Positions 1-64,000 of a stretch of 64,000 nt of DNA are shown piece after piece; within the stretch, counting starts at the first letter, position 1, and each line of letters begins with the position of its first letter. Origin of the DNA: Desulfobacteraceae bacterium. Its GTDB lineage: Bacteria; Desulfobacterota; Desulfobacteria; Desulfobacterales; Desulfosarcinaceae. The position numbers and the translations under genes are program-made. The notes under the pieces are model-generated. The model saw nothing but the letters and a program-made list of their open reading frames with translations, was not told the DNA's origin and ran no database searches. The stretch lies in assembly GCA_013003715.1 (NCBI GenBank), contig JABDIN010000073.1, forward strand, positions 1 through 64,000, in the 5' to 3' direction.

Positions 1-582
1 GTCCTCGGGGGGGGTATCGGCATGCTCATCGGGTTGATTGCCGGGTATAAAGAGGGGTTGTTCGATAATATCGTCATGCGGATCGGCGATGTTCAGATGG
101 GGGTGCCCTTTATCCTTCTGGCCCTGATCATTCTGGCCATCATGGGCGGTGGTGTGGACAAATTGATCATTGTCCTTGCCCTTCAAAGCTGGGTGCCCTA
201 TGCCCGGGTGGTTCGCGGCGAAACCCTTAAACTCAAAAATCAGGATTTCGTGGAAGCCAGCCGTGCCCAGGGCAGCTCGGATCTGCGGATCATGATCAAG
301 CATATTTTACCGAACCTGCTGGCACCCAATATCATTCTGGGTTCCTTTTCCGTGGCCCAAACCATTGAAAGAGAGGCGGCCTTGAGTTTTCTGGGTCTTG
401 GTGTGGGCGCCGATGTGGCCTCATGGGGCGGTATCCTCGCCACCGGCCGGGACTATATCGTGGAGGCGTGGTGGATAGCCGCTCTGCCGGGAATCGCCAT
501 TGTCATTACGGTGCTGTCCATTAACGTGATCGGAGATTGGTTCAGGGATTACCTGGATCCGCGCAATGTCGAACAGCGGTGA
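1..582 (+). CDS. Peptide ABC transporter permease, DppC/OppC type (5' end outside window)
   Basis: This is the C-terminal part of an inner-membrane permease of a dipeptide/oligopeptide ABC importer. The reading frame is open from the first base, so the start lies upstream of the window. About 193 residues are present. They include hydrophobic membrane segments, the cytoplasmic EAA loop (VEASRAQGSSD followed by IKHILPN) that docks on the ATPase, and the family ending GDWFRDYLDPR. No ATPase follows. It is therefore either the last gene of an upstream transporter operon, or an operon partner of the nitrilase and hydrolase genes downstream. Confidence 0.9.
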   Translation, partial: VLGGGIGMLIGLIAGYKEGLFDNIVMRIGDVQMGVPFILLALIILAIMGGGVDKLIIVLALQSWVPYARVVRGETLKLKNQDFVEASRAQGSSDLRIMIKHILPNLLAPNIILGSFSVAQTIEREAALSFLGLGVGADVASWGGILATGRDYIVEAWWIAALPGIAIVITVLSINVIGDWFRDYLDPRNVEQR

Positions 583-614
583 ACGAACAACAACGGGTGA
601 AGATCCGTAACGCC

Positions 615-750
615 GGCTGGTTTGAAAAGTATTGGTTAAATGGTGATGGGGAATTACGTCGGGGCAAACGTCTCAGCCTTACAATCCAATACCTTGAACC
701 ATCACATCCGATAGGATTTCCTTCACCATTTAGCCAGTTTTCAACCACCC
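615..750. repeat. Imperfect inverted repeat, MITE-like or long hairpin
   Basis: Two arms of about 36 bases, at roughly 615-652 and 714-750, are imperfect reverse complements. Both carry the core TAAATGGTGA preceded by TTGAAAA. They enclose about 60 bases with no recognisable gene and fill most of the gap between the permease and the nitrilase gene. The arms could be the ends of a small non-autonomous element or the stem of a long intercistronic RNA hairpin. No second copy was noticed in this window, and a target-site duplication could not be shown. Confidence 0.5.
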
Positions 751-796
751 GGGCAGTCATGTGCGGATTCTCATCCGAAACGTAAAGGACAACAAC

Positions 797-1678
797 ATGT
801 CGCGCTTATTCGGTATCGCCTGCATCCAGATGGATGCCCGGCCCATGGACCTCGAACACAATTTATCGGAAATGGTTTCCCATGTTCAGCGTATTGCCGG
901 GACGTATCCCATGGTCCGGATGATGGTGTTCAGCGAGTATTGCCTCTACGGCGATTCCCTGCCGCAGGCGCGTTTTACCGCCGAATCCATTCCGAACGCC
1001 ATGACCGATCGTCTGGGTGAGATTGCCCGCCAGTACAATACCTGGCTCATACCGGGAACGATTCTCGAAGCTGTGGACGGCAAGATACATAATACGGCCC
1101 TTGCGATATCACCCGACGGCCGCATCGCCGCCGCCTATCGGAAATTGTTTCCGTGGCAGCCCCTTGAAAAAACGGACCCGGGCAAGGATTTCTGCGTGTT
1201 CGATGTGCCCGGTATCGGCCGCTTCGGCCTGTGCATCTGTTATGACATGTGGTTCCCCGAGGTGTGCCGCACCTTGGCCTGGATGGGTGCGGAGGTGATC
1301 TTGCATCCGACCATGACCACCACCGGAGACCGCGAACAGGAACTCGTGCTGGCCCGGGCCAATGCCATTTTCAATCAATGTTATTTCATAGATGTCAACG
1401 GTGTGGGCGCCGGCGGTATCGGTGCCTCCACCATCACGGACCCTCACGGCCGCGTGATTCAGACGGCAGGCGAATCCCCCATGGTCATGGTGGAGATTCT
1501 TGACCTGGACCTGGTCACCACCGTACGGGAATACGGCACCGCCGGTATCAATCAACACCTCAAACAGCTTAAAGCCTTTCCCCAACGCTTTCCACCATAC
1601 AATGAGGGCATGCAAAATGGTGACGGATTCAGGAATTTGGGGAAAGTACAACAACATAGAGAGATAAAATCCAGATGA
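797..1678 (+). CDS. Carbon-nitrogen hydrolase, nitrilase superfamily
   Basis: A cytoplasmic amidase/nitrilase-family enzyme of 293 residues that hydrolyses a C-N bond of an amide or related compound; the substrate cannot be read from sequence. The catalytic triad is visible: Glu47 in FSEYCLYG, Lys116 in YRKLFPW and the nucleophile Cys148 in ICYDMWFPE. The ATG at 797 is preferred over in-frame starts upstream because AAAGGA lies just before it and the conserved N-terminus IACIQMDA follows directly. The stop overlaps the next start as ATGA, so the two genes are translationally coupled. The neighbours (peptide transporters, CocE-type hydrolase) suggest an amide or peptide-derived substrate. Confidence 0.88.
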   Translation: MSRLFGIACIQMDARPMDLEHNLSEMVSHVQRIAGTYPMVRMMVFSEYCLYGDSLPQARFTAESIPNAMTDRLGEIARQYNTWLIPGTILEAVDGKIHNTALAISPDGRIAAAYRKLFPWQPLEKTDPGKDFCVFDVPGIGRFGLCICYDMWFPEVCRTLAWMGAEVILHPTMTTTGDREQELVLARANAIFNQCYFIDVNGVGAGGIGASTITDPHGRVIQTAGESPMVMVEILDLDLVTTVREYGTAGINQHLKQLKAFPQRFPPYNEGMQNGDGFRNLGKVQQHREIKSR

Positions 1679-3300
1679 CTGAAACATCCAACGACATGAA
1701 AACGTTATTCGTTCCAGTGCGGGATGGAATCGCACTTGAGACCCATCTGTTTCTGCCGGATGGGGATGGACCATTTCCGGCGGCCTACTCCCGCACGGTC
1801 TATAGCCTTGACTTTCTGTACGACAGGGCACGAGGCCTCCGGGACATCGGCATTGCAGCTGTGGTGCAATATGCCAGGGGGCATGGTAAATCCGGGGGTG
1901 AACTGGAACAATCAGTGCCCATTGCCGAGGATGGTTACGATACCATCGATTGGATTGTATCCCAGCCATGGAGCAACGGCCGGGTGGGCACTTTCGGGGC
2001 ATCGGCCCTGGCGAAAAACCAGATCAATCTGGCCGCCATGACGCATTCGGCCCATAAAGCCATGTCCCTGGGCGTTCCCTCCTGGGGCATACAGGAAGGA
2101 CTCGGCGGCGCCTGGATGTACGCTCAGGTGATGATGTGGATCGCGCGCACCCAGAACGGCCCCTATAACCTGGAGATGGAGAAGATCGACTGGCAGGCGC
2201 ACCTGGATCGATTGCCGGTGACATCGGCCCTCGACGATGTCGGCACGGCCCAGTCATACTACCAGGAGATCATCACCTCCGACTTTTCCAACTGGAGCCC
2301 CCGCACCGGTATCGCAGCCATTCCCGACATGAACATTCCCGCCTACCTGATCACCGGGTGGTGGGATCTTTGCCAGTACGGATCCGTGGCCTATTACCAG
2401 CACTTGCGCCGGGATGGGCGCGAGTCCCAGCGCAACAATACCCATCTGATCATCGGCCCCTGGAACCATCTCTACGAATTGTCCGAAGACTATGATTTCG
2501 GACCGGCGGCCGATTACAGCCTGGATGAACTGGAAAACACATTTTTTTCAAAATATCTGAAGGGTTGCGACACGGATGATTTTCCACCGGTTCATGTATT
2601 CATTCTCGGCGACAATCAATGGCGGCGGTTTTCGGAATGGCCGGTACCGGAGGCCAAGATCGAAAAATGGTATTTGCACGATGGCGGGATATTAACCGCA
2701 GACACGCCGGCCTCTCCGGATGCCTGTTCCGCATTCCTTTACAATCCGGCGAATCCCATACCCACATCCGGCGGCGCTAACAATGCACCGGCGATCCGTC
2801 ACCTTCCCGCTATGGGCGCCGGGCCGAGAAATCAATATCACCTATGCCAAAGGGAGGATGTGGTGGTGTTTCGCACCGCACCCGCCAACCGGCCGCAAAC
2901 CATTGCGGGCCCGGTCGAGATGGTGCTGTGGGCGGCATCATCGGCCGTCGACACCGATTTTACCGCCAAGCTGATGCTTGTGAATGAAACCGGGGATGAC
3001 TGGATGCTGCTGAGCGATGGTATCGTTCGTGCCCGGTACCGAAACGGTCGCCGGCAGGCGGAATTTCTAAGCCCCGGCAACGCCTATGAATTTAAAATCG
3101 ATCTCTGGCATGTGGCGGTGACAATCCAACCCGGTTGTTCGCTGGCTCTGGCGATCTCCAGCAGCAATTTTCCCCGGTTCTGCCGCAATTTGAATACAGG
3201 TGGTGATAATGAACAGGACGACTATTTTGAGACCGCCAGCCAGACAATTCTGCATAACAGCCGTTTCGCGTCACACCTGGTGGTACCGGTATTGGATTGA
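1675..3300 (+). CDS. CocE/NonD-family serine hydrolase (X-Pro dipeptidyl-peptidase S15 type)
   Basis: A 541-residue alpha/beta hydrolase of the CocE/NonD (S15) family, which cleaves esters or acyl-peptide-like bonds. The catalytic residues fit Ser110 (FGASALA), Asp231 (GWWDLCQYG) and His265 (GPWNH). The C-terminal jelly-roll typical of CocE is present, and the protein ends in the usual way (SHLVVPVLD), so the gene looks complete. It starts inside the nitrilase stop codon (ATGA). Its own TGA touches the first base of a peptidase remnant in another frame, which marks a deletion junction. The true substrate is unknown. Confidence 0.88.
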   Translation: MTETSNDMKTLFVPVRDGIALETHLFLPDGDGPFPAAYSRTVYSLDFLYDRARGLRDIGIAAVVQYARGHGKSGGELEQSVPIAEDGYDTIDWIVSQPWSNGRVGTFGASALAKNQINLAAMTHSAHKAMSLGVPSWGIQEGLGGAWMYAQVMMWIARTQNGPYNLEMEKIDWQAHLDRLPVTSALDDVGTAQSYYQEIITSDFSNWSPRTGIAAIPDMNIPAYLITGWWDLCQYGSVAYYQHLRRDGRESQRNNTHLIIGPWNHLYELSEDYDFGPAADYSLDELENTFFSKYLKGCDTDDFPPVHVFILGDNQWRRFSEWPVPEAKIEKWYLHDGGILTADTPASPDACSAFLYNPANPIPTSGGANNAPAIRHLPAMGAGPRNQYHLCQREDVVVFRTAPANRPQTIAGPVEMVLWAASSAVDTDFTAKLMLVNETGDDWMLLSDGIVRARYRNGRRQAEFLSPGNAYEFKIDLWHVAVTIQPGCSLALAISSSNFPRFCRNLNTGGDNEQDDYFETASQTILHNSRFASHLVVPVLD

Positions 3301-3823
3301 GTTCAAGGGTGGTATCGGTACCGCTTCGCGGCGCGTGACCACCAGGGTCGGTGAGTTTACGCTTGGCGTGCTGGTGCAGGCCAATCAGGGGGAAAGAGAC
3401 CAACTCGAGATAGCCGGCGTACCGGTGGGTCGAATGATCCCTGAGCATAGCATCGTTCGTGAAAAGGAAGGGTCCATCATCATTGTAATTGCCACTGATG
3501 CACCATTGCTGCCGCTCCAACTAAAGCGTGTTGCGCGCCGGGCTACGATGGGGTTGGCGCGAACCGGCAGTATGGGCAGCCATACCTCCGGTGATATTTT
3601 CATTGCCTTTTCCACGGCCAATCCCGGCGCATTTCGTGATGACACCCTAAATCGGTTGGACATGCTGCCCGACAATCACCTCAATCCTATCTTCCAGGCG
3701 GCCGTGCAGTCCACCGAAGAGGCCATCATCAATGCCCTGGTCGCTTCCGGTGATATGGTCGGTGCCGGAGACCGGAAAGTCATTGGCCTGCCATTGAAAA
3801 AACTCAGCGAACTCTTTCCATAA
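3299..3823 (+). pseudogene. Remnant of a DmpA/P1-family (S58) aminopeptidase: beta subunit intact, most of alpha subunit lost
   Basis: From 3299 the frame reads EFKGGIGTASR, then GVLVQANQG, GVPVGR, the self-cleavage region EGSIIIVIATDAPLL and GDIFIAFSTANPG, all hallmarks of the DmpA family. In that family the precursor cuts itself between Gly and Ser, and the freed Ser is the nucleophile. Here the Gly-Ser pair and about 116 residues after it (a full-length beta subunit) are intact, but roughly 190 residues of the alpha subunit are missing. The open frame formally begins at an ATG at 3200, inside the hydrolase gene, which would add 33 unrelated residues. A deletion fused to the hydrolase stop codon is the simplest reading. 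Activity is unlikely. Confidence 0.75.
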
Positions 3824-4027
3824 AAATAAATTGACATCGCAAACATCATATTGTTATAACGACTTTGCAAACGCCAATAAACCCAAGTAGCATAGTATAA
3901 TGGTATGATTATGGTTTAATCGGGCCATATTGATTCTGCCTATTTGACATGTTGTTATAATAAATGTCTCTGGGGGCCTTATGCCTTGAATCCGTTCGAC
4001 ATATCCACCCACAATGAAGGAGGTCAT

Positions 4028-5587
4028 ATGAAAAAAGGCACTTATCCCGTTTTCCTTGCATTATTAATCGCTTCGGTCATCCTGGCGGTATCCTCTACGC
4101 CCCTGGCAGCGGCGCCTCAGCGCGGCGGTACCCTGAATATTGGGATCAACACGGATATCACCGCCATTGACCCGCATACGACCACGGCAGCCATTACGGC
4201 AAGTGTTATGGGGCATGTGTATGAGCGTTTGATCGGTTTGGGGGAGAACCTGGAGTTGGTGCCGGTTCTGGCTGAACGATGGGAGATCAGTGATGATAAC
4301 CTGCAAATCACATTTTACTTGCGCAAGGGCAAACTCTTTCACAATGGGCAGGAAATGACCGCCGATGATGTGAAATTCACCTTCGACCGCATCCGCACAC
4401 CCGAGATTAAATTCGGACGAAAAAAAGATTTCGCGGATATCGACCGGATCGAAGTGGTGGATAAATACACCGTGCGATTCTATATGAAGAAATCCAACCT
4501 GTCCATGTTGTACTCAATGGCGTATCTCTCCCCTCTGGTTGCGGTTGTGTGTGAGGATGAGGTCGAAAAGCAGGGTGAAAAGATGACAAATCCCATTGGC
4601 ACCGGGCCCTATAAGTTTGTCGAATGGAAACCGGATCGTCATATTTTACTGGAGCGTTTTGAAAAATATGTTCCTCAACCGGGACCTAAAAACGGTTTCG
4701 GCGGAGAGCGAGTGGCCTATCTCGATAAACTTAAATTCATCCCGATCACGGAAGAATCCGCGGCCACCATGGCCCTGCTGAACAAGGAAGTCGATCTTTT
4801 GGTATATGTGCCCTTCGGCATGGTTGAACAATTCAAAAATAATTATGCTAAAAAGGGTATCGTACTCGAAGAAAAGACAAGCCCGAATTGGGGCGAAATC
4901 CAGATCCATATGCAAAAACCGGTCGTTGAAAACCTTAAGTTCCGCCAAGCCATGGCCTATGCCATAGACCGTGATATCGTTTTGCAAGCGGCACTCAAGG
5001 GTCACGGTACGCCCCATTCTTCCTGGGTTGCCCGGAAGAATGCCTACTACACCCCCTTTCACGACAAATGGTATGAAAAAGACACCGCCAAAGCCAAGAA
5101 ACTGCTCAAGGAAGCCGGGTACAATGGCGAAGAAGTCAACATATCTGTTTCAAAAAAATACCCGATGCACTTTGGTATTGCCGTGGCGGTTCAGTCGGAA
5201 TTGCAGGCGGTGGGGATCAATGCCAAGCTTAAAGTCATGGAATGGGCCAACCTGATCAAGGCCATGTACGGCAATGATTTTGAAATTCTGATCTGCAGCC
5301 ATACAGCGCGTCCTGATCCTGTAACCGCCTATTTTTATATGAAGCTTAACGGGATGGAAGAGAAATATCCGCGCATGGCCCAAATCAAGGAAGAAGCGGC
5401 AGGTACGCTGGATACCCAGAAGCGAATCGCCCTTTTTGAAGAAGCCCATCAAATGTGTATCGATACCGTGCCTTCCTATGTGTTTTACAATCAGAATATT
5501 GTTCAGGCCTGGCAGGATAATGTCAAAGGTTACACGATCTGGGAAGCCGGGATGCAAAGATACTGGGGCGTCTGGAAAGAGAAATAG
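4028..5587 (+). CDS. Peptide ABC transporter substrate-binding protein (SBP family 5)
   Basis: Periplasmic binding protein of 519 residues that captures peptides or related solutes for the permeases downstream. A Sec signal peptide (MKKGTYPVFL, a hydrophobic core, cut near AAAPQ) leads into the family-5 fold RGGTLNIGINTDITAIDPH. The ATG at 4028 is chosen because AAGGAGG lies directly upstream; the longer in-frame extension has no signal character. It heads an operon with dppB-, dppC-, dppD- and dppF-like genes. A perfect stem-loop follows its stop codon, as is common where binding protein is made in excess over membrane parts. Confidence 0.92.
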   Translation: MKKGTYPVFLALLIASVILAVSSTPLAAAPQRGGTLNIGINTDITAIDPHTTTAAITASVMGHVYERLIGLGENLELVPVLAERWEISDDNLQITFYLRKGKLFHNGQEMTADDVKFTFDRIRTPEIKFGRKKDFADIDRIEVVDKYTVRFYMKKSNLSMLYSMAYLSPLVAVVCEDEVEKQGEKMTNPIGTGPYKFVEWKPDRHILLERFEKYVPQPGPKNGFGGERVAYLDKLKFIPITEESAATMALLNKEVDLLVYVPFGMVEQFKNNYAKKGIVLEEKTSPNWGEIQIHMQKPVVENLKFRQAMAYAIDRDIVLQAALKGHGTPHSSWVARKNAYYTPFHDKWYEKDTAKAKKLLKEAGYNGEEVNISVSKKYPMHFGIAVAVQSELQAVGINAKLKVMEWANLIKAMYGNDFEILICSHTARPDPVTAYFYMKLNGMEEKYPRMAQIKEEAAGTLDTQKRIALFEEAHQMCIDTVPSYVFYNQNIVQAWQDNVKGYTIWEAGMQRYWGVWKEK

Positions 5588-5602
5588 ATGTCGTCAATTT
5601 CA

Positions 5603-5629
5603 ACCGGGGTTGAATTGTTCAACCCCGGT
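5603..5629 (+). promoter_or_regulatory. Intercistronic stem-loop after the binding-protein gene
   Basis: ACCGGGGTTGAA and TTCAACCCCGGT form a perfect 12-bp stem with a 3-base loop, starting 15 bases after the binding-protein stop. No T-run follows, so it is not an intrinsic terminator. Stem-loops in this place in binding-protein operons protect the upstream mRNA and reduce downstream expression; that role is inferred here. Confidence 0.7.
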
Positions 5630-5735
5630 ATGATAACGGGTGTTCCGTGTTTAATGACGATTCGTGCGGCCGTATTTCATATCGACTGAAATGCGGATAA
5701 TTTTGATGTTTCAAGGTTCAGGATAGCACGTCCTT

Positions 5736-6680
5736 ATGCTAAATTATTCTATCAGGCGATTGTTGTACTTCATTCCAACACTTTTCATCGTCGCTTTTAT
5801 GGTGTTTTTTCTCGTTCGTCTCATTCCAGGTGATCCGATCCAGGTGATGCTCGGAGACGGCGCGAATCCGGAAACAATTGCCGCGGTACGTGAAAAAATG
5901 GGATTGGACCGACCCCTTCCCATCCAATTCGGCATATGGCTCGGCAGTGTCGTGAAAGGAGATTTCGGGACGTCCATCCAGACCAACCGGCCTGTTCTGC
6001 AATCCATCCGGGAACGCTTCCCGGTCACCATAACACTGACCACGCTGGCCTTATTGTTTTCGTTGCTCCTCTCTATCCCCACAGGAATGCTTGCCGCCGT
6101 TTACCGGAACACCGGCAAGGATTATTTCTTTATGTTGTTGACCATCTTGGGCGTATCCGCCCCTGTTTTCTGGCTCGGTCTGCTCTCGCTGCTTGTTTTT
6201 TCGGTGAAGCTCGGCTGGTTTCCTTCCATCGGATTCGTACCGATTTGGGAGGATTTTTGGACCGGACTTACCTACTTGATCCTTCCGGCGGTCACCCTGG
6301 CGCTTCACATGGCGGCCGTAGTAGCGCGAATGACAAGATCTTCCATGTTGGAGGTGTTGCGCCTCGAGTATATCACCCATGCCCGCGCCAAAGGATTGGG
6401 GGAGGGTAAGGTACTGATCAAGCACGCCCTGAAGAATGCATTCGGACCGACCCTCACCACCATCGGGATCCAGTACGGACAATTATTGGGTGGCGCGGTT
6501 ATTACCGAGTCGGTCTTCAGTCTTCCGGGCCTTGGCCGCTATGTCATGGTGTCCATCCATGCCCGGGACTACCCTGCAGTACAAGGGTGCATCCTCTTCA
6601 TGGCCCTGATTTACGTTGTCATCAACCTGGTGGTAGACCTGATGTATACTTATTTTGATCCCCGAATCGAGTACAATTGA
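5736..6680 (+). CDS. Peptide ABC transporter permease, DppB/OppB type
   Basis: Inner-membrane permease of 314 residues, the usual length for DppB. It begins with the typical IRRLLYFIPTLFIVAFMVFFLVR segment (shown here only to name the first helix), continues with PGDP and MGLDRPLP in the periplasmic loop, and carries the EAA loop (YITHARAKGLGE, IKHALKNA) and the ending DLMYTYFDPRIEYN. It pairs with the DppC-type protein encoded next, whose TTG start overlaps this stop as TTGA. It is the second gene of the operon starting at 4028. Confidence 0.92.
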   Translation: MLNYSIRRLLYFIPTLFIVAFMVFFLVRLIPGDPIQVMLGDGANPETIAAVREKMGLDRPLPIQFGIWLGSVVKGDFGTSIQTNRPVLQSIRERFPVTITLTTLALLFSLLLSIPTGMLAAVYRNTGKDYFFMLLTILGVSAPVFWLGLLSLLVFSVKLGWFPSIGFVPIWEDFWTGLTYLILPAVTLALHMAAVVARMTRSSMLEVLRLEYITHARAKGLGEGKVLIKHALKNAFGPTLTTIGIQYGQLLGGAVITESVFSLPGLGRYVMVSIHARDYPAVQGCILFMALIYVVINLVVDLMYTYFDPRIEYN

Positions 6681-7513
6681 TTGTTTCGCCCATGTTTATG
6701 CGGAAAATATATAAAAATAAATTAGGATTGGCGGGGTTCATCGTTATCCTCGCCTTTGCCATGCTGGCCCTGGCCGCGCCGTGGGTGTCCACCCATGATC
6801 CGCTCAAGGCGGATGTGATGAACTGGAAAGCGCCGCCATCCATGGATCATTTTTTCGGTACCGATGAGTACGGCCGGGATATTTTCAGCCGGGTGATCCA
6901 TGGTACCCGTATATCCATGTATATCAGTTTTCTGTCGGTACTGATCGCAACATTTTTCGGGGTGAGTATCGGGGCGATATCCGGATTTTACGGCGGCTGG
7001 ATCGATAACATCATCATGCGGTTCATGGATGCCGTGATGTCGTTTCCGGCGATTCTACTGGCCATCGGCATCATGGCGGTGATGGGGGGCAGTATTTATA
7101 ATGTCACCATTGCCCTGGGCTTTGTTTATATCCCGAGATTCGCCCGGATCATTCGTGGATCAGCCCTTTCATTAAGGCAGAAGGAATTCGTCGAAGCTTC
7201 CCTGGCATTGGGCAGCAGCGATTTTACGATTATTTTTCGACATATTCTGCCCAATTGCATGGCCCCGCTGATTGTGCAGATCACCTTAAGTCTGGCCTAT
7301 GCCATCCTGGCCGAAACCGGTCTGAGCTTTCTCGGCCTTGGCGCCCCGCCCCCGGCACCTTCATGGGGCAACATATTGAGCGATGCCCGGAACCTCATGC
7401 TTGATGCCCCGTGGATGACGGTCTTTCCCGGCATCGCCATCACCATGTGTGTGTTGGGGTTCAACTTGCTGGGTGATGCCCTTAGAGACATTTTGGATCC
7501 CCGGTTGAAATGA
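6677..7513 (+). CDS. Peptide ABC transporter permease, DppC/OppC type
   Basis: Second permease of the importer, 278 residues from the TTG at 6677, whose TTGA overlaps the upstream stop. ATG codons at 6692 and 6698 are equally possible and would trim 5 or 7 residues. Visible family marks are GTDEYGRDIFSRVIHGTR, the EAA loop (VEASLALGSSD, FRHILPN), ETGLSFLGLGAPPP and the ending GDALRDILDPRLK. It forms the membrane channel together with the DppB-type protein. Confidence 0.92.
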   Translation: MIVSPMFMRKIYKNKLGLAGFIVILAFAMLALAAPWVSTHDPLKADVMNWKAPPSMDHFFGTDEYGRDIFSRVIHGTRISMYISFLSVLIATFFGVSIGAISGFYGGWIDNIIMRFMDAVMSFPAILLAIGIMAVMGGSIYNVTIALGFVYIPRFARIIRGSALSLRQKEFVEASLALGSSDFTIIFRHILPNCMAPLIVQITLSLAYAILAETGLSFLGLGAPPPAPSWGNILSDARNLMLDAPWMTVFPGIAITMCVLGFNLLGDALRDILDPRLK

Positions 7514-7517
7514 GAAA

Positions 7518-8495
7518 ATGGACAACATACTAGACATTCAGGATCTTCACACCTTTTTTTACACACCGGAGGGCACCGCCAAGGCGGTGAACGGTGTCAG
7601 TCTGTCTTTGAAACCCGGAGAAATTCTCGGCCTTGTGGGAGAATCCGGTTGCGGGAAGAGCGTTACCAACCTTTCCGTCCTGCGTCTTATCAGCGATCCG
7701 CCGGGCAAAATCGTATCCGGAAAAATATCACTCGATGGGCAGGATTTACTGCAATTGCCCAAGCGGGATATGCGTAAAATCCGGGGTGATCGTATTTCCA
7801 TGATCTTCCAGGAACCCATGATTTCCCTCAATCCGGCGTATACCATCGGAAACCAGTTGATGGAAGCCCTGCTGACCCATCGGAAGATCAGCCGTGCCGA
7901 AGCGGTGAACCGGGTGGTTGAGATGCTTCAGATGGTGGAGATCCCTTCAGCCGAAAAAAGACTGAAAGACTATCCTCACCATCTCAGCGGCGGCATGCGG
8001 CAACGGGTGATGATCGCCGAAGCCATGCTGCTGCGGCCGCAGGTGTTGTTGGCTGATGAACCCACCACCGCCCTGGATGTCACCATTCAGGCCCAGGTTC
8101 TCGAACTGATGTACAAACTGACCGAAGAGTTCGATACCGCCATCATATTGGTCACCCATAACCTGGGGATCGTCGCTGAATCGGCGCAACGGGTCGCCGT
8201 CATGTACACCGGGAGGGTCATTGAAGAGGCGCCGGTGAAGGATCTTTTTGAATCACCCCGTCACCCGTACACCAACGGCCTGTTGCGTTCCGTGCCCGTA
8301 CCGGATCAAAATCGACCGGCGGGGCGGGAACCCCTTTATGAAATAGAGGGGATCGTTCCCAATCTGTTTGACCTTCCATCCGGGTGCAGTTTCCATCCCC
8401 GGTGTTCCAGGATAAAGGACATTTGCCGCCATGAACAACCACCGGAGGTTGAAGTGGGGACGAATCATATGGCCAGATGCTGGTTATATGCCTGA
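7518..8495 (+). CDS. Peptide ABC transporter ATPase, DppD/OppD type
   Basis: Cytoplasmic ATPase of 325 residues that powers the importer encoded by the two preceding genes. Walker A is GESGCGKS, the Q-loop is FQEPMISLNP, the signature is LSGGMRQR and Walker B is LLADEPTT. The C-terminal oligopeptide-ABC extension (SGCSFHPRC and further Cys) is present; in this family it often binds an Fe-S cluster. The ATG lies 5 bases after the upstream stop, so expression is coupled. Confidence 0.93.
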   Translation: MDNILDIQDLHTFFYTPEGTAKAVNGVSLSLKPGEILGLVGESGCGKSVTNLSVLRLISDPPGKIVSGKISLDGQDLLQLPKRDMRKIRGDRISMIFQEPMISLNPAYTIGNQLMEALLTHRKISRAEAVNRVVEMLQMVEIPSAEKRLKDYPHHLSGGMRQRVMIAEAMLLRPQVLLADEPTTALDVTIQAQVLELMYKLTEEFDTAIILVTHNLGIVAESAQRVAVMYTGRVIEEAPVKDLFESPRHPYTNGLLRSVPVPDQNRPAGREPLYEIEGIVPNLFDLPSGCSFHPRCSRIKDICRHEQPPEVEVGTNHMARCWLYA

Positions 8496-8528
8496 TGCCT
8501 CAGCCCAACTATCTGATGCGAGAGAAAC

Positions 8529-9491
8529 ATGGATGAATTGCTGTCTGTAAAAAATCTAAAAAAGTATTTTCCAGGTCCCAAACGGTTGCTGGGGGGGATT
8601 AAACACCATGTTCGGGCTGTGGACGATATCTCTTTTCATATAAGGCCTGGAGAAACACTGGGACTCGTCGGAGAATCGGGTTGTGGGAAATCCACCATCG
8701 GCCGTTTGCTGCTCAGGTTGATTTCACCCACCGCCGGCAGCATTTTTTTTAGAGGCGATCGGATTCATACACTGAACCGGCGCGCCATGCGGCCTTATCG
8801 TAAACATTTACAGATCATTTTTCAGGATCCGTATTCCTCCCTCAACCCCCGCATGATGGTCAAAGATATTATCGGGGAGGGACTCAAAAGGACCACCCGG
8901 ATCTCAGCGATCGAACGCCGGGAGCGGGTGCTTGATATCATGGAGAAGGTCGGGCTCCGGCCCGAACAATACAGCCGTTATCCCCATGAGTTCAGCGGGG
9001 GGCAGCGCCAGCGGATCTGTATCGCCCGCGCCATCGTCATGAACCCGGCACTGGTGGTGGCCGATGAACCGGTATCCGCACTGGATGTATCCATTCAGGC
9101 CCAGGTGATCAATTTACTTGAACGACTCAGAGAAGAGCTGAATTTATCCTATCTGTTTATCTCCCATGACCTGAGCGTTGTCGAGCACATCAGTGACCGC
9201 ATTGCCGTCATGTACCTGGGTAAAATCGTTGAGATGGCCGACCGGAACCAACTCTATAATGATCCGCAACACCCCTACACCATTGCCTTGTTATCGGCGC
9301 TGCCGCTGCCGCAGGTCGGACGGAAAAAGAAGCGCATTATTTTACATGGTGATATTCCAAGCCCTTTGAATCCGCCATCCGGGTGCCGGTTTCACACCAG
9401 GTGCAGCCGTGCCACCGGTATCTGCCGGGACAGCGAACCCGAATTAAAAGAAGGTGATACGGGTCATTTTATTGCATGTCATGGCAATTGA
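8529..9491 (+). CDS. Peptide ABC transporter ATPase, DppF/OppF type
   Basis: Second ATPase of the importer, 320 residues. Walker A is [11 protein letters not shown], the Q-loop is [12 protein letters not shown], the signature is FSGGQRQRI and Walker B is [11 protein letters not shown]. The family C-terminal Cys extension is SGCRFHTRC. It is the last gene of the five-gene transporter operon (4028-9491). A stretch of about 480 bases without a convincing gene follows before the kinase gene. Confidence 0.93.
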
Positions 9492-9967
9492 GGGGTGAAC
9501 GGATGAACCGGGCCATCGCATGGAGGACATACGAGAAATATGAATTCATGTGTTGATGCAGCCTTCATCGGCGGCGGTGAAAGTCATCGGCATAACCGGT
9601 TGATCACCGGCGCCCGGCCCTATGGTGTATTCACCTATGGGCACCTCCTCTGCTTGTTGCACCTCAACGGCCGGGCGCCGATTCGTCATCCCGTGGCGAT
9701 GGGATCGGAAACCGTATCCCTTTCATGTTTCCCATCCCTGCGAAATGCCGGGATAGTCCCGGCCTCGCAGGCTCGGCAAACCCACCCGGCAAATGACCCG
9801 GGGACCTGCGGACCATTGCCGGATCGATATCAGCACCTTTCCGGACTTAATCGGGTTTACCGCTGGCGCGGCACCAACACCGTTCCGGGGCGTCTGGTCC
9901 GGCTCAGGACCGACCGCTGTTTTCCCCTATAATCGGTGGGGATCCGCATCAATGAGGGAGGATAGAT
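9492..9967. other. Intergenic region without a convincing gene; contains a compound hairpin
   Basis: No open frame here resembles a known family; the longest (130 residues at 9540) has an implausible Arg/Pro-rich composition. The clearest structure is a two-part stem: CCTGCG (9737-9742) pairs with CGCAGG (9766-9771) and encloses CCGGGA-TAG-TCCCGG (9748-9762). It might be part of an RNA leader for the kinase gene or a transcript end for the transporter operon. It matches no riboswitch that was recognised. Confidence 0.4.
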
Positions 9968-11437
9968 ATGACCGCAACCCATGGGACAAACGTCATCGCC
10001 GTTGACCAGGGCACCACCGGGACAAAAGCGTTTCGATTGTCCGGCGACGGGGGATTTACGAAAATCCATTCGTCCACGCACCGGCAGTTTTATCCGCATC
10101 CGGGCTGGGTGGAACACGATCCCGAAGAGCTGTATACCCATGTTGCCCGAGCCATTGACGCCGGAAGTCAGGGGGGGGCGGCATCCGGTGTGGGACTGGC
10201 CAACCAGGGGGAAACCGTTGTGGCCTGGCATGCCAGGACCAAAAAACCGGTATACAATGCCATTGTCTGGCAGGATCAACGCACCGCCGACAGCATCGAA
10301 CACCTACGGGCCGATGGGGCCGAAACCCTGACCCTGGAGCGCGCCGGCCTGCCCCTGGATGCATATTACAGCGCAACCAAGATCCGGTGGATTCTGGACA
10401 ATGTACCGGCGTCGCGATCATTGCTCGACAAGGGATTGTTGAGAGCCGGGACGTCGGATGCTTTTTTCCTCGACCGGTTGACCGGGGTCCATGCCACCGA
10501 TGTGACCACGGCATCGCGCACCAGTTTGATGAATCTGTATACGCTGACCTGGGATGAGGATCTGTGCAGGCTATTCGGCATTCCCGTTGAAATACTACCG
10601 GAAATAAAGTCCACCACCGATGATTTCGGGGTCCTGGGCAGCGGGTTTGCCCGGATGCCGCTGACCGCATCCATAACGGACCAACAGGCGGCCTTGTTCG
10701 GACACCATTGCGTCCATCAGGGAGACGCCAAAATCACCTTCGGGACCGGCGCATTCGCCCTGGTGAATACCGGGAGCAAACCGATTTTCTATCCGGATAC
10801 CGGTATCGGTGCAACGGTGGCCTGGCGGCTCGGTAAACAGCCCGCGGTTTACGCCATGGACGGCGCGCTGTTCAATGCCGCCTCGGCTGTGGATTGGGTG
10901 AAACGGTTGGGTCTTTTCTCCGAACTGGCGGAACTCGATACCCTGGCATCTCCCATGGCATGTGAAAAAGGCGTCTATTTTGTTCCGGCATTGTCGGGAC
11001 TGGCCTGTCCCCATTGGGACCGTCGCGCAGCAGGATTGTGGATCGGTATGGACCTGGATACCCGGCGCCGGGATATGATAAAGTCCGTACTTGAAGGCGT
11101 TGCGTTTCGAACCCATGAGCTCGTTCACGCCATAAGCCTGCCGGCAAAACGGCCGCGATCCATCTCCATAGACGGCGGACTGGCGGGCAACTTATATTTT
11201 TGCACCGTTCTTGCCAACACACTGGGTATGGAGATTGTGGTGCCGGACATCACGGACATCACCGGTGTGGGCACGGCCCTGCTGGCGCTCGCCGGCACAG
11301 GATTTGCGGATCGGGTGGAAATGTTGCCCGGGGTATGGCGCCCCCGGCATCGCTTCCAACCCGAAACAGATATGAGCCGCTATCAAAATTGTTTCCACAC
11401 GGCCGTGACCCGGGCCAAAAAATGGCGGCAATCCTGA
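9968..11437 (+). CDS. FGGY-family carbohydrate kinase, glycerol-kinase-like
   Basis: ATP-dependent sugar or polyol kinase of 489 residues. The N-terminal phosphate-binding motif (IAVDQGTTGTKAF), the segment IVWQDQRT, and the C-terminal nucleotide-binding region (IDGGLAGN) all match the FGGY fold and are closest in pattern to glycerol kinase. Some glycerol-binding positions could not be verified by eye, so the substrate is left open. GGGAGGA precedes the ATG. It lies 57 bases upstream of a GabT-like aminotransferase gene and may share its transcript. Confidence 0.85.
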   Translation: MTATHGTNVIAVDQGTTGTKAFRLSGDGGFTKIHSSTHRQFYPHPGWVEHDPEELYTHVARAIDAGSQGGAASGVGLANQGETVVAWHARTKKPVYNAIVWQDQRTADSIEHLRADGAETLTLERAGLPLDAYYSATKIRWILDNVPASRSLLDKGLLRAGTSDAFFLDRLTGVHATDVTTASRTSLMNLYTLTWDEDLCRLFGIPVEILPEIKSTTDDFGVLGSGFARMPLTASITDQQAALFGHHCVHQGDAKITFGTGAFALVNTGSKPIFYPDTGIGATVAWRLGKQPAVYAMDGALFNAASAVDWVKRLGLFSELAELDTLASPMACEKGVYFVPALSGLACPHWDRRAAGLWIGMDLDTRRRDMIKSVLEGVAFRTHELVHAISLPAKRPRSISIDGGLAGNLYFCTVLANTLGMEIVVPDITDITGVGTALLALAGTGFADRVEMLPGVWRPRHRFQPETDMSRYQNCFHTAVTRAKKWRQS

Positions 11438-11494
11438 TGGCGGATTGACACTGAAATATTAATTCGGCAATTAAATAGGTAGGGAGAACACAAT

Positions 11495-12763
11495 ATGTCA
11501 CCATTAACCATGACTGAAAAATTGAACGACACCAGACTGTCGGTGGTCCCCAAGGGACCTTTTAACACGACACCCTGTTTTACCGGTAAGGCCGCCGGCA
11601 GTATCATCACGGATGTGGACGGCCGGGAGTATATCGATTTTGCCGGGGGTATCGGTGTGAATAATGTGGGGCATTGCCATCCTAAAGTGGTTGCCGCCAT
11701 CAAGGATCAGGCCGAGCGGTATATCCACCCGTGTTTCCACGTGGCCATGTACGAGCCCTATGTGCGGCTGGCGGAAAAATTATGCGCGATAACCCCGGGG
11801 GAATTCCCGAAAATGGCCATGTTCGCCAACAGCGGGGCCGAAGCCGTGGAAAATGCGGTCAAAATTGCCCGATATCATACGAAGCGGCCGGGCATCATCT
11901 GTTTTGAAAACGGGTTTCACGGCCGCACCTTGCTGACCATGACGCTCACCAGCAAGGTCATGCCCTACAAGTATGGTTTCGGTCCGTTTGCACCGGAAAT
12001 TTACCGGATGCCATTCGGCGACAAGGTGGATGCCGGTTATCTCAAGGAGTTTTTCATTCACTATACGGCCGCTGAGAACATTGCCGCGGTCATCGCCGAA
12101 CCCGTGCAGGGCGAAGGCGGCTTCAACGTGCCGTCGGATGATTTCTTTCCGGAGCTGGTCCGGATCTGCCGGGACAACGGTATCCTGTTCATCGCCGACG
12201 AAATTCAATCCGGCATGGGCCGTACCGGGCGGATGTTCGCCATCGAGCACTGGGGCGTAGAACCGGATATTATCACCGCGGCCAAGAGCCTGGCCGGGGG
12301 TATGCCCCTGAGCGCCGTTATCGGCCGGAAGGAGATAATGGACGCTTCCCACGTGGGCGGTCTCGGTGGCACCTATGGCGGCAATCCCGTGGCCTGTCGT
12401 GCGGCCCTTGCGGTATTGGAAGTGTTCGAAGCGGAAAACCTGCTGGAAAAAGCCGTGGTCCTTGGAGAGAAACTGAAGGAACGCTTCAGCGTTTGGCAGA
12501 ACCGGTTCGAGCACGTGGGGCGGATTAACGGGATCGGACCGATGCTGGCATTTGAGTTGATCACGGATGCCGATAAAGCAGCTCCGGCCGCGGACACAGC
12601 CAAAGCCCTGGTGAAATATAGCCACGAGAACGGATTGATCCTGTTGTCCTGCGGTCCCTATGGCAACATGATCCGCACCTTGATGCCGCTGAATATTCCC
12701 GACAAGGAATTAGAGCGGGGACTGGCCATTCTGGAAGCGGGTCTTGCGGCCGTGGGTGGTTGA
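11495..12763 (+). CDS. Class III PLP aminotransferase, 4-aminobutyrate (GabT)-like
   Basis: PLP enzyme of 422 residues that moves the terminal amino group of an omega-amino acid to a 2-oxo acid, yielding an aldehyde. GabT-type marks are NSGAEAVENAVKIAR, the PLP-ring contact FIADEIQSGMGRTG and the Schiff-base Lys264 in AAKSLAGG. The aldehyde product would suit the aldehyde oxidoreductase gene 70 bases downstream, so the two may form one catabolic step. AGGGAGA lies before the ATG. Its exact amine donor (4-aminobutyrate or another omega-amino acid) cannot be read from sequence alone. Confidence 0.85.
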   Translation: MSPLTMTEKLNDTRLSVVPKGPFNTTPCFTGKAAGSIITDVDGREYIDFAGGIGVNNVGHCHPKVVAAIKDQAERYIHPCFHVAMYEPYVRLAEKLCAITPGEFPKMAMFANSGAEAVENAVKIARYHTKRPGIICFENGFHGRTLLTMTLTSKVMPYKYGFGPFAPEIYRMPFGDKVDAGYLKEFFIHYTAAENIAAVIAEPVQGEGGFNVPSDDFFPELVRICRDNGILFIADEIQSGMGRTGRMFAIEHWGVEPDIITAAKSLAGGMPLSAVIGRKEIMDASHVGGLGGTYGGNPVACRAALAVLEVFEAENLLEKAVVLGEKLKERFSVWQNRFEHVGRINGIGPMLAFELITDADKAAPAADTAKALVKYSHENGLILLSCGPYGNMIRTLMPLNIPDKELERGLAILEAGLAAVGG

Positions 12764-12833
12764 ATCGCCGGGATTGATTGCATGGTGATTGCCTCAAACA
12801 ATGCTCTTTTCTACACGTATAAAGGATGAAGAT

Positions 12834-14606
12834 ATGAAAGGTTTTTACGGGCGTATCTTACGAATCGACCTGAGTACGTCGTCATTCACCATCGATCCCA
12901 TCGGCGACGATATTCTCAGGAAATATCTGGGCGGCAAAGGCCTTGGTTCATATCTGCTGTATCGGTACAATCCCCAAGGGGTGGACCCCCTATCGCCGGA
13001 GAATTGCCTGATTTTCACCACAGGGCCCTCCTGTGCGGGGTCGGTGTGGGGATCGAGCCGCTACGGCGTCTTCACCAAATCACCCCAGACCGGTTTTTAC
13101 TCCGAATCCTATTCCGGTGGCAAGACACCTGTCGCAGTGGACGCCACCGGGTATGACGCAATTGTGATTCACGGCAAAGCCGATGCCCCGGCGGTGCTGG
13201 TGATTTCTCCGGAAGATGTCGGTTTCTTTCCGGCCGATGATCTCTGGGGCAAGGACACGTTTGACACCGAGGATGCGGTCAATGCCCGCTTTTCAGGCTC
13301 GGATAGCGTATATAAACGGACCGGTGCCGTGGTCATCGGACCGGCCGGTGAGAATCTGGTCCGTTTTGCCGTCATCGAAAATGATTACTGGCGCTCTGCG
13401 GGCCGTACCGGCGTGGGAACGGTCATGGGATCCAAGCTGCTGAAAGCCATCGTTTTCCAGGGGGACCGGAAACGAGCCGTCCATGATGCGGACCGGTTGA
13501 AAACCATTTCCAAGACCATGGCCATGGCAGCAAAGGACCATCCGGGAGTGGCGGCCTACAAGTCCAAGGGAACCCCCATGATGGTGCAGATACTCAACAA
13601 TGCCAATGCCTTTCCCACAAAATACTGGTCCGAAGGAAAGTGCGGTCATTGGGAGAAGATCGGTGCCGACGCCCTGCATGGCCAGTGCAGTGTGACCCCC
13701 CATGCCTGCCTGAAATGCTACATGGCCTGCGGCCGGATGACCGAGGTCCGCGACGGGCGTCATGCCGGGCTCAAACTCGAAGGACCCGAGTATGAGACCA
13801 TCTATGCGTTCGGTGGACTGTGCATGGTCGACAGTATCGAGGAAATCATCTATCTCAACGATCTTTGCGACCGCTTGGGTATGGATACCATCACCACGGG
13901 GAATTTATGCGCTTTTACCATCGAGGCGTTCCGGCAGGGTAAAGTCGATTATCCGGTGGATTACGGTCAGGTGGACGCCATTGCGGCGCTGATCAAAAAG
14001 ATCGCCGGCCGGGAGGGGATCGGCGGAATTCTGGCCAATGGCATCGTGGCCGCTGCAGAACAATGGGACATGGCGGACACGGCGGTCCACGTGAAAGGTC
14101 TGGAACCGGCAGGCTATGACCCCCGGGTGCTCAAAGGCATGGGGTTGTCGTATGCCACATCGGACAGGGGCGCCTGTCACCTCAGAACCACCTTTTATAA
14201 ACCGGAACTCAGCGGTGTCATCGCGCCGGAGGCCATCGAGGGCAAGGCTGAATTGGTTGTCGATTTCGAGGACCGCCTGATCTTGTTCGATGCGTTGATC
14301 CTATGCCGGTTTTACCGGGACCTGTACGCCTGGCAAGAACTGGGGCAACTGATCCAGGCACTTACCGGCATCGCCGGAGATAAGGAAACCCTTCGCGGCA
14401 TTGCCGTCAACATTGCCGACCTGGTACGGAAATTCAATCTCAGGGAAGGGTTGACGGCCGATGACGACCGGTTACCGCGGTACCTCAACAAACCGTTCGC
14501 TTCGGGCGGCGGTGTGATCACCCCCGGAGAACTGGAAACCATGCGGGCGGATTACTATCGGCTGAGAGGCTGGGATGCGGACGGTCGTTTAAATGATGAT
14601 TCCTGA
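12834..14606 (+). CDS. Aldehyde:ferredoxin oxidoreductase (tungsten, AOR family)
   Basis: 590-residue tungstopterin enzyme that oxidises aldehydes to carboxylates and reduces ferredoxin. It opens with the AOR N-terminal domain (GFYGRILRIDLS, YLGGKGLGSYLL). The Fe-S ligands are visible as HACLKCYMACG, with a later Cys in ALILCRFYRD. The segment CDRLGMDTITTG belongs to the pterin-binding region. The ATG at 12834 is chosen for the AAAGGATG box upstream and the conserved start; an in-frame ATG at 12801 would add 11 unsupported residues. The upstream aminotransferase makes aldehydes, which suggests amino-acid fermentation or oxidation. Confidence 0.9.
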   Translation: MKGFYGRILRIDLSTSSFTIDPIGDDILRKYLGGKGLGSYLLYRYNPQGVDPLSPENCLIFTTGPSCAGSVWGSSRYGVFTKSPQTGFYSESYSGGKTPVAVDATGYDAIVIHGKADAPAVLVISPEDVGFFPADDLWGKDTFDTEDAVNARFSGSDSVYKRTGAVVIGPAGENLVRFAVIENDYWRSAGRTGVGTVMGSKLLKAIVFQGDRKRAVHDADRLKTISKTMAMAAKDHPGVAAYKSKGTPMMVQILNNANAFPTKYWSEGKCGHWEKIGADALHGQCSVTPHACLKCYMACGRMTEVRDGRHAGLKLEGPEYETIYAFGGLCMVDSIEEIIYLNDLCDRLGMDTITTGNLCAFTIEAFRQGKVDYPVDYGQVDAIAALIKKIAGREGIGGILANGIVAAAEQWDMADTAVHVKGLEPAGYDPRVLKGMGLSYATSDRGACHLRTTFYKPELSGVIAPEAIEGKAELVVDFEDRLILFDALILCRFYRDLYAWQELGQLIQALTGIAGDKETLRGIAVNIADLVRKFNLREGLTADDDRLPRYLNKPFASGGGVITPGELETMRADYYRLRGWDADGRLNDDS

Positions 14607-14645
14607 CGGGGCTGATCACAACTACATAGGTGAATGTCCGGCTCA

Positions 14646-15923
14646 TCATGATTTCTGTTTAAAAATGTTATCGTTCAACAACCATAGATTCAACTGCCGG
14701 GTGATCAGTTTGCATTTGAAGTATTGGCCTTTTCGAATTTCCAGGACACCCTCCGGACCGTGAAACTCAATATCCTGGCATAGTATTATTTCATTCCCGC
14801 CGATATGACGGCATGTTGTCCGTTGACAGATGAATCGATTCGGAAGCGGCGTATGGATATCCCATAAAAACGGTGTGCCGTCATTCGGGCATTGGTTCAT
14901 AAGGTTGAATGCCTTTGAAATGATAAGTTGTTTGCGATCACCGATACAGATTTGGCCGAGAGAGCGGATGCTGTCCTCATCGTAAAATCGGCCGGCGGCA
15001 TAATGTGAAAGTACGTAAAACGCTTCATCTATACTGAGGGCCAGTTCCCTGGTGCTTATGCAGTGCATAAATGCAGTGGTAACCACCGTGACAAGTTCAG
15101 CCAGTGGTGGTGCCTGGGTGGAGAGGATCGGATTGCCCACCGGGTCTTTGGTACGGTGATGGTGACGAATGGTTTCAACACATACCGCCGGAAATCCCAT
15201 TTCAGCGACAAGCGCAGCAGACCTGCCTTCATGCCGGTCGTCACCGGGTGTGTGGGCATCGGGTTCGAGTATGCAGGCGATATCCTGAAACATCACGGAC
15301 ATCCCCAATTCAATAAGCCGGTTGTGCCGGTCCTCACCTGCTATGTGAGCGGCGCCGGGGTGATTGTTCAGCACCGCCATGGCGACGAACGCCGTTCGTG
15401 CGGATAGTTCGATAATATCCACAGGTCCTTTATCCTTGAAGACTTTTAACAAACCGGTGATGGATTGGGGGGTGGATATGTATCGGCTGATCAGTTCTCC
15501 GAGCTGATCGGCAATGCTTCTTAAATCCGGATCTTTATCGTACAAATCTTGAACAGTACCGATGTTCGTGGATCGGAGCATTTTTTTGATGAGCGTGTCA
15601 AAAGAGCGGCCGATTTTCTGTTGAAGGTACTTATTGATCTCTTCCGTCGGTAGAATCGAAGGTGGCGCCTCAAACTCCGCATCCATCGCCATTCGCTGAA
15701 TCCAATGCGCCAAGTGCTGGTTAAGATCCGTTCCCTTTGTGATGAACGGTGTATTATTCCCTTTGAGTTTAAAATCCTCGGCAAGGATCAACGGCAGGGT
15801 GGCAAGGGCTTTGGATCTGATTTGGTCGACCAGAGTATCGGGGTTTTCCTGGCAACGGCGCTGTAACTCAACCTGATTTATTTCCAGTTCACTGCATAAC
15901 ATGTCAATGCCATCATAAAGCAT
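14646..15923 (-). CDS. Degenerate HD-GYP-like signalling protein
   Basis: Soluble protein of 425 residues with no signal peptide. Residues of roughly 190-300 have the helix pattern of an HD-GYP domain: RTAFVAMAVLNNHPG, then MFQDIACILEPD, HEGRSAALVAEMGFP, IRHHHRTKDPVGNP, and a helix ending in a short VTVVTTAF segment. Key residues are altered: the HD pair is replaced by QD, HHE by HHHR, and no GYP is seen. Loss of c-di-GMP phosphodiesterase activity is therefore likely, and it may act as a binding or scaffold protein. The ATG at 15923 has AAAGGA upstream; a TTG at 15950 is less likely. It stands alone between convergent and divergent genes. Confidence 0.55.
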   Translation of the reverse strand: MLYDGIDMLCSELEINQVELQRRCQENPDTLVDQIRSKALATLPLILAEDFKLKGNNTPFITKGTDLNQHLAHWIQRMAMDAEFEAPPSILPTEEINKYLQQKIGRSFDTLIKKMLRSTNIGTVQDLYDKDPDLRSIADQLGELISRYISTPQSITGLLKVFKDKGPVDIIELSARTAFVAMAVLNNHPGAAHIAGEDRHNRLIELGMSVMFQDIACILEPDAHTPGDDRHEGRSAALVAEMGFPAVCVETIRHHHRTKDPVGNPILSTQAPPLAELVTVVTTAFMHCISTRELALSIDEAFYVLSHYAAGRFYDEDSIRSLGQICIGDRKQLIISKAFNLMNQCPNDGTPFLWDIHTPLPNRFICQRTTCRHIGGNEIILCQDIEFHGPEGVLEIRKGQYFKCKLITRQLNLWLLNDNIFKQKS

Positions 15924-16459
15924 GTTGCAATCCTTTAAATGGGGTTCCAATTATGTGTGGGACATCCTATTAGTATGGTGAGCAATTGATAGAACGGATC
16001 ATCAGTCCAGCAGAGTGGAATGTATTGATACCCTGAAAAGATAAGAATCAAATTGTCCATATTTAGTATGCACAATATTTTCGGGTGTCAAGGAGATTGA
16101 AATCAATTTACCTTCATTTAAACACCATCAACAGATTGGTGTGAGCCATTGTTGCTATTTGTCAGCCATGTCTTTCAATCCCATACGCACAGACACCAAA
16201 AGACCACAGCTGTCGTTTCGGCCATTTTGAATCATAAAATTGACATTTTCATACCGTGGGTCTAATCTGTACGGAAACGTCGAGATGGGAAAAGCGAACT
16301 CTTTCTGAACTGAATTCTCAGGTATCCTTTGATATCTCTTCCGCCCGGCCTCAAATTCCCGCTTTCTTCATTTTTCAGTGATCGGAAACACCAACCAGCG
16401 TGCCAATACCAATTCGGCCTTGATAAAAAACAGCTTGTCATAGCGGAGCGCCTGATCGC
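15924..16459. other. Divergent intergenic region
   Basis: About 540 bases between the HD-GYP-like gene (minus) and the mini binding-protein gene (plus). No gene or known RNA was recognised. The only signal is a possible promoter at 16240-16268 facing the sensor operon. The length leaves room for regulator sites for both directions. Confidence 0.4.
16240..16268 (+). promoter_or_regulatory. Possible sigma-70 promoter for the sensor operon
   Basis: A consensus -35 box TTGACA (16240-16245) is followed after 17 bases by TAATCT (16263-16268), a poor -10 box. It lies about 190 bases before the mini binding-protein gene. Support is moderate because only the -35 half is strong. Confidence 0.35.
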
Positions 16460-16852
16460 ATGGGTAATGACAATTGGGTACTGTTCACCCTATTTTTGAT
16501 TGTTGCGGCAATCCTGACGTCATCACCGGCTTTTTGTGATGGTCGCAGCAAGGAGCTGCTGGACCGGGGGCGGATCGACCTTGCCGTTTTTTCCCGTTAT
16601 TTCGGTCTTTATGTCATCCGGCAGCTTGGCCTAAAGGGGATCAGGGTGCTGGAACCTCCGCTGGCCGTCAGACCCATGTTTTTGTACCTTCACCGCAAAC
16701 ATATGCGTCTGATCCCCTTGTTGACCGCTGCGCTTGTAGCGATGAAAACGGACGGAACGTTTACTGAGATCAGACAGAAAACCCTGTTGCCGTATCTGAA
16801 TGACCCCGACCGATGGATGGAGGACACTTCACCGCTGGAGACCTTTGAATGA
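16460..16852 (+). CDS. Short periplasmic protein: signal peptide joined to the C-terminal part of an SBP_bac_3 binding domain
   Basis: 130 residues. A signal peptide (hydrophobic core FTLFLIVAAILTSS, cut near AFCDG) runs directly into what looks like the last third of a type-3 solute-binding protein: LLDRGRIDLAVFS, then LEPPLAVRPMFLYLHRKH and ALVAMKTDGTFTEIRQ. Normal members are about 240-270 residues, so roughly 110-130 residues of the ligand-binding lobes are absent, yet the frame is clean. It may be an internally deleted sensor partner. The stop overlaps the start of the histidine kinase as ATGA, so they are translated together. Confidence 0.6.
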   Translation: MGNDNWVLFTLFLIVAAILTSSPAFCDGRSKELLDRGRIDLAVFSRYFGLYVIRQLGLKGIRVLEPPLAVRPMFLYLHRKHMRLIPLLTAALVAMKTDGTFTEIRQKTLLPYLNDPDRWMEDTSPLETFE

Positions 16853-19155
16853 CGCTATCATGGAAAAAACAAGCCCGAAACCGTATCGCCCGCCAGTTGA
16901 TACTGGCCATCGTTCTCTGCAGTTCCCTGGTGACAATTATTCTCACCGCAATCCAACTCTATCTGGATTACAAAAATGATCTGTCCCTTGTCCGGGAAAA
17001 AATCAGCTCAATCCAAATCACCGCAATGCCAACCCTGAGTCAGAGCGTCTGGGTACTGGATAACAACCTGATCGGCATACAGCTCAAAGGGCTTTTGGCC
17101 CAACGGGATATGGAACACCTGTCCATCCGCACCCCGGAAGGGAAGCTGTGGGAGGCCGGCAGCGTCAGCTCCAAGCAAACAGTGGTGCAGGATCTGCCCA
17201 TTCAATACGATTTCAACGGCCAAAACCTCCGGATCGGCACCTTGAAAATCATAGTCGGCCTCGACGGGATATACGACCGGTTGCTGAAAAAAGCCATCGT
17301 CATCCTGCTGAGTAATGCCATTAAAACCTTTATTGTGGCTTTTTTTGCACTTGCGGTATTTCAACACCTGGTCACCCGGCATTTAAACTCCCTGGCTGCA
17401 TACACCCTGGACATCAGCCTGGAACAGCGTAAACCGCCGCTGCAACTGGATCGGTCCTTAAGCCGCACTGCTGTTCCCGACGAACTCGACACGGTGGTTG
17501 CCGCCATCAATGCCATGAAAGAGAGACTTGACGCTGATCTGGCGGCACGCAAAAAGGTTGAACGTGTTCTGGTGGAAAGCGAGAAAAAATACCGCCGGCT
17601 CGTCGAGTCGACCCGTGTTGTCCCCTGGGAGCTTGATTTGGCCTCCGGGGAATTCACCTATTTCGGACCCCAGGCGGAAGAAATATTCGGATACCCGCTT
17701 GAAAGCTGGCAAAATCTGGAAGACTGGGCTGGCCGCATCCACCCGGAGGATCGTGAAAAAGCCGTTGAATACTGCCAGACATCGACCGCGCGTGGTGAAG
17801 ACCATCAATTCGTATACCGTGCGCTACATGCCGATGGCAGCGAATTGTGGATACAGGATATCGTCTCCGTCATTTCCGGACCGAAAGGACCGGGGCGCCT
17901 GGTGGGTTTTCTCCATGACATTACGGATCTGAAGCGTGCCGAAAAAGAGAAGGAGGAGTTGCAGACACAATTACGCCAGACCTATAAAATGGAAGCCATC
18001 GGTACCCTCGCCGGGGGGATCGCCCATGATTTCAACAATATTCTGGCGGTGATCCTGGGATTTGCCGACATGGCGAAGGATGATCTGCCGGAGGACAGTC
18101 AGGCAAGAGACCAGTTGGAGGAAATCCTTATCGCCGCAGAACGGGCCAAGGAACTGGTCAAGCAGATTCTGGCCTTCAGCCGCAAGGAAACCCAGGGTCG
18201 CCGGCCGGTGGATTTTAATAACATGGTGGTAGAGGCACTCACCCTTCTGCGCGCATCAATCCCCACCACCATTAAAATAGAACAGAATATCAAACCGGAT
18301 TGCGGCAGTATTTTGGCGGACCCGACCCAGATTCACCAGGTGCTCCTCAATTTGTGCATGAATGCGGCCCAGGCCATGGATGAGGCCGGCGGCGTCCTGA
18401 AGGTCGGGCTGAGGAATGTGGAAATATCATCGGAGAGTCTTGATCAGGTGCCCGATCTCAAGCCCGGTCCCCATGTGCGGCTCACTGTTCAGGATAATGG
18501 CTCCGGTATCGACCCGAGCCATATCGACCGCATTTTTGATCCGTACTACACCACCAAGGAGGTTGGAAAAGGCTCCGGCATGGGACTGGCCGTGGTAGGC
18601 GGTATCATAAAAAGCCATGACGGTATGATTACGGTGGACAGCCAGGTGGGTGAAGGCACGACCATTCAGGTGTTTTTTCCAATGGTCGGAGAAAAGCCTG
18701 AGGAGAAGGCCAAGCCAATTCAAAAATTACCCGGCGGAGATGAAAAAATCCTGGTGGTGGATGATGAGCGGGTAATCGCCGAGTTAACCCGAAAACGAAT
18801 TGAACTTCTGGGGTATGAGGTCACCGCAAAAACCTCCAGCACCGAGGCCCTTTCCCTGTTCCGCTCACAACCGGCATCGTTTGACCTGGTGATAACCGAT
18901 CAGACGATGCCGGAAATGACCGGAGAGCGGCTGGTAGCGGAGATGCGGGATATTCGTCCGGGCATACCGATCATCATGTGTACCGGTTACAGCTCGAAAA
19001 TAGATGCCGGAAAGGCCCGGGCCATTGGCATCAACGCCTTTATCATGAAACCGGTGGCGTCGGAAGAGCTATCCCTCATCATCAGAGAGGTCCTCGATTC
19101 GGGGCAGCCCGATCTTACACCTCCGACAGGGACAGGTCCAGCACCTCGATCATGA
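16849..19155 (+). CDS. Membrane hybrid histidine kinase (sensor, PAS, HisKA, HATPase, receiver)
   Basis: 768 residues. One membrane helix near 15-38 and one near 147-172 frame a periplasmic sensor region of about 110 residues. A PAS domain follows at about 245-365. The HisKA box [11 protein letters not shown] holds His393. The ATPase domain shows [14 protein letters not shown] and [12 protein letters not shown]. The C-terminal receiver has Asp684 (ITDQTMPEM) and a conserved KPV. The receiver may feed phosphate back or on to a separate partner. Its gene overlaps the mini binding protein gene upstream. Its last 41 bases overlap the 3' end of the convergent aminotransferase gene. Confidence 0.9.
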
Positions 19156-20464
19156 AATCAATATCCGCCCGGGTGATGCACATGGGTGGTTTGATGCGTA
19201 AGACATTGCCGAAGAATCCGCCCTTGCCGATGAGCAGACCCAGATCCTTGGCCCGTTCGAAAACCTGGGCGCAGGCTTGGGTCGCCGGTGTTTTGGCCTT
19301 GCGATCCGTCACCAGTTCAATGCCGGTCATGAGTCCCTTGCCCCGGATTTCTCCGATCACTTCATGCTTGTCCATGAGCATCTGAAAGCCGGTCATGAGA
19401 TATTGGCCCATCTCTTTACAGCGATCCTGGAGATTCTCTTTATCGATGACCTCCAGCACGGCTTTGCCCATGGCGCAGGAAACCGGATTGCCGCCAAAGG
19501 TGTTGAAATGGATCCGTTGGGTCAGGGATTCGGCAATTTTCGGTGTGGTCACCACCGCGGCCAGGGGGGCGCCGTTTCCGATGCCCTTGGCCATGGTCAC
19601 GATATCCGGAATCACACCCTGGGTTTCAAAGCCCCAGAAGGCGTCGCCGGTGCGGCCGAATCCGGTCTGCACTTCGTCCGCGATACACACCCCGCCGGCA
19701 GCCCGTACATGTTCATAGGCATGTTTCAGAAATCCGTCGGGATATACCACCGTGCCCCCCACGCCTTGAATGGATTCAGCAAAAAAACCGGCCACCCGGC
19801 CCGGTGTGGCGTATTGAATCAGGTCCTGGACATCTGCGGCATAGTGTTTCCCTGCATCCGGATCGTCCATTCCCCACGGCCCGCGGTATGGATCCGGCAT
19901 TTTGCTGTGATGAATCCCGAAATTGTGGGGGTAATTGAATTTCCACGTGCTGTGAGCGGTGAGGCCCATACTCGACGGACTACCGCCGTGGTAGGCGTTG
20001 CGAAGGGCAAGGACGTCGTAGTTGCCGGTGGAAAGCCGGGCCATCAGCATGGCCAGATCGTTGGCCTCCGAGCCGGAATTGACAAAATAGCAGACGCTGA
20101 GATCTCCGGGCATTTTCTCCGCCATGGCCTTTGCATATTCCGCGATGACCGGGTGATAGTAGATGGTGGTGGTATGCTGGAGGGTCTCCATCTGTTCCCG
20201 CACTTTTTCATTCACATACGGATGGCAGTGACCCACGCTGACGGTGACGATACCCCCGAATCCATCCAGATACCGCCGACCGGTGTCGTCGTATAGGTAT
20301 TGCATGGAGCCTTCCACGATCATGACCGGTTTCTGATAATAGGTCACCAGGGCAGGTGACAGGTAGGTGCTGCGCATCTCCCTGACCGCTTCGAACGAAG
20401 GTCCCTGGTATGGTTTTGGCCGATGATCATACGGCGGAAGCTGGGGTGCTGATGATGTATTCAT
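19115..20464 (-). CDS. Class III PLP aminotransferase, alanine-glyoxylate (AGXT2)-like
   Basis: 449-residue PLP aminotransferase. The N-terminal pattern ([29 protein letters not shown]), [15 protein letters not shown], the PLP contact [14 protein letters not shown] and Schiff-base Lys293 (TMAKGIGNG) match the AGXT2-like branch. Members use glyoxylate or pyruvate as acceptor with alanine, beta-aminoisobutyrate or related donors. AAGGAGA precedes the ATG. The divergent Lrp-type regulator gene 265 bases away probably controls it. The tail-to-tail overlap with the kinase gene is unusual but both reading frames are well supported. Confidence 0.88.
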
Positions 20465-20729
20465 GACATCTCCTTATAGTGGTGAATGATTACCCGGTTG
20501 GGTCAATGTAACGGCTGGTGGGCAGGCCACCGATATGCTTTCATCTAATTGGTCATTGTACAAAAAGTCAAGATAAATTCTGCGATTAACGACAATAAAT
20601 GGTCAATATTTTGCGATAGTAGATCACATGTCTGGAAATTTTTATCTTTTATCGAAGAACAAATTGGGTTATGGTGGCTGTCGGGCGTCAAGGTTCAATC
20701 CACTTCAAGACAAAAATCAGGGAGCAGAG

Positions 20730-21230
20730 ATGAAAAGGGAAACCGGTTCCGGAAAAAACAAGTCCCTCGATCGGATGGATTGTGAGCTGATACGGCTGCT
20801 CCAGAAGGATGGCCGCATACCCAACACGGAAATCGCCAAAACACTGGGGGTTTCCGAGGCCACCGTTCGAACCCGGCTTAACCGGCTGACCCGGCAAGGG
20901 TACATCCAGATCGTTGCGGTGAGCAATCCGCTGAAAATCGGATTCGGTGTTGTCGGGGCCATCCGGATGCAGGCGGATACGAAAAAAATCGACCACATCA
21001 CCCGCGAATTGAATCGTATCAAATCTCTCTGGTTTATTGTGCACGGTACCGGCGGCTGGGATATTTACACCGAGTTCGTCGCCAAATCCCTTGCGGATCT
21101 GAACACCCTTCTCTACGAAAAAATCAACACCATCGACGGGGTGATCCGCACCGAAACCTCATTGATCCTCAACTACATCAAACGCGATTACGACTGGGGA
21201 ACCGGGTTTGATGCCGATACTGACGATTAG
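20730..21230 (+). CDS. Lrp/AsnC-family transcriptional regulator
   Basis: 166 residues. An N-terminal winged helix-turn-helix (LDRMDCELIRLLQKDGR, NTEIAKTLGVSEATVRTRL) is followed by the RAM ligand-binding domain (VGAIRMQADTKKI, GGWDIYTEFVAKS). Lrp proteins sense amino acids and often control a divergent gene, here the AGXT2-like aminotransferase. The ATG at 20730 has GGAG five bases upstream; a longer in-frame start at 20628 would add residues that do not fit the family. The stop overlaps the stop of the convergent MocR gene by 4 bases. Confidence 0.88.
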   Translation: MKRETGSGKNKSLDRMDCELIRLLQKDGRIPNTEIAKTLGVSEATVRTRLNRLTRQGYIQIVAVSNPLKIGFGVVGAIRMQADTKKIDHITRELNRIKSLWFIVHGTGGWDIYTEFVAKSLADLNTLLYEKINTIDGVIRTETSLILNYIKRDYDWGTGFDADTDD

Positions 21231-22684
21231 CCGGCCAGGCCATCGATCAAATCGCCGAGGCGGGGAATCGCCCGTTCTATTTCGTCTGTCCAGCGGGACG
21301 CATTGAGACGTATAAAATTGCGAAATCGTTTGCTGGGGGAAAACAGATATCCGGGAGAGAGACTGATACCGGCCTGAAGGGCCAATTTATAGAGCACCAG
21401 CGAGTCCACTGATTTCGGGAGTTCTATCCAGATGACAAATCCGCCGGCAGGCCGTGTGATGCGAGTCTCTCCGGGGAAATGGCGCACCACCGCGTCGGTC
21501 ATGCGGGAAACGTTGTGTGCATAGGCACGTCGTACCTGCCGCATATGATGCTGGTAGCCGCCGCTCTCCAGGTATTCGGCTATTGCTTGCTGGGGAAGAA
21601 ATCCCGTGGCAATGCTCGAGGTAAATTTGAGCCACTCGATGGTGGACTTGAATCTACCGGGTGCGATCCACCCCACACGGTAGCCCGGGCACAAGGTTTT
21701 CGAAAAAGAGGAACACAGCATGACCAGCCCTTTTGAATCATAGGCCTTGCAAACCCTTGGTCTCGGCTCTGAAAAGTAGAGCTCACCGGACACATCGACC
21801 TCGATCAAGGGGATCTCTCTTTCGGCCAGCAGACCCACCAGTTGTCTCTTTTTCTCGTCCGGAATGCAGCTTCCCAACGGATTGTTGAAATTGGATATGA
21901 CCAGGCAGGCCTTTATGGGTGTCTGTTCCGTTGCGAACCCGAGGGCATCCAGACTGATGCCGTCCCTGGGGTGGGTGGGAATTTCCAGCGCATTGAGATC
22001 CATGGCGCACATGCTTTGCAGGATGCCGAAATACGTCGGAGACTCGATGGCCACGGTATCGCCGGCCTTGCACACCGATCTCAGGCAGAGATTGACCGCT
22101 TCGATGCAACCCGAAGCGGTCACAATATCGCCGGGTGTGAGGGTGCAGCCCGCCTTGACCATCTGCCGGGCGATCTGGATCCAAAGGGCATTGCTGGCGG
22201 GGGGAATGTCGTATTTGATACTCTGACTTCCTTTCCGGCGGGCAATGGCGGCAAGGATCCGGTTCAGTTTTTGCGTCGGCAGCAGATCCGTGTTCGGCGT
22301 GGCCGCCCCAAGGGGTACAAGCCTGGGATTGTAGGAGTCGGTCATCACCATCATGGTGAGCTCCCGCATGCTGACCTTGGTCGGGTCCGTTGCGGGGGCC
22401 GACATGTCCGGCTCGTCGCAGATGGCGGGTAATTGATGCCGGACGTAATACCCGGATTGGGGCCGTGCTTCGATTAACCCATGATCCTCCAGCAGGCCGT
22501 AGGCCTGGAGAACGGTGGTTACCGAAACTTTCTTCTGGGAACTGATTTGACGCACGGACGGAATGCGTTCACCCGGACGATAGGTTCCTCCCTCTATCAA
22601 GCCCGCCACATCATCGGCCAGTTGCTCGTATAAAGTCCTGGATTTATAGTCTGATTTCTCATCCCCCCGTTCTATATGTTTCAT
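21227..22684 (-). CDS. MocR/PdxR-type regulator (GntR helix-turn-helix fused to aminotransferase domain)
   Basis: 485 residues. Residues about 15-85 form a GntR winged helix (LYEQLADDVAGLIEGG, GERIPSVRQ, VSVTTVLQAYGLLE), and the rest is a class-I PLP aminotransferase fold (ASGCIEAVNLCLRS, SNFNNPLG, SSFSKTLCPGYRVGW with the PLP Lys). MocR proteins use PLP or an amino-PLP adduct as effector rather than as catalyst. The ATG at 22684 has AAAGGAGAGG upstream; a longer start at 22756 is not supported. It is divergent from the DUF2917 gene, which it may control. Confidence 0.88.
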   Translation of the reverse strand: MKHIERGDEKSDYKSRTLYEQLADDVAGLIEGGTYRPGERIPSVRQISSQKKVSVTTVLQAYGLLEDHGLIEARPQSGYYVRHQLPAICDEPDMSAPATDPTKVSMRELTMMVMTDSYNPRLVPLGAATPNTDLLPTQKLNRILAAIARRKGSQSIKYDIPPASNALWIQIARQMVKAGCTLTPGDIVTASGCIEAVNLCLRSVCKAGDTVAIESPTYFGILQSMCAMDLNALEIPTHPRDGISLDALGFATEQTPIKACLVISNFNNPLGSCIPDEKKRQLVGLLAEREIPLIEVDVSGELYFSEPRPRVCKAYDSKGLVMLCSSFSKTLCPGYRVGWIAPGRFKSTIEWLKFTSSIATGFLPQQAIAEYLESGGYQHHMRQVRRAYAHNVSRMTDAVVRHFPGETRITRPAGGFVIWIELPKSVDSLVLYKLALQAGISLSPGYLFSPSKRFRNFIRLNASRWTDEIERAIPRLGDLIDGLAG

Positions 22685-22883
22685 TTCCGCCCTCTCCTTT
22701 CGGTCAAAAGGATACAATATCGGAACAAAAAATACAGTACAGTTTAATAAATTCAAAAGTGTTATGGCAACAAAATTCGTATTCTGAATCTGTTACTATA
22801 TTATATAAAGCGTATTATACAAACATAGAAGGGAATCTCCCGCCCCTTAAATGACACGATTTTTATGAAAGAGAGGTAAAACC

Positions 22884-23204
22884 ATGTTGGTAAACCACAT
22901 CAGCAGCCAATTAGATACGACGTCCATAAAAGACCTTGAAAAAAACGAATTGATCAGGTTGAAAAGCAGGCGATCCGGTCAGAGCATCGTCTGTGTGAAG
23001 GGGATGGTCTGGATTACCCAGCTGGGAGATAGCGGCGACAGGATTCTCAATGCCGGCGAACAATTCCACACGACCCTGCCGGGCCTGTTGCTTCTTGAAG
23101 CGCTGAGTGATGCGCAAATCAAGGTCTGCCCGGAGCGGAAGGCCGGTATTGAGCTGCCATGGCCGCATCCGAAGACGGTCAACCATGGCCTGGTAACCCC
23201 ATAG
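22884..23204 (+). CDS. DUF2917-family small protein
   Basis: 106 residues without a signal peptide. The core GMVWITQLGDSGDRILNAGEQ (split here by a turn) and the following LLLEALSDAQIKVCP match the DUF2917 pattern, a small cupin-like beta fold of unknown function. GAGAGG lies before the ATG. It is divergent from the MocR regulator with about 200 AT-rich bases between, which fits direct control by that regulator. No catalytic residues can be pointed to. Confidence 0.7.
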   Translation: MLVNHISSQLDTTSIKDLEKNELIRLKSRRSGQSIVCVKGMVWITQLGDSGDRILNAGEQFHTTLPGLLLLEALSDAQIKVCPERKAGIELPWPHPKTVNHGLVTP

Positions 23205-23344
23205 CCGGAAGTACGGTGCAGATTTGACGGTCAGCGGGTCGGTCCCGCCTCCCCCATTCGGGTGAAGACAAACTCCCGGTCTCCGATACGATGATATCTG
23301 AAAATTCGTTCCATATAGATAATTATTCAATCAAGGAGGGGGTT

Positions 23345-23815
23345 ATGGCGTCATTGGAAGATTACGTGTCGGGCAAGGCCGTGGCCGATGCCAAAAAAGC
23401 GCTGGCCATTCTACAATCCGGTACGGAAGATTTGCGGGGAACGCCGATTGGCGGGAAATTAACCACTGCATTGGCATCCTTTTCTCCCCGGTTGGTGGAT
23501 ATGGCGGCGGCCGGTGAGATGATTGAAAAAGCGCATACGGTGGCCGTGGGCGTTCGTATGTGCAAGGAGATTGACCCGGAATCGACCCACACCGAAGCGG
23601 TATTCCTGGATGATCTGGCCGAAGCTATGATTGCAGCGGGCAAAGCCAATCCAGCCGCCAAACCGGATGCGATGGCCGCACTGCGGAAATATCCGGAAAA
23701 TCGCCTGGTTGTGTCAAAAATCGAGGGAAAATATCAGGAGATCTGCAGATCCTGCCGGGAGACATGTGTGGGATGGCACATGGAACGCCGGGGATTGAAG
23801 TGTTTTAATCGTTGA
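23345..23815 (+). CDS. Uncharacterised protein with Cys-rich C-terminus
   Basis: 156 residues, not assigned to a family. The first 120 residues are helical and Ala-rich with no membrane segment. The last 35 carry five Cys and one His in the order CRSCRETC, GWH, then KCF, which could bind a metal or cluster. The ATG at 23345 has GGAGGGGG upstream. It follows the DUF2917 gene in the same direction after 140 bases. Function is unknown. Confidence 0.6.
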   Translation: MASLEDYVSGKAVADAKKALAILQSGTEDLRGTPIGGKLTTALASFSPRLVDMAAAGEMIEKAHTVAVGVRMCKEIDPESTHTEAVFLDDLAEAMIAAGKANPAAKPDAMAALRKYPENRLVVSKIEGKYQEICRSCRETCVGWHMERRGLKCFNR

Positions 23816-23817
23816 TA

Positions 23818-24021
23818 TCAATTGCCGGTCGGCGAATGATCTTTCCACAAACCGATGATGATTTTCCGGGCGGCCGAGATCATCTCATCCGCCTCATTTT
23901 GCCGTAAACAGGCGAGTCCCAGGGAAACTGTCACCTTTCCCCTGGGCCATATCCTGGCCCGGCCGTCCCCAGCGATTTTTTGTGCCGTATCATACCGCAT
24001 CAAGGCCAGGCCTTGTCCGGT
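23818..24021 (-). pseudogene. Possible C-terminal remnant of a GGDEF domain
   Basis: The minus frame reads GQGLALMRYDTAQKIAG, then GKVTVSLGLACL and EADEMISAARKI. This resembles the last strand and helices of a diguanylate cyclase (VTVSIGVA, followed by a helix with paired Ala). The GGDEF motif and everything before it are missing, and there is no obvious start site. It is more likely a gene fragment than a functional small protein, and the match is short. Confidence 0.4.
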
Positions 24022-24151
24022 TTAAACCAATTCTTTGATGGTATTCATTGCCATATTGGGTTATCACCATACGGAGACCGGGGCTTGAATTCAACCCCAA
24101 TCAACGAGCCCCCATCAAAAAATTATGCCCCCCCTGTAAACCGGAGGATAA

Positions 24152-24748
24152 ATGAAACAAGTGTTGTTGTTATTGTGCAAAGGCACGGAAATATATGAAG
24201 CCGCGGCTTTCCATGATGTCATCGGTTGGGCCGATGATGTGGGAGATACCCTAATTAAGATGGTAACCGTTTCGGTGGAACCGGAAATAACCTGTACCTT
24301 TGGTCTACGGGTAATACCCGACAGGCTGCTCGCGGACATCAACGTCGATGATTTCGATGCCCTGGCCATTCCCGGAGGGTTCCATAGTTTCGGGTTTTAT
24401 GATGATGCATATTCGGATATGGTCGGTGAGGTCATCCGCCGGTTCGATGAGCAGGAAAAACCGATTGCCGCCATCTGTGTGGGGGCATTGGCCATCGGTC
24501 GCAGTGGGGTGTTGACCGGCAGAAACGCCACGACCTATCACCTCATGGGTGGTGGCCGCCGGAACCAACTGGCCCAATTCGGCGTGGATGTGGTGGATGC
24601 CCAGGTCGTCACTGATGGCAACATCATCACGTCCACCTCCCCGGCCACGGCCATGGAAGTTGCATTTACGCTTGTGGAACACCTCACCGGCAAACCCAAT
24701 GCGGATAAGGTGAGGACCTTGATGGGGTTCCCGACCGACAGAACCTGA
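24152..24748 (+). CDS. DJ-1/PfpI-family protein
   Basis: 198 residues of the DJ-1/PfpI (glutamine amidotransferase-like) fold. The nucleophile elbow is AAICVGALAIG, and ALAIPGGFHSFGF forms the other conserved loop. Family members act as glyoxalases, chaperones or deglycase-like enzymes; the exact role is not readable. It is the first gene of a close run with the phosphatase-like (12 bases apart) and metallo-hydrolase genes, then the PLP decarboxylase. Confidence 0.85.
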   Translation: MKQVLLLLCKGTEIYEAAAFHDVIGWADDVGDTLIKMVTVSVEPEITCTFGLRVIPDRLLADINVDDFDALAIPGGFHSFGFYDDAYSDMVGEVIRRFDEQEKPIAAICVGALAIGRSGVLTGRNATTYHLMGGGRRNQLAQFGVDVVDAQVVTDGNIITSTSPATAMEVAFTLVEHLTGKPNADKVRTLMGFPTDRT

Positions 24749-24760
24749 AAGGAGGGCGTC

Positions 24761-25261
24761 TTGGCCACTGGAAAGCAGCTGTCCATTTTCAATTTTTTAA
24801 GGATGTCGTCCCGTATCACCACCTCTGGAATGCCGTTGAAGGAAGAGATCCCGGAGATCGCCGGTTTGGGTGTGGAATCGGTGATCACCTTGGTGCCAGA
24901 GGGTGTGGGCTCCGATCTGCCGGGAGAAGCGGAACTGGTCGATGCGGCGGGTATGCGCTTCTCCAGGATTCCGGTCTATTGGGAATCACCGGAAATCGAC
25001 GACTTCACGGATTTTTGTCGCATAATGGCCACGAACCAACATCAAAAATGCCATGTGCATTGCGAGGCCAACATGCGGGTGTCGGTGTTCATGGCGCTCT
25101 ATCGGATTATTGTCAGGGAGTGGACAAAATCCGCAGCAATGACGGCAGTGGCGGAAATTTGGAAACCCAATGAAACCTGGCAGGCGTATATCCGGACAAT
25201 ATTGGCCAACGGGGCCCCCATTCATGCCTATCTTGCGGACCATACCCCCAAAAAACAATAA
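24761..25261 (+). CDS. Tyrosine-phosphatase-like protein (DUF442/beta-lactamase-hydrolase-like type)
   Basis: 166 residues. The phosphatase loop is HCEANMRVSVF, a C-x4-R form as in DUF442-type proteins rather than the classical C-x5-R. The N-terminal segment SSRITTSGMPLKEEIPEIA is typical of the same group. The start is a TTG at 24761, supported by AAAGGAGGG eight bases before it. Homologous domains are often found beside metallo-beta-lactamase-fold hydrolases, as here, and have been linked to sulfide or persulfide handling in some species. That link is inference for this gene. Confidence 0.7.
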   Translation: MATGKQLSIFNFLRMSSRITTSGMPLKEEIPEIAGLGVESVITLVPEGVGSDLPGEAELVDAAGMRFSRIPVYWESPEIDDFTDFCRIMATNQHQKCHVHCEANMRVSVFMALYRIIVREWTKSAAMTAVAEIWKPNETWQAYIRTILANGAPIHAYLADHTPKKQ

Positions 25262-25271
25262 GGATCACGCC

Positions 25272-26027
25272 ATGAAACTCCAATTGATCAGAAATGCCAC
25301 CATGCGCATTGAATATGCGGGTGATGTATTGTTAACCGATCCCATGCTGTCGCCGGTGGGCGCCATTGAATCGTTTGCCGGTATTGCACCCAATCCGATA
25401 GTACCTCTGCCGATGCCGGTGGAGGAGGTGTTGGCCGGCATCAATGCCGTCCTGGTGTCTCATCTGCATCAGGACCATTTTGACCGGCACGCTCGTGAAA
25501 TCATACCGCCTTCCATGCCCATTTTATGTCCACCGGTGACCGAAGACCGGTTACGTGAACAAGGGTTCAAATCGGTACATCCCATGGAAAGCGAAACCCA
25601 GTTGAAACATATCACCATTTCCCGAATCGGCGGACAGCATGGCACCGGCGACGTTCTGAATGAATTGGGAGAGGTTTCCGGATTTGTCTTTCGGGCGGAC
25701 AATGAGCCGACAGTCTATTGGGTGGGGGACAGCATCTGGTGTGAACCAGTGGCTGCGGTTTTGAAGGATGTACACCCGGATATAATTGTGGTACATGCCT
25801 GCGGGGCCAAATTACCGGGCAGCGAGACCATCGTCATGGACGATGATATGGTCGTAACCCTCTGCAAGCACGCGCCGGATACCCGGGTGGTGGCGGTTCA
25901 CATGGAGGCACTTGACCATGCAACAATTACCCGGGAACAGCTTAGACGAACTGCTGAACGGCAGGGTGTGAGCAGTCGCCAACTGCTGATTCCCGACGAT
26001 GGTGATACTCTGGTGTTCGGCATTTAG
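25272..26027 (+). CDS. Metallo-beta-lactamase-fold hydrolase, UlaG-like
   Basis: 251 residues. The metal site HLHQDHFD is clear, with further candidate ligands in GGQHGTG, WVGDSIW and the C-terminal HMEALDH. The overall pattern matches the UlaG-like branch rather than glyoxalase II or class B lactamases. The ATG at 25272 has AAGGA upstream; an in-frame start at 25170 inside the previous gene is rejected. It lies 10 bases after the phosphatase-like gene, so the two are probably co-translated. The substrate is unknown. Confidence 0.82.
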   Translation: MKLQLIRNATMRIEYAGDVLLTDPMLSPVGAIESFAGIAPNPIVPLPMPVEEVLAGINAVLVSHLHQDHFDRHAREIIPPSMPILCPPVTEDRLREQGFKSVHPMESETQLKHITISRIGGQHGTGDVLNELGEVSGFVFRADNEPTVYWVGDSIWCEPVAAVLKDVHPDIIVVHACGAKLPGSETIVMDDDMVVTLCKHAPDTRVVAVHMEALDHATITREQLRRTAERQGVSSRQLLIPDDGDTLVFGI

Positions 26028-26098
26028 CAGAGGTCATCCATTAAACGAGTGGCCGCACCCATTGTTCGATTCATTTTCACCACAGATAAGGTACAACC

Positions 26099-27532
26099 AT
26101 GTCATTTGAAAAAGATATACGGTTTCTTGCCGGATCTCTGCTGGATTATTACCGGGAATCGGCTGAAGGGAAAGGTCCGGTCCTGCGCCAGCGGTCCATC
26201 AAGGAGATTCATGAGTCTTTGAACCTCGAGGCCCTGGCCGGGTCCGGCGGTCTCAGCGGTGAAACTCTGGCGAAATTCATGTCCGCCTATTATCCGAATA
26301 CCACGCGGTTGCATCATCCCCACTACCTGGCCCACCAGGTGGCCGTACCGCATTTGAACGGAGCCGTTGGCGCCCTGGTGGATGGTTTCACCAATCAACC
26401 CATGTCCATCTATGAAATGGGCCCGGGCGCCGCCGCCATTGAATTTTTTGTGGTGAACTGGCTGCTCGAAAAGATCGATTGGGTACCCATGCCTACGGAT
26501 CCGTCAGTCACCGCAGATTCATCATACGCCGGTGGCGCATTGACCCACGGGGGCTCCATGGCCACGCTGACGGCGCTGGTCTGCGCACGCAGCAAGGTGG
26601 TGCCGGATGTCTGGGAAAACGGTACGCCGGGTGATCTTGTCATATTGTCACCTCAAATGTCACATTATGCCGTTGCAAGGGCGGCCGGAATAATGGGTCT
26701 GGGGCATAACGCCATTTTAGAGGTTCAAACGGACAAGACGGGTGTGGTGATGCCTGACAAGTTGCCGGCGGTATTGGCGCGCCTGCGGTTGGAAGGTAAA
26801 CGCCCGCTGGCCATGGTGGCCAACGCTTGCAGTACCGGTGTCGGACGGTATGACCCACTGGTGGAAATCGGCGCTTTTTGCCGGGAACATGATATCTGGC
26901 TGCATGTGGACGGCGCCCATGGTGCCGGCGCACTTTTATCCGACAAATACCGGTATCGGTTGGAAGGGATAGAAACCGCCGACTCCGTCATCTGGGATAT
27001 GCACAAGATGATGCGCACTTCCGGTGTATGCGCCGCCGTGCTGATTAAAAATCATGCCCATTTAGACCAGGCGTTTCAGCAGGAAGGGGACTACATTTTT
27101 CATGACAAGGCCCAGCCCGGTGTGGATTTTATCAGCCGGACCCTGGAATGCACCAAGGCGGGTTTGGGCTTGAAGTTTTTTTTCGTGTTGGCTGCCGAGG
27201 GAGAACGAGGCCTGGCCGAATACGTCGACCGCCAATACGATCTGACCCTGGCCGCCTATGATTATATCGCCGGATTGCCTGATTTCCAATGCGCCGCCAA
27301 ACCCCAGAGCAATATCCTTTGTTTTCGAACCAACCATGATGATAAATGGCACCTGACGCTGCGCGATCATCTCATCGCCGAAGGCAGCTTCTATCTGTCC
27401 ACCACCGCGGTCGGGGACATTCGATATCTCCGGTTCGTGGCCATGAGCCCGCAGACCACATTGGATGATATCAAAGCGCTCATCGACCGCATCCGGCGAT
27501 ATGCGTCGGAATTTCAACATGATACGGGTTGA
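26099..27532 (+). CDS. PLP-dependent decarboxylase, group II (glutamate/aromatic type)
   Basis: 477-residue PLP enzyme of the group-II amino-acid decarboxylase family. It shows GGALTHGGSMATLTAL, the PLP contact WLHVDGAHGAGAL and Schiff-base Lys303 in WDMHKMMRTSG. These enzymes turn amino acids such as glutamate, aspartate, tyrosine or tryptophan into amines. Substrate specificity cannot be given from sequence alone. The amine could feed the omega-aminotransferases in this region. The ArsR-type regulator gene follows 200 bases downstream with its own promoter. Confidence 0.88.
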   Translation: MSFEKDIRFLAGSLLDYYRESAEGKGPVLRQRSIKEIHESLNLEALAGSGGLSGETLAKFMSAYYPNTTRLHHPHYLAHQVAVPHLNGAVGALVDGFTNQPMSIYEMGPGAAAIEFFVVNWLLEKIDWVPMPTDPSVTADSSYAGGALTHGGSMATLTALVCARSKVVPDVWENGTPGDLVILSPQMSHYAVARAAGIMGLGHNAILEVQTDKTGVVMPDKLPAVLARLRLEGKRPLAMVANACSTGVGRYDPLVEIGAFCREHDIWLHVDGAHGAGALLSDKYRYRLEGIETADSVIWDMHKMMRTSGVCAAVLIKNHAHLDQAFQQEGDYIFHDKAQPGVDFISRTLECTKAGLGLKFFFVLAAEGERGLAEYVDRQYDLTLAAYDYIAGLPDFQCAAKPQSNILCFRTNHDDKWHLTLRDHLIAEGSFYLSTTAVGDIRYLRFVAMSPQTTLDDIKALIDRIRRYASEFQHDTG

Positions 27533-27642
27533 GCCGTTTGCGGCCGGGAGAATCCGTACCAGGATTAGTGCCGTGTCATTTTCCCATTGAACCCGGCGCC
27601 GAATTTTTTTTATTCCATATTCAATTCTCAAAAATTTTATAC

Positions 27643-27671
27643 TTGACACACAAGGGCCCGGTTCGTATAGT
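27643..27671 (+). promoter_or_regulatory. Strong sigma-70-type promoter of the ArsR-type regulator gene
   Basis: TTGACA (27643-27648), a 17-base spacer and TATAGT (27666-27671) give a near-consensus promoter. Transcription would start around 27678, about 58 bases before the regulator's ATG, and right at an operator-like palindrome. Confidence 0.75.
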
Positions 27672-27677
27672 GCGCTT

Positions 27678-27695
27678 AACCCGTCTGAACGGGTT
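27678..27695. promoter_or_regulatory. Operator-like palindrome AACCCG-N6-CGGGTT
   Basis: AACCCG and CGGGTT form a perfect 6+6 inverted repeat around six bases. It sits at the predicted transcription start of the ArsR-type regulator gene, where a bound dimer would block RNA polymerase. Autoregulation is inferred from position. Confidence 0.55.
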
Positions 27696-27735
27696 GACCG
27701 GTTTAGTCGAATAAGTGAATTGAAAGGGTTGACCA

Positions 27736-28857
27736 ATGATGCCTCCTGATCCCGGATTGATAGCCGCCCCATCTGCCGCATCCCTGCAGATGTCCATGGA
27801 GCCCGCGCATAATGCGGTGAACACCATGAGTGTCCTTGCCAGTGTGGAAGAGCTGTCCGGCATAGACGACTGGGTGGTCCGGACAGCCAACGCCATGCCG
27901 CCGGACCTGCTTCAGAACAATCGTATCGTGATGTCGGGTTTGGGGTTTTCCGTGATTCCGGATCGAAAATGGCCGAATTTCCCCTCCTTCATCCGATTTC
28001 TTGAAACCCAGGAACCCGAATCTTTCAGGAAACGTCTTTTTTCGGCATATGCCCAGCTTGCCAGGAAAAAGAACGCGTGCAAGATCTGCATGCCGCCCGA
28101 TCCGGTCGATGAATCCATTGAGATGGACTACAGGCCGTTGCTCGACAGCTTCGATCATTTTGTCAATTTTCTGATGAAGGGCTTCCCGGCCGAATGCCTT
28201 GATCTTGAGGTGGAATCCGAGTCCTTCAGATATTTAAATGATCCGCCGGCAATGAAACGGTTTGTGGTGGATCATTTTAAAACCATGTGGGCTGATATCC
28301 TGTCGGCCGACTGGGAAGCCGGTCTGCCGAAGCTCCAGGCCACCATCGATGCCTTCCATCAAATGGAGTTGAATAAGCTTTCGCGGTTGGAGGCTGTCCA
28401 ACAGGTGGTGGGCCGTGAGCTGGAGGAAGAATGGCGGGACATCATCAAGGCCGTGGGCACCATTATTTTTGTGCCCTCCGTACACCTCGGGCCGTATCTG
28501 CGCAAATACAGGCATCAGGATACATTGCGGATCATGTTCGGTGCACGGATACCCGAAGGCATCCGTTTTCATGCACCGGAACTTGACCGGGCACAAATCC
28601 TGGTGCGCATCAATGCCCTGGCCGATGATACCCGGCTTCGGATTTTAAAACTCATCACCGACGAAGGCGAAAAGCGATCCACTGAAATCATGCAGATCCT
28701 GGGGCTCAGCCAGAGCGCCGCCTCGCGGCATCTAAAGCAGCTTGCCGCCACCGGTTACCTTACGGAGCGGCGCTGTGAAACCGCCAAATCATACCGGCTC
28801 AACAACAAGCGGCTGGAAAACACGCTTGGAGCCTTGAAATGCTTTTTATCGAATTAA
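27736..28857 (+). CDS. ArsR-type winged-helix regulator with large N-terminal domain
   Basis: 373 residues. The last 85 form an ArsR-type winged helix: RINALADDTRLRILKLI, STEIMQILGLSQSAASRHL, and the wing TGYLTERRCETAKSYRLN. The first 280 residues form a domain without a recognised signature, similar in layout to DUF5937-type regulators where an N-terminal region senses an unknown ligand. It has a single CKIC pair and no obvious metal-binding ArsR box. Its own promoter and a palindrome lie directly upstream. It is followed by a small Cys-rich gene and a terminator, so the two are probably one transcript. Confidence 0.78.
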   Translation: MMPPDPGLIAAPSAASLQMSMEPAHNAVNTMSVLASVEELSGIDDWVVRTANAMPPDLLQNNRIVMSGLGFSVIPDRKWPNFPSFIRFLETQEPESFRKRLFSAYAQLARKKNACKICMPPDPVDESIEMDYRPLLDSFDHFVNFLMKGFPAECLDLEVESESFRYLNDPPAMKRFVVDHFKTMWADILSADWEAGLPKLQATIDAFHQMELNKLSRLEAVQQVVGRELEEEWRDIIKAVGTIIFVPSVHLGPYLRKYRHQDTLRIMFGARIPEGIRFHAPELDRAQILVRINALADDTRLRILKLITDEGEKRSTEIMQILGLSQSAASRHLKQLAATGYLTERRCETAKSYRLNNKRLENTLGALKCFLSN

Positions 28858-28933
28858 CCGGTCATAACTGCGAATGGGAGTGGATCGGATGCATCGCTCC
28901 TGCCGCTGGACGATCAACCCTAGGGAGGTTGTC

Positions 28934-29179
28934 ATGTTTGAACATCCGATAACTCTTGAATATGATATGAAATACCGTCAGGAAGAGCTACACAAGGCGG
29001 CCGGGAATTATACTTTAGTAGGCATTGGCCGCGGGATAAATACCAAACGACGATTCAACCCGGTGGTCGCTCTGGCCGACTTCATGGTCTCCATAGGGTT
29101 GTGGTTGAAAAAACGCTACGAGCCGCTCAAGGACACGGGGCCTTGTTGCAGCGGAGTGGGATGCAGCCAGTCTTGTTAG
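28934..29179 (+). CDS. Small protein with Cys-rich tail
   Basis: 81 residues with a strong ribosome site (AGGGAGG) before the ATG at 28934. The N-terminal half is charged, and the middle contains a short amphipathic helix (VVALADFMVSIGLWLKKR). The C-terminus ends in CCSGVGCSQSC, five Cys in twelve residues, which could bind a metal or undergo thiol chemistry. It follows the ArsR-type gene and precedes a strong terminator, so it is probably a target or partner of that regulator. No family was recognised. Confidence 0.6.
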   Translation: MFEHPITLEYDMKYRQEELHKAAGNYTLVGIGRGINTKRRFNPVVALADFMVSIGLWLKKRYEPLKDTGPCCSGVGCSQSC

Positions 29180-29240
29180 ATATGAAGCCGCAAAATTCAT
29201 CTTAACGCAAGACGATTTTTCCCCGTTCCTCCTTTGGTCC

Positions 29241-29275
29241 GGGCCGGGTCCGGAATACCGGACCCGGCCCTTTTT
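29241..29275 (+). terminator. Intrinsic terminator
   Basis: GGGCCGGGTCCGG and CCGGACCCGGCCC form a perfect 13-bp stem with loop AATA, followed by TTTTT. It ends the ArsR-type regulator and Cys-rich gene transcript. Confidence 0.92.
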
Positions 29276-29346
29276 AATCAGGCGTTGCTGCCGGGATTCA
29301 GTCATTCGTCCGAATTAACGGTATCGCCCTGACAGGGCCTGATTTC

Positions 29347-30234
29347 TCACAGAAACGTCCCCTCCGCCACCTTCACCACCTGACCGCCGACTCTTATATC
29401 GATATGCTCGTCATGGGATTTGGTGTTGAGCAATAAAAGGGACGGCCGGCCCATTTCATAACCTTGTTCCAATCGGACGGAAATGGTATCGGCGTTCAGA
29501 TATCGATGGCGGGTGAGATATCCGGCCAGGCTGCCGGCCGCGCTGCCCGTGGCCGGATCTTCGGGCACGCCGTAATAATCACCGAACATACGCGCACTTA
29601 GATGGTTCTTTGCATGGTAGGTTTCCGGACAAAACACGTAAAATGCTTTCGCCGTTTGATCCTTGATCAGACGATAATACGCTTCCGTATTGACACGGAT
29701 CCGGCGCAGATTCTCAAGGGTGGTAATGGGGACCATGAACATGGGCAGCCCGGTGGAAACCGACTGGACCGGGAAGTGCTTATCCCAGGCACCGGATTCA
29801 AGTCCAAGCATGTTCATTACGGCTTCCGCTGGTAGCTCGGCTCCGAATTCAGGTTGAATCTGTTTCATCCACAAGGTGTCTGGAATTCCGTCCTGGTAGG
29901 TTATATCCACGGGGATTTTTCCGATCTTCAAGTTGAGGATCACCTGTTCCACCGGTGATCCGATTATCTCCTGCTGCAGGATGTATGCGGTACCCAGCGT
30001 GGGGTGCCCGGCAAAGGGCACCTCATGGCGGGGCGTAAAGATACGCACATCATATCCGCCGTCTCTTGGGGTTCGCGACAGGATGAAGGTGGTCTCCGAG
30101 AAATTGGTCTCCCCGGCGATGGCTTGCATTTCTTCAGTACTAAGGGTGGAGGCATCCGAAAATACAGCCAGTTGATTCCCGGCGTATTTTTTTTCGGCAA
30201 ACACATCCAGAATAAAAAACCGATAGGATTTCAT
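29347..30234 (-). CDS. PhzF-family protein
   Basis: 295 residues of the PhzF (diaminopimelate-epimerase-like) fold. The start FFILDVFAEKKYAGNQLAVF spans the first strand pair, the likely catalytic Glu is in TNFSETTFIL, and the second half shows FAGHPTLGTAY and PEDPATGSAAG, all hallmarks. Members are isomerases; only some make phenazines, so phenazine synthesis must not be assumed. AAGGGA precedes the ATG. It lies 63 bases after the RidA gene on the same strand and may share a transcript with it. Confidence 0.87.
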   Translation of the reverse strand: MKSYRFFILDVFAEKKYAGNQLAVFSDASTLSTEEMQAIAGETNFSETTFILSRTPRDGGYDVRIFTPRHEVPFAGHPTLGTAYILQQEIIGSPVEQVILNLKIGKIPVDITYQDGIPDTLWMKQIQPEFGAELPAEAVMNMLGLESGAWDKHFPVQSVSTGLPMFMVPITTLENLRRIRVNTEAYYRLIKDQTAKAFYVFCPETYHAKNHLSARMFGDYYGVPEDPATGSAAGSLAGYLTRHRYLNADTISVRLEQGYEMGRPSLLLLNTKSHDEHIDIRVGGQVVKVAEGTFL

Positions 30235-30297
30235 TTTATTCCCTTATTTTGGTTAAACCTTAATAATCACCCAACAGATACACCGGTCAGCCCCCTA

Positions 30298-30678
30298 TTA
30301 TCCTTTCAGTGCTACCATCTCTATCTCCACCATGGCGTTCAACGGCAGGGCGGCCACCTGAAACGCACTGCGGGCCGGGGGATCGGTCGGAAAATAAGTG
30401 GCATATACCTCATTCATCGCCGAAAAATTGTTTATATCCGCCAGAAAAACCGTCGCTTTCACCACCCGGCTGAACTTGGTACCGGCTTCTTCGAGAACAG
30501 CGCTGAGATTCTTCATCACCTGCCGTGTTTGCGCTTGAATTCCGCCGTCAACCAATTGCCCGGACACAGGATCCATGCCCACCTGCCCGGCCGTAAACAC
30601 GAAGCTCTCCGTGCCGATGGCCTGGCTGTAAGGGCCGGCAGCCTGAGGTGCCTTCTCAGTATAAATTACCTTTCGCAT
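30298..30678 (-). CDS. ridA: RidA-family enamine/imine deaminase
   Basis: 126 residues. RidA proteins hydrolyse reactive enamines and imines released by PLP enzymes and so protect them. The substrate Arg is in PPARSAFQVAALP, and the N-terminal AAGPYSQAI plus FTAGQVGMDP match the family closely. The ATG at 30678 has AAAGGAGA upstream; a longer start at 30741 is rejected. A second, more distant RidA gene is at 54816. The local density of PLP enzymes gives both a clear reason to be here. Confidence 0.9.
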   Translation of the reverse strand: MRKVIYTEKAPQAAGPYSQAIGTESFVFTAGQVGMDPVSGQLVDGGIQAQTRQVMKNLSAVLEEAGTKFSRVVKATVFLADINNFSAMNEVYATYFPTDPPARSAFQVAALPLNAMVEIEMVALKG

Positions 30679-30895
30679 GCTTTCTCCTTTCAATAGTGAT
30701 CTATTTATAGGTATGCTGGGAATTGTAACAGCTTTAAACAAAACAAATAGTCACAGTTGTTCTAAAAAACAATGATAACAATTATGTCACACACGCTGAT
30801 ACGTAAATGACGGGTTCATCATCAAAGGAGATTATCCATTGGTGGCCCTGAATATAGCCACGGTGATTCCGACACTCCGGCGATAGCGGGTATTC

Positions 30896-32422
30896 ATGAA
30901 TAACTTCATCCATAGTTTCACGCATGCCGCCGAAAAATATGCGGATAAGACCGCTCTGGTCTGGTACGCATCCGGGCAGCCCGGAGCCGAATTGACCTAT
31001 GCCGGCCTGAACCGGGCTGCCTGCAGAATGGCCCGGACCTTGGCCGGCAGGGGAATTGTCGGAAGCGATCGGGTCATCCTATGCATGGACAAGTCCCTTT
31101 TCTGGGTGACGGCCCATTTGGCCATTCTCATGAACGGTGCGGTTTCGGTGCCCCTCAATCCGGGATTCAGGCGCGATGAGATGGCTTATTTCATCGCGGA
31201 TTCGGAACCGGCACTGGTCATTGCCGGCCCCGGGCAAGCACGTTTGATCCGCGACATTGTCCCCGTTGAGAAGATCCTGGAGGTGGACACCCGACAAGCT
31301 TATACGGAGATGGATATCGTTCACGCCGGATCAAACGATCTAACGCAAGTGGACACGGTGCCGGATGATCCTGCCCTGATCATTTACACTTCCGGCACCA
31401 CGGGAAGGCCCAAAGGGGCGGTGTTGAGCGGGGAAAACCTGTATCACGATTGTGAAAACATCAATTCGATGTGGCGGATTACCCATACGGATGTACTTTG
31501 CCATTCACTTCCCCTGTTTCATGTCCATGGCTTGTGTTTCGCCCTGCATACCTGCCTGACTGCCGGGGCTCGGGTTCTGCTGCTCGATGCCTTTGTCCCC
31601 GGCCAGGTGTTGCGACGGCTCTCCGCGTTACATAATGAGGAAAAGGTATCCATATTCATGGCCGTTCCCACCATGTATCGAAAACTGGTGGATCAATCCG
31701 GCTATTCTCCATCTGATTTCCGGCATCTGCGGCTGCTCACCTCAGGTTCGGCCCCGCTTCTTGAAAAAGATTTCCGTAAAATAACTTCATTTTTCGGAAA
31801 GCCGCCGGTGGAGCGGGAAGGCATGTCCGAAACCGGCATGAATTTTTCCAACCCGTTGGATGGGACCCGGAAGCCCGGCTCCATAGGTCTGCCACTCCCC
31901 GGTGTAACCGTCCGGGTGGTGGATCCGAAAACTTTCGCGGGCACCGCCCCCGGCGAAACCGGTGAGTTCTGGCTGAAAGGTCCGGCCATCACCGGCGGGT
32001 ATTGGCGCAAACCCGTAGAGACAGAGAAGGCCTTTGAGAAAGGATGGTTCAGGACCGGGGATCTCGGCCGGGTGGATCAGGACGGATATTACTATTTGAC
32101 GGACCGTATCAAGAATATCATCATCTCCGGAGGTGAGAACATCTCGCCCAGGGAAATCGAACTGGTGATCAACCGGTTGGCGGGTGTCATTGAATCCGCC
32201 GTCATCGGTATAGCGGATCCCGCGTGGGGGGAGAAGGTGGTGGCTGCGGTGGTGGTCCGCCCGGAAGCCGGCGTGACCATCGAATCCATCAGGAACTGGT
32301 GTAAAGCACGCCTCCACCCGTGGAAATGCCCCAAACAATTTCTCATGGTGGACGCGCTGCCTAAAAACACCATGGGAAAAGTGCTTAAAAACGAGGTGGA
32401 AAAGCTATTTATCACGACCTGA
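30896..32422 (+). CDS. AMP-forming acyl-CoA synthetase, malonyl-CoA-synthetase-like group
   Basis: 508 residues of the ANL superfamily. The phosphate loop is YTSGTTGRPKG, followed by AMSET-like EGMSETGMN, FRTGDLG, the hinge RIKNIIISGGENI and the catalytic Lys in PKNTMGKVLKN. Layout and length suit short acyl-acid ligases such as MatB, but the acid substrate cannot be decided by eye. It is transcribed alone, divergent from ridA, and ends at a clear terminator at 32569. Confidence 0.86.
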   Translation: MNNFIHSFTHAAEKYADKTALVWYASGQPGAELTYAGLNRAACRMARTLAGRGIVGSDRVILCMDKSLFWVTAHLAILMNGAVSVPLNPGFRRDEMAYFIADSEPALVIAGPGQARLIRDIVPVEKILEVDTRQAYTEMDIVHAGSNDLTQVDTVPDDPALIIYTSGTTGRPKGAVLSGENLYHDCENINSMWRITHTDVLCHSLPLFHVHGLCFALHTCLTAGARVLLLDAFVPGQVLRRLSALHNEEKVSIFMAVPTMYRKLVDQSGYSPSDFRHLRLLTSGSAPLLEKDFRKITSFFGKPPVEREGMSETGMNFSNPLDGTRKPGSIGLPLPGVTVRVVDPKTFAGTAPGETGEFWLKGPAITGGYWRKPVETEKAFEKGWFRTGDLGRVDQDGYYYLTDRIKNIIISGGENISPREIELVINRLAGVIESAVIGIADPAWGEKVVAAVVVRPEAGVTIESIRNWCKARLHPWKCPKQFLMVDALPKNTMGKVLKNEVEKLFITT

Positions 32423-32458
32423 AATCAGTAAAACCGGAGATACAGAACATTAAAAATC

Positions 32459-32501
32459 GGCAGAATACCTTCATTTGACATTTGTCATTTCAAATTGGGC
32501 A
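32459..32501 (-). repeat. Dispersed intergenic repeat, copy A
   Basis: Read on the minus strand this gives GAAATGACAAATGTCAAATG followed by AAGGTATTCTGCC. It shares the CAAATGAAGGTAT end with copies B, C and D at 33649, 33734 and 46209. It lies between the synthetase stop and its terminator. Confidence 0.55.
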
Positions 32502-32568
32502 TTTTCACCGTTTTCTCTTGAAAATGTAAACTTAAAAAGTCCGAATTGATTCCCAATGCTTTTGTTCC

Positions 32569-32590
32569 GGGGGCCTGGCGGCCCCCTTTT
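32569..32590 (+). terminator. Intrinsic terminator of the acyl-CoA synthetase gene
   Basis: GGGGGCC and GGCCCCC form a 7-bp GC stem with loop TGGC, followed by TTTT. It could also work for the convergent secreted-protein gene, although that side has fewer T residues. Confidence 0.85.
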
Positions 32591-32605
32591 GTCAAAAGTA
32601 CATAA

Positions 32606-33349
32606 CTATGGAGACATTAACTGCTGGAGGAAACAGCCCCCCCCGCCGCCGCCACCACCACTGCTGCCGCTGCCGCTGCTGACGCTTCCACTGTCGCCAC
32701 TTTCCGAACTCCAGGAACCACTTATGCCGGAATCGGAAACCAGGCCGTAAACGACAAAATCATCGCCATACCCATCCACACCCACGACGATCAATCGACC
32801 ATCGGGATGCACTCCCCCCTCAAATGGATACGCCTCCCCATCCACGGTCATGTCGCCCGTCACATAGCCATTGGAGGCAATCGTCATCGACCATGTGCCG
32901 GATTCATCTCCGCTGAAGCTGCCGGAGTAGTCGCCGGCCTGGCTGACCGAGGTGACGGCCTGGCCGGTGAATGTGCCGGATTCGTAATAATTTGCCCAGG
33001 TACCGGAAACCGAACCATCCGATGAGTCAACATCGGCACTGACATCTGAATCGTTCATAACGGAAGTGCTCGTGTATGTACCGGTGGTGCCGTATTCCGT
33101 TGAAAAATAAAGGTAACCACCGTCGCCTGTACTATGACCAGTGGAGTAAGATAAGAAGAGGCTCTCCGAAGAAGATGAGGAGATAACGGCCACCCAGACC
33201 CCTGAATCCTCTCCGGTGAATGTCCCGGCATAGGTGCCGTAGTAGTCCGATGGGGCACACCAGGCAGACGGTGCAATACTGATACAGAAGGCCGCGAAAA
33301 CAAAGAGGACGAGAACCCTTGGAAACAGAACATGCTTGATACGAGTCAT
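32606..33349 (-). CDS. Secreted Gly/Ser-rich protein with poly-Gly-Cys-Phe tail
   Basis: 247 residues. A signal peptide (hydrophobic core VLVLFVFAAFCISIA, cut after AWCA) precedes two related beta-rich units: GTYAGTFTGEDSGVWVAVIS and, later, GDYSGSFSGDESGTWSMTIA. The end is a Ser/Gly linker, nine Gly and then CFLQQLMSP. A poly-Gly run ending in Cys-Phe is a frequent C-terminus of exported Deltaproteobacterial proteins and may be a processing or anchoring signal; this is inference. The ATG at 33349 has GAAAGGA six bases upstream; further ATGs lie close before it. Confidence 0.7.
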   Translation of the reverse strand: MTRIKHVLFPRVLVLFVFAAFCISIAPSAWCAPSDYYGTYAGTFTGEDSGVWVAVISSSSSESLFLSYSTGHSTGDGGYLYFSTEYGTTGTYTSTSVMNDSDVSADVDSSDGSVSGTWANYYESGTFTGQAVTSVSQAGDYSGSFSGDESGTWSMTIASNGYVTGDMTVDGEAYPFEGGVHPDGRLIVVGVDGYGDDFVVYGLVSDSGISGSWSSESGDSGSVSSGSGSSGGGGGGGGCFLQQLMSP

Positions 33350-33648
33350 TTTCATTCCTTTCAATTAGAGTTTCAATGCAAGTCGATTGCCGGATACCGA
33401 GAGACGGTCCGTTCACCTGTTTAAAAAGAGCAACAGGGCTATTGCCTGTATTTATTCAGCATAGCTGAATATAAATTGTTATCATAGTGGTTTGTGGTGT
33501 TGCATACTCGTGATATATCGTGAAAAGAGCTATCAAAAGCATGGAGGCTTGTCAATACGCTCAGCACGTTGTTGGAGAGTGACCTCATTAGGATTTGGCA
33601 TCGGATACTTTAAAATATTGACCGTGCGTTGCTATAAGGTTTGGTTAT

Positions 33649-33693
33649 AATGTCAAATGACAAAATCCAAATGCCAAATGAAGGAATGCTGTC
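33649..33693 (+). repeat. Dispersed intergenic repeat, copy B
   Basis: Starts AATGTCAAATGACAAA and ends AAATGAAGGAATGCTGTC. The inverted partner is copy C, 40 bases further on. Related copies lie at 32459 and 46209, always outside genes. Confidence 0.6.
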
Positions 33694-33733
33694 GTTTTAT
33701 CTTCGTTTTATGATCAAATCGATCCTTAAAAAT

Positions 33734-33779
33734 GGACAGCGTACCGCCATTTGAAATTTGAGCTTTGTCATTTGACATT
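33734..33779 (-). repeat. Dispersed intergenic repeat, copy C
   Basis: Minus-strand reading AATGTCAAATGACAAA, then a variable middle, then GGCGGTACGCTGTCC. The first 16 bases are identical to copy B. Confidence 0.6.
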
Positions 33780-33834
33780 GCGGGTATGCCGATTGTCCTG
33801 TAAATTGTCGCACACCTCTGTGCCCCCCTCAGGG

Positions 33835-34362
33835 TCAGGAAGGCTCTCCCCTTTCAATATTCTGCCGGCCGATTCCCGTGTAGACCGATTTGCAGATGCC
33901 GGAGACGCCGCCCTTGATCCCTTCCGGATTTTTAAACCCTTCCGAGTTCTGTAAACTTTCAAGATAGTGGGCAGCCGTTCCCAACGAATTAAAGGCGATG
34001 TCAACATGACGATCCGGCTCGATGGAAAACAGCCATCCCCTGCCATAGGGGTCGGCGGTTATCTCTCCCGGGTTCTCTTTGACCTCAGGGTTGAGACGAA
34101 TCTTTCCCACAATTGGGGCGTCAATGTAGATGATTTTACCGGTGATGGCGAACACGACGGATTCGCCGGCATCAACTGTGCTGCCGTCACCAACCAGCCA
34201 CTCCAGGTCCTTGAGGCCAGCGGAAAGCACCAGGGCCGGTTGGCTGATGCCGAAGACGACGGTGTTGTCTTCTCTCCGGGCCCAGAGGCCTTGTTTCAGA
34301 TCATAGTTCAGTGCTTCCGGTATGTCCACCTGCTGACCCAGGAACTTTTCGATGACGGCCAT
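33835..34362 (-). CDS. GcvH-like lipoyl-domain protein
   Basis: 175 residues; the first 125 follow glycine-cleavage H protein: IPEALNYDLKQGLWAR, VVFGISQPAL, DAGESVVFAITGKIIYIDAP and DPYGRGWLFSI. Counting from the conserved Gly-Glu, the lipoyl Lys corresponds to Lys76, in ITGK instead of the usual ESVK, and the hairpin after it is one residue shorter. Lipoylation is therefore plausible but unproven. No other glycine-cleavage gene is nearby. About 45 extra residues follow the H domain. It lies 38 bases downstream of the rhodanese-DsbD gene and may take part in the same thiol or lipoamide chemistry. GGAGAG precedes the ATG. Confidence 0.72.
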   Translation of the reverse strand: MAVIEKFLGQQVDIPEALNYDLKQGLWARREDNTVVFGISQPALVLSAGLKDLEWLVGDGSTVDAGESVVFAITGKIIYIDAPIVGKIRLNPEVKENPGEITADPYGRGWLFSIEPDRHVDIAFNSLGTAAHYLESLQNSEGFKNPEGIKGGVSGICKSVYTGIGRQNIERGEPS

Positions 34363-34400
34363 ATTTCTCTCCATTGTTTTCGATGATACAGTTCATCTGC

Positions 34401-36149
34401 TCAATTGTCCATTTTTCCACGCACCCTAAGCCGGGCGATGTTGCTCAATACCTTTTCCGGGCGTTCATAATCGACTATACGTAAATGCTTACGTTCCTGC
34501 CCGTTCCCATCGATGAAGATCACCGTGGGGACGCCTTTGACATCATATTCGGTGAGCAAGGTTTCTTGTCCCTTGACGCCTGTCCGGGTGAGATCGATTT
34601 TTATCATCACCACCTCGCCTTGTGACAATTTAACGATGGCCGGGTCGTGGAAGGTGATCTCTTCCAGTTTTCTGCAGGGGGCACACCAATCGGCATGAAA
34701 ATCCATGACCACTGGCCTGCCCTGGGAGGCGGCATTTTCCAGGAGCTCATCCGAATATGCCTGCCAGCGGACACCGGGACCTTTCAGAACAAGGGCCGAT
34801 GCGGTCGCCACGGCGAATATCAAACATCCCAGGGCGATTCCCGTCTTAATCCAGGCAAACATTTCAGATGGCCGGGTCCGGTCCACCCAGCCCAGGTGCA
34901 GTCCTGCCGCCACGGCGACCACGGCCATGGCAATCCTGCCGCCGCCATGGGGCAGTACCGGGCCCAAGAAATAGGCGGCCATACCCATCAATACCCACCC
35001 CATTAACTTACGGATCCACAACATCCATTCTCCGGATTGGGGCAGCCGGTCGAGATGACCGGAGAAGATGGCCAGGAAGAACAGGGGCAGTCCCAGTCCG
35101 AGGCTCAATGTGAAAAAAACCGAAAAACCGGTCAGGGGATCGCCGGTCCCGGCCACCCAGGTGAGCAGACCCAGGACAAAGGGGCCGATGCAGGGGGCGG
35201 CGATGATGCCAAGGGTCAAGCCCATGAAAACAGATCCGGTGAAACCGGCATGGGATTTGGATGCCATCCGGATCAGCCCAAAGGGCATTCTCAATTCCCA
35301 GAGGCCGAACAGGCTGGTGCCGAGGGCCACAAGCACTCCAGCGATGCCGACCAGGACCCATGGATGCTGAAGAAGCGCTCCCATGATCCCGCCGGTAAGC
35401 GCCGCCATCACTCCGAGGATGGAATTGGTGATGGCCAGACCACCGATGTAGCAGGCGCCGTGCACGGCGATCCGCGCTCTGGCCTGTCCGGTGCGGCCGC
35501 CGAAATAGGTGACCGTGATGGGGATCAGCGGATAGACGCAAGGGGTGAGATTCAATGCCATGCCGCCGAAAAAAGCAGTGATGAGCGTGATGAGGAAACC
35601 GGTATTCCGGAAGCCATCGGGTTTTTCCTCTGTTGCAGCAACAACGGGTTCCGCGAAGGCGGTGGCCACCGGATACTTATTGGCGTGCCACGTCGGAAAG
35701 CCCAGGGGGTCACGATATACGTTCTTGTATCCGAGCCGGACAGCTACCCGAGCTGCCGAGTCACTGCGGACTCATGCCAGGCCGGCTCAGTAAAAAAAGA
35801 TGGACCGGTCCTTATCCGGACCCAGGAGTTGTTTAAGTTTTCTGCCGCTGGTCCACCGTGCCGTCCAGGTGGGTTCCATGGGAAAGTTGACGGCACCCCG
35901 TATGTGCCCGCTTCGATACTCCCATCCCTGACGGGTATCGACGATGAGGATGTCCCGGGGTGTGGTTTTATAGAGTTGCCATAGCGCTTCGGAACTGATC
36001 AGTTGATATCCGCCGTTTCTGGCTTCCAGGGCAACATTTTCTGGTGAGGACTGCCGGGGGAGTCCGGTTTGGTGATGAAACCACAGGATACCGATGGTCA
36101 TCACCAGCATAATGACGGGAAAAATGGCGGTTCGAAGTATATTTTTCAT
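34401..36149 (-). CDS. Candidate selenoprotein: rhodanese domain fused to DsbD-type thiol transporter and thioredoxin, two in-frame UGA codons
   Basis: One frame of 582 codons runs from the ATG at 36149 to 34401, broken only by TGA at codons 121 and 126. It contains an N-terminal membrane anchor (about 5-24), a rhodanese domain (about 45-155: ILIVDTRQGWEYRSGHIRGA before the TGAs; VRSDSAARVAVRLGYKNVYR after), a multi-helix DsbD beta domain with Cys204 (LTPCVYP) and Cys320 (AAPCIGP), and a thioredoxin domain with Cys489/Cys492 (DWCAPCRK). The stretch FFY-TGA-AGLA-TGA-VRSDSAA matches the family pattern YC-x4-C-x2-S, so both TGAs replace Cys. Selenocysteine insertion is inferred. Such a protein could move electrons across the membrane to a sulfur-binding periplasmic rhodanese. 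Conventional calls would split it at 35669/35787. Confidence 0.82.
35737..35773 (-). promoter_or_regulatory. Two candidate bacterial SECIS hairpins after the UGA codons
   Basis: After the first UGA (35787-35789), GAGTC and GACTC pair around loop CGCAGT, with the loop 19-24 bases downstream. After the second UGA (35772-35774), CGGCAGCT and AGCTG-U-CCG pair with one bulged U around loop CGGGT, 22-26 bases downstream. Bacterial SECIS elements sit at this distance and use a short stem, a bulge and G residues in the loop. The two hairpins share one base, so they would form in turn as the ribosome advances. Confidence 0.6.
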
Positions 36150-36370
36150 GAATCAATACACGAGGGCAATGGATCGGGTATATCAATATGGTACCGTAAA
36201 CACTATTGGAAATCATGATACACGGGTGGAATATAGATGTAAACGTCTGATGTGAAGGTATAAAAAAGAGAGGGGCAGCGAAAACGCATTTGGAATCGCT
36301 ACCGGGTATAATTTTTTAAGCATAAATTTTGAGATAAGTGAATGAGCCGGCCTGATTGATGGATAATCGC

Positions 36371-36400
36371 TTGCCACGATGCCGAATTCGCTGGTATACT
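36371..36400 (+). promoter_or_regulatory. Likely promoter of the PAS-LuxR regulator gene
   Basis: TTGCCA (36371-36376), 18 bases, TATACT (36395-36400). It gives a leader of about 255 bases before the regulator start, which contains the small frame at 36445. Confidence 0.55.
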
Positions 36401-36444
36401 TGATTCAATCCATAGATATACAATTGAGGGTTCGGGGGTTTTTT

Positions 36445-36525
36445 ATGAAGAAGCAGCGAGCAAGCGGGTTGGGTGATTTTTCTGCACGCGGCTCTATGGG
36501 AAAAACTACCCGACCATCTATATAA
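36445..36525 (+). CDS. Possible 26-residue leader peptide or remnant
   Basis: Starts MKKQRASGLGDF and ends TTRPSI; basic, without a signal peptide. It lies downstream of a good promoter, with GAGGG some 13 bases before the ATG. It may be a leader peptide, the stub of a lost gene, or chance. Confidence 0.25.
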   Translation: MKKQRASGLGDFSARGSMGKTTRPSI

Positions 36526-36662
36526 TTATCCGATAGAAGAATCCTCAACGACAATTCCCGTCCTTCTGGCCTGATTTTCTTTATGCTGCGACCGTCCGGG
36601 ATGCTCCAGCGCTGAGTCGTATCCAGATGTTGGTGTGACTATACTCACCAAAAGGTGGCGGC

Positions 36663-37649
36663 ATGTCAGACGAAAATAATATTGAAAGGGCATTGCTGAT
36701 CAATGGGGATAAGTATCGACGGCTGTTCAATGAAATGGTCGTTGGCGCCTCATTGCTGGAAATTGCAGCACCGGGCAAGAAAAAGCGCCCCATCGATTTT
36801 CGCATTGTGGAGGTTAATTCGGCCTTCGAGGACCTCACCGGTATCCCGCGTGACCGGGCGGTGGGCCGGACCATACGAGAGCTCTGGCCGAAGACGGAGG
36901 CCTTATGGTTTGATCAAATCGACCAGGCCATGCGAAGTAACCGGCGCACCCAGGCAGAGGGGTTTCATCTGGAATTGGGTAAATATTTTCTGGTGTCGGC
37001 TTTCCGGCTCGACGATCGCACCATCGGGGCGACATTCATAGATATCAGTGCTCATAAAAAAATAGAGGCGGCACTGGATAATACCCGCAGGGCCCTTGAA
37101 AACACGGTTCGGGCCCGCACCGCGGGACTGCGCGTGGCTATCCGGAAACTGAGAAGCGAAGTTACCTCACGCCGGTTGGCGCAACAGGCACTTATCAATA
37201 AAACACATGAATTGGAGGTTCGGTCGGCCGGCTTGGAGGAGGCCAACATCGCCCTTAAGATTTTACTCAAAGAGAATCAAAATGGACGTCGCAAGCTTGA
37301 AGAGAAAGTGATCTGCAACCTCAACGAACTCATTCAGCCCCACCTCGCCAAGCTGGCCGCCGGCCGCCTGAGTCCACGGCAAAAGGTCATATTGGAAACA
37401 ATCAATCGGGGGCTCGACGACATCACATCACCGATGAGCAGGCGGCTCATCATCGGTAACAGTCATCTGACGCCCATGGAAACACAGGTGGCAAACCTGA
37501 TCCGAAAGGGCAATTCCACCAAGGAGATCGCCGAACTCCTCGGTGTGGCCGTCAGCACCATTGATTTTCACCGGTTGAACATCCGCCGTAGACTTAAATT
37601 AACGAATAAGCAGATAAATCTCAGGTCATATCTCAGGTCCCTTGAATAA
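36663..37649 (+). CDS. PAS-domain regulator with LuxR-type helix-turn-helix
   Basis: 328 residues. A PAS domain (about 12-140: KYRRLFNEMVVGASLLEI, VNSAFEDLTGI) is followed by a long coiled coil (about 140-230) and a LuxR helix-turn-helix at the C-terminus (LTPMETQVANLIRKGNSTKE, then IAELLGVAVSTIDFHRLNIR). It is a one-component cytoplasmic sensor-regulator; the signal is unknown. A receiver-only protein is encoded 280 bases downstream on the same strand. This gene type is common in sulfate reducers, often in many copies. Confidence 0.85.
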   Translation: MSDENNIERALLINGDKYRRLFNEMVVGASLLEIAAPGKKKRPIDFRIVEVNSAFEDLTGIPRDRAVGRTIRELWPKTEALWFDQIDQAMRSNRRTQAEGFHLELGKYFLVSAFRLDDRTIGATFIDISAHKKIEAALDNTRRALENTVRARTAGLRVAIRKLRSEVTSRRLAQQALINKTHELEVRSAGLEEANIALKILLKENQNGRRKLEEKVICNLNELIQPHLAKLAAGRLSPRQKVILETINRGLDDITSPMSRRLIIGNSHLTPMETQVANLIRKGNSTKEIAELLGVAVSTIDFHRLNIRRRLKLTNKQINLRSYLRSLE

Positions 37650-37929
37650 TACGGGGTTTTTCCCGGTATTGCGCCCGTACTTTTCCCACCTTGCCGGTAT
37701 TCAACAGCCGGGTTATTCTGGTATTGCGCTTAAATGGCTTCCACTCACAGACCTGCAGCTGCAATGGTATTGTTAATGCCCCCGGCGCTGACAGCGAGGC
37801 CGCCAAACGACCGACCTTCTTGTGGTAATGCCAGTTGCATCCGACCCCATTGTCCGAGCCGCTCCATCTGTTAACGCCTGACACTACAATACCCCCGGTT
37901 TGGTATAAACCCATATAAGGGGAAACCAA

Positions 37930-38376
37930 GTGACTTCAAATTCAGAAAAAAAAATGTTGGCCCGCACGGATGACCCGAATTCCAGACGATCCGGATCGAT
38001 CCGGACACTGGTCGTGGATGACGATCCAACGACACTGATCATTGTCGGCAGCATGCTGAAAGTCCTGGGTTTCCAGGTCGACTCCGCCAAATGCGGCCTA
38101 TCGGCCAGACACCGATTACATGAGTCCCGGTACGATGTGCTGGTTACCGACCTGCAGATGCCGGGCATGGACGGATACTCACTGGCCAGCTGGCTCAGGC
38201 AGGAATCAATGGATACAAAAGTGATTGTCATGACCGGAACCAGCCGGAATGAGGTGGTAAAGTATATGGACACCGGTGTTGTGGACAACTGGATATTCAA
38301 ACCGTTCGACATGCGCCACCTCGGCGAGGTGTTGGCCGAGTTTATACCGTCGGGCATCCTGTCGTCACTTCGGTGA
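37930..38376 (+). CDS. Single-domain response regulator (CheY-like)
   Basis: 148 residues with one receiver domain. The acidic pocket is VVDDDP, the phosphorylated residue is Asp74 (VTDLQMPGMDGY), and the conserved Thr and Lys are in MTGTS and FKPF. No output domain is present. The start is a GTG with AAGGGG upstream. It could serve the hybrid or PAS-type sensors in the neighbourhood; the partner kinase is not known. Confidence 0.85.
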   Translation: MTSNSEKKMLARTDDPNSRRSGSIRTLVVDDDPTTLIIVGSMLKVLGFQVDSAKCGLSARHRLHESRYDVLVTDLQMPGMDGYSLASWLRQESMDTKVIVMTGTSRNEVVKYMDTGVVDNWIFKPFDMRHLGEVLAEFIPSGILSSLR

Positions 38377-38621
38377 CACCTGACCACCTGCTGCTTCCGT
38401 TGCATCCCTTCTTAACCGGCACAATTCAGTGCTTTTTCCGGCGTAACCATTTTTCCGGCCCCAACCGGTTGACTATCAAATCAACATATAGGACAAAAAA
38501 GAACCTTGGTTTTCTGATCGGTTTTATAGAAACTACAATCGTAAATGAAATTATCCTTGCCTGAACCAATATGCCACCGATCACCATCGGTGACAAAAAA
38601 CACCCTAAAAGGAGGATGATT

Positions 38622-38822
38622 ATGTCATGTCCCGTATGCGGATCCACCCATTTTCATGTCAAGGATCCGGAAGACCGGTTCTCAATTTTCTCGTTTGCGC
38701 TGACCGGTCCGAACCCTGAATTCGACGATGATGTGGAACCGGACGAAGCACCTGAGGTGACGCCCCAGACGGAGACCTATTGCAATGCCTGCGCCTGGCA
38801 CGGAAAACTATCCAAGATTTAG
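38622..38822 (+). CDS. Small zinc-ribbon-like protein
   Basis: 66 residues with one CPVC pair at the N-terminus and one CNAC pair near the C-terminus, separated by a very acidic middle (DDDVEPDEAPE). The four Cys fit a zinc ribbon. AAAGGAGGA precedes the ATG at 38622. No family name was recognised. It is convergent with the DsrE-like gene. Confidence 0.65.
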   Translation: MSCPVCGSTHFHVKDPEDRFSIFSFALTGPNPEFDDDVEPDEAPEVTPQTETYCNACAWHGKLSKI

Positions 38823-38877
38823 TCTGCGGAACCGGAGGGCAGCGACGGTTTATGGAAAATAGAAAATGAGGGTCCCG

Positions 38878-39231
38878 TCAGCCAAAGGAAATGATGTCGA
38901 ATCCCTCTGACCGGTAGCTCGCCATGGACGGATGACCATTCATTTCATCCAACAGGACCAGGCCCTGCTCCCGGGCGGATTCCAAGGTCTCCATTTTCTG
39001 GGAACAGGCTTTACAGACTCCGCCCACCAGACCGGCGGATTTGACTTTTTCCCACAGGCTGTGCAACGGATGATCAGTACCGGCCAAGTCGGGAATCAGT
39101 TTGGTCGCCGATCCCTCGACGATGATGCATCCCTCAAGGTTTTTCGATTTCATGTCCAGCGCATTCAGCAGGACGTGAATAAAACACATGGGATCACCAT
39201 TAAATGTAAATAAGGCTGTTTTGGGGTTCAT
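38878..39231 (-). CDS. DsrE-like protein
   Basis: 117 residues resembling the DsrE/DsrF fold: KTALFTFNGDPMCFIHVLLN at the start, then a central helix and GGVCKACSQKM, whose Cys positions match the sulfur-carrying Cys of such proteins. DsrE-like proteins pass sulfane sulfur between partners in dissimilatory sulfur metabolism or tRNA thiolation. AAGGAGGA precedes the ATG. It is alone in its transcript as far as can be seen, 2.7 kb from the rhodanese-DsbD gene. Confidence 0.7.
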   Translation of the reverse strand: MNPKTALFTFNGDPMCFIHVLLNALDMKSKNLEGCIIVEGSATKLIPDLAGTDHPLHSLWEKVKSAGLVGGVCKACSQKMETLESAREQGLVLLDEMNGHPSMASYRSEGFDIISFG

Positions 39232-39356
39232 TTATCCTCCTTGATACAGCGTACAACGATGATTTTTCATTGACTCAGATCGTTTTTTCCCATTTACTGA
39301 AAAAGGACTTTTCGATCATAATAGACATTGTAAATCCGGTCTTTTGGAGAGTAAAC

Positions 39357-40031
39357 GTGGAAAATGAAATGATTCGAGAATACATAGCCGTGTCAATGGA
39401 AGAGTATAAGACCATACGGGCGGAAATTAAGCAATCCAACATCAACCAGTTCCAGGCATTGTCATTTGGAGCGGCCGCTGTTGGCATTCTATTGTCTGCT
39501 GGTTTCTATTCCTGGGATAAAACGGCATTGATTACAATTCCTATTTTCTCGATATTCATTCCGGCTTTGTGCTTCCTTATAACATATATTTGGCTTGGAG
39601 AATTCGCCCGTATGATCAGGGGGGGGAATTTTATTTTATCCATTGAACGGAAAATTGAAGCCATCGTGCCGGTCCCTGAAGAAATTAATGACATCGCATC
39701 TGAGTTGGATTCTTCGCTGATTGTGAAGAAGCCCTTAAGTTGGGAACATTTTTTACGAAAACCGATGGGTCCCGAAATTGCTGAATCGGGACACATGCCC
39801 TGGATTTACAATATCCGGTTGTGGATATTCCCACTTGTGGCAGCCGGTTCTCTGTTGGTGGCTGTTGGATATCTTTTCCCGCAATTAATAGGAAACCACA
39901 TGGTTTTGTTGTGTGTAATTATCATTACACTTTCAGTAGTTTCGTGGTTTTGTATGATAATTGTCCTTGGATCTGCTTTTAAAAACATAAAAAAAACGGC
40001 AGGCCGTTCAAATTTGCCGCTGGATCATTGA
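39357..40031 (+). CDS. Membrane protein of unknown family, four helices
   Basis: 224 residues with a GTG start (GGAGA upstream). Two helices lie near 38-58 and 65-85, and two near 155-178 and 184-207, with a soluble segment of about 70 residues between the pairs. The composition is clearly more AT-rich than its neighbours, which suggests recent transfer. Both flanking genes point towards it or away without a shared operon. It resembles small membrane proteins of defence islands in layout, but there is no partner gene here to support that. Confidence 0.6.
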   Translation: MENEMIREYIAVSMEEYKTIRAEIKQSNINQFQALSFGAAAVGILLSAGFYSWDKTALITIPIFSIFIPALCFLITYIWLGEFARMIRGGNFILSIERKIEAIVPVPEEINDIASELDSSLIVKKPLSWEHFLRKPMGPEIAESGHMPWIYNIRLWIFPLVAAGSLLVAVGYLFPQLIGNHMVLLCVIIITLSVVSWFCMIIVLGSAFKNIKKTAGRSNLPLDH

Positions 40032-40086
40032 TCCCACGGAAGTACAATTGCATATTGAGACCCATGGTCCCGTTTTTCCGGACCCA

Positions 40087-41457
40087 TTAGCAGCTCTCGA
40101 AATGGCAGGTAAAATGCCTCAGAAACCTGGGTTGATGCGTGATACGGTAGCCGGGTATTTTATCCCGTCGGACAAACACCTGTTCGATAATCTCGATCAT
40201 ATAATCAAAATGGCTCTGGGTATAAACCCGCCGTGGAAAGGCCAGCCGCACCAGTTCCAATGGTGACGCCTGTTCGATGCCCTTATCATCGACTTTTCCA
40301 AACATCACAGAGCCCAACTCCACCCCCCGAATGCCACCTTCGACATATATTGCATTGACAATACCGATACCCGGGTATTGGAGTGGGGGTATCCCGGGTA
40401 GAAACTTTTTGGCATTGAGAAATACGGCGTGTCCGCCGGGCGGTTGGACAATGGGGATATGCCTTTCCAATAATCGTTCACTTAAATATTTCACTGTGGC
40501 GTGACGGTATACCTGATAATCCAGTTCCAGAGCTTCCACGAGTCCCACGGCGATGGCTTCCAAATCCCGGCCCGCCAGCCCTCCGTATGTGGGGAAGCCT
40601 TCTCGCAGTATGAGCTGGTTTTTAAAATCCTCAGCCCACTGATCGTCATTGCAGATGAGAAAACCGCCAATATTGGCCAGGCCATCTTTTTTGCAGCTCA
40701 TGGTAGCGCCGTCCGCATGGGAAAACATCTCCTGTGCAATCTCCATGAGTGATTTGTCGGCATATCCCGGCTCCCTGCTGCGAATGAAGTATGCATTTTC
40801 GGCAAACCGGCAGGCATCGATGATCAGCGGAATATCGTAGCGACTTAAAACCGCTTTGACTTGTCGGATATTCTCCATGGATACCGGTTGACCGCCACCC
40901 GTGTTGTTGGTGACGGTAATCATGCCGAAAGGGATCTTCTCCCTGCCATATTTTTGAATGCAGCGTTCAAGCTTTTCGATGTCCATATTCCCCTTGAACG
41001 GGGCCTTGTTCTCCGTTTCCAGGCCTTCGTCACAGAGAAGGTTGAGGGCGATGCCCCGTACATATTCTATATTGGCGCGGGTGGTATCGAAATGGCTGTT
41101 ATTGGGGATCACATCGCCTCTTTTGATGAGGGTATGGGCCAGGATAGCCTCTGCGGCCCTGCCCTGATGGGTGGGCAGAATGTGTTTGATACCGGTGATG
41201 GATTTTACGGTTTTTTCGAACCGCTTCCACGACCGGCTGCCGGCATAGCTCTCGTCTCCCATCATCATGGCCGCCCACTGACGGGTGGACATGGCGCCGG
41301 TGCCGCTGTCCGTCAACAGATCGATTGAACAGTCTTCGGCATCGAGTAAAAACACATTGTTATGCGCCTTCTCCAATGCTTTTTTCCGGTATTCAAGGGT
41401 GGTCAGGTTAATGGGTTCCGTGGCTTTGATGCGAAATGGTTCTATGATCGTTTTCAT
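40087..41457 (-). CDS. Tryptophanase / tyrosine phenol-lyase family (beta-eliminating lyase)
   Basis: 456 residues, the normal length. These PLP enzymes split tryptophan to indole or tyrosine to phenol, with pyruvate and ammonia. Marks include EPFRIKATEPI, IDLLTDSGTGAMS, HQGRAAEAIL, PLP-lysine Lys257 (second Lys of SCKKDGL), GFPTYGGLAGRDLEA and the ending RFLRHFTCHFESC. MSTRQWAAMMMGDESYAGS and GLAGRDLEA lean towards tyrosine phenol-lyase, while the TTLEYR and LAHTLI region leans towards tryptophanase, so the substrate is left open. It lies about 37 bases after the sucrose phosphorylase gene but is probably a separate function. Confidence 0.88.
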   Translation of the reverse strand: MKTIIEPFRIKATEPINLTTLEYRKKALEKAHNNVFLLDAEDCSIDLLTDSGTGAMSTRQWAAMMMGDESYAGSRSWKRFEKTVKSITGIKHILPTHQGRAAEAILAHTLIKRGDVIPNNSHFDTTRANIEYVRGIALNLLCDEGLETENKAPFKGNMDIEKLERCIQKYGREKIPFGMITVTNNTGGGQPVSMENIRQVKAVLSRYDIPLIIDACRFAENAYFIRSREPGYADKSLMEIAQEMFSHADGATMSCKKDGLANIGGFLICNDDQWAEDFKNQLILREGFPTYGGLAGRDLEAIAVGLVEALELDYQVYRHATVKYLSERLLERHIPIVQPPGGHAVFLNAKKFLPGIPPLQYPGIGIVNAIYVEGGIRGVELGSVMFGKVDDKGIEQASPLELVRLAFPRRVYTQSHFDYMIEIIEQVFVRRDKIPGYRITHQPRFLRHFTCHFESC

Positions 41458-41493
41458 GTGGTCCTCAGTACGTCTGGTTATGGCGGTGATTCT

Positions 41494-42942
41494 CTATACC
41501 ATGAATTCAACTTCCCGGACGGCCACCGGATCATGATAGGCGATTCGGGTCTTGTATTTAGTCAAATCAATGAATGCGGTGGCACAGTATTCATCCAGGG
41601 TCCAGGATATAATGAGTCGATCGTCCGGGGATTTGTGGAGTTTGAACTCTCCGTTGAACGCCGGGTAGCTGTTTCTGAACTCCATGAGTTTCAGCAATCG
41701 CTGAACCGCCGGTTTCCGGATATTCACCTGTACTTCTTCCAGGGTGAAATTATGACGGTTGATGTTCCGCCCCAATCGTGTCTTTTCCACCAATTCGATG
41801 TCGTTTTCGCCGGCCAGTAATCCGACGTAGTATATCTGGGGAATGCCGGGGGCGAAAAACTGTATGGTTCGCGCGGTAAGATAAGAGTCGTCATTGCACT
41901 CAAGGGCTGAATAATATGTGCAGTTCACCTGATAAATGTCCAGATTCTGGAATTCAGGACCCGAGTAGATCTTTTTGACATTGGATCCTTTTTCATATAA
42001 TCCGTCGATGGTTTTTTTGATTTCTTCCTCACTCAACAAATCCTGGACATCAACAATGCCGATACCGTCATGGGTGTCCAGGGTGGTGAGCTGATTTCGG
42101 GGGCATTTGCGAAACCAGCTTTTCAGCTTGCTCCCCGTATGGTGGTAGAGTGCATTCAACACCAGCATCGGCAGGGCAAAGTCATATACCCGGTACCCTT
42201 TTTTGGCCAGCTTCAGCTGATAGGAATAGTGTTCGTGGACCTCGGGCAATATCTCCGTATCAAAAGCCGAGGCATAATCATTAAACCAATCGAGCAATTC
42301 CCACACCTGTGGTTCCAGGAAAAAACAATTGGTGCCAAGCTCTATGGTGGTGTATGCAAAGGCATCGAGACGGATAATCTTCGGCCGGCTGCGGGCAAGA
42401 CGTATTAAAAATCGCCGCATCACCTCCAGCGTTTTAGGTGAATTGTAATCCAGATCGATTTGTTCATAGTCAAACGTGCACCATATTTTTTCCAGCGACC
42501 CATCGGACCTTTCCAGTACCAGGTAAGGTGGTCTGGGCTTTCGGCTGTAAACCATGGCCAGGTCTTCATCACTGATCCATCCTTCCGGACTCAATTTGTT
42601 GAAGCTTAAAAACATATCCGCATACTCGCTGTCCGGTCCTTTTTCGATATAATCCTGAAAATAAACGGATTGCCGGGAAATGTGGTTGACCATGAAGTCG
42701 ATGATCAGGTCAAAATCCTGCCCGATTTTTTCAATATCCTCCCAGGTGCCGAAAGCGGGGTCTACTTCATCGTAGGTCAACGGCGCAAATCCGCGGTCAG
42801 CTGAAGAGGGATAAAAGGGTAGGAGATGGACGCCGCCGATGGCTTTCATCAGATATTTACGAAGCACGTAGTGAAGTTCAGGCAGATTGGCGCCCAGACT
42901 GTCCGGATAAGTAATGAGCTGTATCTTATTTTGAATTGCCAT
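41494..42942 (-). CDS. Sucrose phosphorylase (GH13_18)
   Basis: 482 residues. It converts sucrose and phosphate reversibly to glucose-1-phosphate and fructose. It begins NKIQLITYPDSLG as in the family and has the retaining-glycosidase set: Asp nucleophile in IIRLDAFAY, Glu acid/base in TEILPEVHEHY and the third acid in TLDTHDGIG. The ATG at 42942 is preferred because the one at 42951 is too close to GAGAGG. It overlaps the end of the sucrose-phosphate synthase gene by about 17 bases, so the operon is tightly coupled. Confidence 0.9.
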   Translation of the reverse strand: MAIQNKIQLITYPDSLGANLPELHYVLRKYLMKAIGGVHLLPFYPSSADRGFAPLTYDEVDPAFGTWEDIEKIGQDFDLIIDFMVNHISRQSVYFQDYIEKGPDSEYADMFLSFNKLSPEGWISDEDLAMVYSRKPRPPYLVLERSDGSLEKIWCTFDYEQIDLDYNSPKTLEVMRRFLIRLARSRPKIIRLDAFAYTTIELGTNCFFLEPQVWELLDWFNDYASAFDTEILPEVHEHYSYQLKLAKKGYRVYDFALPMLVLNALYHHTGSKLKSWFRKCPRNQLTTLDTHDGIGIVDVQDLLSEEEIKKTIDGLYEKGSNVKKIYSGPEFQNLDIYQVNCTYYSALECNDDSYLTARTIQFFAPGIPQIYYVGLLAGENDIELVEKTRLGRNINRHNFTLEEVQVNIRKPAVQRLLKLMEFRNSYPAFNGEFKLHKSPDDRLIISWTLDEYCATAFIDLTKYKTRIAYHDPVAVREVEFMV

Positions 42943-45136
42943 GATGATCATTTCCTCTCACTTTATTGAAAAATCGATATTTCCGTATACCTTCGATGAT
43001 ACCGGCGGCATACCGGGATCCGGCAAAATAGACTTTTCTCACTTTCCTGAGACCTTCGAGCTCCGGGCTGTAATTACCCACGACAACACCGGCGGGTTCC
43101 CCTCTCAACATCTCCTCATCGTTGCCCGAGTCTCCGCAAATCAGGAAATTTTTCAACGGGATTTCCCATTTATAACTGAGGTATCGAATGGCCTTTCCCT
43201 TTGATGCGCGATACGGGAGGATGTCCAGGTATTTTTCATGGGAATAAATCAAATTATACTGGCATCTCTTTTGGGAAAGCAACCGGTGAAGCATGGGCAG
43301 CCGGTCCTTGCCGGGCGTCATGTTATAACTTGCTTTGTATTTCCGCTGCCCTTCCGCCGCCTGATATTGCAGGAAATCGACGGATTCGAGGATGGCGGTG
43401 ATTTTTTTCCGGTCCCACCGGTGGCCGATATGGGTCTCCCAACCTCTGCCGTGGGCCAGGTTTGGTCCATAATGTATCTCACTGCCCACCGAAGATATGA
43501 TGACATCCGGTGAAGGAATGTTGTTGGCCTTGAGCACCGCTACCGCGGATTCCAGGGTGCGGCCGGTGGCGATACCGAAGCCGAAGCGGTCCTTATGTTC
43601 GGCCAACAGTTTAACGAGGGCATCGACATCTTTTTGAGGACCGCCAAGCAGTGTGTTGTCGATGTCGGTAATCAACATATAGTTGAGCTGGGTCAGTCGC
43701 CGGCCAATGTTATCTTTGGGAACCGCCACTTCCAAATGCGTATTTCCTGATTGTTTCTGAATATGAAAGGCTTTCTTGATGTATGTCTTTGCGTGACTTT
43801 CCCATGTGTAATATTTCCGTGTGTTTAGAATCCCCTGTTTGGAATAGGCATCCCATGTTTCTTCGTGGACAAGTATATCCTTGATGGCTCTGGCCATGGC
43901 CTTCAGATCGTTTACGTCCACCAATTTTCCGCTCTTACAATTATTGATGATATCCTTGGGGCCGCCGTCATTGGTGGCCACCACCGGAAGTCCGGTGGCG
44001 GAGGCTTCCAGCAGTGTCAGGCCAAACGGTTCCGTCAGCGCCGGATTGACGAAAACACCTTTTTTATCGGCTGCAATGCGATAGAGCTCCGGCACTTCAT
44101 GTTCAAAATCGTGTTTCTTGGGGATGGCCATCTTGCCGTACAAATCATACTTGTCCAACAACAGTAACATCCGGGTCAGCACGTCACGCTCGTTTTCTTC
44201 TTTCCGGGAAATATCCTTTCGGATACCGGCGAAAACGGCCAGGTTGGCCAGGGCCTGTAAGTCCGGGTCTTCGCCATAGGCCTTGATCAGACCGTCAATG
44301 TTCTTCCGCTTATCCGGCCGGCACAGCGCAAGGATCAGCGGTTTCTCCGGATACATGAAAAACCGGTTCAATTCCTTGATCACGGAAGCCTGTGCATACA
44401 TGGACTCTTCCGTGCGTTCGGTTTCCGGCAGCATGTCATGGTAAAACGGATAAAACTTTTCGATATCGATGCCCGGGGGCGCCACATGATATTGGGGCAG
44501 ACGATGATTACGGTACAGGCCGTATTGCTCCTTGACCTCCTGGGAGGTGCTGGCGAAAATCAGATCCGCATATTTCAGGATATCCTCTTCGGTTTCAATG
44601 CGCTGGTTGATGCGATATTTTTTTTCAATTTCCTCCGGTTTCAGGCCTTCGTTTAGCAATTTTTCCTGTTTGGCCCGACCCAGCGAATGGCCGGTATAGA
44701 TAAAGGGCATACCGAAAACACGAGAAATTTCCTTGGCCACATAACCGGCATCCGGATAGTGACCGTGAACCATATCCGGCAGCGCATTCTCCCGTTTTAT
44801 AAATTTAATGGTTTTATCCACAAACTCATCCAGATGGGGCCATAACTTTTCTTTGCGGATGTATTTCCGGCCACCGCACTGAATGCGGACAATGCGGAAT
44901 TTGTCGTTGACGGGTTCAATGGCTCGGGCGTAGTCCTCTGAAATGGACTTATCAGAAATGATCCGGGTAAACAGATCAACGCGGCCGATGGCCTCCATTT
45001 CGCTGAGCGCCTGTCCTAATTCGATCACATATTTTATCTGACCACCGGTATCCGCATCTCTTCCCAGCTCAAGATTTTCAGCTCGAACCAAACCATGGAG
45101 ACTGAACATATGTATATACAGACCATTTTGAGTCAT
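42926..45136 (-). CDS. Sucrose-phosphate synthase with C-terminal HAD phosphatase-like domain
   Basis: 736 residues. Residues 1 to about 470 form a GT4 glycosyltransferase that joins NDP-glucose and fructose-6-phosphate (LGRDADTGGQIKYVIEL, HGHYPDAGYVA, YTGHSLG, FVNPALTEPFGLTLLEA). Residues of about 490-736 are a HAD-type domain with DIDNTLLGG and GDSGNDEEML, similar to sucrose-phosphate phosphatase, so both steps of sucrose synthesis may reside in one protein. The start overlaps the upstream fructokinase stop as ATGA. Together with the phosphorylase it allows sucrose to be made and reused. Confidence 0.9.
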   Translation of the reverse strand: MTQNGLYIHMFSLHGLVRAENLELGRDADTGGQIKYVIELGQALSEMEAIGRVDLFTRIISDKSISEDYARAIEPVNDKFRIVRIQCGGRKYIRKEKLWPHLDEFVDKTIKFIKRENALPDMVHGHYPDAGYVAKEISRVFGMPFIYTGHSLGRAKQEKLLNEGLKPEEIEKKYRINQRIETEEDILKYADLIFASTSQEVKEQYGLYRNHRLPQYHVAPPGIDIEKFYPFYHDMLPETERTEESMYAQASVIKELNRFFMYPEKPLILALCRPDKRKNIDGLIKAYGEDPDLQALANLAVFAGIRKDISRKEENERDVLTRMLLLLDKYDLYGKMAIPKKHDFEHEVPELYRIAADKKGVFVNPALTEPFGLTLLEASATGLPVVATNDGGPKDIINNCKSGKLVDVNDLKAMARAIKDILVHEETWDAYSKQGILNTRKYYTWESHAKTYIKKAFHIQKQSGNTHLEVAVPKDNIGRRLTQLNYMLITDIDNTLLGGPQKDVDALVKLLAEHKDRFGFGIATGRTLESAVAVLKANNIPSPDVIISSVGSEIHYGPNLAHGRGWETHIGHRWDRKKITAILESVDFLQYQAAEGQRKYKASYNMTPGKDRLPMLHRLLSQKRCQYNLIYSHEKYLDILPYRASKGKAIRYLSYKWEIPLKNFLICGDSGNDEEMLRGEPAGVVVGNYSPELEGLRKVRKVYFAGSRYAAGIIEGIRKYRFFNKVRGNDHHGNSK

Positions 45137-46029
45137 ATGATTTTTATCATCTCCTTGATGGCCGCGTAGACGGCGTCAGTTGGCGGCAATGCCCCTTCAA
45201 CGCCACAGATCCGCGCTGCAAAACCATTGGCCAGGGATAAAGTTTTTACCGGATCCCAGCGCTGGATGATCCCTGCAGCCGCCACCGCGGCAAAGGCATC
45301 ACCGGCGCCGACGGTATCTTTCAACTGGCCGGCGGCAACCGGCTGTCCCGGGATATGGGCTTTTGCACTGAACCAATCGCCACCGGATTCACCCCGTGTG
45401 AGAATAACGGCATCAATGGAAAATTGCTGGATTAACCAGGCAACGATGGTCTTTATATCAGATGATTGCCCGGCCATTGCCCCTATCTCCACCACCTCAT
45501 CATCGTTTAACTTAATATAATCGCTGGCGGTGAGAGACGACATTACCTGTTCACGGGAATAACACCCGGGCCTGAAATTTACATCGTAAAAAGTCTTCGT
45601 TGCAGAGGATTTCTCCCGCAATACCTTGCGCAGGTTGTTTTGCCCTTCCGGTGTTCGCTGGATCAGGGAACCGAAATAGAGCAGTCGGGGTCGAAGATCC
45701 AGGGCTCTCTTTACCCGATCACTGGGTTCGATGCAATCATAGGCGACATTTGATACAATATCGAATGTGGGGACACCAGCTGCGTCAAGGGAGATTTTCA
45801 CGGTACCGGTGGGCCTGTCCGAATCGATTTGAATTTCATGGGGGTCGAATCCATGTGCGGTCAGACGGTCCAGGATCTCATGCCCGGCAGTATCGTTCCC
45901 CACCCTCGAGATAAACCTTACGGGGAATCCCATTTTTTTCAGGTGAAAGGCAAAATTATACGCTGCACCGCCCAACCGGCGATAGTCCGGAAATACATCG
46001 AACAGCACTTCGCCTATGACCAGGATCAT
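45133..46029 (-). CDS. PfkB-family fructokinase
   Basis: 298 residues. PfkB signatures are GGAAYNFAFHLKKMG near the N-terminus and DTVGAGDAFAAV at the C-terminus, with Asp as catalytic base. As first gene of the sucrose operon it most likely phosphorylates fructose released by the phosphorylase to fructose-6-phosphate, the acceptor for the synthase. AAGGT precedes the ATG. The next gene starts within its stop codon. Confidence 0.88.
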   Translation of the reverse strand: MILVIGEVLFDVFPDYRRLGGAAYNFAFHLKKMGFPVRFISRVGNDTAGHEILDRLTAHGFDPHEIQIDSDRPTGTVKISLDAAGVPTFDIVSNVAYDCIEPSDRVKRALDLRPRLLYFGSLIQRTPEGQNNLRKVLREKSSATKTFYDVNFRPGCYSREQVMSSLTASDYIKLNDDEVVEIGAMAGQSSDIKTIVAWLIQQFSIDAVILTRGESGGDWFSAKAHIPGQPVAAGQLKDTVGAGDAFAAVAAAGIIQRWDPVKTLSLANGFAARICGVEGALPPTDAVYAAIKEMIKII

Positions 46030-46337
46030 ATGGGTACCTTATTGCTTCTGACGATCGTTGCGGGTTTATGAGCGTCAATACATTGGTGGATGTGATAAAA
46101 ATGACGTCGGGTGAAACGGCTTTTCCGATCTCTAACAAGACGGGGTTATGAAGACCAGCCGACCGGGCAATCATTGTAAGTGGTTGCAGAATATGAAGAA
46201 ATGACCGCAATGTCAAATATCAAAGTTTAAAGGATAAATGAAGGTATACCGCTTGCCTTGAGGGGGAGTCTTCAACAGAATGCGATCCGCTGTCAATCGG
46301 AAAAAACACACCGGCATCCGATCCGTTTTTATGTCAG
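46030..46337. other. Intergenic region upstream of the sucrose operon
   Basis: About 310 bases holding the promoter region of the fructokinase gene (minus) and repeat copy D. No clear -35/-10 pair could be picked. No terminator with a T-run was seen for the DEAD-box gene, which ends here... its stop lies at 46338 and reads into this region. Confidence 0.35.
46209..46250 (+). repeat. Dispersed intergenic repeat, copy D
   Basis: Reads AATGTCAAATATCAAAG, then a variable part, then AAATGAAGGTATACCGC. It shares both ends with copies A, B and C about 13 kb away. Confidence 0.5.
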
Positions 46338-48038
46338 CTATATTCGTTTTTTTCTTTTCCGGGAGGCACCAAACGATTTTTGATGCCGGGGTTTATCTGA
46401 ACTCCTTTTGGGCTTTTGCTGATGGGAGATCGGGGAAACCATTGGTTTGCCATCTATCCCGCGCAATGCAAAGGCGTCCACGACCAGGGCGGCATAACGG
46501 TTTTCAACCTCCACCATGGTCGAATTGCGTTTTATCTCTATTTTTCCAATTTTGATTCGCGGCGGACCGGGAATTTCATTGATTTCACCAATCAGGCGAC
46601 GGGTATGGAGACCGTTTTTCTTCCCCATGTTGAACGTAAGGAGGGTGAAATGATTGTTGGCGGTAGCCAAGGGAGATTTGCTTTTTTTGGATTTCGGTCT
46701 TTTTACCGGTTCAGGCGCATTTAAATCCGGCGAATGAAGGTATTCTTTCATCGAACGGTCAAAAACCATGGATACGAACCGTTCGATTACTTCCAGCCGG
46801 TCGTATGATGCCAGTCGATCCATGAACATCGGCAACAATGCATTTTTATGATCTTCGGTTATGTTGATATTCGCCAGATCAGCAACGAATGCGTCTACTT
46901 TTGTCTCCAGAATTTCTGCGCCGTCGGGAATCCGGCCTTGTACGAATCTCGTATTCATTTGTTTCTGGATGGCATTGATCCGGTATTTTTCACGCATGTG
47001 GATAAGTGACAGTGAAATACCGGATTTGCCGGCCCGCCCCGTTCGCCCACTGCGGTGGGTGTAGTTGGCCGGATCTTCCGGCAAATTATAGTGAATGACA
47101 TGGGTGAGATCATTCACATCAAGACCGCGGGCGGCAACATCCGTGGCGATCAGCAGTTGCAGCCGTTTACCACGGAATTTATGCATCACGGCGTCGCGTT
47201 GATGCTGGGACAGTTCACCATGCAGGGCGTCCGTATTATATCCGTCTTCGATCAGACCGGCGGCTATTTCCCTGGTCTGCTGCCGCGTTTGGCAAAACAC
47301 GATGGCGTAGATACCGGGGTTGGTGTCCACCAGGCGTTTGAGCGCCGGATACCTGTCACGGGCACGGACCACATAATAAACATGGTTTACATTTTCAGCG
47401 CCCGCATTTCGCCGGCCGATGGTGACCTTTTCGGGATCCGTCATGTATTTATCGGCGATGGCGGAAACCGATCTTGGCATGGTCGCGGAAAACAGCAAGG
47501 TTCGTTTGGTGGTCGGTGTTTCATCCAGAATGGCGTTCAGTTCCTCCCTAAAGCCCATCTGCAGAATTTCATCGGCTTCATCCAGAACCACGGATGTAAT
47601 TTCGGATATATCCACCTTTCGCCGCCTCATCAGGTCGAGCATACGGCCCGGCGTGGCCACGATTATCTGTGCTCCCCGGCGAATCGCCTTGATTTGCCGG
47701 TCAATGGGTGCCCCGCCGTATACCGCGACAATCTTCACACCCCGATGGTGCTTCCCATAGGCCATCAGGTCTTTCGCCACCTGAACACAGAGTTCCCGGG
47801 TGGGACATAATATCAACGCCTGGGTTGCCTTTCGGGATGTATCCGTTTGCTGGATCAGGGGAATGCCAAAAGCGGCGGTTTTGCCGGTGCCGGTCTGGGC
47901 AAGCCCCACCATGTCCGACTGTTGATCCAGCATCAAGGGAATAACCCTGGCCTGTACCGGTGTGGGATCAACAAATCCCAGGGTATCAATGGCCTGGATA
48001 ATATCCTCATGAACGCCCATATTGATAAATGATTGCAT
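46338..48038 (-). CDS. DEAD-box RNA helicase, CsdA/DbpA-like
   Basis: 566 residues. Helicase motifs in order are Q-motif PTPVQ, AQTGTGKTAAFG, PTRELC, VLDEADEIL, FSATMP and HRSGRTGRAG. A DbpA/CsdA-type RNA-binding domain lies at about 460-535 (FTLLTFNMGKKNG, IKIGKIEIKRNST), then a basic tail. Such helicases unwind rRNA in ribosome assembly, often at low temperature. The ATG at 48038 has AAGGA upstream and the normal N-terminus MQSFINMGVHEDI; the open frame back to 48308 is leader. The mRNA leader contains a transcription terminator (48162-48197), so expression is probably attenuated. Confidence 0.9.
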   Translation of the reverse strand: MQSFINMGVHEDIIQAIDTLGFVDPTPVQARVIPLMLDQQSDMVGLAQTGTGKTAAFGIPLIQQTDTSRKATQALILCPTRELCVQVAKDLMAYGKHHRGVKIVAVYGGAPIDRQIKAIRRGAQIIVATPGRMLDLMRRRKVDISEITSVVLDEADEILQMGFREELNAILDETPTTKRTLLFSATMPRSVSAIADKYMTDPEKVTIGRRNAGAENVNHVYYVVRARDRYPALKRLVDTNPGIYAIVFCQTRQQTREIAAGLIEDGYNTDALHGELSQHQRDAVMHKFRGKRLQLLIATDVAARGLDVNDLTHVIHYNLPEDPANYTHRSGRTGRAGKSGISLSLIHMREKYRINAIQKQMNTRFVQGRIPDGAEILETKVDAFVADLANINITEDHKNALLPMFMDRLASYDRLEVIERFVSMVFDRSMKEYLHSPDLNAPEPVKRPKSKKSKSPLATANNHFTLLTFNMGKKNGLHTRRLIGEINEIPGPPRIKIGKIEIKRNSTMVEVENRYAALVVDAFALRGIDGKPMVSPISHQQKPKRSSDKPRHQKSFGASRKRKKRI

Positions 48039-48377
48039 GAATTCCTTTTTCGAACGGCACGAACCCGTGGCCGCCATTGTCTGATGTTGTGGCTGAACGT
48101 CCCTTATTTCGCCGGGGATTGAATAGCCCAATTCAGCACTGTCATCCATCCCGCCGGCAATAAAAAAGCCGCACTCCCCTAAAGAGAATTGTGCGGCCAG
48201 CTTTGCTGTAGGTATTCTCTTACCGTTGCTTCGTAACGAAATACCGGACCCTAAGTCATCGGTATTTAAATAGCAATGCCTATTTCCGGCTTTCCATCCG
48301 GCCGGCAACGGTCAATGAGTGGTCCGGCAGAATTCTTAGCTACCCTTAGTATCGCAATTGAACCAGGTGACGGCAGG
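48039..48377 (-). promoter_or_regulatory. Structured 5' leader of the DEAD-box gene
   Basis: About 340 bases between the transporter operon and the helicase ATG. On the minus strand, GGTATT (about 48240) pairs with AATACC (about 48212) around CGTT-N7-AACG, then CAGCAAAGCTG forms a small hairpin, followed by the terminator at 48162. About 120 more bases then lead to the ATG. This order (structure, terminator, coding start) is typical of an attenuator. It matches no riboswitch that was recognised. Confidence 0.5.
48162..48197 (-). terminator. Intrinsic terminator/attenuator in the DEAD-box leader
   Basis: On the minus strand GCCGCAC and GTGCGGC form a 7-bp stem around 16 bases, followed by TTTTTT. 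It stands about 125 bases before the helicase start and not after a gene end, which points to attenuation rather than simple operon termination. Confidence 0.8.
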
Positions 48378-49400
48378 TCAACCGAATTGGTCGTATACCA
48401 GTTTGCGTACCTCGTTTTTCCGGTGGCAGGCGACTTTGTGGGCCGATTCGACTTCCTCAAGAACGGGTTCTTCACTCTTGCACTGATCGATCACAAAGGG
48501 GCAACGGGTATGAAAACGGCATCCCGATGGCGGATTCAACGGACTGGGCACATCCCCGCTGAGCACGATGCGTTTAAGTTTATGCTGGACATCCGGTATG
48601 GGAATTCCTGATAGTAACGCATGGGTGTACGGATGAAGCGGTTTATTGAACAGGTCGTCGGTATCGGCTATCTCCACGAGTTTTCCAAGATACATGACAG
48701 CCAGGCGATGACTGATATATTTGACCACCAGCAGATGATGGGTGACAAACAAGTAGGTTAACTGCAAGCGCTGTTGCAGCTCATGGAGCAAATTCAATAT
48801 TTGTGCCTGTACGGACACATCGAGTGCCGACGTGGGTTCATCAAGGATGATGAATTCAGGATTGGTGGCGATGGCCCTGGCCACGGCAATGCGCTGGCGC
48901 TGACCGCCTGAAAACTCGTGGGGATACCGCATGGGATGGTCCTTGGTCAGGCCCACCAGTTCGAGCAGTTCAACGACCCGGTTTTCCAATGCCCGGCTGC
49001 TTAACCCCCCCTGTTCCCTGAGCGGTTCGGCTATGATCTGTTTCACCAGCATACGGGGATCCATGGAGGTGGTGGGGTCCTGGAATACCATCTGGAGTTT
49101 ACTGCGGATACCTTGTTTTTTCATTTGACGGGGAGACATGGTGGCGATATCCACACCGTCCTTTTTTTCTTTGTGATAAAAGAGAATGTTTCCGCTGGTG
49201 GGATCATCCAGACGGATAATGGCTTTTCCGGTGGTGGTTTTGCCGCAGCCCGATTCTCCCACCAGGCCGAGGCACTCACCCCTTCTGATGGAAAGGTCGA
49301 TCCCATCCAATGCCTGCACGGATGCCACTTGTTTGCGAAATACACCGCCATAAATGGGATAGTGCCGTTTTAAGTTTTTGAGTTCTAATACATTTTCCAT
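48378..49400 (-). CDS. Oligopeptide ABC transporter ATPase, OppF type
   Basis: 340 residues. Walker A is GESGCGKTTTG, the Q-loop is FQDPTTSMDPRM, the signature is FSGGQRQRI and Walker B is IILDEPTSALD. The C-terminal Cys extension is GCRFHTRC. It is the last gene of the second peptide-import operon (54467 to 48378, minus). Between Walker A and the Q-loop it has the segment FYHKEKKDGVDIATMSP, slightly longer than in the DppF-like protein at 8529. Confidence 0.92.
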   Translation of the reverse strand: MENVLELKNLKRHYPIYGGVFRKQVASVQALDGIDLSIRRGECLGLVGESGCGKTTTGKAIIRLDDPTSGNILFYHKEKKDGVDIATMSPRQMKKQGIRSKLQMVFQDPTTSMDPRMLVKQIIAEPLREQGGLSSRALENRVVELLELVGLTKDHPMRYPHEFSGGQRQRIAVARAIATNPEFIILDEPTSALDVSVQAQILNLLHELQQRLQLTYLFVTHHLLVVKYISHRLAVMYLGKLVEIADTDDLFNKPLHPYTHALLSGIPIPDVQHKLKRIVLSGDVPSPLNPPSGCRFHTRCPFVIDQCKSEEPVLEEVESAHKVACHRKNEVRKLVYDQFG

Positions 49401-49512
49401 TATGATCGCCTTGTTATTCTATCCAACCAATACTGCTCTGGTGTGTCCCACAATCTTCATGCCGGCAACACAGACAAATTTACCGATTATTCCAGGTGAT
49501 GGAACTGGATTT

Positions 49513-50667
49513 TCATTTCACGTATAAATGGCATGCCACCATATGATTTTCTTCTATCTCAATTTCCTCGGGAAAGGTCTGTTTACAGATTTCCATTGCA
49601 TGGCTGCAGCGCGGATGGAACCGGCAACCGGACGGTGGGCTCACCAGATTCGGTACGGCACCATCAATACTCCGGAGTCGGCCTTCCTGAGAAAATTTGG
49701 GGACGGATTCCAACAACGCTTTCGTATACGGGTGCTGGGGATTTTGAAACAGCTTTTCAACATCCGCCACTTCACAGAGGTTACCGGCATACATGACACC
49801 GACGCGGTCGCAGGTTTCCGCCACAATGCCCAGATCATGGGTAATCAAGAGTATCGATGCGATTTCCGTTTTTTTCAAATCTTTGAGCAGTTCCAGAATC
49901 TGGGCCTGTATGGTGACGTCCAGGTTGGAGGTGGCCTCATCGGCGATGAGCAACATGGGATGACAGGCCAGCGCAATAGCGATGACGATGCGCTGCTTCA
50001 TGCCACCGGACAGGTTATGCGGGTAGCGGTGTACCGTTTCCGATGGATTGGAAATGCTCAATTTCCGGATAATGTCAATCGATCGCTGAAGTGCTTCACG
50101 TTTAAGCCGGCGCTGCCACAGGCTTAAGATCGGGATCTTACTGCATATTATCAGGATGAAGGACTTCGGGTTATCCGCTGCAATGGTGTATAGTGTTTGT
50201 TGAAGCTTTTTCAAGGGGAGAAAGACCCTGCAGTCATCGGCACTGAGATCCTCGAGTATTTTTTTACTCATCTCTTTTTTGCGATGAAACAAGAAACTCT
50301 CGGATATCTGGTCACCGATGGACATGATGGGATTAAGGGCGGCGTTGGGTTCCTGGAAGATCATGGAAATATGGTTCCCGCGCAGATCTTCCATGTAGGC
50401 TTCGGATTGCTGAAGCAGGTCAACGGCTTCCTGTTGCTGGTCTCCATTGAAAAAGAGCACCACTTTGCCGCCTTCTATCTGCCCCGGCTCCTGGACAATA
50501 CGCATCATGGAACGGACCATAACGCTTTTGCCGCATCCGGATTCGCCCACCAGCCCGAAAGTGGCGCCGTGATCGACCACAAGCCCGACCTTGTTCAGGG
50601 CTTTCACCACACCCTCGTAAGTGTAAAAATTGGTTACGACGTCTTCTGCTTGGATTAGTTTTGGCAT
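49513..50667 (-). CDS. Oligopeptide ABC transporter ATPase, OppD type, with internal insertion
   Basis: 384 residues, about 55 longer than usual. Walker A is [11 protein letters not shown], the Q-loop is FQEPNAALNP, the signature is LSGGMKQRI and Walker B is LIADEATSNLD. Between the Q-loop and the signature lies an insertion of about 60 residues (from MSKKILEDLSADD to LWQRRLKREA) within the helical subdomain that contacts the permease. The Walker B Glu is kept, so activity is expected. The C-terminal Cys extension (GCRFHPRC) is present. It works with the OppF-type partner encoded next. Confidence 0.9.
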   Translation of the reverse strand: MPKLIQAEDVVTNFYTYEGVVKALNKVGLVVDHGATFGLVGESGCGKSVMVRSMMRIVQEPGQIEGGKVVLFFNGDQQQEAVDLLQQSEAYMEDLRGNHISMIFQEPNAALNPIMSIGDQISESFLFHRKKEMSKKILEDLSADDCRVFLPLKKLQQTLYTIAADNPKSFILIICSKIPILSLWQRRLKREALQRSIDIIRKLSISNPSETVHRYPHNLSGGMKQRIVIAIALACHPMLLIADEATSNLDVTIQAQILELLKDLKKTEIASILLITHDLGIVAETCDRVGVMYAGNLCEVADVEKLFQNPQHPYTKALLESVPKFSQEGRLRSIDGAVPNLVSPPSGCRFHPRCSHAMEICKQTFPEEIEIEENHMVACHLYVK

Positions 50668-50698
50668 TTGAAATTAACTTGATATAGTGAGGTAAAAA

Positions 50699-51607
50699 TT
50701 ATTTTCTCCTGATTTTCGGATCGAATGCATCACGCAAAGCATCTCCGATCAGGTTCCATGCGAGTACGAACAACACGATGCAGCCGCCGGGAATGATAAT
50801 GGTGTACCAGTACCTGAGCGGATCTTCAGCCGGCCCGACGATATAATTTCTAGCCAGGGAGATCATCTGGCCCCAGTCCGCATACCCCCGGGGTGCGCCC
50901 AGTCCCAGAAAAGCCATAAACGCCGCGACGATAACCATGGAGCCGATATCCATGAACGCCATGACCATTACGGGATAAATGGCATTGGGTATGATGTGTT
51001 TGATCATGATTTTAATATTCGACACACCCATGACACGCGCGGCCTGAACATAATCCATTTCCCGCAGGGTCAGAATGCCCGAGCGCATGACGCGGACATA
51101 GTTGCGCCACAACACGAGGGAAAGGGCGATCATCACCTTGTCCAGCCCCCTCCCGAAGGCGACAACAATGGCCATGGCCAGCACCACGGTGGGGATGGCA
51201 AAGATGATATCCACAATCCGCATGATGATTTCATCGACGATGCCCCCCACATAACCGGAAATCACCCCGACACTGACACCGATCACAGTGGCGAAAAAGA
51301 CCACGAAAATGCCGATTTTAAAGGCGGTGCGCGTTCCCCAGACCGCCCCGTAAAAGATGTCATACTGGCCCGAGGTGGTGCCGAAAATATGCTCCTTCGT
51401 GGGCGGTTTCGGGGTGGGTGAGAACCCCTTGTGCGGCATGATGTAGGGATCATGGGCATATTTGGGTGGTGCGATATACGGCGCAAACACTGCCACACCC
51501 GTGAAGAAAATCAGCAGGGTAAAACCGATGATGGCGGACGGGTTGCGGAAAATACGGTACAGCGTGTACTTGAATTCTTTTAATCTCGGATGGGTTTTCT
51601 TTTCCAT
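50699..51607 (-). CDS. Oligopeptide ABC transporter permease, OppC type
   Basis: 302 residues. It begins with the N-terminal helix IIGFTLLIFFTGVAVFAPYI, followed by HIFGTTSGQYDIFYGAVWGTR, the EAA loop (VQAARVMGVSN, IKHIIPN), FLGLGAPRGYADWG and the ending GDALRDAFDPKIRRK. It partners the OppB-type protein encoded 14 bases upstream. Confidence 0.92.
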   Translation of the reverse strand: MEKKTHPRLKEFKYTLYRIFRNPSAIIGFTLLIFFTGVAVFAPYIAPPKYAHDPYIMPHKGFSPTPKPPTKEHIFGTTSGQYDIFYGAVWGTRTAFKIGIFVVFFATVIGVSVGVISGYVGGIVDEIIMRIVDIIFAIPTVVLAMAIVVAFGRGLDKVMIALSLVLWRNYVRVMRSGILTLREMDYVQAARVMGVSNIKIMIKHIIPNAIYPVMVMAFMDIGSMVIVAAFMAFLGLGAPRGYADWGQMISLARNYIVGPAEDPLRYWYTIIIPGGCIVLFVLAWNLIGDALRDAFDPKIRRK

Positions 51608-51620
51608 AATGTCTTCAGAC

Positions 51621-52652
51621 TTAACTTAATCGGATCCGTGGATCAATGTATGCGTAGAGAATATCTACGGCAAGGTTTGCAGTGACGATAATGATGCCCA
51701 TAAACATGCACATGGCCATAATAACGGGAATATCCAATTGGATGGCGGCGTTGGCCAGCCACCAGCCCAAACCCTGGCGCGTAAAAATGACTTCGACTTC
51801 GATACTCCCTGACATGGAAAATGCCGCCAGCCATCCCGCGACGGTGACCACGGGAATCAATGCGTTCTTGCGAGCATGCTTGAAATTGATCGTCTTTTTA
51901 TCCGCCCCTTTGGCCCTGGCGGTCATAATGTAGTCCTTGGAGGTTTCCTCGATCATGCTCGACCGCATGACCCGAAGGAGCAGGGCGATGATGACCATGA
52001 CCTGGGTAACCACCGGCAGAAACAGATGCTTTGCCGCATCCCAGGCGATATCGAACCTGCCGTTGAGGATCCCGTCGATGGTCAGCAGGTGGGTGTACTG
52101 GGTATACTTGTCCGGATTGTCATGGATATAAACACTGTACGCGTCACTGATGATGCCCGGTGAGAACACTTCGAAATAGCCGTAGAAAATCATCAGCAGG
52201 ATAAGTGCGAACAAAAACGTGGGCAAAGACCAGAAAATGATGGCGAAGATGCGGGTGATATGATCGATATAGGTGTCATGGTATATACCGGATATGGTGC
52301 CCAGCCATATGCCGACAATGATCATAATCGGCACCGAGTACAAATTCAATTCCAGGGTAACCGGCAAAAAAGACTTAAACGCATCCCACACCGGTCGTGC
52401 CGCGACCACAGAGTAGCCCAGGTTGAAGTGGGTCAACTCCTTAACCCATCGAAAGTACTGGATATAAAACGGATCATTTAAGCCCAGAGACTCCACCAAT
52501 TGGGGGAGATTCTGCGCCTGCTGGGGACTCCTGACGTATACCGCTGCCCGCCGTTCGGGGCTGAAGGTCATCAATATGCTGAAAATCAGCACGGATACCC
52601 CGAATACGACGACAAACATGAACAGAAATCTTCGGGTGATAAAGGCTAACAC
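51621..52652 (-). CDS. Oligopeptide ABC transporter permease, OppB type
   Basis: 343 residues from a GTG at 52652. The open frame extends to a TTG at 52679, but that codon abuts a 12-bp hairpin that would hide any ribosome site, so the GTG (family-like start LAFITRRFLFMFVVVFG) is preferred. The EAA loop is YIMTARAKGADKK with FKHARKNAL, and it ends in ILYAYIDPRIRLS. The long periplasmic loop after helix 1 (MTFSPERRAAVYV) is longer than in the DppB-like protein at 5736. Confidence 0.88.
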   Translation of the reverse strand: MLAFITRRFLFMFVVVFGVSVLIFSILMTFSPERRAAVYVRSPQQAQNLPQLVESLGLNDPFYIQYFRWVKELTHFNLGYSVVAARPVWDAFKSFLPVTLELNLYSVPIMIIVGIWLGTISGIYHDTYIDHITRIFAIIFWSLPTFLFALILLMIFYGYFEVFSPGIISDAYSVYIHDNPDKYTQYTHLLTIDGILNGRFDIAWDAAKHLFLPVVTQVMVIIALLLRVMRSSMIEETSKDYIMTARAKGADKKTINFKHARKNALIPVVTVAGWLAAFSMSGSIEVEVIFTRQGLGWWLANAAIQLDIPVIMAMCMFMGIIIVTANLAVDILYAYIDPRIRLS

Positions 52653-52679
52653 GTTAGTAACATCCCAGTCGTTTGACAA

Positions 52680-52707
52680 TTGAGCGCCGGGCGAACCCGG
52701 CGCTCAA
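52680..52707 (-). promoter_or_regulatory. Intercistronic stem-loop with TTCG tetraloop after the second binding-protein gene
   Basis: On the minus strand TTGAGCGCCGGG and CCCGGCGCTCAA form a perfect 12-bp stem closed by TTCG, one of the most stable RNA tetraloops. It lies between the binding-protein stop (52737) and the permease. No T-run follows. It mirrors the stem-loop at 5603 in the first peptide operon. Confidence 0.8.
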
Positions 52708-52736
52708 CTATAACGGTTAATGTAAATACAGTGTCG

Positions 52737-54467
52737 TTATTTAGAAAAATTAACAAAATGACTATGCGTCGTCATCATTGCATTGGGTACATAACCCTGG
52801 ACATTCTCCTGGAAAGCATGGATGCCGATGGGCTGGGCCACCGGGACACCCAGTGCCAGTTCGTACCAGAGATCCTGCAACCGGTGATAAATCTTGCGGC
52901 GATCGTCCGGATTGGCTTTCTGGATACCTTCCACGGCCAGTTTGTCGACTTCGGCATTGGAAACACCCATATATCTCCCGTAAACCCCCTTGGAGTGCAT
53001 GAAGGTGTACATGAAATTATGGGGATCCGCGTAATCGGCGAACCATCCGATGATGAAGATCGGGTACACGTATTGACGCAGGACGACCCAGTAGTCTTTC
53101 CATTCCACATTGCGCACGTCGATCTGGAACTTGGGATTGACGGACATGATGTTTTCGGCCAGCATATAGGCAGCCGCCTGACGCTGGTCATTACCGGTGT
53201 TGTGGGTAATGATCATCTTAAATCCTTTTTCCCATACTTGACCGCCAAACGCTTTTTTCATATATTCGGCTGATTTTTTCAGATCGTACTCATATACTTT
53301 AGCGTCTTTGTGGTAGGGCAGTCCTTCGATGTTGGGGCTGGACGGCATGATGGCCAGGTCATTGAACACGTCTTTTTTGTAGGTGTTGCGGTCAAAGGCG
53401 TGCAGGAAGGCTTTTCTTACATTGATGTCGGCGAAAAAGTCCGGCGGAATACCTTCTCCGTCCAATTTTCCGCTGCCGATATTCGGATTGCCGCTGGTTT
53501 CCAGCTTCTGGCAGAAAAGGGCGGCCGTAATGGAAAGGGTCGGCACTTCATAGATTTTTACACCCTTCATGGCCTGCACTTCGGGCACATATTGCTGGTC
53601 CACGTGAACGCGATCCGCATCTTTGTTTTTGAGCATCAGTTTGCGGGTGCTCCATTCCGGAACATATTTCACGATGGCGGTCTGGATTTTAGCTTTGCCG
53701 CCCCAATACCCATCGAATCTTTCAAAAATGAATTGTTTGGATGTTTCCCACAATTTCTTTTTATAAGGACCGGTGCCGTTTTCCACTCCCTGCAGCGGCT
53801 CCTTGCCCGGTTCCGGGTTGTTGAACTTTGCGGCATTGGCCATGTCGCCGTCCCAGCAGCCGTTCGCTGTGGCCCATTTTTTACTGACAACGGAAGACAG
53901 GGGGTTTACCAGAATACCCATCAACGGGGGATACGGGTTCGGCAGATGAAAAATAACCTTGTCGCCCTTGGCCTCGACACTTTTGTCGATCTTTTCGAAA
54001 ATACCAGGGATGATGCCGTCATCTCCGCGGGTTCCGCCTTCGCCGGTCAAGGCTTCGAGCAGCATCCAGGAGGGACCGCCGTCCTGATCGACGACCATGG
54101 ATCTTTTGATCGAATAGACCACGTCTTCGGGGGTCATTTCCTCGCCATTATGGAATTTTACACCCTTGCGAATCGTGAAGGTGTAGGTTTTTCCATCGGC
54201 ACTGATGCCGCCGTTTTTCATCGTGGGGACTTCAGTGGCCAGCAGGGGAACGAATTGTTCGGTTTCACCGCCTTTGAAAAAAATCAGTGTTTCATACAAG
54301 CTCCACAAGCGGTCGTAGCCTTCATTGTCATAGCATACGGCCGGATCCAGGGTGCCGACGGTGCCGTAATTGGCAACAACAAACGTATCGTCCGGTGTCG
54401 CCATTGCCGAGCCAGCTCCCAGAATCATGGCAATACTGAGAAATAGAACCAAAATGCACTTTTTCAT
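52737..54467 (-). CDS. Oligopeptide ABC transporter substrate-binding protein (SBP family 5)
   Basis: 576 residues. The signal peptide is MKKCILVLFLSIAMILGAG with cleavage near SAMA. Family-5 features follow: NYGTVGTLDPAVCYDNEG, TFTIRKGVKFHNGEEMTPED, and late DYADPHNFMYTFMHS. The ATG at 54467 has AAAGGAGGAGG directly upstream; the open frame back to 54566 is not used. It heads the second importer operon. A promoter lies about 220 bases upstream. Confidence 0.93.
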   Translation of the reverse strand: MKKCILVLFLSIAMILGAGSAMATPDDTFVVANYGTVGTLDPAVCYDNEGYDRLWSLYETLIFFKGGETEQFVPLLATEVPTMKNGGISADGKTYTFTIRKGVKFHNGEEMTPEDVVYSIKRSMVVDQDGGPSWMLLEALTGEGGTRGDDGIIPGIFEKIDKSVEAKGDKVIFHLPNPYPPLMGILVNPLSSVVSKKWATANGCWDGDMANAAKFNNPEPGKEPLQGVENGTGPYKKKLWETSKQFIFERFDGYWGGKAKIQTAIVKYVPEWSTRKLMLKNKDADRVHVDQQYVPEVQAMKGVKIYEVPTLSITAALFCQKLETSGNPNIGSGKLDGEGIPPDFFADINVRKAFLHAFDRNTYKKDVFNDLAIMPSSPNIEGLPYHKDAKVYEYDLKKSAEYMKKAFGGQVWEKGFKMIITHNTGNDQRQAAAYMLAENIMSVNPKFQIDVRNVEWKDYWVVLRQYVYPIFIIGWFADYADPHNFMYTFMHSKGVYGRYMGVSNAEVDKLAVEGIQKANPDDRRKIYHRLQDLWYELALGVPVAQPIGIHAFQENVQGYVPNAMMTTHSHFVNFSK

Positions 54468-54815
54468 GACCTCCTCCTTTTTACTGATGGTTACCAATTG
54501 CATGCAAATGCGTCGTTCGCAGCCTGTAAAACCGGCCATATAAAAAAAACATACAACCAACACCACGTTCCATAATCAACTGAAATAATACTAAAAAACG
54601 TAATTATCCCAGTCGATTCAGGGCATGGGCGGTGTTACATTTCAGATACGAAATAGATGTGGAACAGAATTATCCAAACGTGGATCCATATAAATTCTAA
54701 ACTAATGATATTGTCAATATTTAATTTGGTTTTTTATGTTTTCCGGAAAAAATAACATGATTTTTAATTGATAGTTCATAATTCGATATTTTTGATGGCC
54801 TTCACTTGTCTACGG
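54468..54815. other. Intergenic promoter region of the second peptide operon
   Basis: About 350 AT-rich bases between the binding-protein gene and the RidA gene, both on the minus strand. It contains the promoter at 54689-54717 and otherwise no recognisable gene or structure. Confidence 0.45.
54689..54717 (-). promoter_or_regulatory. Likely promoter of the second peptide-import operon
   Basis: On the minus strand TTGACA (54717-54712), 17 bases, then TTTATA (54694-54689). It leaves a leader of about 215 bases before the binding-protein ATG. Confidence 0.6.
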
Positions 54816-55196
54816 TTATTCCAATTCACAAATTGCTGAAATCTCGACCATTACATCCTTGGGCAACCGTGCGACCTCCACACATTCCCGGGCGGGGGCG
54901 GTGTCGCCGAAATATTCAGCATAGGTCTGATTGAACAGGGCGAAAGCGTTCATGTCCGATAAAAAGCAGGTACATTTGACGATGCCGGACAGCGACGCGT
55001 CTGCGGCACGGACGATGGCGTGCAGATTGTCCAGGACCTGCCTGGTCTGAGATTCGATGTCGTTGCCGATTATGTCTCCACTCCCGGAATCCAAAGGGAG
55101 TTGACCGGAAACGAATAAAAGATTGCCGGTCTTGACTGCCTGAGAGTATGGCCCGATGGCAGCGGGAGCGTCATCAGTTGAAATAATTATAGCCAT
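54816..55196 (-). CDS. RidA-family enamine/imine deaminase, second copy
   Basis: 126 residues, of the same family as the gene at 30298 but clearly diverged. The substrate Arg is in APARECVEVARLP; AAIGPYSQAVKTG and FVSGQLPLD are the N-terminal family marks. GGATAGAAAG precedes the ATG. It stands alone, upstream of the second peptide operon. It may deaminate imines formed during amino-acid breakdown. Confidence 0.9.
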   Translation of the reverse strand: MAIIISTDDAPAAIGPYSQAVKTGNLLFVSGQLPLDSGSGDIIGNDIESQTRQVLDNLHAIVRAADASLSGIVKCTCFLSDMNAFALFNQTYAEYFGDTAPARECVEVARLPKDVMVEISAICELE

Positions 55197-55766
55197 TTCT
55201 TTCTATCCTTTTCCCATTTATAAATTCAAGTTTTTAAATCGGATATGGCCCTGTTTTGTATTCAGGGGGAACATGGGCCTCAGGGAGTGCCATAACGAGT
55301 CAATACAACTCCGGACGATACCGGTATGGTCGTCGGACGCAGCTCCCGGTAATCGGATCAGTACCGGGTGACGGTGCCGCAATTAACATTGGTATCAGGA
55401 TTTCGCGCAAAAGGGAGATAACTGGAACCATTCAACACATCAAGCGTTTATCCTGCACCATATTCTCGATACCGCCCGGGTGTCAACGTACATTTTATCA
55501 TAATGCGGCCAAACTTTCACCCCTATGATGAATGTCGTCCGGCACGCCATCATAAATCCGGCTCGCTTTATTCAAGAAGCACCGTGGTGAGCAAATGCGC
55601 TTAAGGTTAAGAGATAGTTGAATTATGTGTTATTTAAAATGTTTATTGCGGTTGACACCCGTCGGTGGATGTGGTCCACTTTCCGGATCGATATGTTGAC
55701 CTTTTACCGTCCGCCTGTGATTAAAACGGTAGACCGGTTTCTTTTCCGCACTTTAAGAATAAGAAC
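55197..55766. other. Divergent intergenic region
   Basis: About 570 bases between ridA-2 (minus) and the GGDEF gene (plus). Open frames of 71-90 residues lack ribosome sites and family likeness. TTGACA-like boxes occur near 55650 but without a good -10. Nothing else was recognised. Confidence 0.4.
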
Positions 55767-56771
55767 ATGAGCACCCATACACCCCAAAAAAACGCGTCCA
55801 CTGCATCCGACACCATTGAAACGCTTAAATCCCGAATCCACCGGCTTTCTGCTGAAATCGAGCGGTTGAAGTTTACCCAGGAGAATTATCGATATATTCT
55901 TGATAATGCCCAGGAGGGTTTCATCCGGATGGATGAAAAGCTGTTTATCACCGAGGCCAATGGCACGTTTACCCGAATCCTCGGTTACCCGGAAACGGAA
56001 GTGCTCTCGACCCGGCCGTCCCGATTATACGACCGAAAATCAGTCGATTTTTACTCGGCCAGCAAATATCACCTGAGCTTCGAAGCCGTATTTAAAACAA
56101 AAGCGGGCGGACGGCTGCCCATCCTATTCAATCGGAGCACACTCAGGGACGCTTCAGGAAACATTACCGGCTACATCGCCTTTTTAATCGATCTTTCAGA
56201 GCTCAAATACGCCCGGGAGCAGCTTAAAAAAAGCAGGGAAAAATACCGTGACCTGTCCTTGCGGGACAATCTGACCGGATTGTTCAATACCCGTTACCTG
56301 TACAAGCAATTGGGCAGGCTCACCCGTTCTCACGGGGAATCCCGGACACCGTTTTCCATCATCTTCATGGACATGGATTACTTCAAACGAACCGTGGACC
56401 AATACGGACATTTAAACGGCAGCCTGGCACTGCAGGAAGTGGCGGGTACCATTCGTAAGTTGCTGACCGGCGACGCATTCGGGGTGGCTTATGGTGGAGA
56501 TGAATTCGTTGTCGTGCTGCCCGGTTACGATAAATCCAAAGCCCGGAAAAAAGCTGTTGAAATTCAAGAACAGATAAAAAACACCACCTATCTGACCCAA
56601 CAGGGCCTCCAGGTGATGCTATGCGCCAGTTTCGGTGTCGCCACTTTCCCTGACGACGCCACAGACCGGTCGGCATTGCTGGGGCTGGCGGACAAGGCCA
56701 TGTTCCGGATTAAAGAGAGTGGAAAAGATGGGGTGGGAACGACACCTGACAGAGGGGCGGAAACGCGCTGA
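55767..56771 (+). CDS. PAS-GGDEF diguanylate cyclase
   Basis: 334 residues, soluble. An N-terminal coiled coil (about 12-35) leads to a PAS domain (about 38-150: YRYILDNAQEGFIRMDEKLF) and a GGDEF domain (about 170-330). The active motif GGDEF is intact at 243-247 (YGGDEFVVVLPG), so c-di-GMP synthesis is expected. No inhibitory RxxD site was seen before it, which suggests no product feedback. The neighbouring genes are also signalling genes (SpoIIE phosphatase, receiver). Confidence 0.9.
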   Translation: MSTHTPQKNASTASDTIETLKSRIHRLSAEIERLKFTQENYRYILDNAQEGFIRMDEKLFITEANGTFTRILGYPETEVLSTRPSRLYDRKSVDFYSASKYHLSFEAVFKTKAGGRLPILFNRSTLRDASGNITGYIAFLIDLSELKYAREQLKKSREKYRDLSLRDNLTGLFNTRYLYKQLGRLTRSHGESRTPFSIIFMDMDYFKRTVDQYGHLNGSLALQEVAGTIRKLLTGDAFGVAYGGDEFVVVLPGYDKSKARKKAVEIQEQIKNTTYLTQQGLQVMLCASFGVATFPDDATDRSALLGLADKAMFRIKESGKDGVGTTPDRGAETR

Positions 56772-57007
56772 CACGATGACCCTTAGGGTTCGCGCAACAA
56801 TAAATTGACTGATTTTCGTGGGTCAGGCGCCCAGTCAGCAAGGCGCGAAAATGAAGGAATAGTTTACCTGTTTCGTATTTTCACAACGCCGCTGAAGGGG
56901 ATGATTGGCCCTCGAAAATGTTAAGCTATTTTTTCGAGAGCCCTTATGGGCGTTTACGCTCTTGATTTCTGAACCTTAACGGTAACTTATCACAAGGCCG
57001 ATTGCAG

Positions 57008-59134
57008 ATGAAAATACACATCAAGTTTTTTCTGGTACTCATGGGGTTCAGCCTTGCACCGCTTCTGGTGGTCACCGTGTTCAACAATTCCAGAATCGTT
57101 GCTGTTGGGCGTATGGTGTCGGCGGATATTCAAGAAAATTTAACCCGCACCGGCGCCGAATCCTTGCTGCTCACCGCCCGAAATTATGCCAAGATCATTC
57201 TCCGGACCAAGAATGCACTGGAGACCTCACTCATTGCACTGGGCAGTGAGGCTGAGCGACTGCTTCAACTGCCCCCGCCGGATTTATCCAGGGTGTATTA
57301 CGCCGACGAATTCGACACCCCGGGTACGGCTCCGGAAGATTTCAAATCCAACCCGCTCTATCTCCAATTGTCCGAAAACCAGGGGATGGCGCCTGCCAGG
57401 GTCAGCTTTGATCACCCTGTCTTTTTGTTGGCGCCGGGGGCGGAAAAAGAAAAAGTGATATCCGATATCGCGCGCCTGACGCAGCTCAATCAACCATTGA
57501 ATGAACTCATGAAAATGATGGGAGACGTGATTCAGTGGTCGTATATCAGCCTGGAGAATGGTGTCCATATGTCATACCCGGGTCACGGCGGTTATCCACG
57601 GAATTATGACGGCCGTAACCGCCCATGGTACCGGAGTGCCCTGGATCATCCGACCTGGACACTTCCCATTGTGGATGCCACGACGCGGTTGGTGACATTC
57701 ACCGCTTCTCAAAAACTACGCGCTTCGGATGGCTCGTTTTTGGGGGTCGCCGGTATCGACATCCTGATTACGAATGTTCTCCAGGAGAGTGAAATCGCAG
57801 CGCTGTGGTCTTCTAAAATGCGTTCATTTCTCATTGAACAACACCTGAATCCAGACACTGATATGCCGGCATTGAAAATTCTGGCTCAAAAAGGCTACCA
57901 GAAAAAGGTGACCGGCTGGGAGGCCGACATTGAAATGGATTGGCTGATGTCGCCGGATGTAGAGCGTTTCAAAAAGATGGCGGGTAATCTGCACGCCGGC
58001 ATTTCCGGTTTCGATCATATGCCATACGACGATATCGATGCCATCTGGGCATATGCCGCTGTTGACGATCGTCTCTCTTTTGTGGTGGTGGTACCCACAT
58101 CCGTTTTTATGCAATTGCCGGATCAAGCCGGGCGGCGGATCGTCAACCTGACCCGGGATCAATTGTGGATTATCAGCCTCACCGCCCTGGGGGCCATGTG
58201 CATTTTGGCCGCCGCCGCATATTTTGGCGCCAAGGCGATTACCAGATCCTTGCTGGAAATATCTTCCGCCGCCGACAGTGTGGCCAAGGGCGATTTCAAT
58301 GTCCGCATCAATATGAAAACCGGTGATGAACGAGACAAGGTTATCGCCGCTTTCAACGATATGGTGCCCCGGCTCCAGGATCATCTGCGAATTCAAAACA
58401 GCATGCAATTGGCGCATGAAGTTCAGCAAAACCTGTTGCCCCGGACAACGCCAAATGTCAAAGGGTTGGACATTGCGGGGAAAAGTATTTATTGCGACGA
58501 AACCGGCGGAGATTACTATGATTTTCTCGTGAATGGCGGGGCTGGAGGCCGAACGATTCAGATCGTTGTCGGCGATGTATCGGATCACGGCATCCCTTCG
58601 GCGCTGCTGATGGCGACGGCGCGATCCCTGCTGCGCCAAAGATCGGCCATGGGGGGGGATATTGCCCGAATCGTTACCGACGTGAACCGTGAATTTGCCG
58701 TTGACGTTAAGGAGTCGTGTCAATTCATGACCTTATACTATATGTCCATCGATATGAAAAACCGGTGTGTCAAGTGGGTGCGCGCCGGACACGATCCGGC
58801 TGTTTTATATGATCCCGCCACTGATGCCATTGAGACCCTGGACGGCCGCGGCATGGCGCTGGGGGTGGATAAAGACTGGATTTATGATCAAAATGAGCGG
58901 TCAGGCCTCACGCCGGGCCAGATTATTGTCACCGGCACAGACGGGCTTTGGGAAGCTCTTAACAACACCGGAGAAATGTTCAGCAAAACAAAGATGTACC
59001 ACCTGATCCGTGAACATGCCGGCCAAGGTGCGCGGCATATCATGGACAGCATCCTGGACGAGCTGGATCGATTTAAGGACGGTGAACGCCCCGAGGATGA
59101 TGTGACACTGGTGGTGGTCAAGGTGTCGGAATAG
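57008..59134 (+). CDS. Membrane Cache-HAMP-SpoIIE serine phosphatase
   Basis: 708 residues. Helix 1 (about 8-25) and helix 2 (about 385-410) enclose a double-Cache periplasmic sensor (YDGRNRPWYRSALDHPTW is typical). A HAMP linker follows (about 410-460: ISSAADSVAKGDFNVRINM) and then a PP2C/SpoIIE phosphatase (about 475-708: DETGGDYYDF, VGDVSDHGIPSALLM, DGLWEA, ERPEDDVTLVV). Such proteins dephosphorylate anti-sigma antagonists in partner switching; no such partner is encoded here. A TTG at 57002 is a less likely start. It converges on the receiver gene. Confidence 0.9.
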   Translation: MKIHIKFFLVLMGFSLAPLLVVTVFNNSRIVAVGRMVSADIQENLTRTGAESLLLTARNYAKIILRTKNALETSLIALGSEAERLLQLPPPDLSRVYYADEFDTPGTAPEDFKSNPLYLQLSENQGMAPARVSFDHPVFLLAPGAEKEKVISDIARLTQLNQPLNELMKMMGDVIQWSYISLENGVHMSYPGHGGYPRNYDGRNRPWYRSALDHPTWTLPIVDATTRLVTFTASQKLRASDGSFLGVAGIDILITNVLQESEIAALWSSKMRSFLIEQHLNPDTDMPALKILAQKGYQKKVTGWEADIEMDWLMSPDVERFKKMAGNLHAGISGFDHMPYDDIDAIWAYAAVDDRLSFVVVVPTSVFMQLPDQAGRRIVNLTRDQLWIISLTALGAMCILAAAAYFGAKAITRSLLEISSAADSVAKGDFNVRINMKTGDERDKVIAAFNDMVPRLQDHLRIQNSMQLAHEVQQNLLPRTTPNVKGLDIAGKSIYCDETGGDYYDFLVNGGAGGRTIQIVVGDVSDHGIPSALLMATARSLLRQRSAMGGDIARIVTDVNREFAVDVKESCQFMTLYYMSIDMKNRCVKWVRAGHDPAVLYDPATDAIETLDGRGMALGVDKDWIYDQNERSGLTPGQIIVTGTDGLWEALNNTGEMFSKTKMYHLIREHAGQGARHIMDSILDELDRFKDGERPEDDVTLVVVKVSE

Positions 59135-59175
59135 ACGAGCTGTCGCACGTGGGACGGATATTTGTCAGGCTTCTC

Positions 59176-59562
59176 TCAGGCGGATCCATCCGCGGCATCG
59201 ACAATCATCTCGTTGACTTTTTCCACCAATAGGGAATTTGAAAACGGTTTTGTGATATATGCATCGGCGCCCAAAACCAGGCCTTTGGCGATATCCTCTT
59301 CGCTGCCCTTGGCGGTCAGAAAAATAATTTTCGTGTCCCGCCATTCCGGATTCAATCGGACGATTTCACATATTTCATAACCGTCAATACCCGGCAGCAT
59401 GATATCCAGCAAGATAAGATCAGGTCTGAATTTAGCCACAGACTCCAGTGCCCCCTCACCATCGAAAGCAAAAACCACTTCATATCCATTTTGTTCCATC
59501 AGGAATTGCAGTGCTTCAACGATGTAAGGCTCATCATCCACGACGAGAACGGTTTTGGGCAT
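59176..59562 (-). CDS. Single-domain response regulator (PhoB/DivK-like receiver)
   Basis: 128 residues with one receiver domain: VVDDEP, Asp53 (LLDIMLPGIDGYE), FLTAKGS and TKPF. It has no output domain. The ATG at 59562 is the conserved start (MPKTVLVVDDE); the longer open frame is rejected. It may pass phosphate from a kinase elsewhere to the phosphatase or cyclase signalling next door. The small ribbon-helix-helix gene lies 34 bases upstream on the same strand. Confidence 0.88.
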   Translation of the reverse strand: MPKTVLVVDDEPYIVEALQFLMEQNGYEVVFAFDGEGALESVAKFRPDLILLDIMLPGIDGYEICEIVRLNPEWRDTKIIFLTAKGSEEDIAKGLVLGADAYITKPFSNSLLVEKVNEMIVDAADGSA

Positions 59563-59596
59563 TTGATATCCTAATTCCGCATCCGGATTAGCCCTG

Positions 59597-59764
59597 TCAT
59601 TTTGCCCGCCGCATGAAGGTATCCAACGCTTCAATCACCACATTGGTCGGCGTCGTATTGTTTTCATTGGCGTAATTTTGAACACGGTCGGCAAGCTCGC
59701 AGGGAATTTTAAAATTGAAGTCGATACACTCTTTCTGAGTATTTATGCTATTGGGGGTCGCCAT
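59597..59764 (-). CDS. 55-residue ribbon-helix-helix-like protein
   Basis: A short gene with AGGAG before its ATG at 59764. The protein starts MATPNSINTQKECIDFNFKI and ends IEALDTFMRRAK. A short strand (CIDFNFKIP) is followed by two helices (LADRVQNYANEN and TNVVIEALDTFMRR), the pattern of a ribbon-helix-helix DNA-binding protein. It precedes the receiver gene on the same strand and may be co-transcribed. Its target is unknown. Confidence 0.65.
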   Translation of the reverse strand: MATPNSINTQKECIDFNFKIPCELADRVQNYANENNTTPTNVVIEALDTFMRRAK

Positions 59765-60009
59765 GGTACTCCTGCTGATGTAAGACTATTAAATTGATTT
59801 CAGGTATATGATCGGGATTGGATTTATAGGTGTCGGGACTTTAATAGTATGTTTTTTATGTTTGTGCAAGGATTTGACGTTTGCAATTCAGTGGCGGGTG
59901 TATTCGGCTGCATCAGAACCGGCGTACCGGATGACATCGGTGTTGAAGTTGGGATAGCGTGGTGATCGTCAGGAAATCACGGATTGGAGAAAGGAAGAGA
60001 CGGTCCTTG

Positions 60010-61857
60010 CTAAAGGCTGGTGGTTTTGATCCGGAACTTTTTGGTGGTCACACCATCCTCCACATCGGTTTCGCGCATGCTGGTATGCGTGTAATCCTCC
60101 CGGGTTGTCAGGGTGGCTTTGGGTGAGGTGACACAGGTACCATTGAATATGGTGCCGGATATCTTAATTTCAGGGTGTCCGGGGTCCGCCTCGCTTTCTA
60201 TTTCAAGCGCTTTAATTTTTTGTTCTGCCGCTTCGATGTGTCCCTCGGTTTCGGCGACATCGCGTTCATATACCGGGATGTTTGCCAGGATCCCTTCATC
60301 TTCCTCTAGATATTTTTCGACAATTGCATCGATTTCATTGCGTTTTTCACCCAATTCCCGGATGGTTTTCTGATAAAACGCTATTTGTAGTTCATCCTTG
60401 TCCGCCTCCGCTTCACTAAGCTTTGCGTCCATGTCCCGTTGCTTTACCATATACCCATCCTGCTCCTGGGCGATTTCACCCAGTTGCGTATTCAGATAAT
60501 CCGACCGTTGACGGGCTTTTTCGATGTCGGCCTTCCGCAGTTGCACCAATTTCCCATTTTTTTCAATGTCCGCTTTCAGCAGATTGACCTCACGTTCCAA
60601 CCGGTGATCGATGCCCACATCCAGGTCACATTTTTTGGATGCCTCCGTGCCGATATCATTGGCGTAAATGCCTTTTTTCGCGGATATTTTGGATGAGATA
60701 ATGGTGCCGTTATCGATCACGAGCTGACCGTTGGTCTCGATGGTGGATTCGAATATTTCTTTCTCCACCACAACGTCACCAAAAATAGTCAGATCTGATG
60801 TGTGAATATGGCTGGCCCGGAGGTTGCCATTGGATTGAATCTTTGCCCGGTAGATCCCGCCCAATGAAATGATATCACCGGATATTTCGAATTCGGCATT
60901 GTAAAGTTCCTTTGCACGGATGCTGGCGCCTTTTACACGATATCCGGCCTGCACGATGCCATTCACTTCGATATGCCCGTCGAATTCCACATGGCCCGTT
61001 TCCAAGCCGATATCACCATCAATATTGAGGGTGGATAAAATCTGAACGCGATTTTTACGGATCAGTTGGGGCATGCCCCCTGTGCGCGCCACGAACCGGT
61101 GCCCGTCTTCAGACCGGTCCACGCCTTTTCCGCGTTTGAGTCTTATTTTCGGTAATTTGGGCGGGACAATGGTTTTGCCGGTCACGTTTTTTCCTGGCTT
61201 ACCGGGGTTTCCGGGAATGATCTCGGCGATCAGGTCACCCGCATTTACCTGGGGCAGTTTTCCCCTGTCTTTCCAATCTATTGATCCATCTTCATTTACC
61301 CGGCCGATTCTCAGCGGATTTGTATCGAAATAAAATTTCAGTTCGGGTGGCGTCGGTGATTCGGGTTCCTGCCCAACAGCTATCAGGAACGATTTTTCCG
61401 GCAGCGGAGATTGGGATAGATACGATTTTATTTGCCCATCGTCGACAACACCGAATTTTATCCGCCGCCGGTTCAGAAATAAGCGCAAATCCTCTATACG
61501 GACGTCTTGGACCTGGTGGTGTTCAGGATGGATAAACGCCTGCAGGCCGTCTTTTGAAATCGTAAGTTCCAACTCCCGGGCGGTATTTATATCGGGTAAG
61601 GCGTCATCTGCGACCTCATCGGCCGGCTCTTCACGCTTCCCCATGAGCACGTTTCGAGCGGCATTCAATTGTGCTTTTTGCGCTTCAGTGATGATGCCCA
61701 TTTGGATCAGGATATCGCAAATGGGTTTATGGACCTTTGCCTGCGTATAAATGCGCCGCTGAAGGATGTAGGCGCGATCCACTTTTTCCTTGGACACCAG
61801 CCCGTTTTTGATGGCGATCGTAATGAATTGGCGGTCTTCGATTTCGGTGTTGCTCAT
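60010..61857 (-). CDS. FapA-family protein (DUF342)
   Basis: 615 residues, no signal peptide. The N-terminal 100 residues resemble a response-type helical domain, the middle (about 170-430) is the FapA beta-helix with repeated short strands (GDLIAEIIPGNPGKPGKNVTG, TGHVEFDGHIEVNGIVQAG, then ISLGGIYRAKIQSNGNLRAS), and about 430-560 is a long coiled coil. FapA proteins are linked to flagellar/chemosensory or polar organisation in some bacteria; a precise role is not established. AAAAGGGGA precedes the ATG. It stands alone on its strand. Confidence 0.85.
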   Translation of the reverse strand: MSNTEIEDRQFITIAIKNGLVSKEKVDRAYILQRRIYTQAKVHKPICDILIQMGIITEAQKAQLNAARNVLMGKREEPADEVADDALPDINTARELELTISKDGLQAFIHPEHHQVQDVRIEDLRLFLNRRRIKFGVVDDGQIKSYLSQSPLPEKSFLIAVGQEPESPTPPELKFYFDTNPLRIGRVNEDGSIDWKDRGKLPQVNAGDLIAEIIPGNPGKPGKNVTGKTIVPPKLPKIRLKRGKGVDRSEDGHRFVARTGGMPQLIRKNRVQILSTLNIDGDIGLETGHVEFDGHIEVNGIVQAGYRVKGASIRAKELYNAEFEISGDIISLGGIYRAKIQSNGNLRASHIHTSDLTIFGDVVVEKEIFESTIETNGQLVIDNGTIISSKISAKKGIYANDIGTEASKKCDLDVGIDHRLEREVNLLKADIEKNGKLVQLRKADIEKARQRSDYLNTQLGEIAQEQDGYMVKQRDMDAKLSEAEADKDELQIAFYQKTIRELGEKRNEIDAIVEKYLEEDEGILANIPVYERDVAETEGHIEAAEQKIKALEIESEADPGHPEIKISGTIFNGTCVTSPKATLTTREDYTHTSMRETDVEDGVTTKKFRIKTTSL

Positions 61858-62158
61858 TTATCCCCTTTTGCCCGACTAAAAAGTGCCGACCCCATTTGAT
61901 TTGCCGACTGCACTTTAATAGACCGACGCCATTTAAATAGGCCGGCTGCGTATATTTATCGGTAGGTTGATATCAAAACTTAATCCGTTTCCTAACAATT
62001 TTGGGATGTTCGGGCTATTGATCGAATGATGGATGATCTGTGTCGGTCATGGCATTCCGAAGGCAGGGGATATCCATGCGACAACAGGGGCGCTGACCCC
62101 CGCATTTCATTGCGAGGGGGTGCATGGGAGACAACAACGCAATAACCGTCATAACGGT
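61858..62158. other. Intergenic region between FapA and ferritin genes
   Basis: About 300 bases, no gene. It contains a terminator-like hairpin at 62096 after the ferritin gene and a GC-biased stretch with repeated CCGAC near 61900. The fapA promoter was not clear. Confidence 0.4.
62096..62121 (-). terminator. Terminator-like hairpin after the ferritin gene
   Basis: ACCCCC pairs with GGGGGT and GCA with TGC, with two unpaired bases, 38 bases beyond the ferritin stop. There is no T-run, so it may need Rho or act only as an mRNA end-protecting hairpin. Confidence 0.4.
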
Positions 62159-62695
62159 TTATTCAGCCTGACCATAGGCGGCCGGATCCAGCGGCGAGCC
62201 GGCCGGAAACGGCCGTTGGGCCAGTTCCCTGTCCAGAAACAGCAGTCCGGACTTGTCTTCACCGACCATTTCGATTTCATCGGTAATCTTCGACGCCGTC
62301 GCCTCTTCCTCTATCTGCTCATCGGCAAACCATGCAAGCAATGGTTCGGATGCATAATCCCTATCTTCCCGGGCGATGCTGATCAGACCGTTAATTTTGT
62401 CACTGATGAATTGTTCGTGTTGATAAGCGTCCTTCCATGCCTCCAGAGTGGAAGACCACTGGGTTTTATGCTGTTTCAGGTCCTGCAAGCGAACCTCGCC
62501 CCCGCGATCGATAATATGATCAAAAAACTTCATGGCATGAATCATTTCTTCGTGGGCCTGGGCTTTCATCCAGTGGGCCATGCCGTCAAGGCTTTTCGAA
62601 TGGAAATACGCTGCTACGGACAGGTAGAGATAGTATGATTCCAGTTCATGCTTGATTTGCTCGTTCATGGCCTCAGTAAGTCTTTCTCCTATCAT
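62159..62695 (-). CDS. Ferritin
   Basis: 178-residue ferritin that oxidises and stores iron. It shows the N-terminal helix NEQIKHELESYYLYLSVAAYF, the ferroxidase ligands in AHWMKAQAHEEMIHAMKFF and the later helix WFADEQIEEEATASKI. AAGGAG precedes the ATG. It is monocistronic. Iron storage fits an anaerobe rich in Fe-S enzymes such as the AOR here. Confidence 0.92.
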   Translation of the reverse strand: MIGERLTEAMNEQIKHELESYYLYLSVAAYFHSKSLDGMAHWMKAQAHEEMIHAMKFFDHIIDRGGEVRLQDLKQHKTQWSSTLEAWKDAYQHEQFISDKINGLISIAREDRDYASEPLLAWFADEQIEEEATASKITDEIEMVGEDKSGLLFLDRELAQRPFPAGSPLDPAAYGQAE

Positions 62696-62878
62696 TTTTC
62701 GCTCCTTATCAAAGGGTTAACCGGTATTGGTATTTATGTAAGTAAGTAAAGTTAATAATAATAATGATGTTTAAGTTTGCAAGATACTGAAAATTGATTT
62801 ATGATTGGCGTTGGTTTTAAAAAAGGTGTGCAATTATGGTAACTATCTGTGCAAAGATGGTTCTTTTGCATTTTAAGC

Positions 62879-62907
62879 TTGCCATCATTTGTCTTATTTT
62901 GTACGAT
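62879..62907 (+). promoter_or_regulatory. Possible promoter upstream of the Pal gene
   Basis: TTGCCA (62879-62884), 17 bases, TACGAT (62902-62907). A transcript from here would reach a terminator-like hairpin at 62964 after about 80 bases, before the Pal start. Confidence 0.45.
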
Positions 62908-62963
62908 TCTGCAGTTTTAGGTGCTCGGCGTGTTTATTGCTCTCTCGTACAATATTTTTTTCA

Positions 62964-62991
62964 AAAAAAAGCTCTTCACGGGCTTTTTTTA
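62964..62991 (+). terminator. Terminator-like hairpin in the Pal leader
   Basis: An A-rich arm with AAGCTC pairs with GGGCTT and a run of seven T, with loop TTCAC. It is U-tailed on both strands. It lies 32 bases before the Pal start, so it may end a small RNA, attenuate the pal transcript, or stop transcription from the left. Confidence 0.6.
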
Positions 62992-63022
62992 TTTACCCAA
63001 GAATTAGGTGAAAGGAGGAGTG

Positions 63023-63568
63023 ATGAAGAAAGGCGTTTTGTTTTATACAACTATAGTACTTGCTGTAATGGGTATGATGTTCACCGTATCCTGTGCCAAG
63101 AAAGCGGTTACCACCGAACCAGCAGTTGAGGAACCGGCTGCAGAACCAGCTCCGGAACCGGCAGTGGAAGCACCAGCGGAACCCACAGTGGACCCGGAGG
63201 CAGAAGCTGCCCGCCTCAGGGAAATGGAAGAAATGCGATTTCAGAATGAACATATTTATTTTGAATTCGACAGTGCCGTCCTGCTTCCTGAAGCCCAGAA
63301 CACGCTGCGCCGGAAAGCCGAATGGCTGCGTACTTACGCGGATGCAATGGTCGTCGTTGAAGGACATTGCGACGAACGCGGTACCAATGCATACAACCTG
63401 GCACTGGGAGAAAAGCGTGCTGAAAGCGCAAAAAGCTTTCTCATAGATCTCGGCATCAGCGGAATGCGGATCGACACCATCAGTTATGGTGAGGAACGGC
63501 CGTTGGATATGTCCAGCAATGAAGAAGCCTGGGCCAAGAACCGTCGCGGTCAATTCCTGCTGCAGTAA
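63023..63568 (+). CDS. pal: Peptidoglycan-associated lipoprotein (Pal), OmpA-family C-terminal domain
   Basis: 181 residues. A lipoprotein signal peptide ends in MFTVSC (the -3 to -1 box is slightly atypical), followed by an Ala/Pro/Glu-rich linker (about 25-65), then the OmpA/Pal domain that binds peptidoglycan: FEFDSAVL, GHCDERGTNAYNLALGEKRA, SYGEERP. It anchors the outer membrane. The ATG at 63023 has AAAGGAGGA upstream; the in-frame ATG at 63008 precedes that box. A strong terminator follows, so it is monocistronic here, without tolB or ybgF next to it. Confidence 0.92.
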   Translation: MKKGVLFYTTIVLAVMGMMFTVSCAKKAVTTEPAVEEPAAEPAPEPAVEAPAEPTVDPEAEAARLREMEEMRFQNEHIYFEFDSAVLLPEAQNTLRRKAEWLRTYADAMVVVEGHCDERGTNAYNLALGEKRAESAKSFLIDLGISGMRIDTISYGEERPLDMSSNEEAWAKNRRGQFLLQ

Positions 63569-63601
63569 AAGTATTAGTTTCGTTACAAAACAGATGAAAA
63601 A

Positions 63602-63646
63602 AAGAACCCCCTGTCCGGTTTTCTTCCGGCAGGGGGTTCTTTTTTT
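63602..63646 (+). terminator. Intrinsic terminator of the Pal gene
   Basis: GAACCCCCTG pairs with CAGGGGGTTC, with an inner CCGG pair around the loop, followed by TTTTTTT. It can serve both pal and the convergent RND gene. Confidence 0.92.
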
Positions 63647-63677
63647 GTCTATTTAAATTGAATCCCTCTGGTCTATC

Positions 63678-64000
63678 TCATACTTCCCTGAAGGGCGACC
63701 AATACCACCGTTTTACGGATCCACCCATCCGGACGAGGCGTTTACCGAACCGGCTGAAGGCATGTTTGACGCTGTCCAGCAGCGAGTAGAGGGTAGGCAC
63801 CACCACCAGGGTCAAAAAGGTGGCCAGCAGGAGCCCGAATATGACGACAATGGCCATGGATTCCCACCATTGCGTGGTGGCACTGTTCAACGCCCACTGA
63901 AATTTATGAAAATCAAATGAAATCCCTGTCACCATGGGCAACAGCCCCAAAACTGTGGTAATGGCCGTCAGCATCACCGGCCTGAGCCGGGTTGCGCCGG
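63678..64000 (-). CDS. RND-family efflux permease, C-terminal end (5' part outside window)
   Basis: About 107 residues of an inner-membrane RND transporter are visible, and the frame stays open beyond the window edge. GATRLRPVMLTAITTVLGLL followed by PM, and the helix IFGLLLATFLTLVVVPTLYSLL, are the conserved last part of an AcrB/HME-type pump. The tail after it is basic and ends SPFREV. It is convergent with pal and ends at the shared terminator. The substrate cannot be told. Confidence 0.88.
   Translation of the reverse strand, partial: GATRLRPVMLTAITTVLGLLPMVTGISFDFHKFQWALNSATTQWWESMAIVVIFGLLLATFLTLVVVPTLYSLLDSVKHAFSRFGKRLVRMGGSVKRWYWSPFREV

Follow-up and report, generated by a model that had tools for sequence, protein, structure and literature searches.

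The locus described here raises two questions: whether a gene interrupted by two in-frame UGA codons encodes a selenoprotein, and which chemistry such a protein would carry out. It lies in a 64,000 nt stretch of a Desulfobacteraceae genome (contig JABDIN010000073.1), referred to below as the window. A first-pass annotation made from the sequence alone had read the gene as a rhodanese-DsbD-thioredoxin fusion with two selenocysteine (Sec) residues. The minus-strand frame running from 36149 to 34401 is interrupted only by TGA at codons 121 and 126, and checking of the translation returned the frame, the coordinates and both TGA positions as that annotation had given them. Under translation table 11, the gene is broken into an ORF of 120 codons and another of 422 codons. 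The terminal codon (34401-34403) is also TGA and is taken to be a real stop, because homologues end at about the same point.

Domain organization

The predicted anatomy of the protein is a membrane anchor, a rhodanese domain carrying a U-x4-U motif, the electron-relay membrane domain of DsbD and a thioredoxin domain with a CxxC pair (Table 1). Pfam recovers the domain order proposed in the annotation, and the rhodanese domain scores 47.3 bits against the PF00581 gathering cut-off of 22.2. The N-terminal anchor would place the rhodanese on the periplasmic side of the membrane, a topology based on homology to DsbD and to rhodaneses. The best solved matches to the thioredoxin domain by sequence are the C-terminal domains of DsbD proteins, such as 4ip1.

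The loop that holds the two Sec residues reads FFY-U-AGLA-U-VRSDSAARVAV. In alignments, U121 occupies the column of the loop catalytic Cys of the solved rhodaneses 6mxv, 3d1p and 2hhg, and U126 falls within a two-residue loop insertion relative to these structures. An AlphaFold2 model of moderate quality (pLDDT 77, pTM 0.58), which gives no domain contacts, places the pair in the loop between the strand 116-120 and the helix 128-138.

Table 1. Features of the tsoB locus, with positions in the window except where a contig is named
Feature	Position	Strand	Basis
tsoB, 582-codon selenoprotein gene (rhodanese - DsbD_TM - thioredoxin)	34401..36149	-	translation with TGA=U; NF045694; Pfam
Predicted N-terminal membrane anchor or signal, residues 8-25	36075..36128	-	hydrophobic stretch; AlphaFold2 helix 2-27
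Rhodanese domain, residues 56-156	35682..35984	-	PF00581
UGA1, codon 121, Sec at rhodanese catalytic cysteine position	35787..35789	-	alignments with 6mxv, 3d1p, 2hhg
UGA2, codon 126, Sec five residues past U121	35772..35774	-	alignments; Cys here in L056 and L140
Putative SECIS hairpin 1 for UGA1, core GAGUC-CGCAGU-GACUC	35755..35777	-	frozen codons; stability
Putative SECIS hairpin 2 for UGA2, GGCAGCU-CGGGU-AGCUGUC	35739..35757	-	covariation; stability
DsbD transmembrane (beta) domain, residues 188-399, with C204 and C320	34953..35588	-	PF02683, 141 bits
C-terminal thioredoxin domain, DsbD gamma-like, about residues 461-565, WCAPC (C489/C492)	34455..34769	-	PF13899/PF13098
Gene for GcvH-related protein, next gene, 26 nt past tsoB	33835..34374	-	NF045810 GcvH_rel_desulf, 248 bits (cut-off 150)
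selD with its own in-frame TGA	18649-19569 (contig C8 of the window's genome, G000)		

Conservation of the UGA pair

A scan of genome contigs recovered 54 related loci at best-segment identities of 45-59%; almost all of them are in Desulfobacterota-type genomes. Desulfacinum infernum DSM 9756 (L057) is one cultivated relative that has the gene. Both loop codons are TGA in 51 of the 52 loci that cover the loop, and TGC/TGT stands in their place in the remaining one (L056). When distinct sequences are counted, the two TGAs are found together in 62/63. With U treated as C, the residues invariant across 29 aligned proteins are the two loop positions, C204, C320 and the thioredoxin CxxC pair. The annotation had considered chance nonsense changes at two Cys codons unlikely, and had looked to relatives with U-x4-U or C-x4-C for support. 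The former arrangement is seen in dozens of Desulfobacterota-type genomes, the latter at both positions in L056, and the distribution of the codons speaks against chance. Homology spans both UGAs, whereas homologues starting only at 35669 had been named as evidence to the contrary. On comparative grounds, both UGAs are conserved Sec codons.

The Cys/Cys form in L056 is a full TsoB paralogue (L056/L138:2493-4262; found likewise on G289:C128) that shares its genome with a Sec form, a UGA/UGA copy located on a different contig. The window's own genome encodes a separate single-domain rhodanese (L140), the loop of which, YCGFVKCTRS, aligns without gaps at both Sec positions. This secreted-looking Cys-x4-Cys rhodanese (L140:1722-2880, G000 contig C65) adjoins a MauE-like membrane protein. 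A free-standing double-Sec rhodanese of 165 aa with the loop YUAGLAUVRSDSAA and without the DsbD part was also found (L141:1935-2432, G202 contig C53). It scores 206 bits to the TsoB model, and its upstream neighbour resembles, by eye, an acyl-CoA dehydratase activase.

Family identity and related proteins

The protein matches the NCBIfam profile NF045694, named “rhodanese/DsbD fusion-like selenoprotein TsoB”, with a score of 922 bits (cut-off 805) and with residues 8-574 lying on profile positions 3-571 of 572. The fusion, presented in the annotation as not known to have been characterised, had therefore already been named. Within the phylum, the NF045694 cut-off is passed in 14/297 sampled genomes. 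The TsoB entry of a 2026 review (PMC13188914) gives a UxxxxU motif with two Sec residues and credits Haft and Tolstoy 2025 (mSystems 10:e0141724); there, Tso stands for “three selenoprotein operon”, tsoA-tsoB-tsoC. By its sequence, the gene is a further member of this recently named family, catalogued in 2025. A literature search, in which Haft and Tolstoy 2025 was represented through PMC13188914 only, found no reports on TsoB biochemistry; the family is named, yet no assigned chemistry was found in that search. The additions made here are the overlapping SECIS pair, described below, and a tsoB setting without tsoA and tsoC and with a GcvH-related neighbour.

Like other TsoB proteins, the window protein has a full-length match above the cut-off, the identical domain order and UxxxxU with two Sec residues, and it shares 50-59% identity with aligned family members. 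It differs in the absence of detected TsoA and TsoC from its genome and in the GcvH-related gene that follows tsoB. The membrane and C-terminal thioredoxin domains are shared with DsbD (NF001419/PRK00293; 239 bits over residues 181-573). However, this score is below the DsbD cut-off of 330 bits, which leaves the protein outside DsbD proper, and a double-Sec rhodanese replaces the N-terminal alpha domain. Sec within a rhodanese domain is also found in the rhodanese-like selenoproteins, of which PMC13188914 describes forms 1-4 (including NF041203). These contain one Sec (UxxS, UxxG or CxU) and belong to rhodanese models, in contrast to the two Sec residues and the DsbD fusion of the window protein.

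Proposed mechanism

In DsbD, electrons pass from cytoplasmic thioredoxin to a pair in the membrane and on to the thioredoxin domain. TsoB is probably a membrane protein with two Sec residues in which a relay of this type reduces the rhodanese Sec pair, with release of sulfane sulfur. Cytoplasmic thioredoxin would reduce the membrane pair C204/C320, as in DsbD, and this pair would in turn reduce the periplasmic thioredoxin domain at C489/C492. The latter would keep U121/U126 reduced in the rhodanese, which occupies the place of the N-terminal alpha domain of DsbD. Sulfane sulfur from thiosulfate, polysulfide or a protein persulfide would be bound by U121. U126 would then resolve the adduct on U121, so that sulfide is released and the Sec pair is left oxidised, to be re-reduced by the relay. 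Reductive release of this kind is suggested by the location of two Sec residues in the loop of a sulfurtransferase. The direction of electrons, the substrate and the topology are taken from DsbD and rhodanese homology. The role proposed in the annotation, in which the Sec pair receives electrons from the DsbD and thioredoxin domains to reduce or move sulfane sulfur, is plausibly that of this double selenoprotein. That the alpha domain is replaced by a double-Sec rhodanese gives rise to the idea that sulfur-metabolising Desulfobacterota may handle sulfane sulfur reductively on the outer side of the membrane, with power supplied by the cytoplasm.

The same selenoprotein could perform a different chemistry: the Sec pair would act as a disulfide or peroxide reductase, or as a hub that supplies periplasmic partners with reductant, and the fold of the rhodanese would be no more than a scaffold, with no sulfur transferred. 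Proteins of the DsbD family normally reduce disulfides, and a U-x4-U loop extended by two residues departs from the single Cys that is usual in sulfurtransferase loops. Against this, U121 falls exactly on the sulfur-carrying Cys of rhodaneses. The genome also contains dsrA (604 bits), which fits the expected dissimilatory sulfur-metabolising organism and means that sulfur chemistry is at hand. Such a reductase or hub is rated as rather unlikely.

Two overlapping SECIS-like hairpins

Downstream of each UGA, a putative hairpin is found within the coding sequence. Hairpin 1 contains UGA2 in its 5′ arm, has its apical loop 18 nt from UGA1 and reaches -9.3 kcal/mol in the window; across the family it takes the form GAGUC-CGNAGY-GACUC. 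Hairpin 2 covers codons +11 to +16 (numbered with UGA1 as 0), with 21 nt between UGA2 and an apical loop that is CGGGU or CGUGU in the family, and a stability of -8.8 to -9.4 kcal/mol. Two bases in the outer pairs of hairpin 1 are also needed for hairpin 2. The limits for bacterial SECIS elements given in PMC13188914 concern spacing, energy, loop size and a G among the first two loop nucleotides, and both window hairpins (loops CGCAGU and CGGGU) lie within them.

Folding of single sequences was unconvincing, with z-scores of -0.4 to -2.0, and synonymous sites were therefore tested across the 63 sequences. Asp+9 is encoded by GAC in 62/63, against about equal use of GAC and GAT elsewhere in the region. 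Ser+8 is always AGY and Ser+10 is TCN, mostly TCG, while Val+6 is GTC in 57 and Val+14 is GTG in 54. Among 1002 third-position pairs, the two with the best covariation are +11/+15 and +12/+14, and hairpin 2 has precisely these two as its synonymous pairs. The pair +12/+14 is C-G in 54 sequences, T-A in seven and mixed in none, and has been exchanged at least four times on the protein tree, on both sides each time. The mean family stability of both hairpins exceeds that of any of 200 synonymous re-draws. Support for hairpin 1 comes from frozen codons and stability, without covariation. Taken together, the synonymous sites provide strong evidence that two overlapping SECIS-like hairpins recode the two UGAs. 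A pair of this kind forms a compact natural test of the recoding of two closely spaced UGAs in one message. Tandem or overlapping SECIS elements in bacteria were not met as a phrase in a literature search, which is weak evidence of novelty.

Recoding might also be unequal, with one UGA decoded efficiently and the other mostly terminating, in which case the selenium supply would determine whether a short rhodanese fragment or the full protein is made. The location of UGA2 inside the hairpin 1 arm means that the two recoding events could interfere, and hairpin 2 lies 36 nt from UGA1, just within the allowed range, and might thus serve both UGAs. Such a switch is nonetheless improbable, given the joint conservation of both codons in 62/63 sequences and a properly spaced hairpin for each UGA.

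The Cys/Cys paralogue (L056/L138) has GAT at Asp+9, where Sec forms have GAC; it looks as if hairpin 1 had decayed after loss of the UGAs, in this one case only. In another locus (L058:5304-5400), an in-frame loss of SAARVAVKLGY directly after UGA2 removes hairpin 2, through either a deletion or an assembly fault.

Selenocysteine machinery of the genome

The annotation had suggested a search for selA, selB, selC and selD in the same genome. All of the corresponding components were detected: selA (601 bits), selB (380 bits) and selD (364 bits) are over their cut-offs, and the tRNA-Sec scores 71 bits against a gathering score of 47. The selD gene has one in-frame TGA of its own. A pseudogene or sequencing error, i.e. 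two nonsense changes that disrupt a rhodanese-DsbD gene, has the stops under table 11 as its sole support and was rejected as practically negligible, being refuted by the identical UGA pair in 51 loci from independent assemblies and by the RNA covariation beneath the UGAs. Use of UGA as an ordinary sense codon throughout the organism, for tryptophan or another residue, is equally negligible and was likewise rejected: nothing beyond the in-frame UGAs themselves was found in its favour, while tsoB ends with TGA where its homologues end, the UGA positions align with Cys and not Trp, and tRNA-Sec and SelB are present.

Gene neighbourhood

Neither TsoA nor TsoC was found by profile searches of the window's genome, which is 97% complete; as positive controls, the same models detected TsoA in 3/12 genomes and TsoC in 6/9. 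These searches also returned neither protein from the genomes of L017 and L052. Over the surveyed loci, some of which lie on contigs that end early, tsoA is upstream in 20/55 and tsoC downstream in 32/55, and many TsoB loci have one or both missing as neighbours. The examples of tsoA and tsoC that were read contain one in-frame UGA each and match the TsoA (LULAxC) and TsoC (NEPxGxxU) models. Several further neighbour clusters were set aside as apparently antisense reading frames of these two genes. The window gene thus falls outside the Tso operon, defined by tsoB beside tsoA and tsoC, with its membership of the TsoB protein family unaffected. The pathway may accordingly differ from that of the described operon.

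The GcvH-related gene adjoins tsoB in six other loci (L018, L019, L033, L035, L038 and L052), variably upstream or downstream. As about four separate parts of the tree show the association, it is probably functional. An invariant K80 of the GcvH-related protein is one residue off the lipoyl-lysine column in one alignment, in which a gap could join the two.

A wider reading of the locus is put forward tentatively, with somewhat less than even confidence. The overlapping hairpins may decode two Sec codons only 15 nt apart, one of them within the stem of hairpin 1, in which case SelB-dependent recoding would have to occur at one UGA and then directly at the other, while the translating ribosome unfolds the first signal and moves on to the second. 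In addition, a TsoB that lacks TsoA and TsoC and adjoins a GcvH-related protein may constitute a pathway branch of its own.

Further features were observed around these loci. On the minus strand of the window, 32606-33364 encodes a secreted-looking Ser/Gly-rich protein without a Pfam match, in which a poly-Gly stretch is followed by a GCFLQQL tail. Two tandem tsoC-like matches are located downstream of tsoB in L034, L039, L049, L053, L055, L058 and L062. In L025, L026, L028, L039, L055, L062 and L065, the tso genes are followed by one for a VTT-domain (DedA-like) membrane protein.
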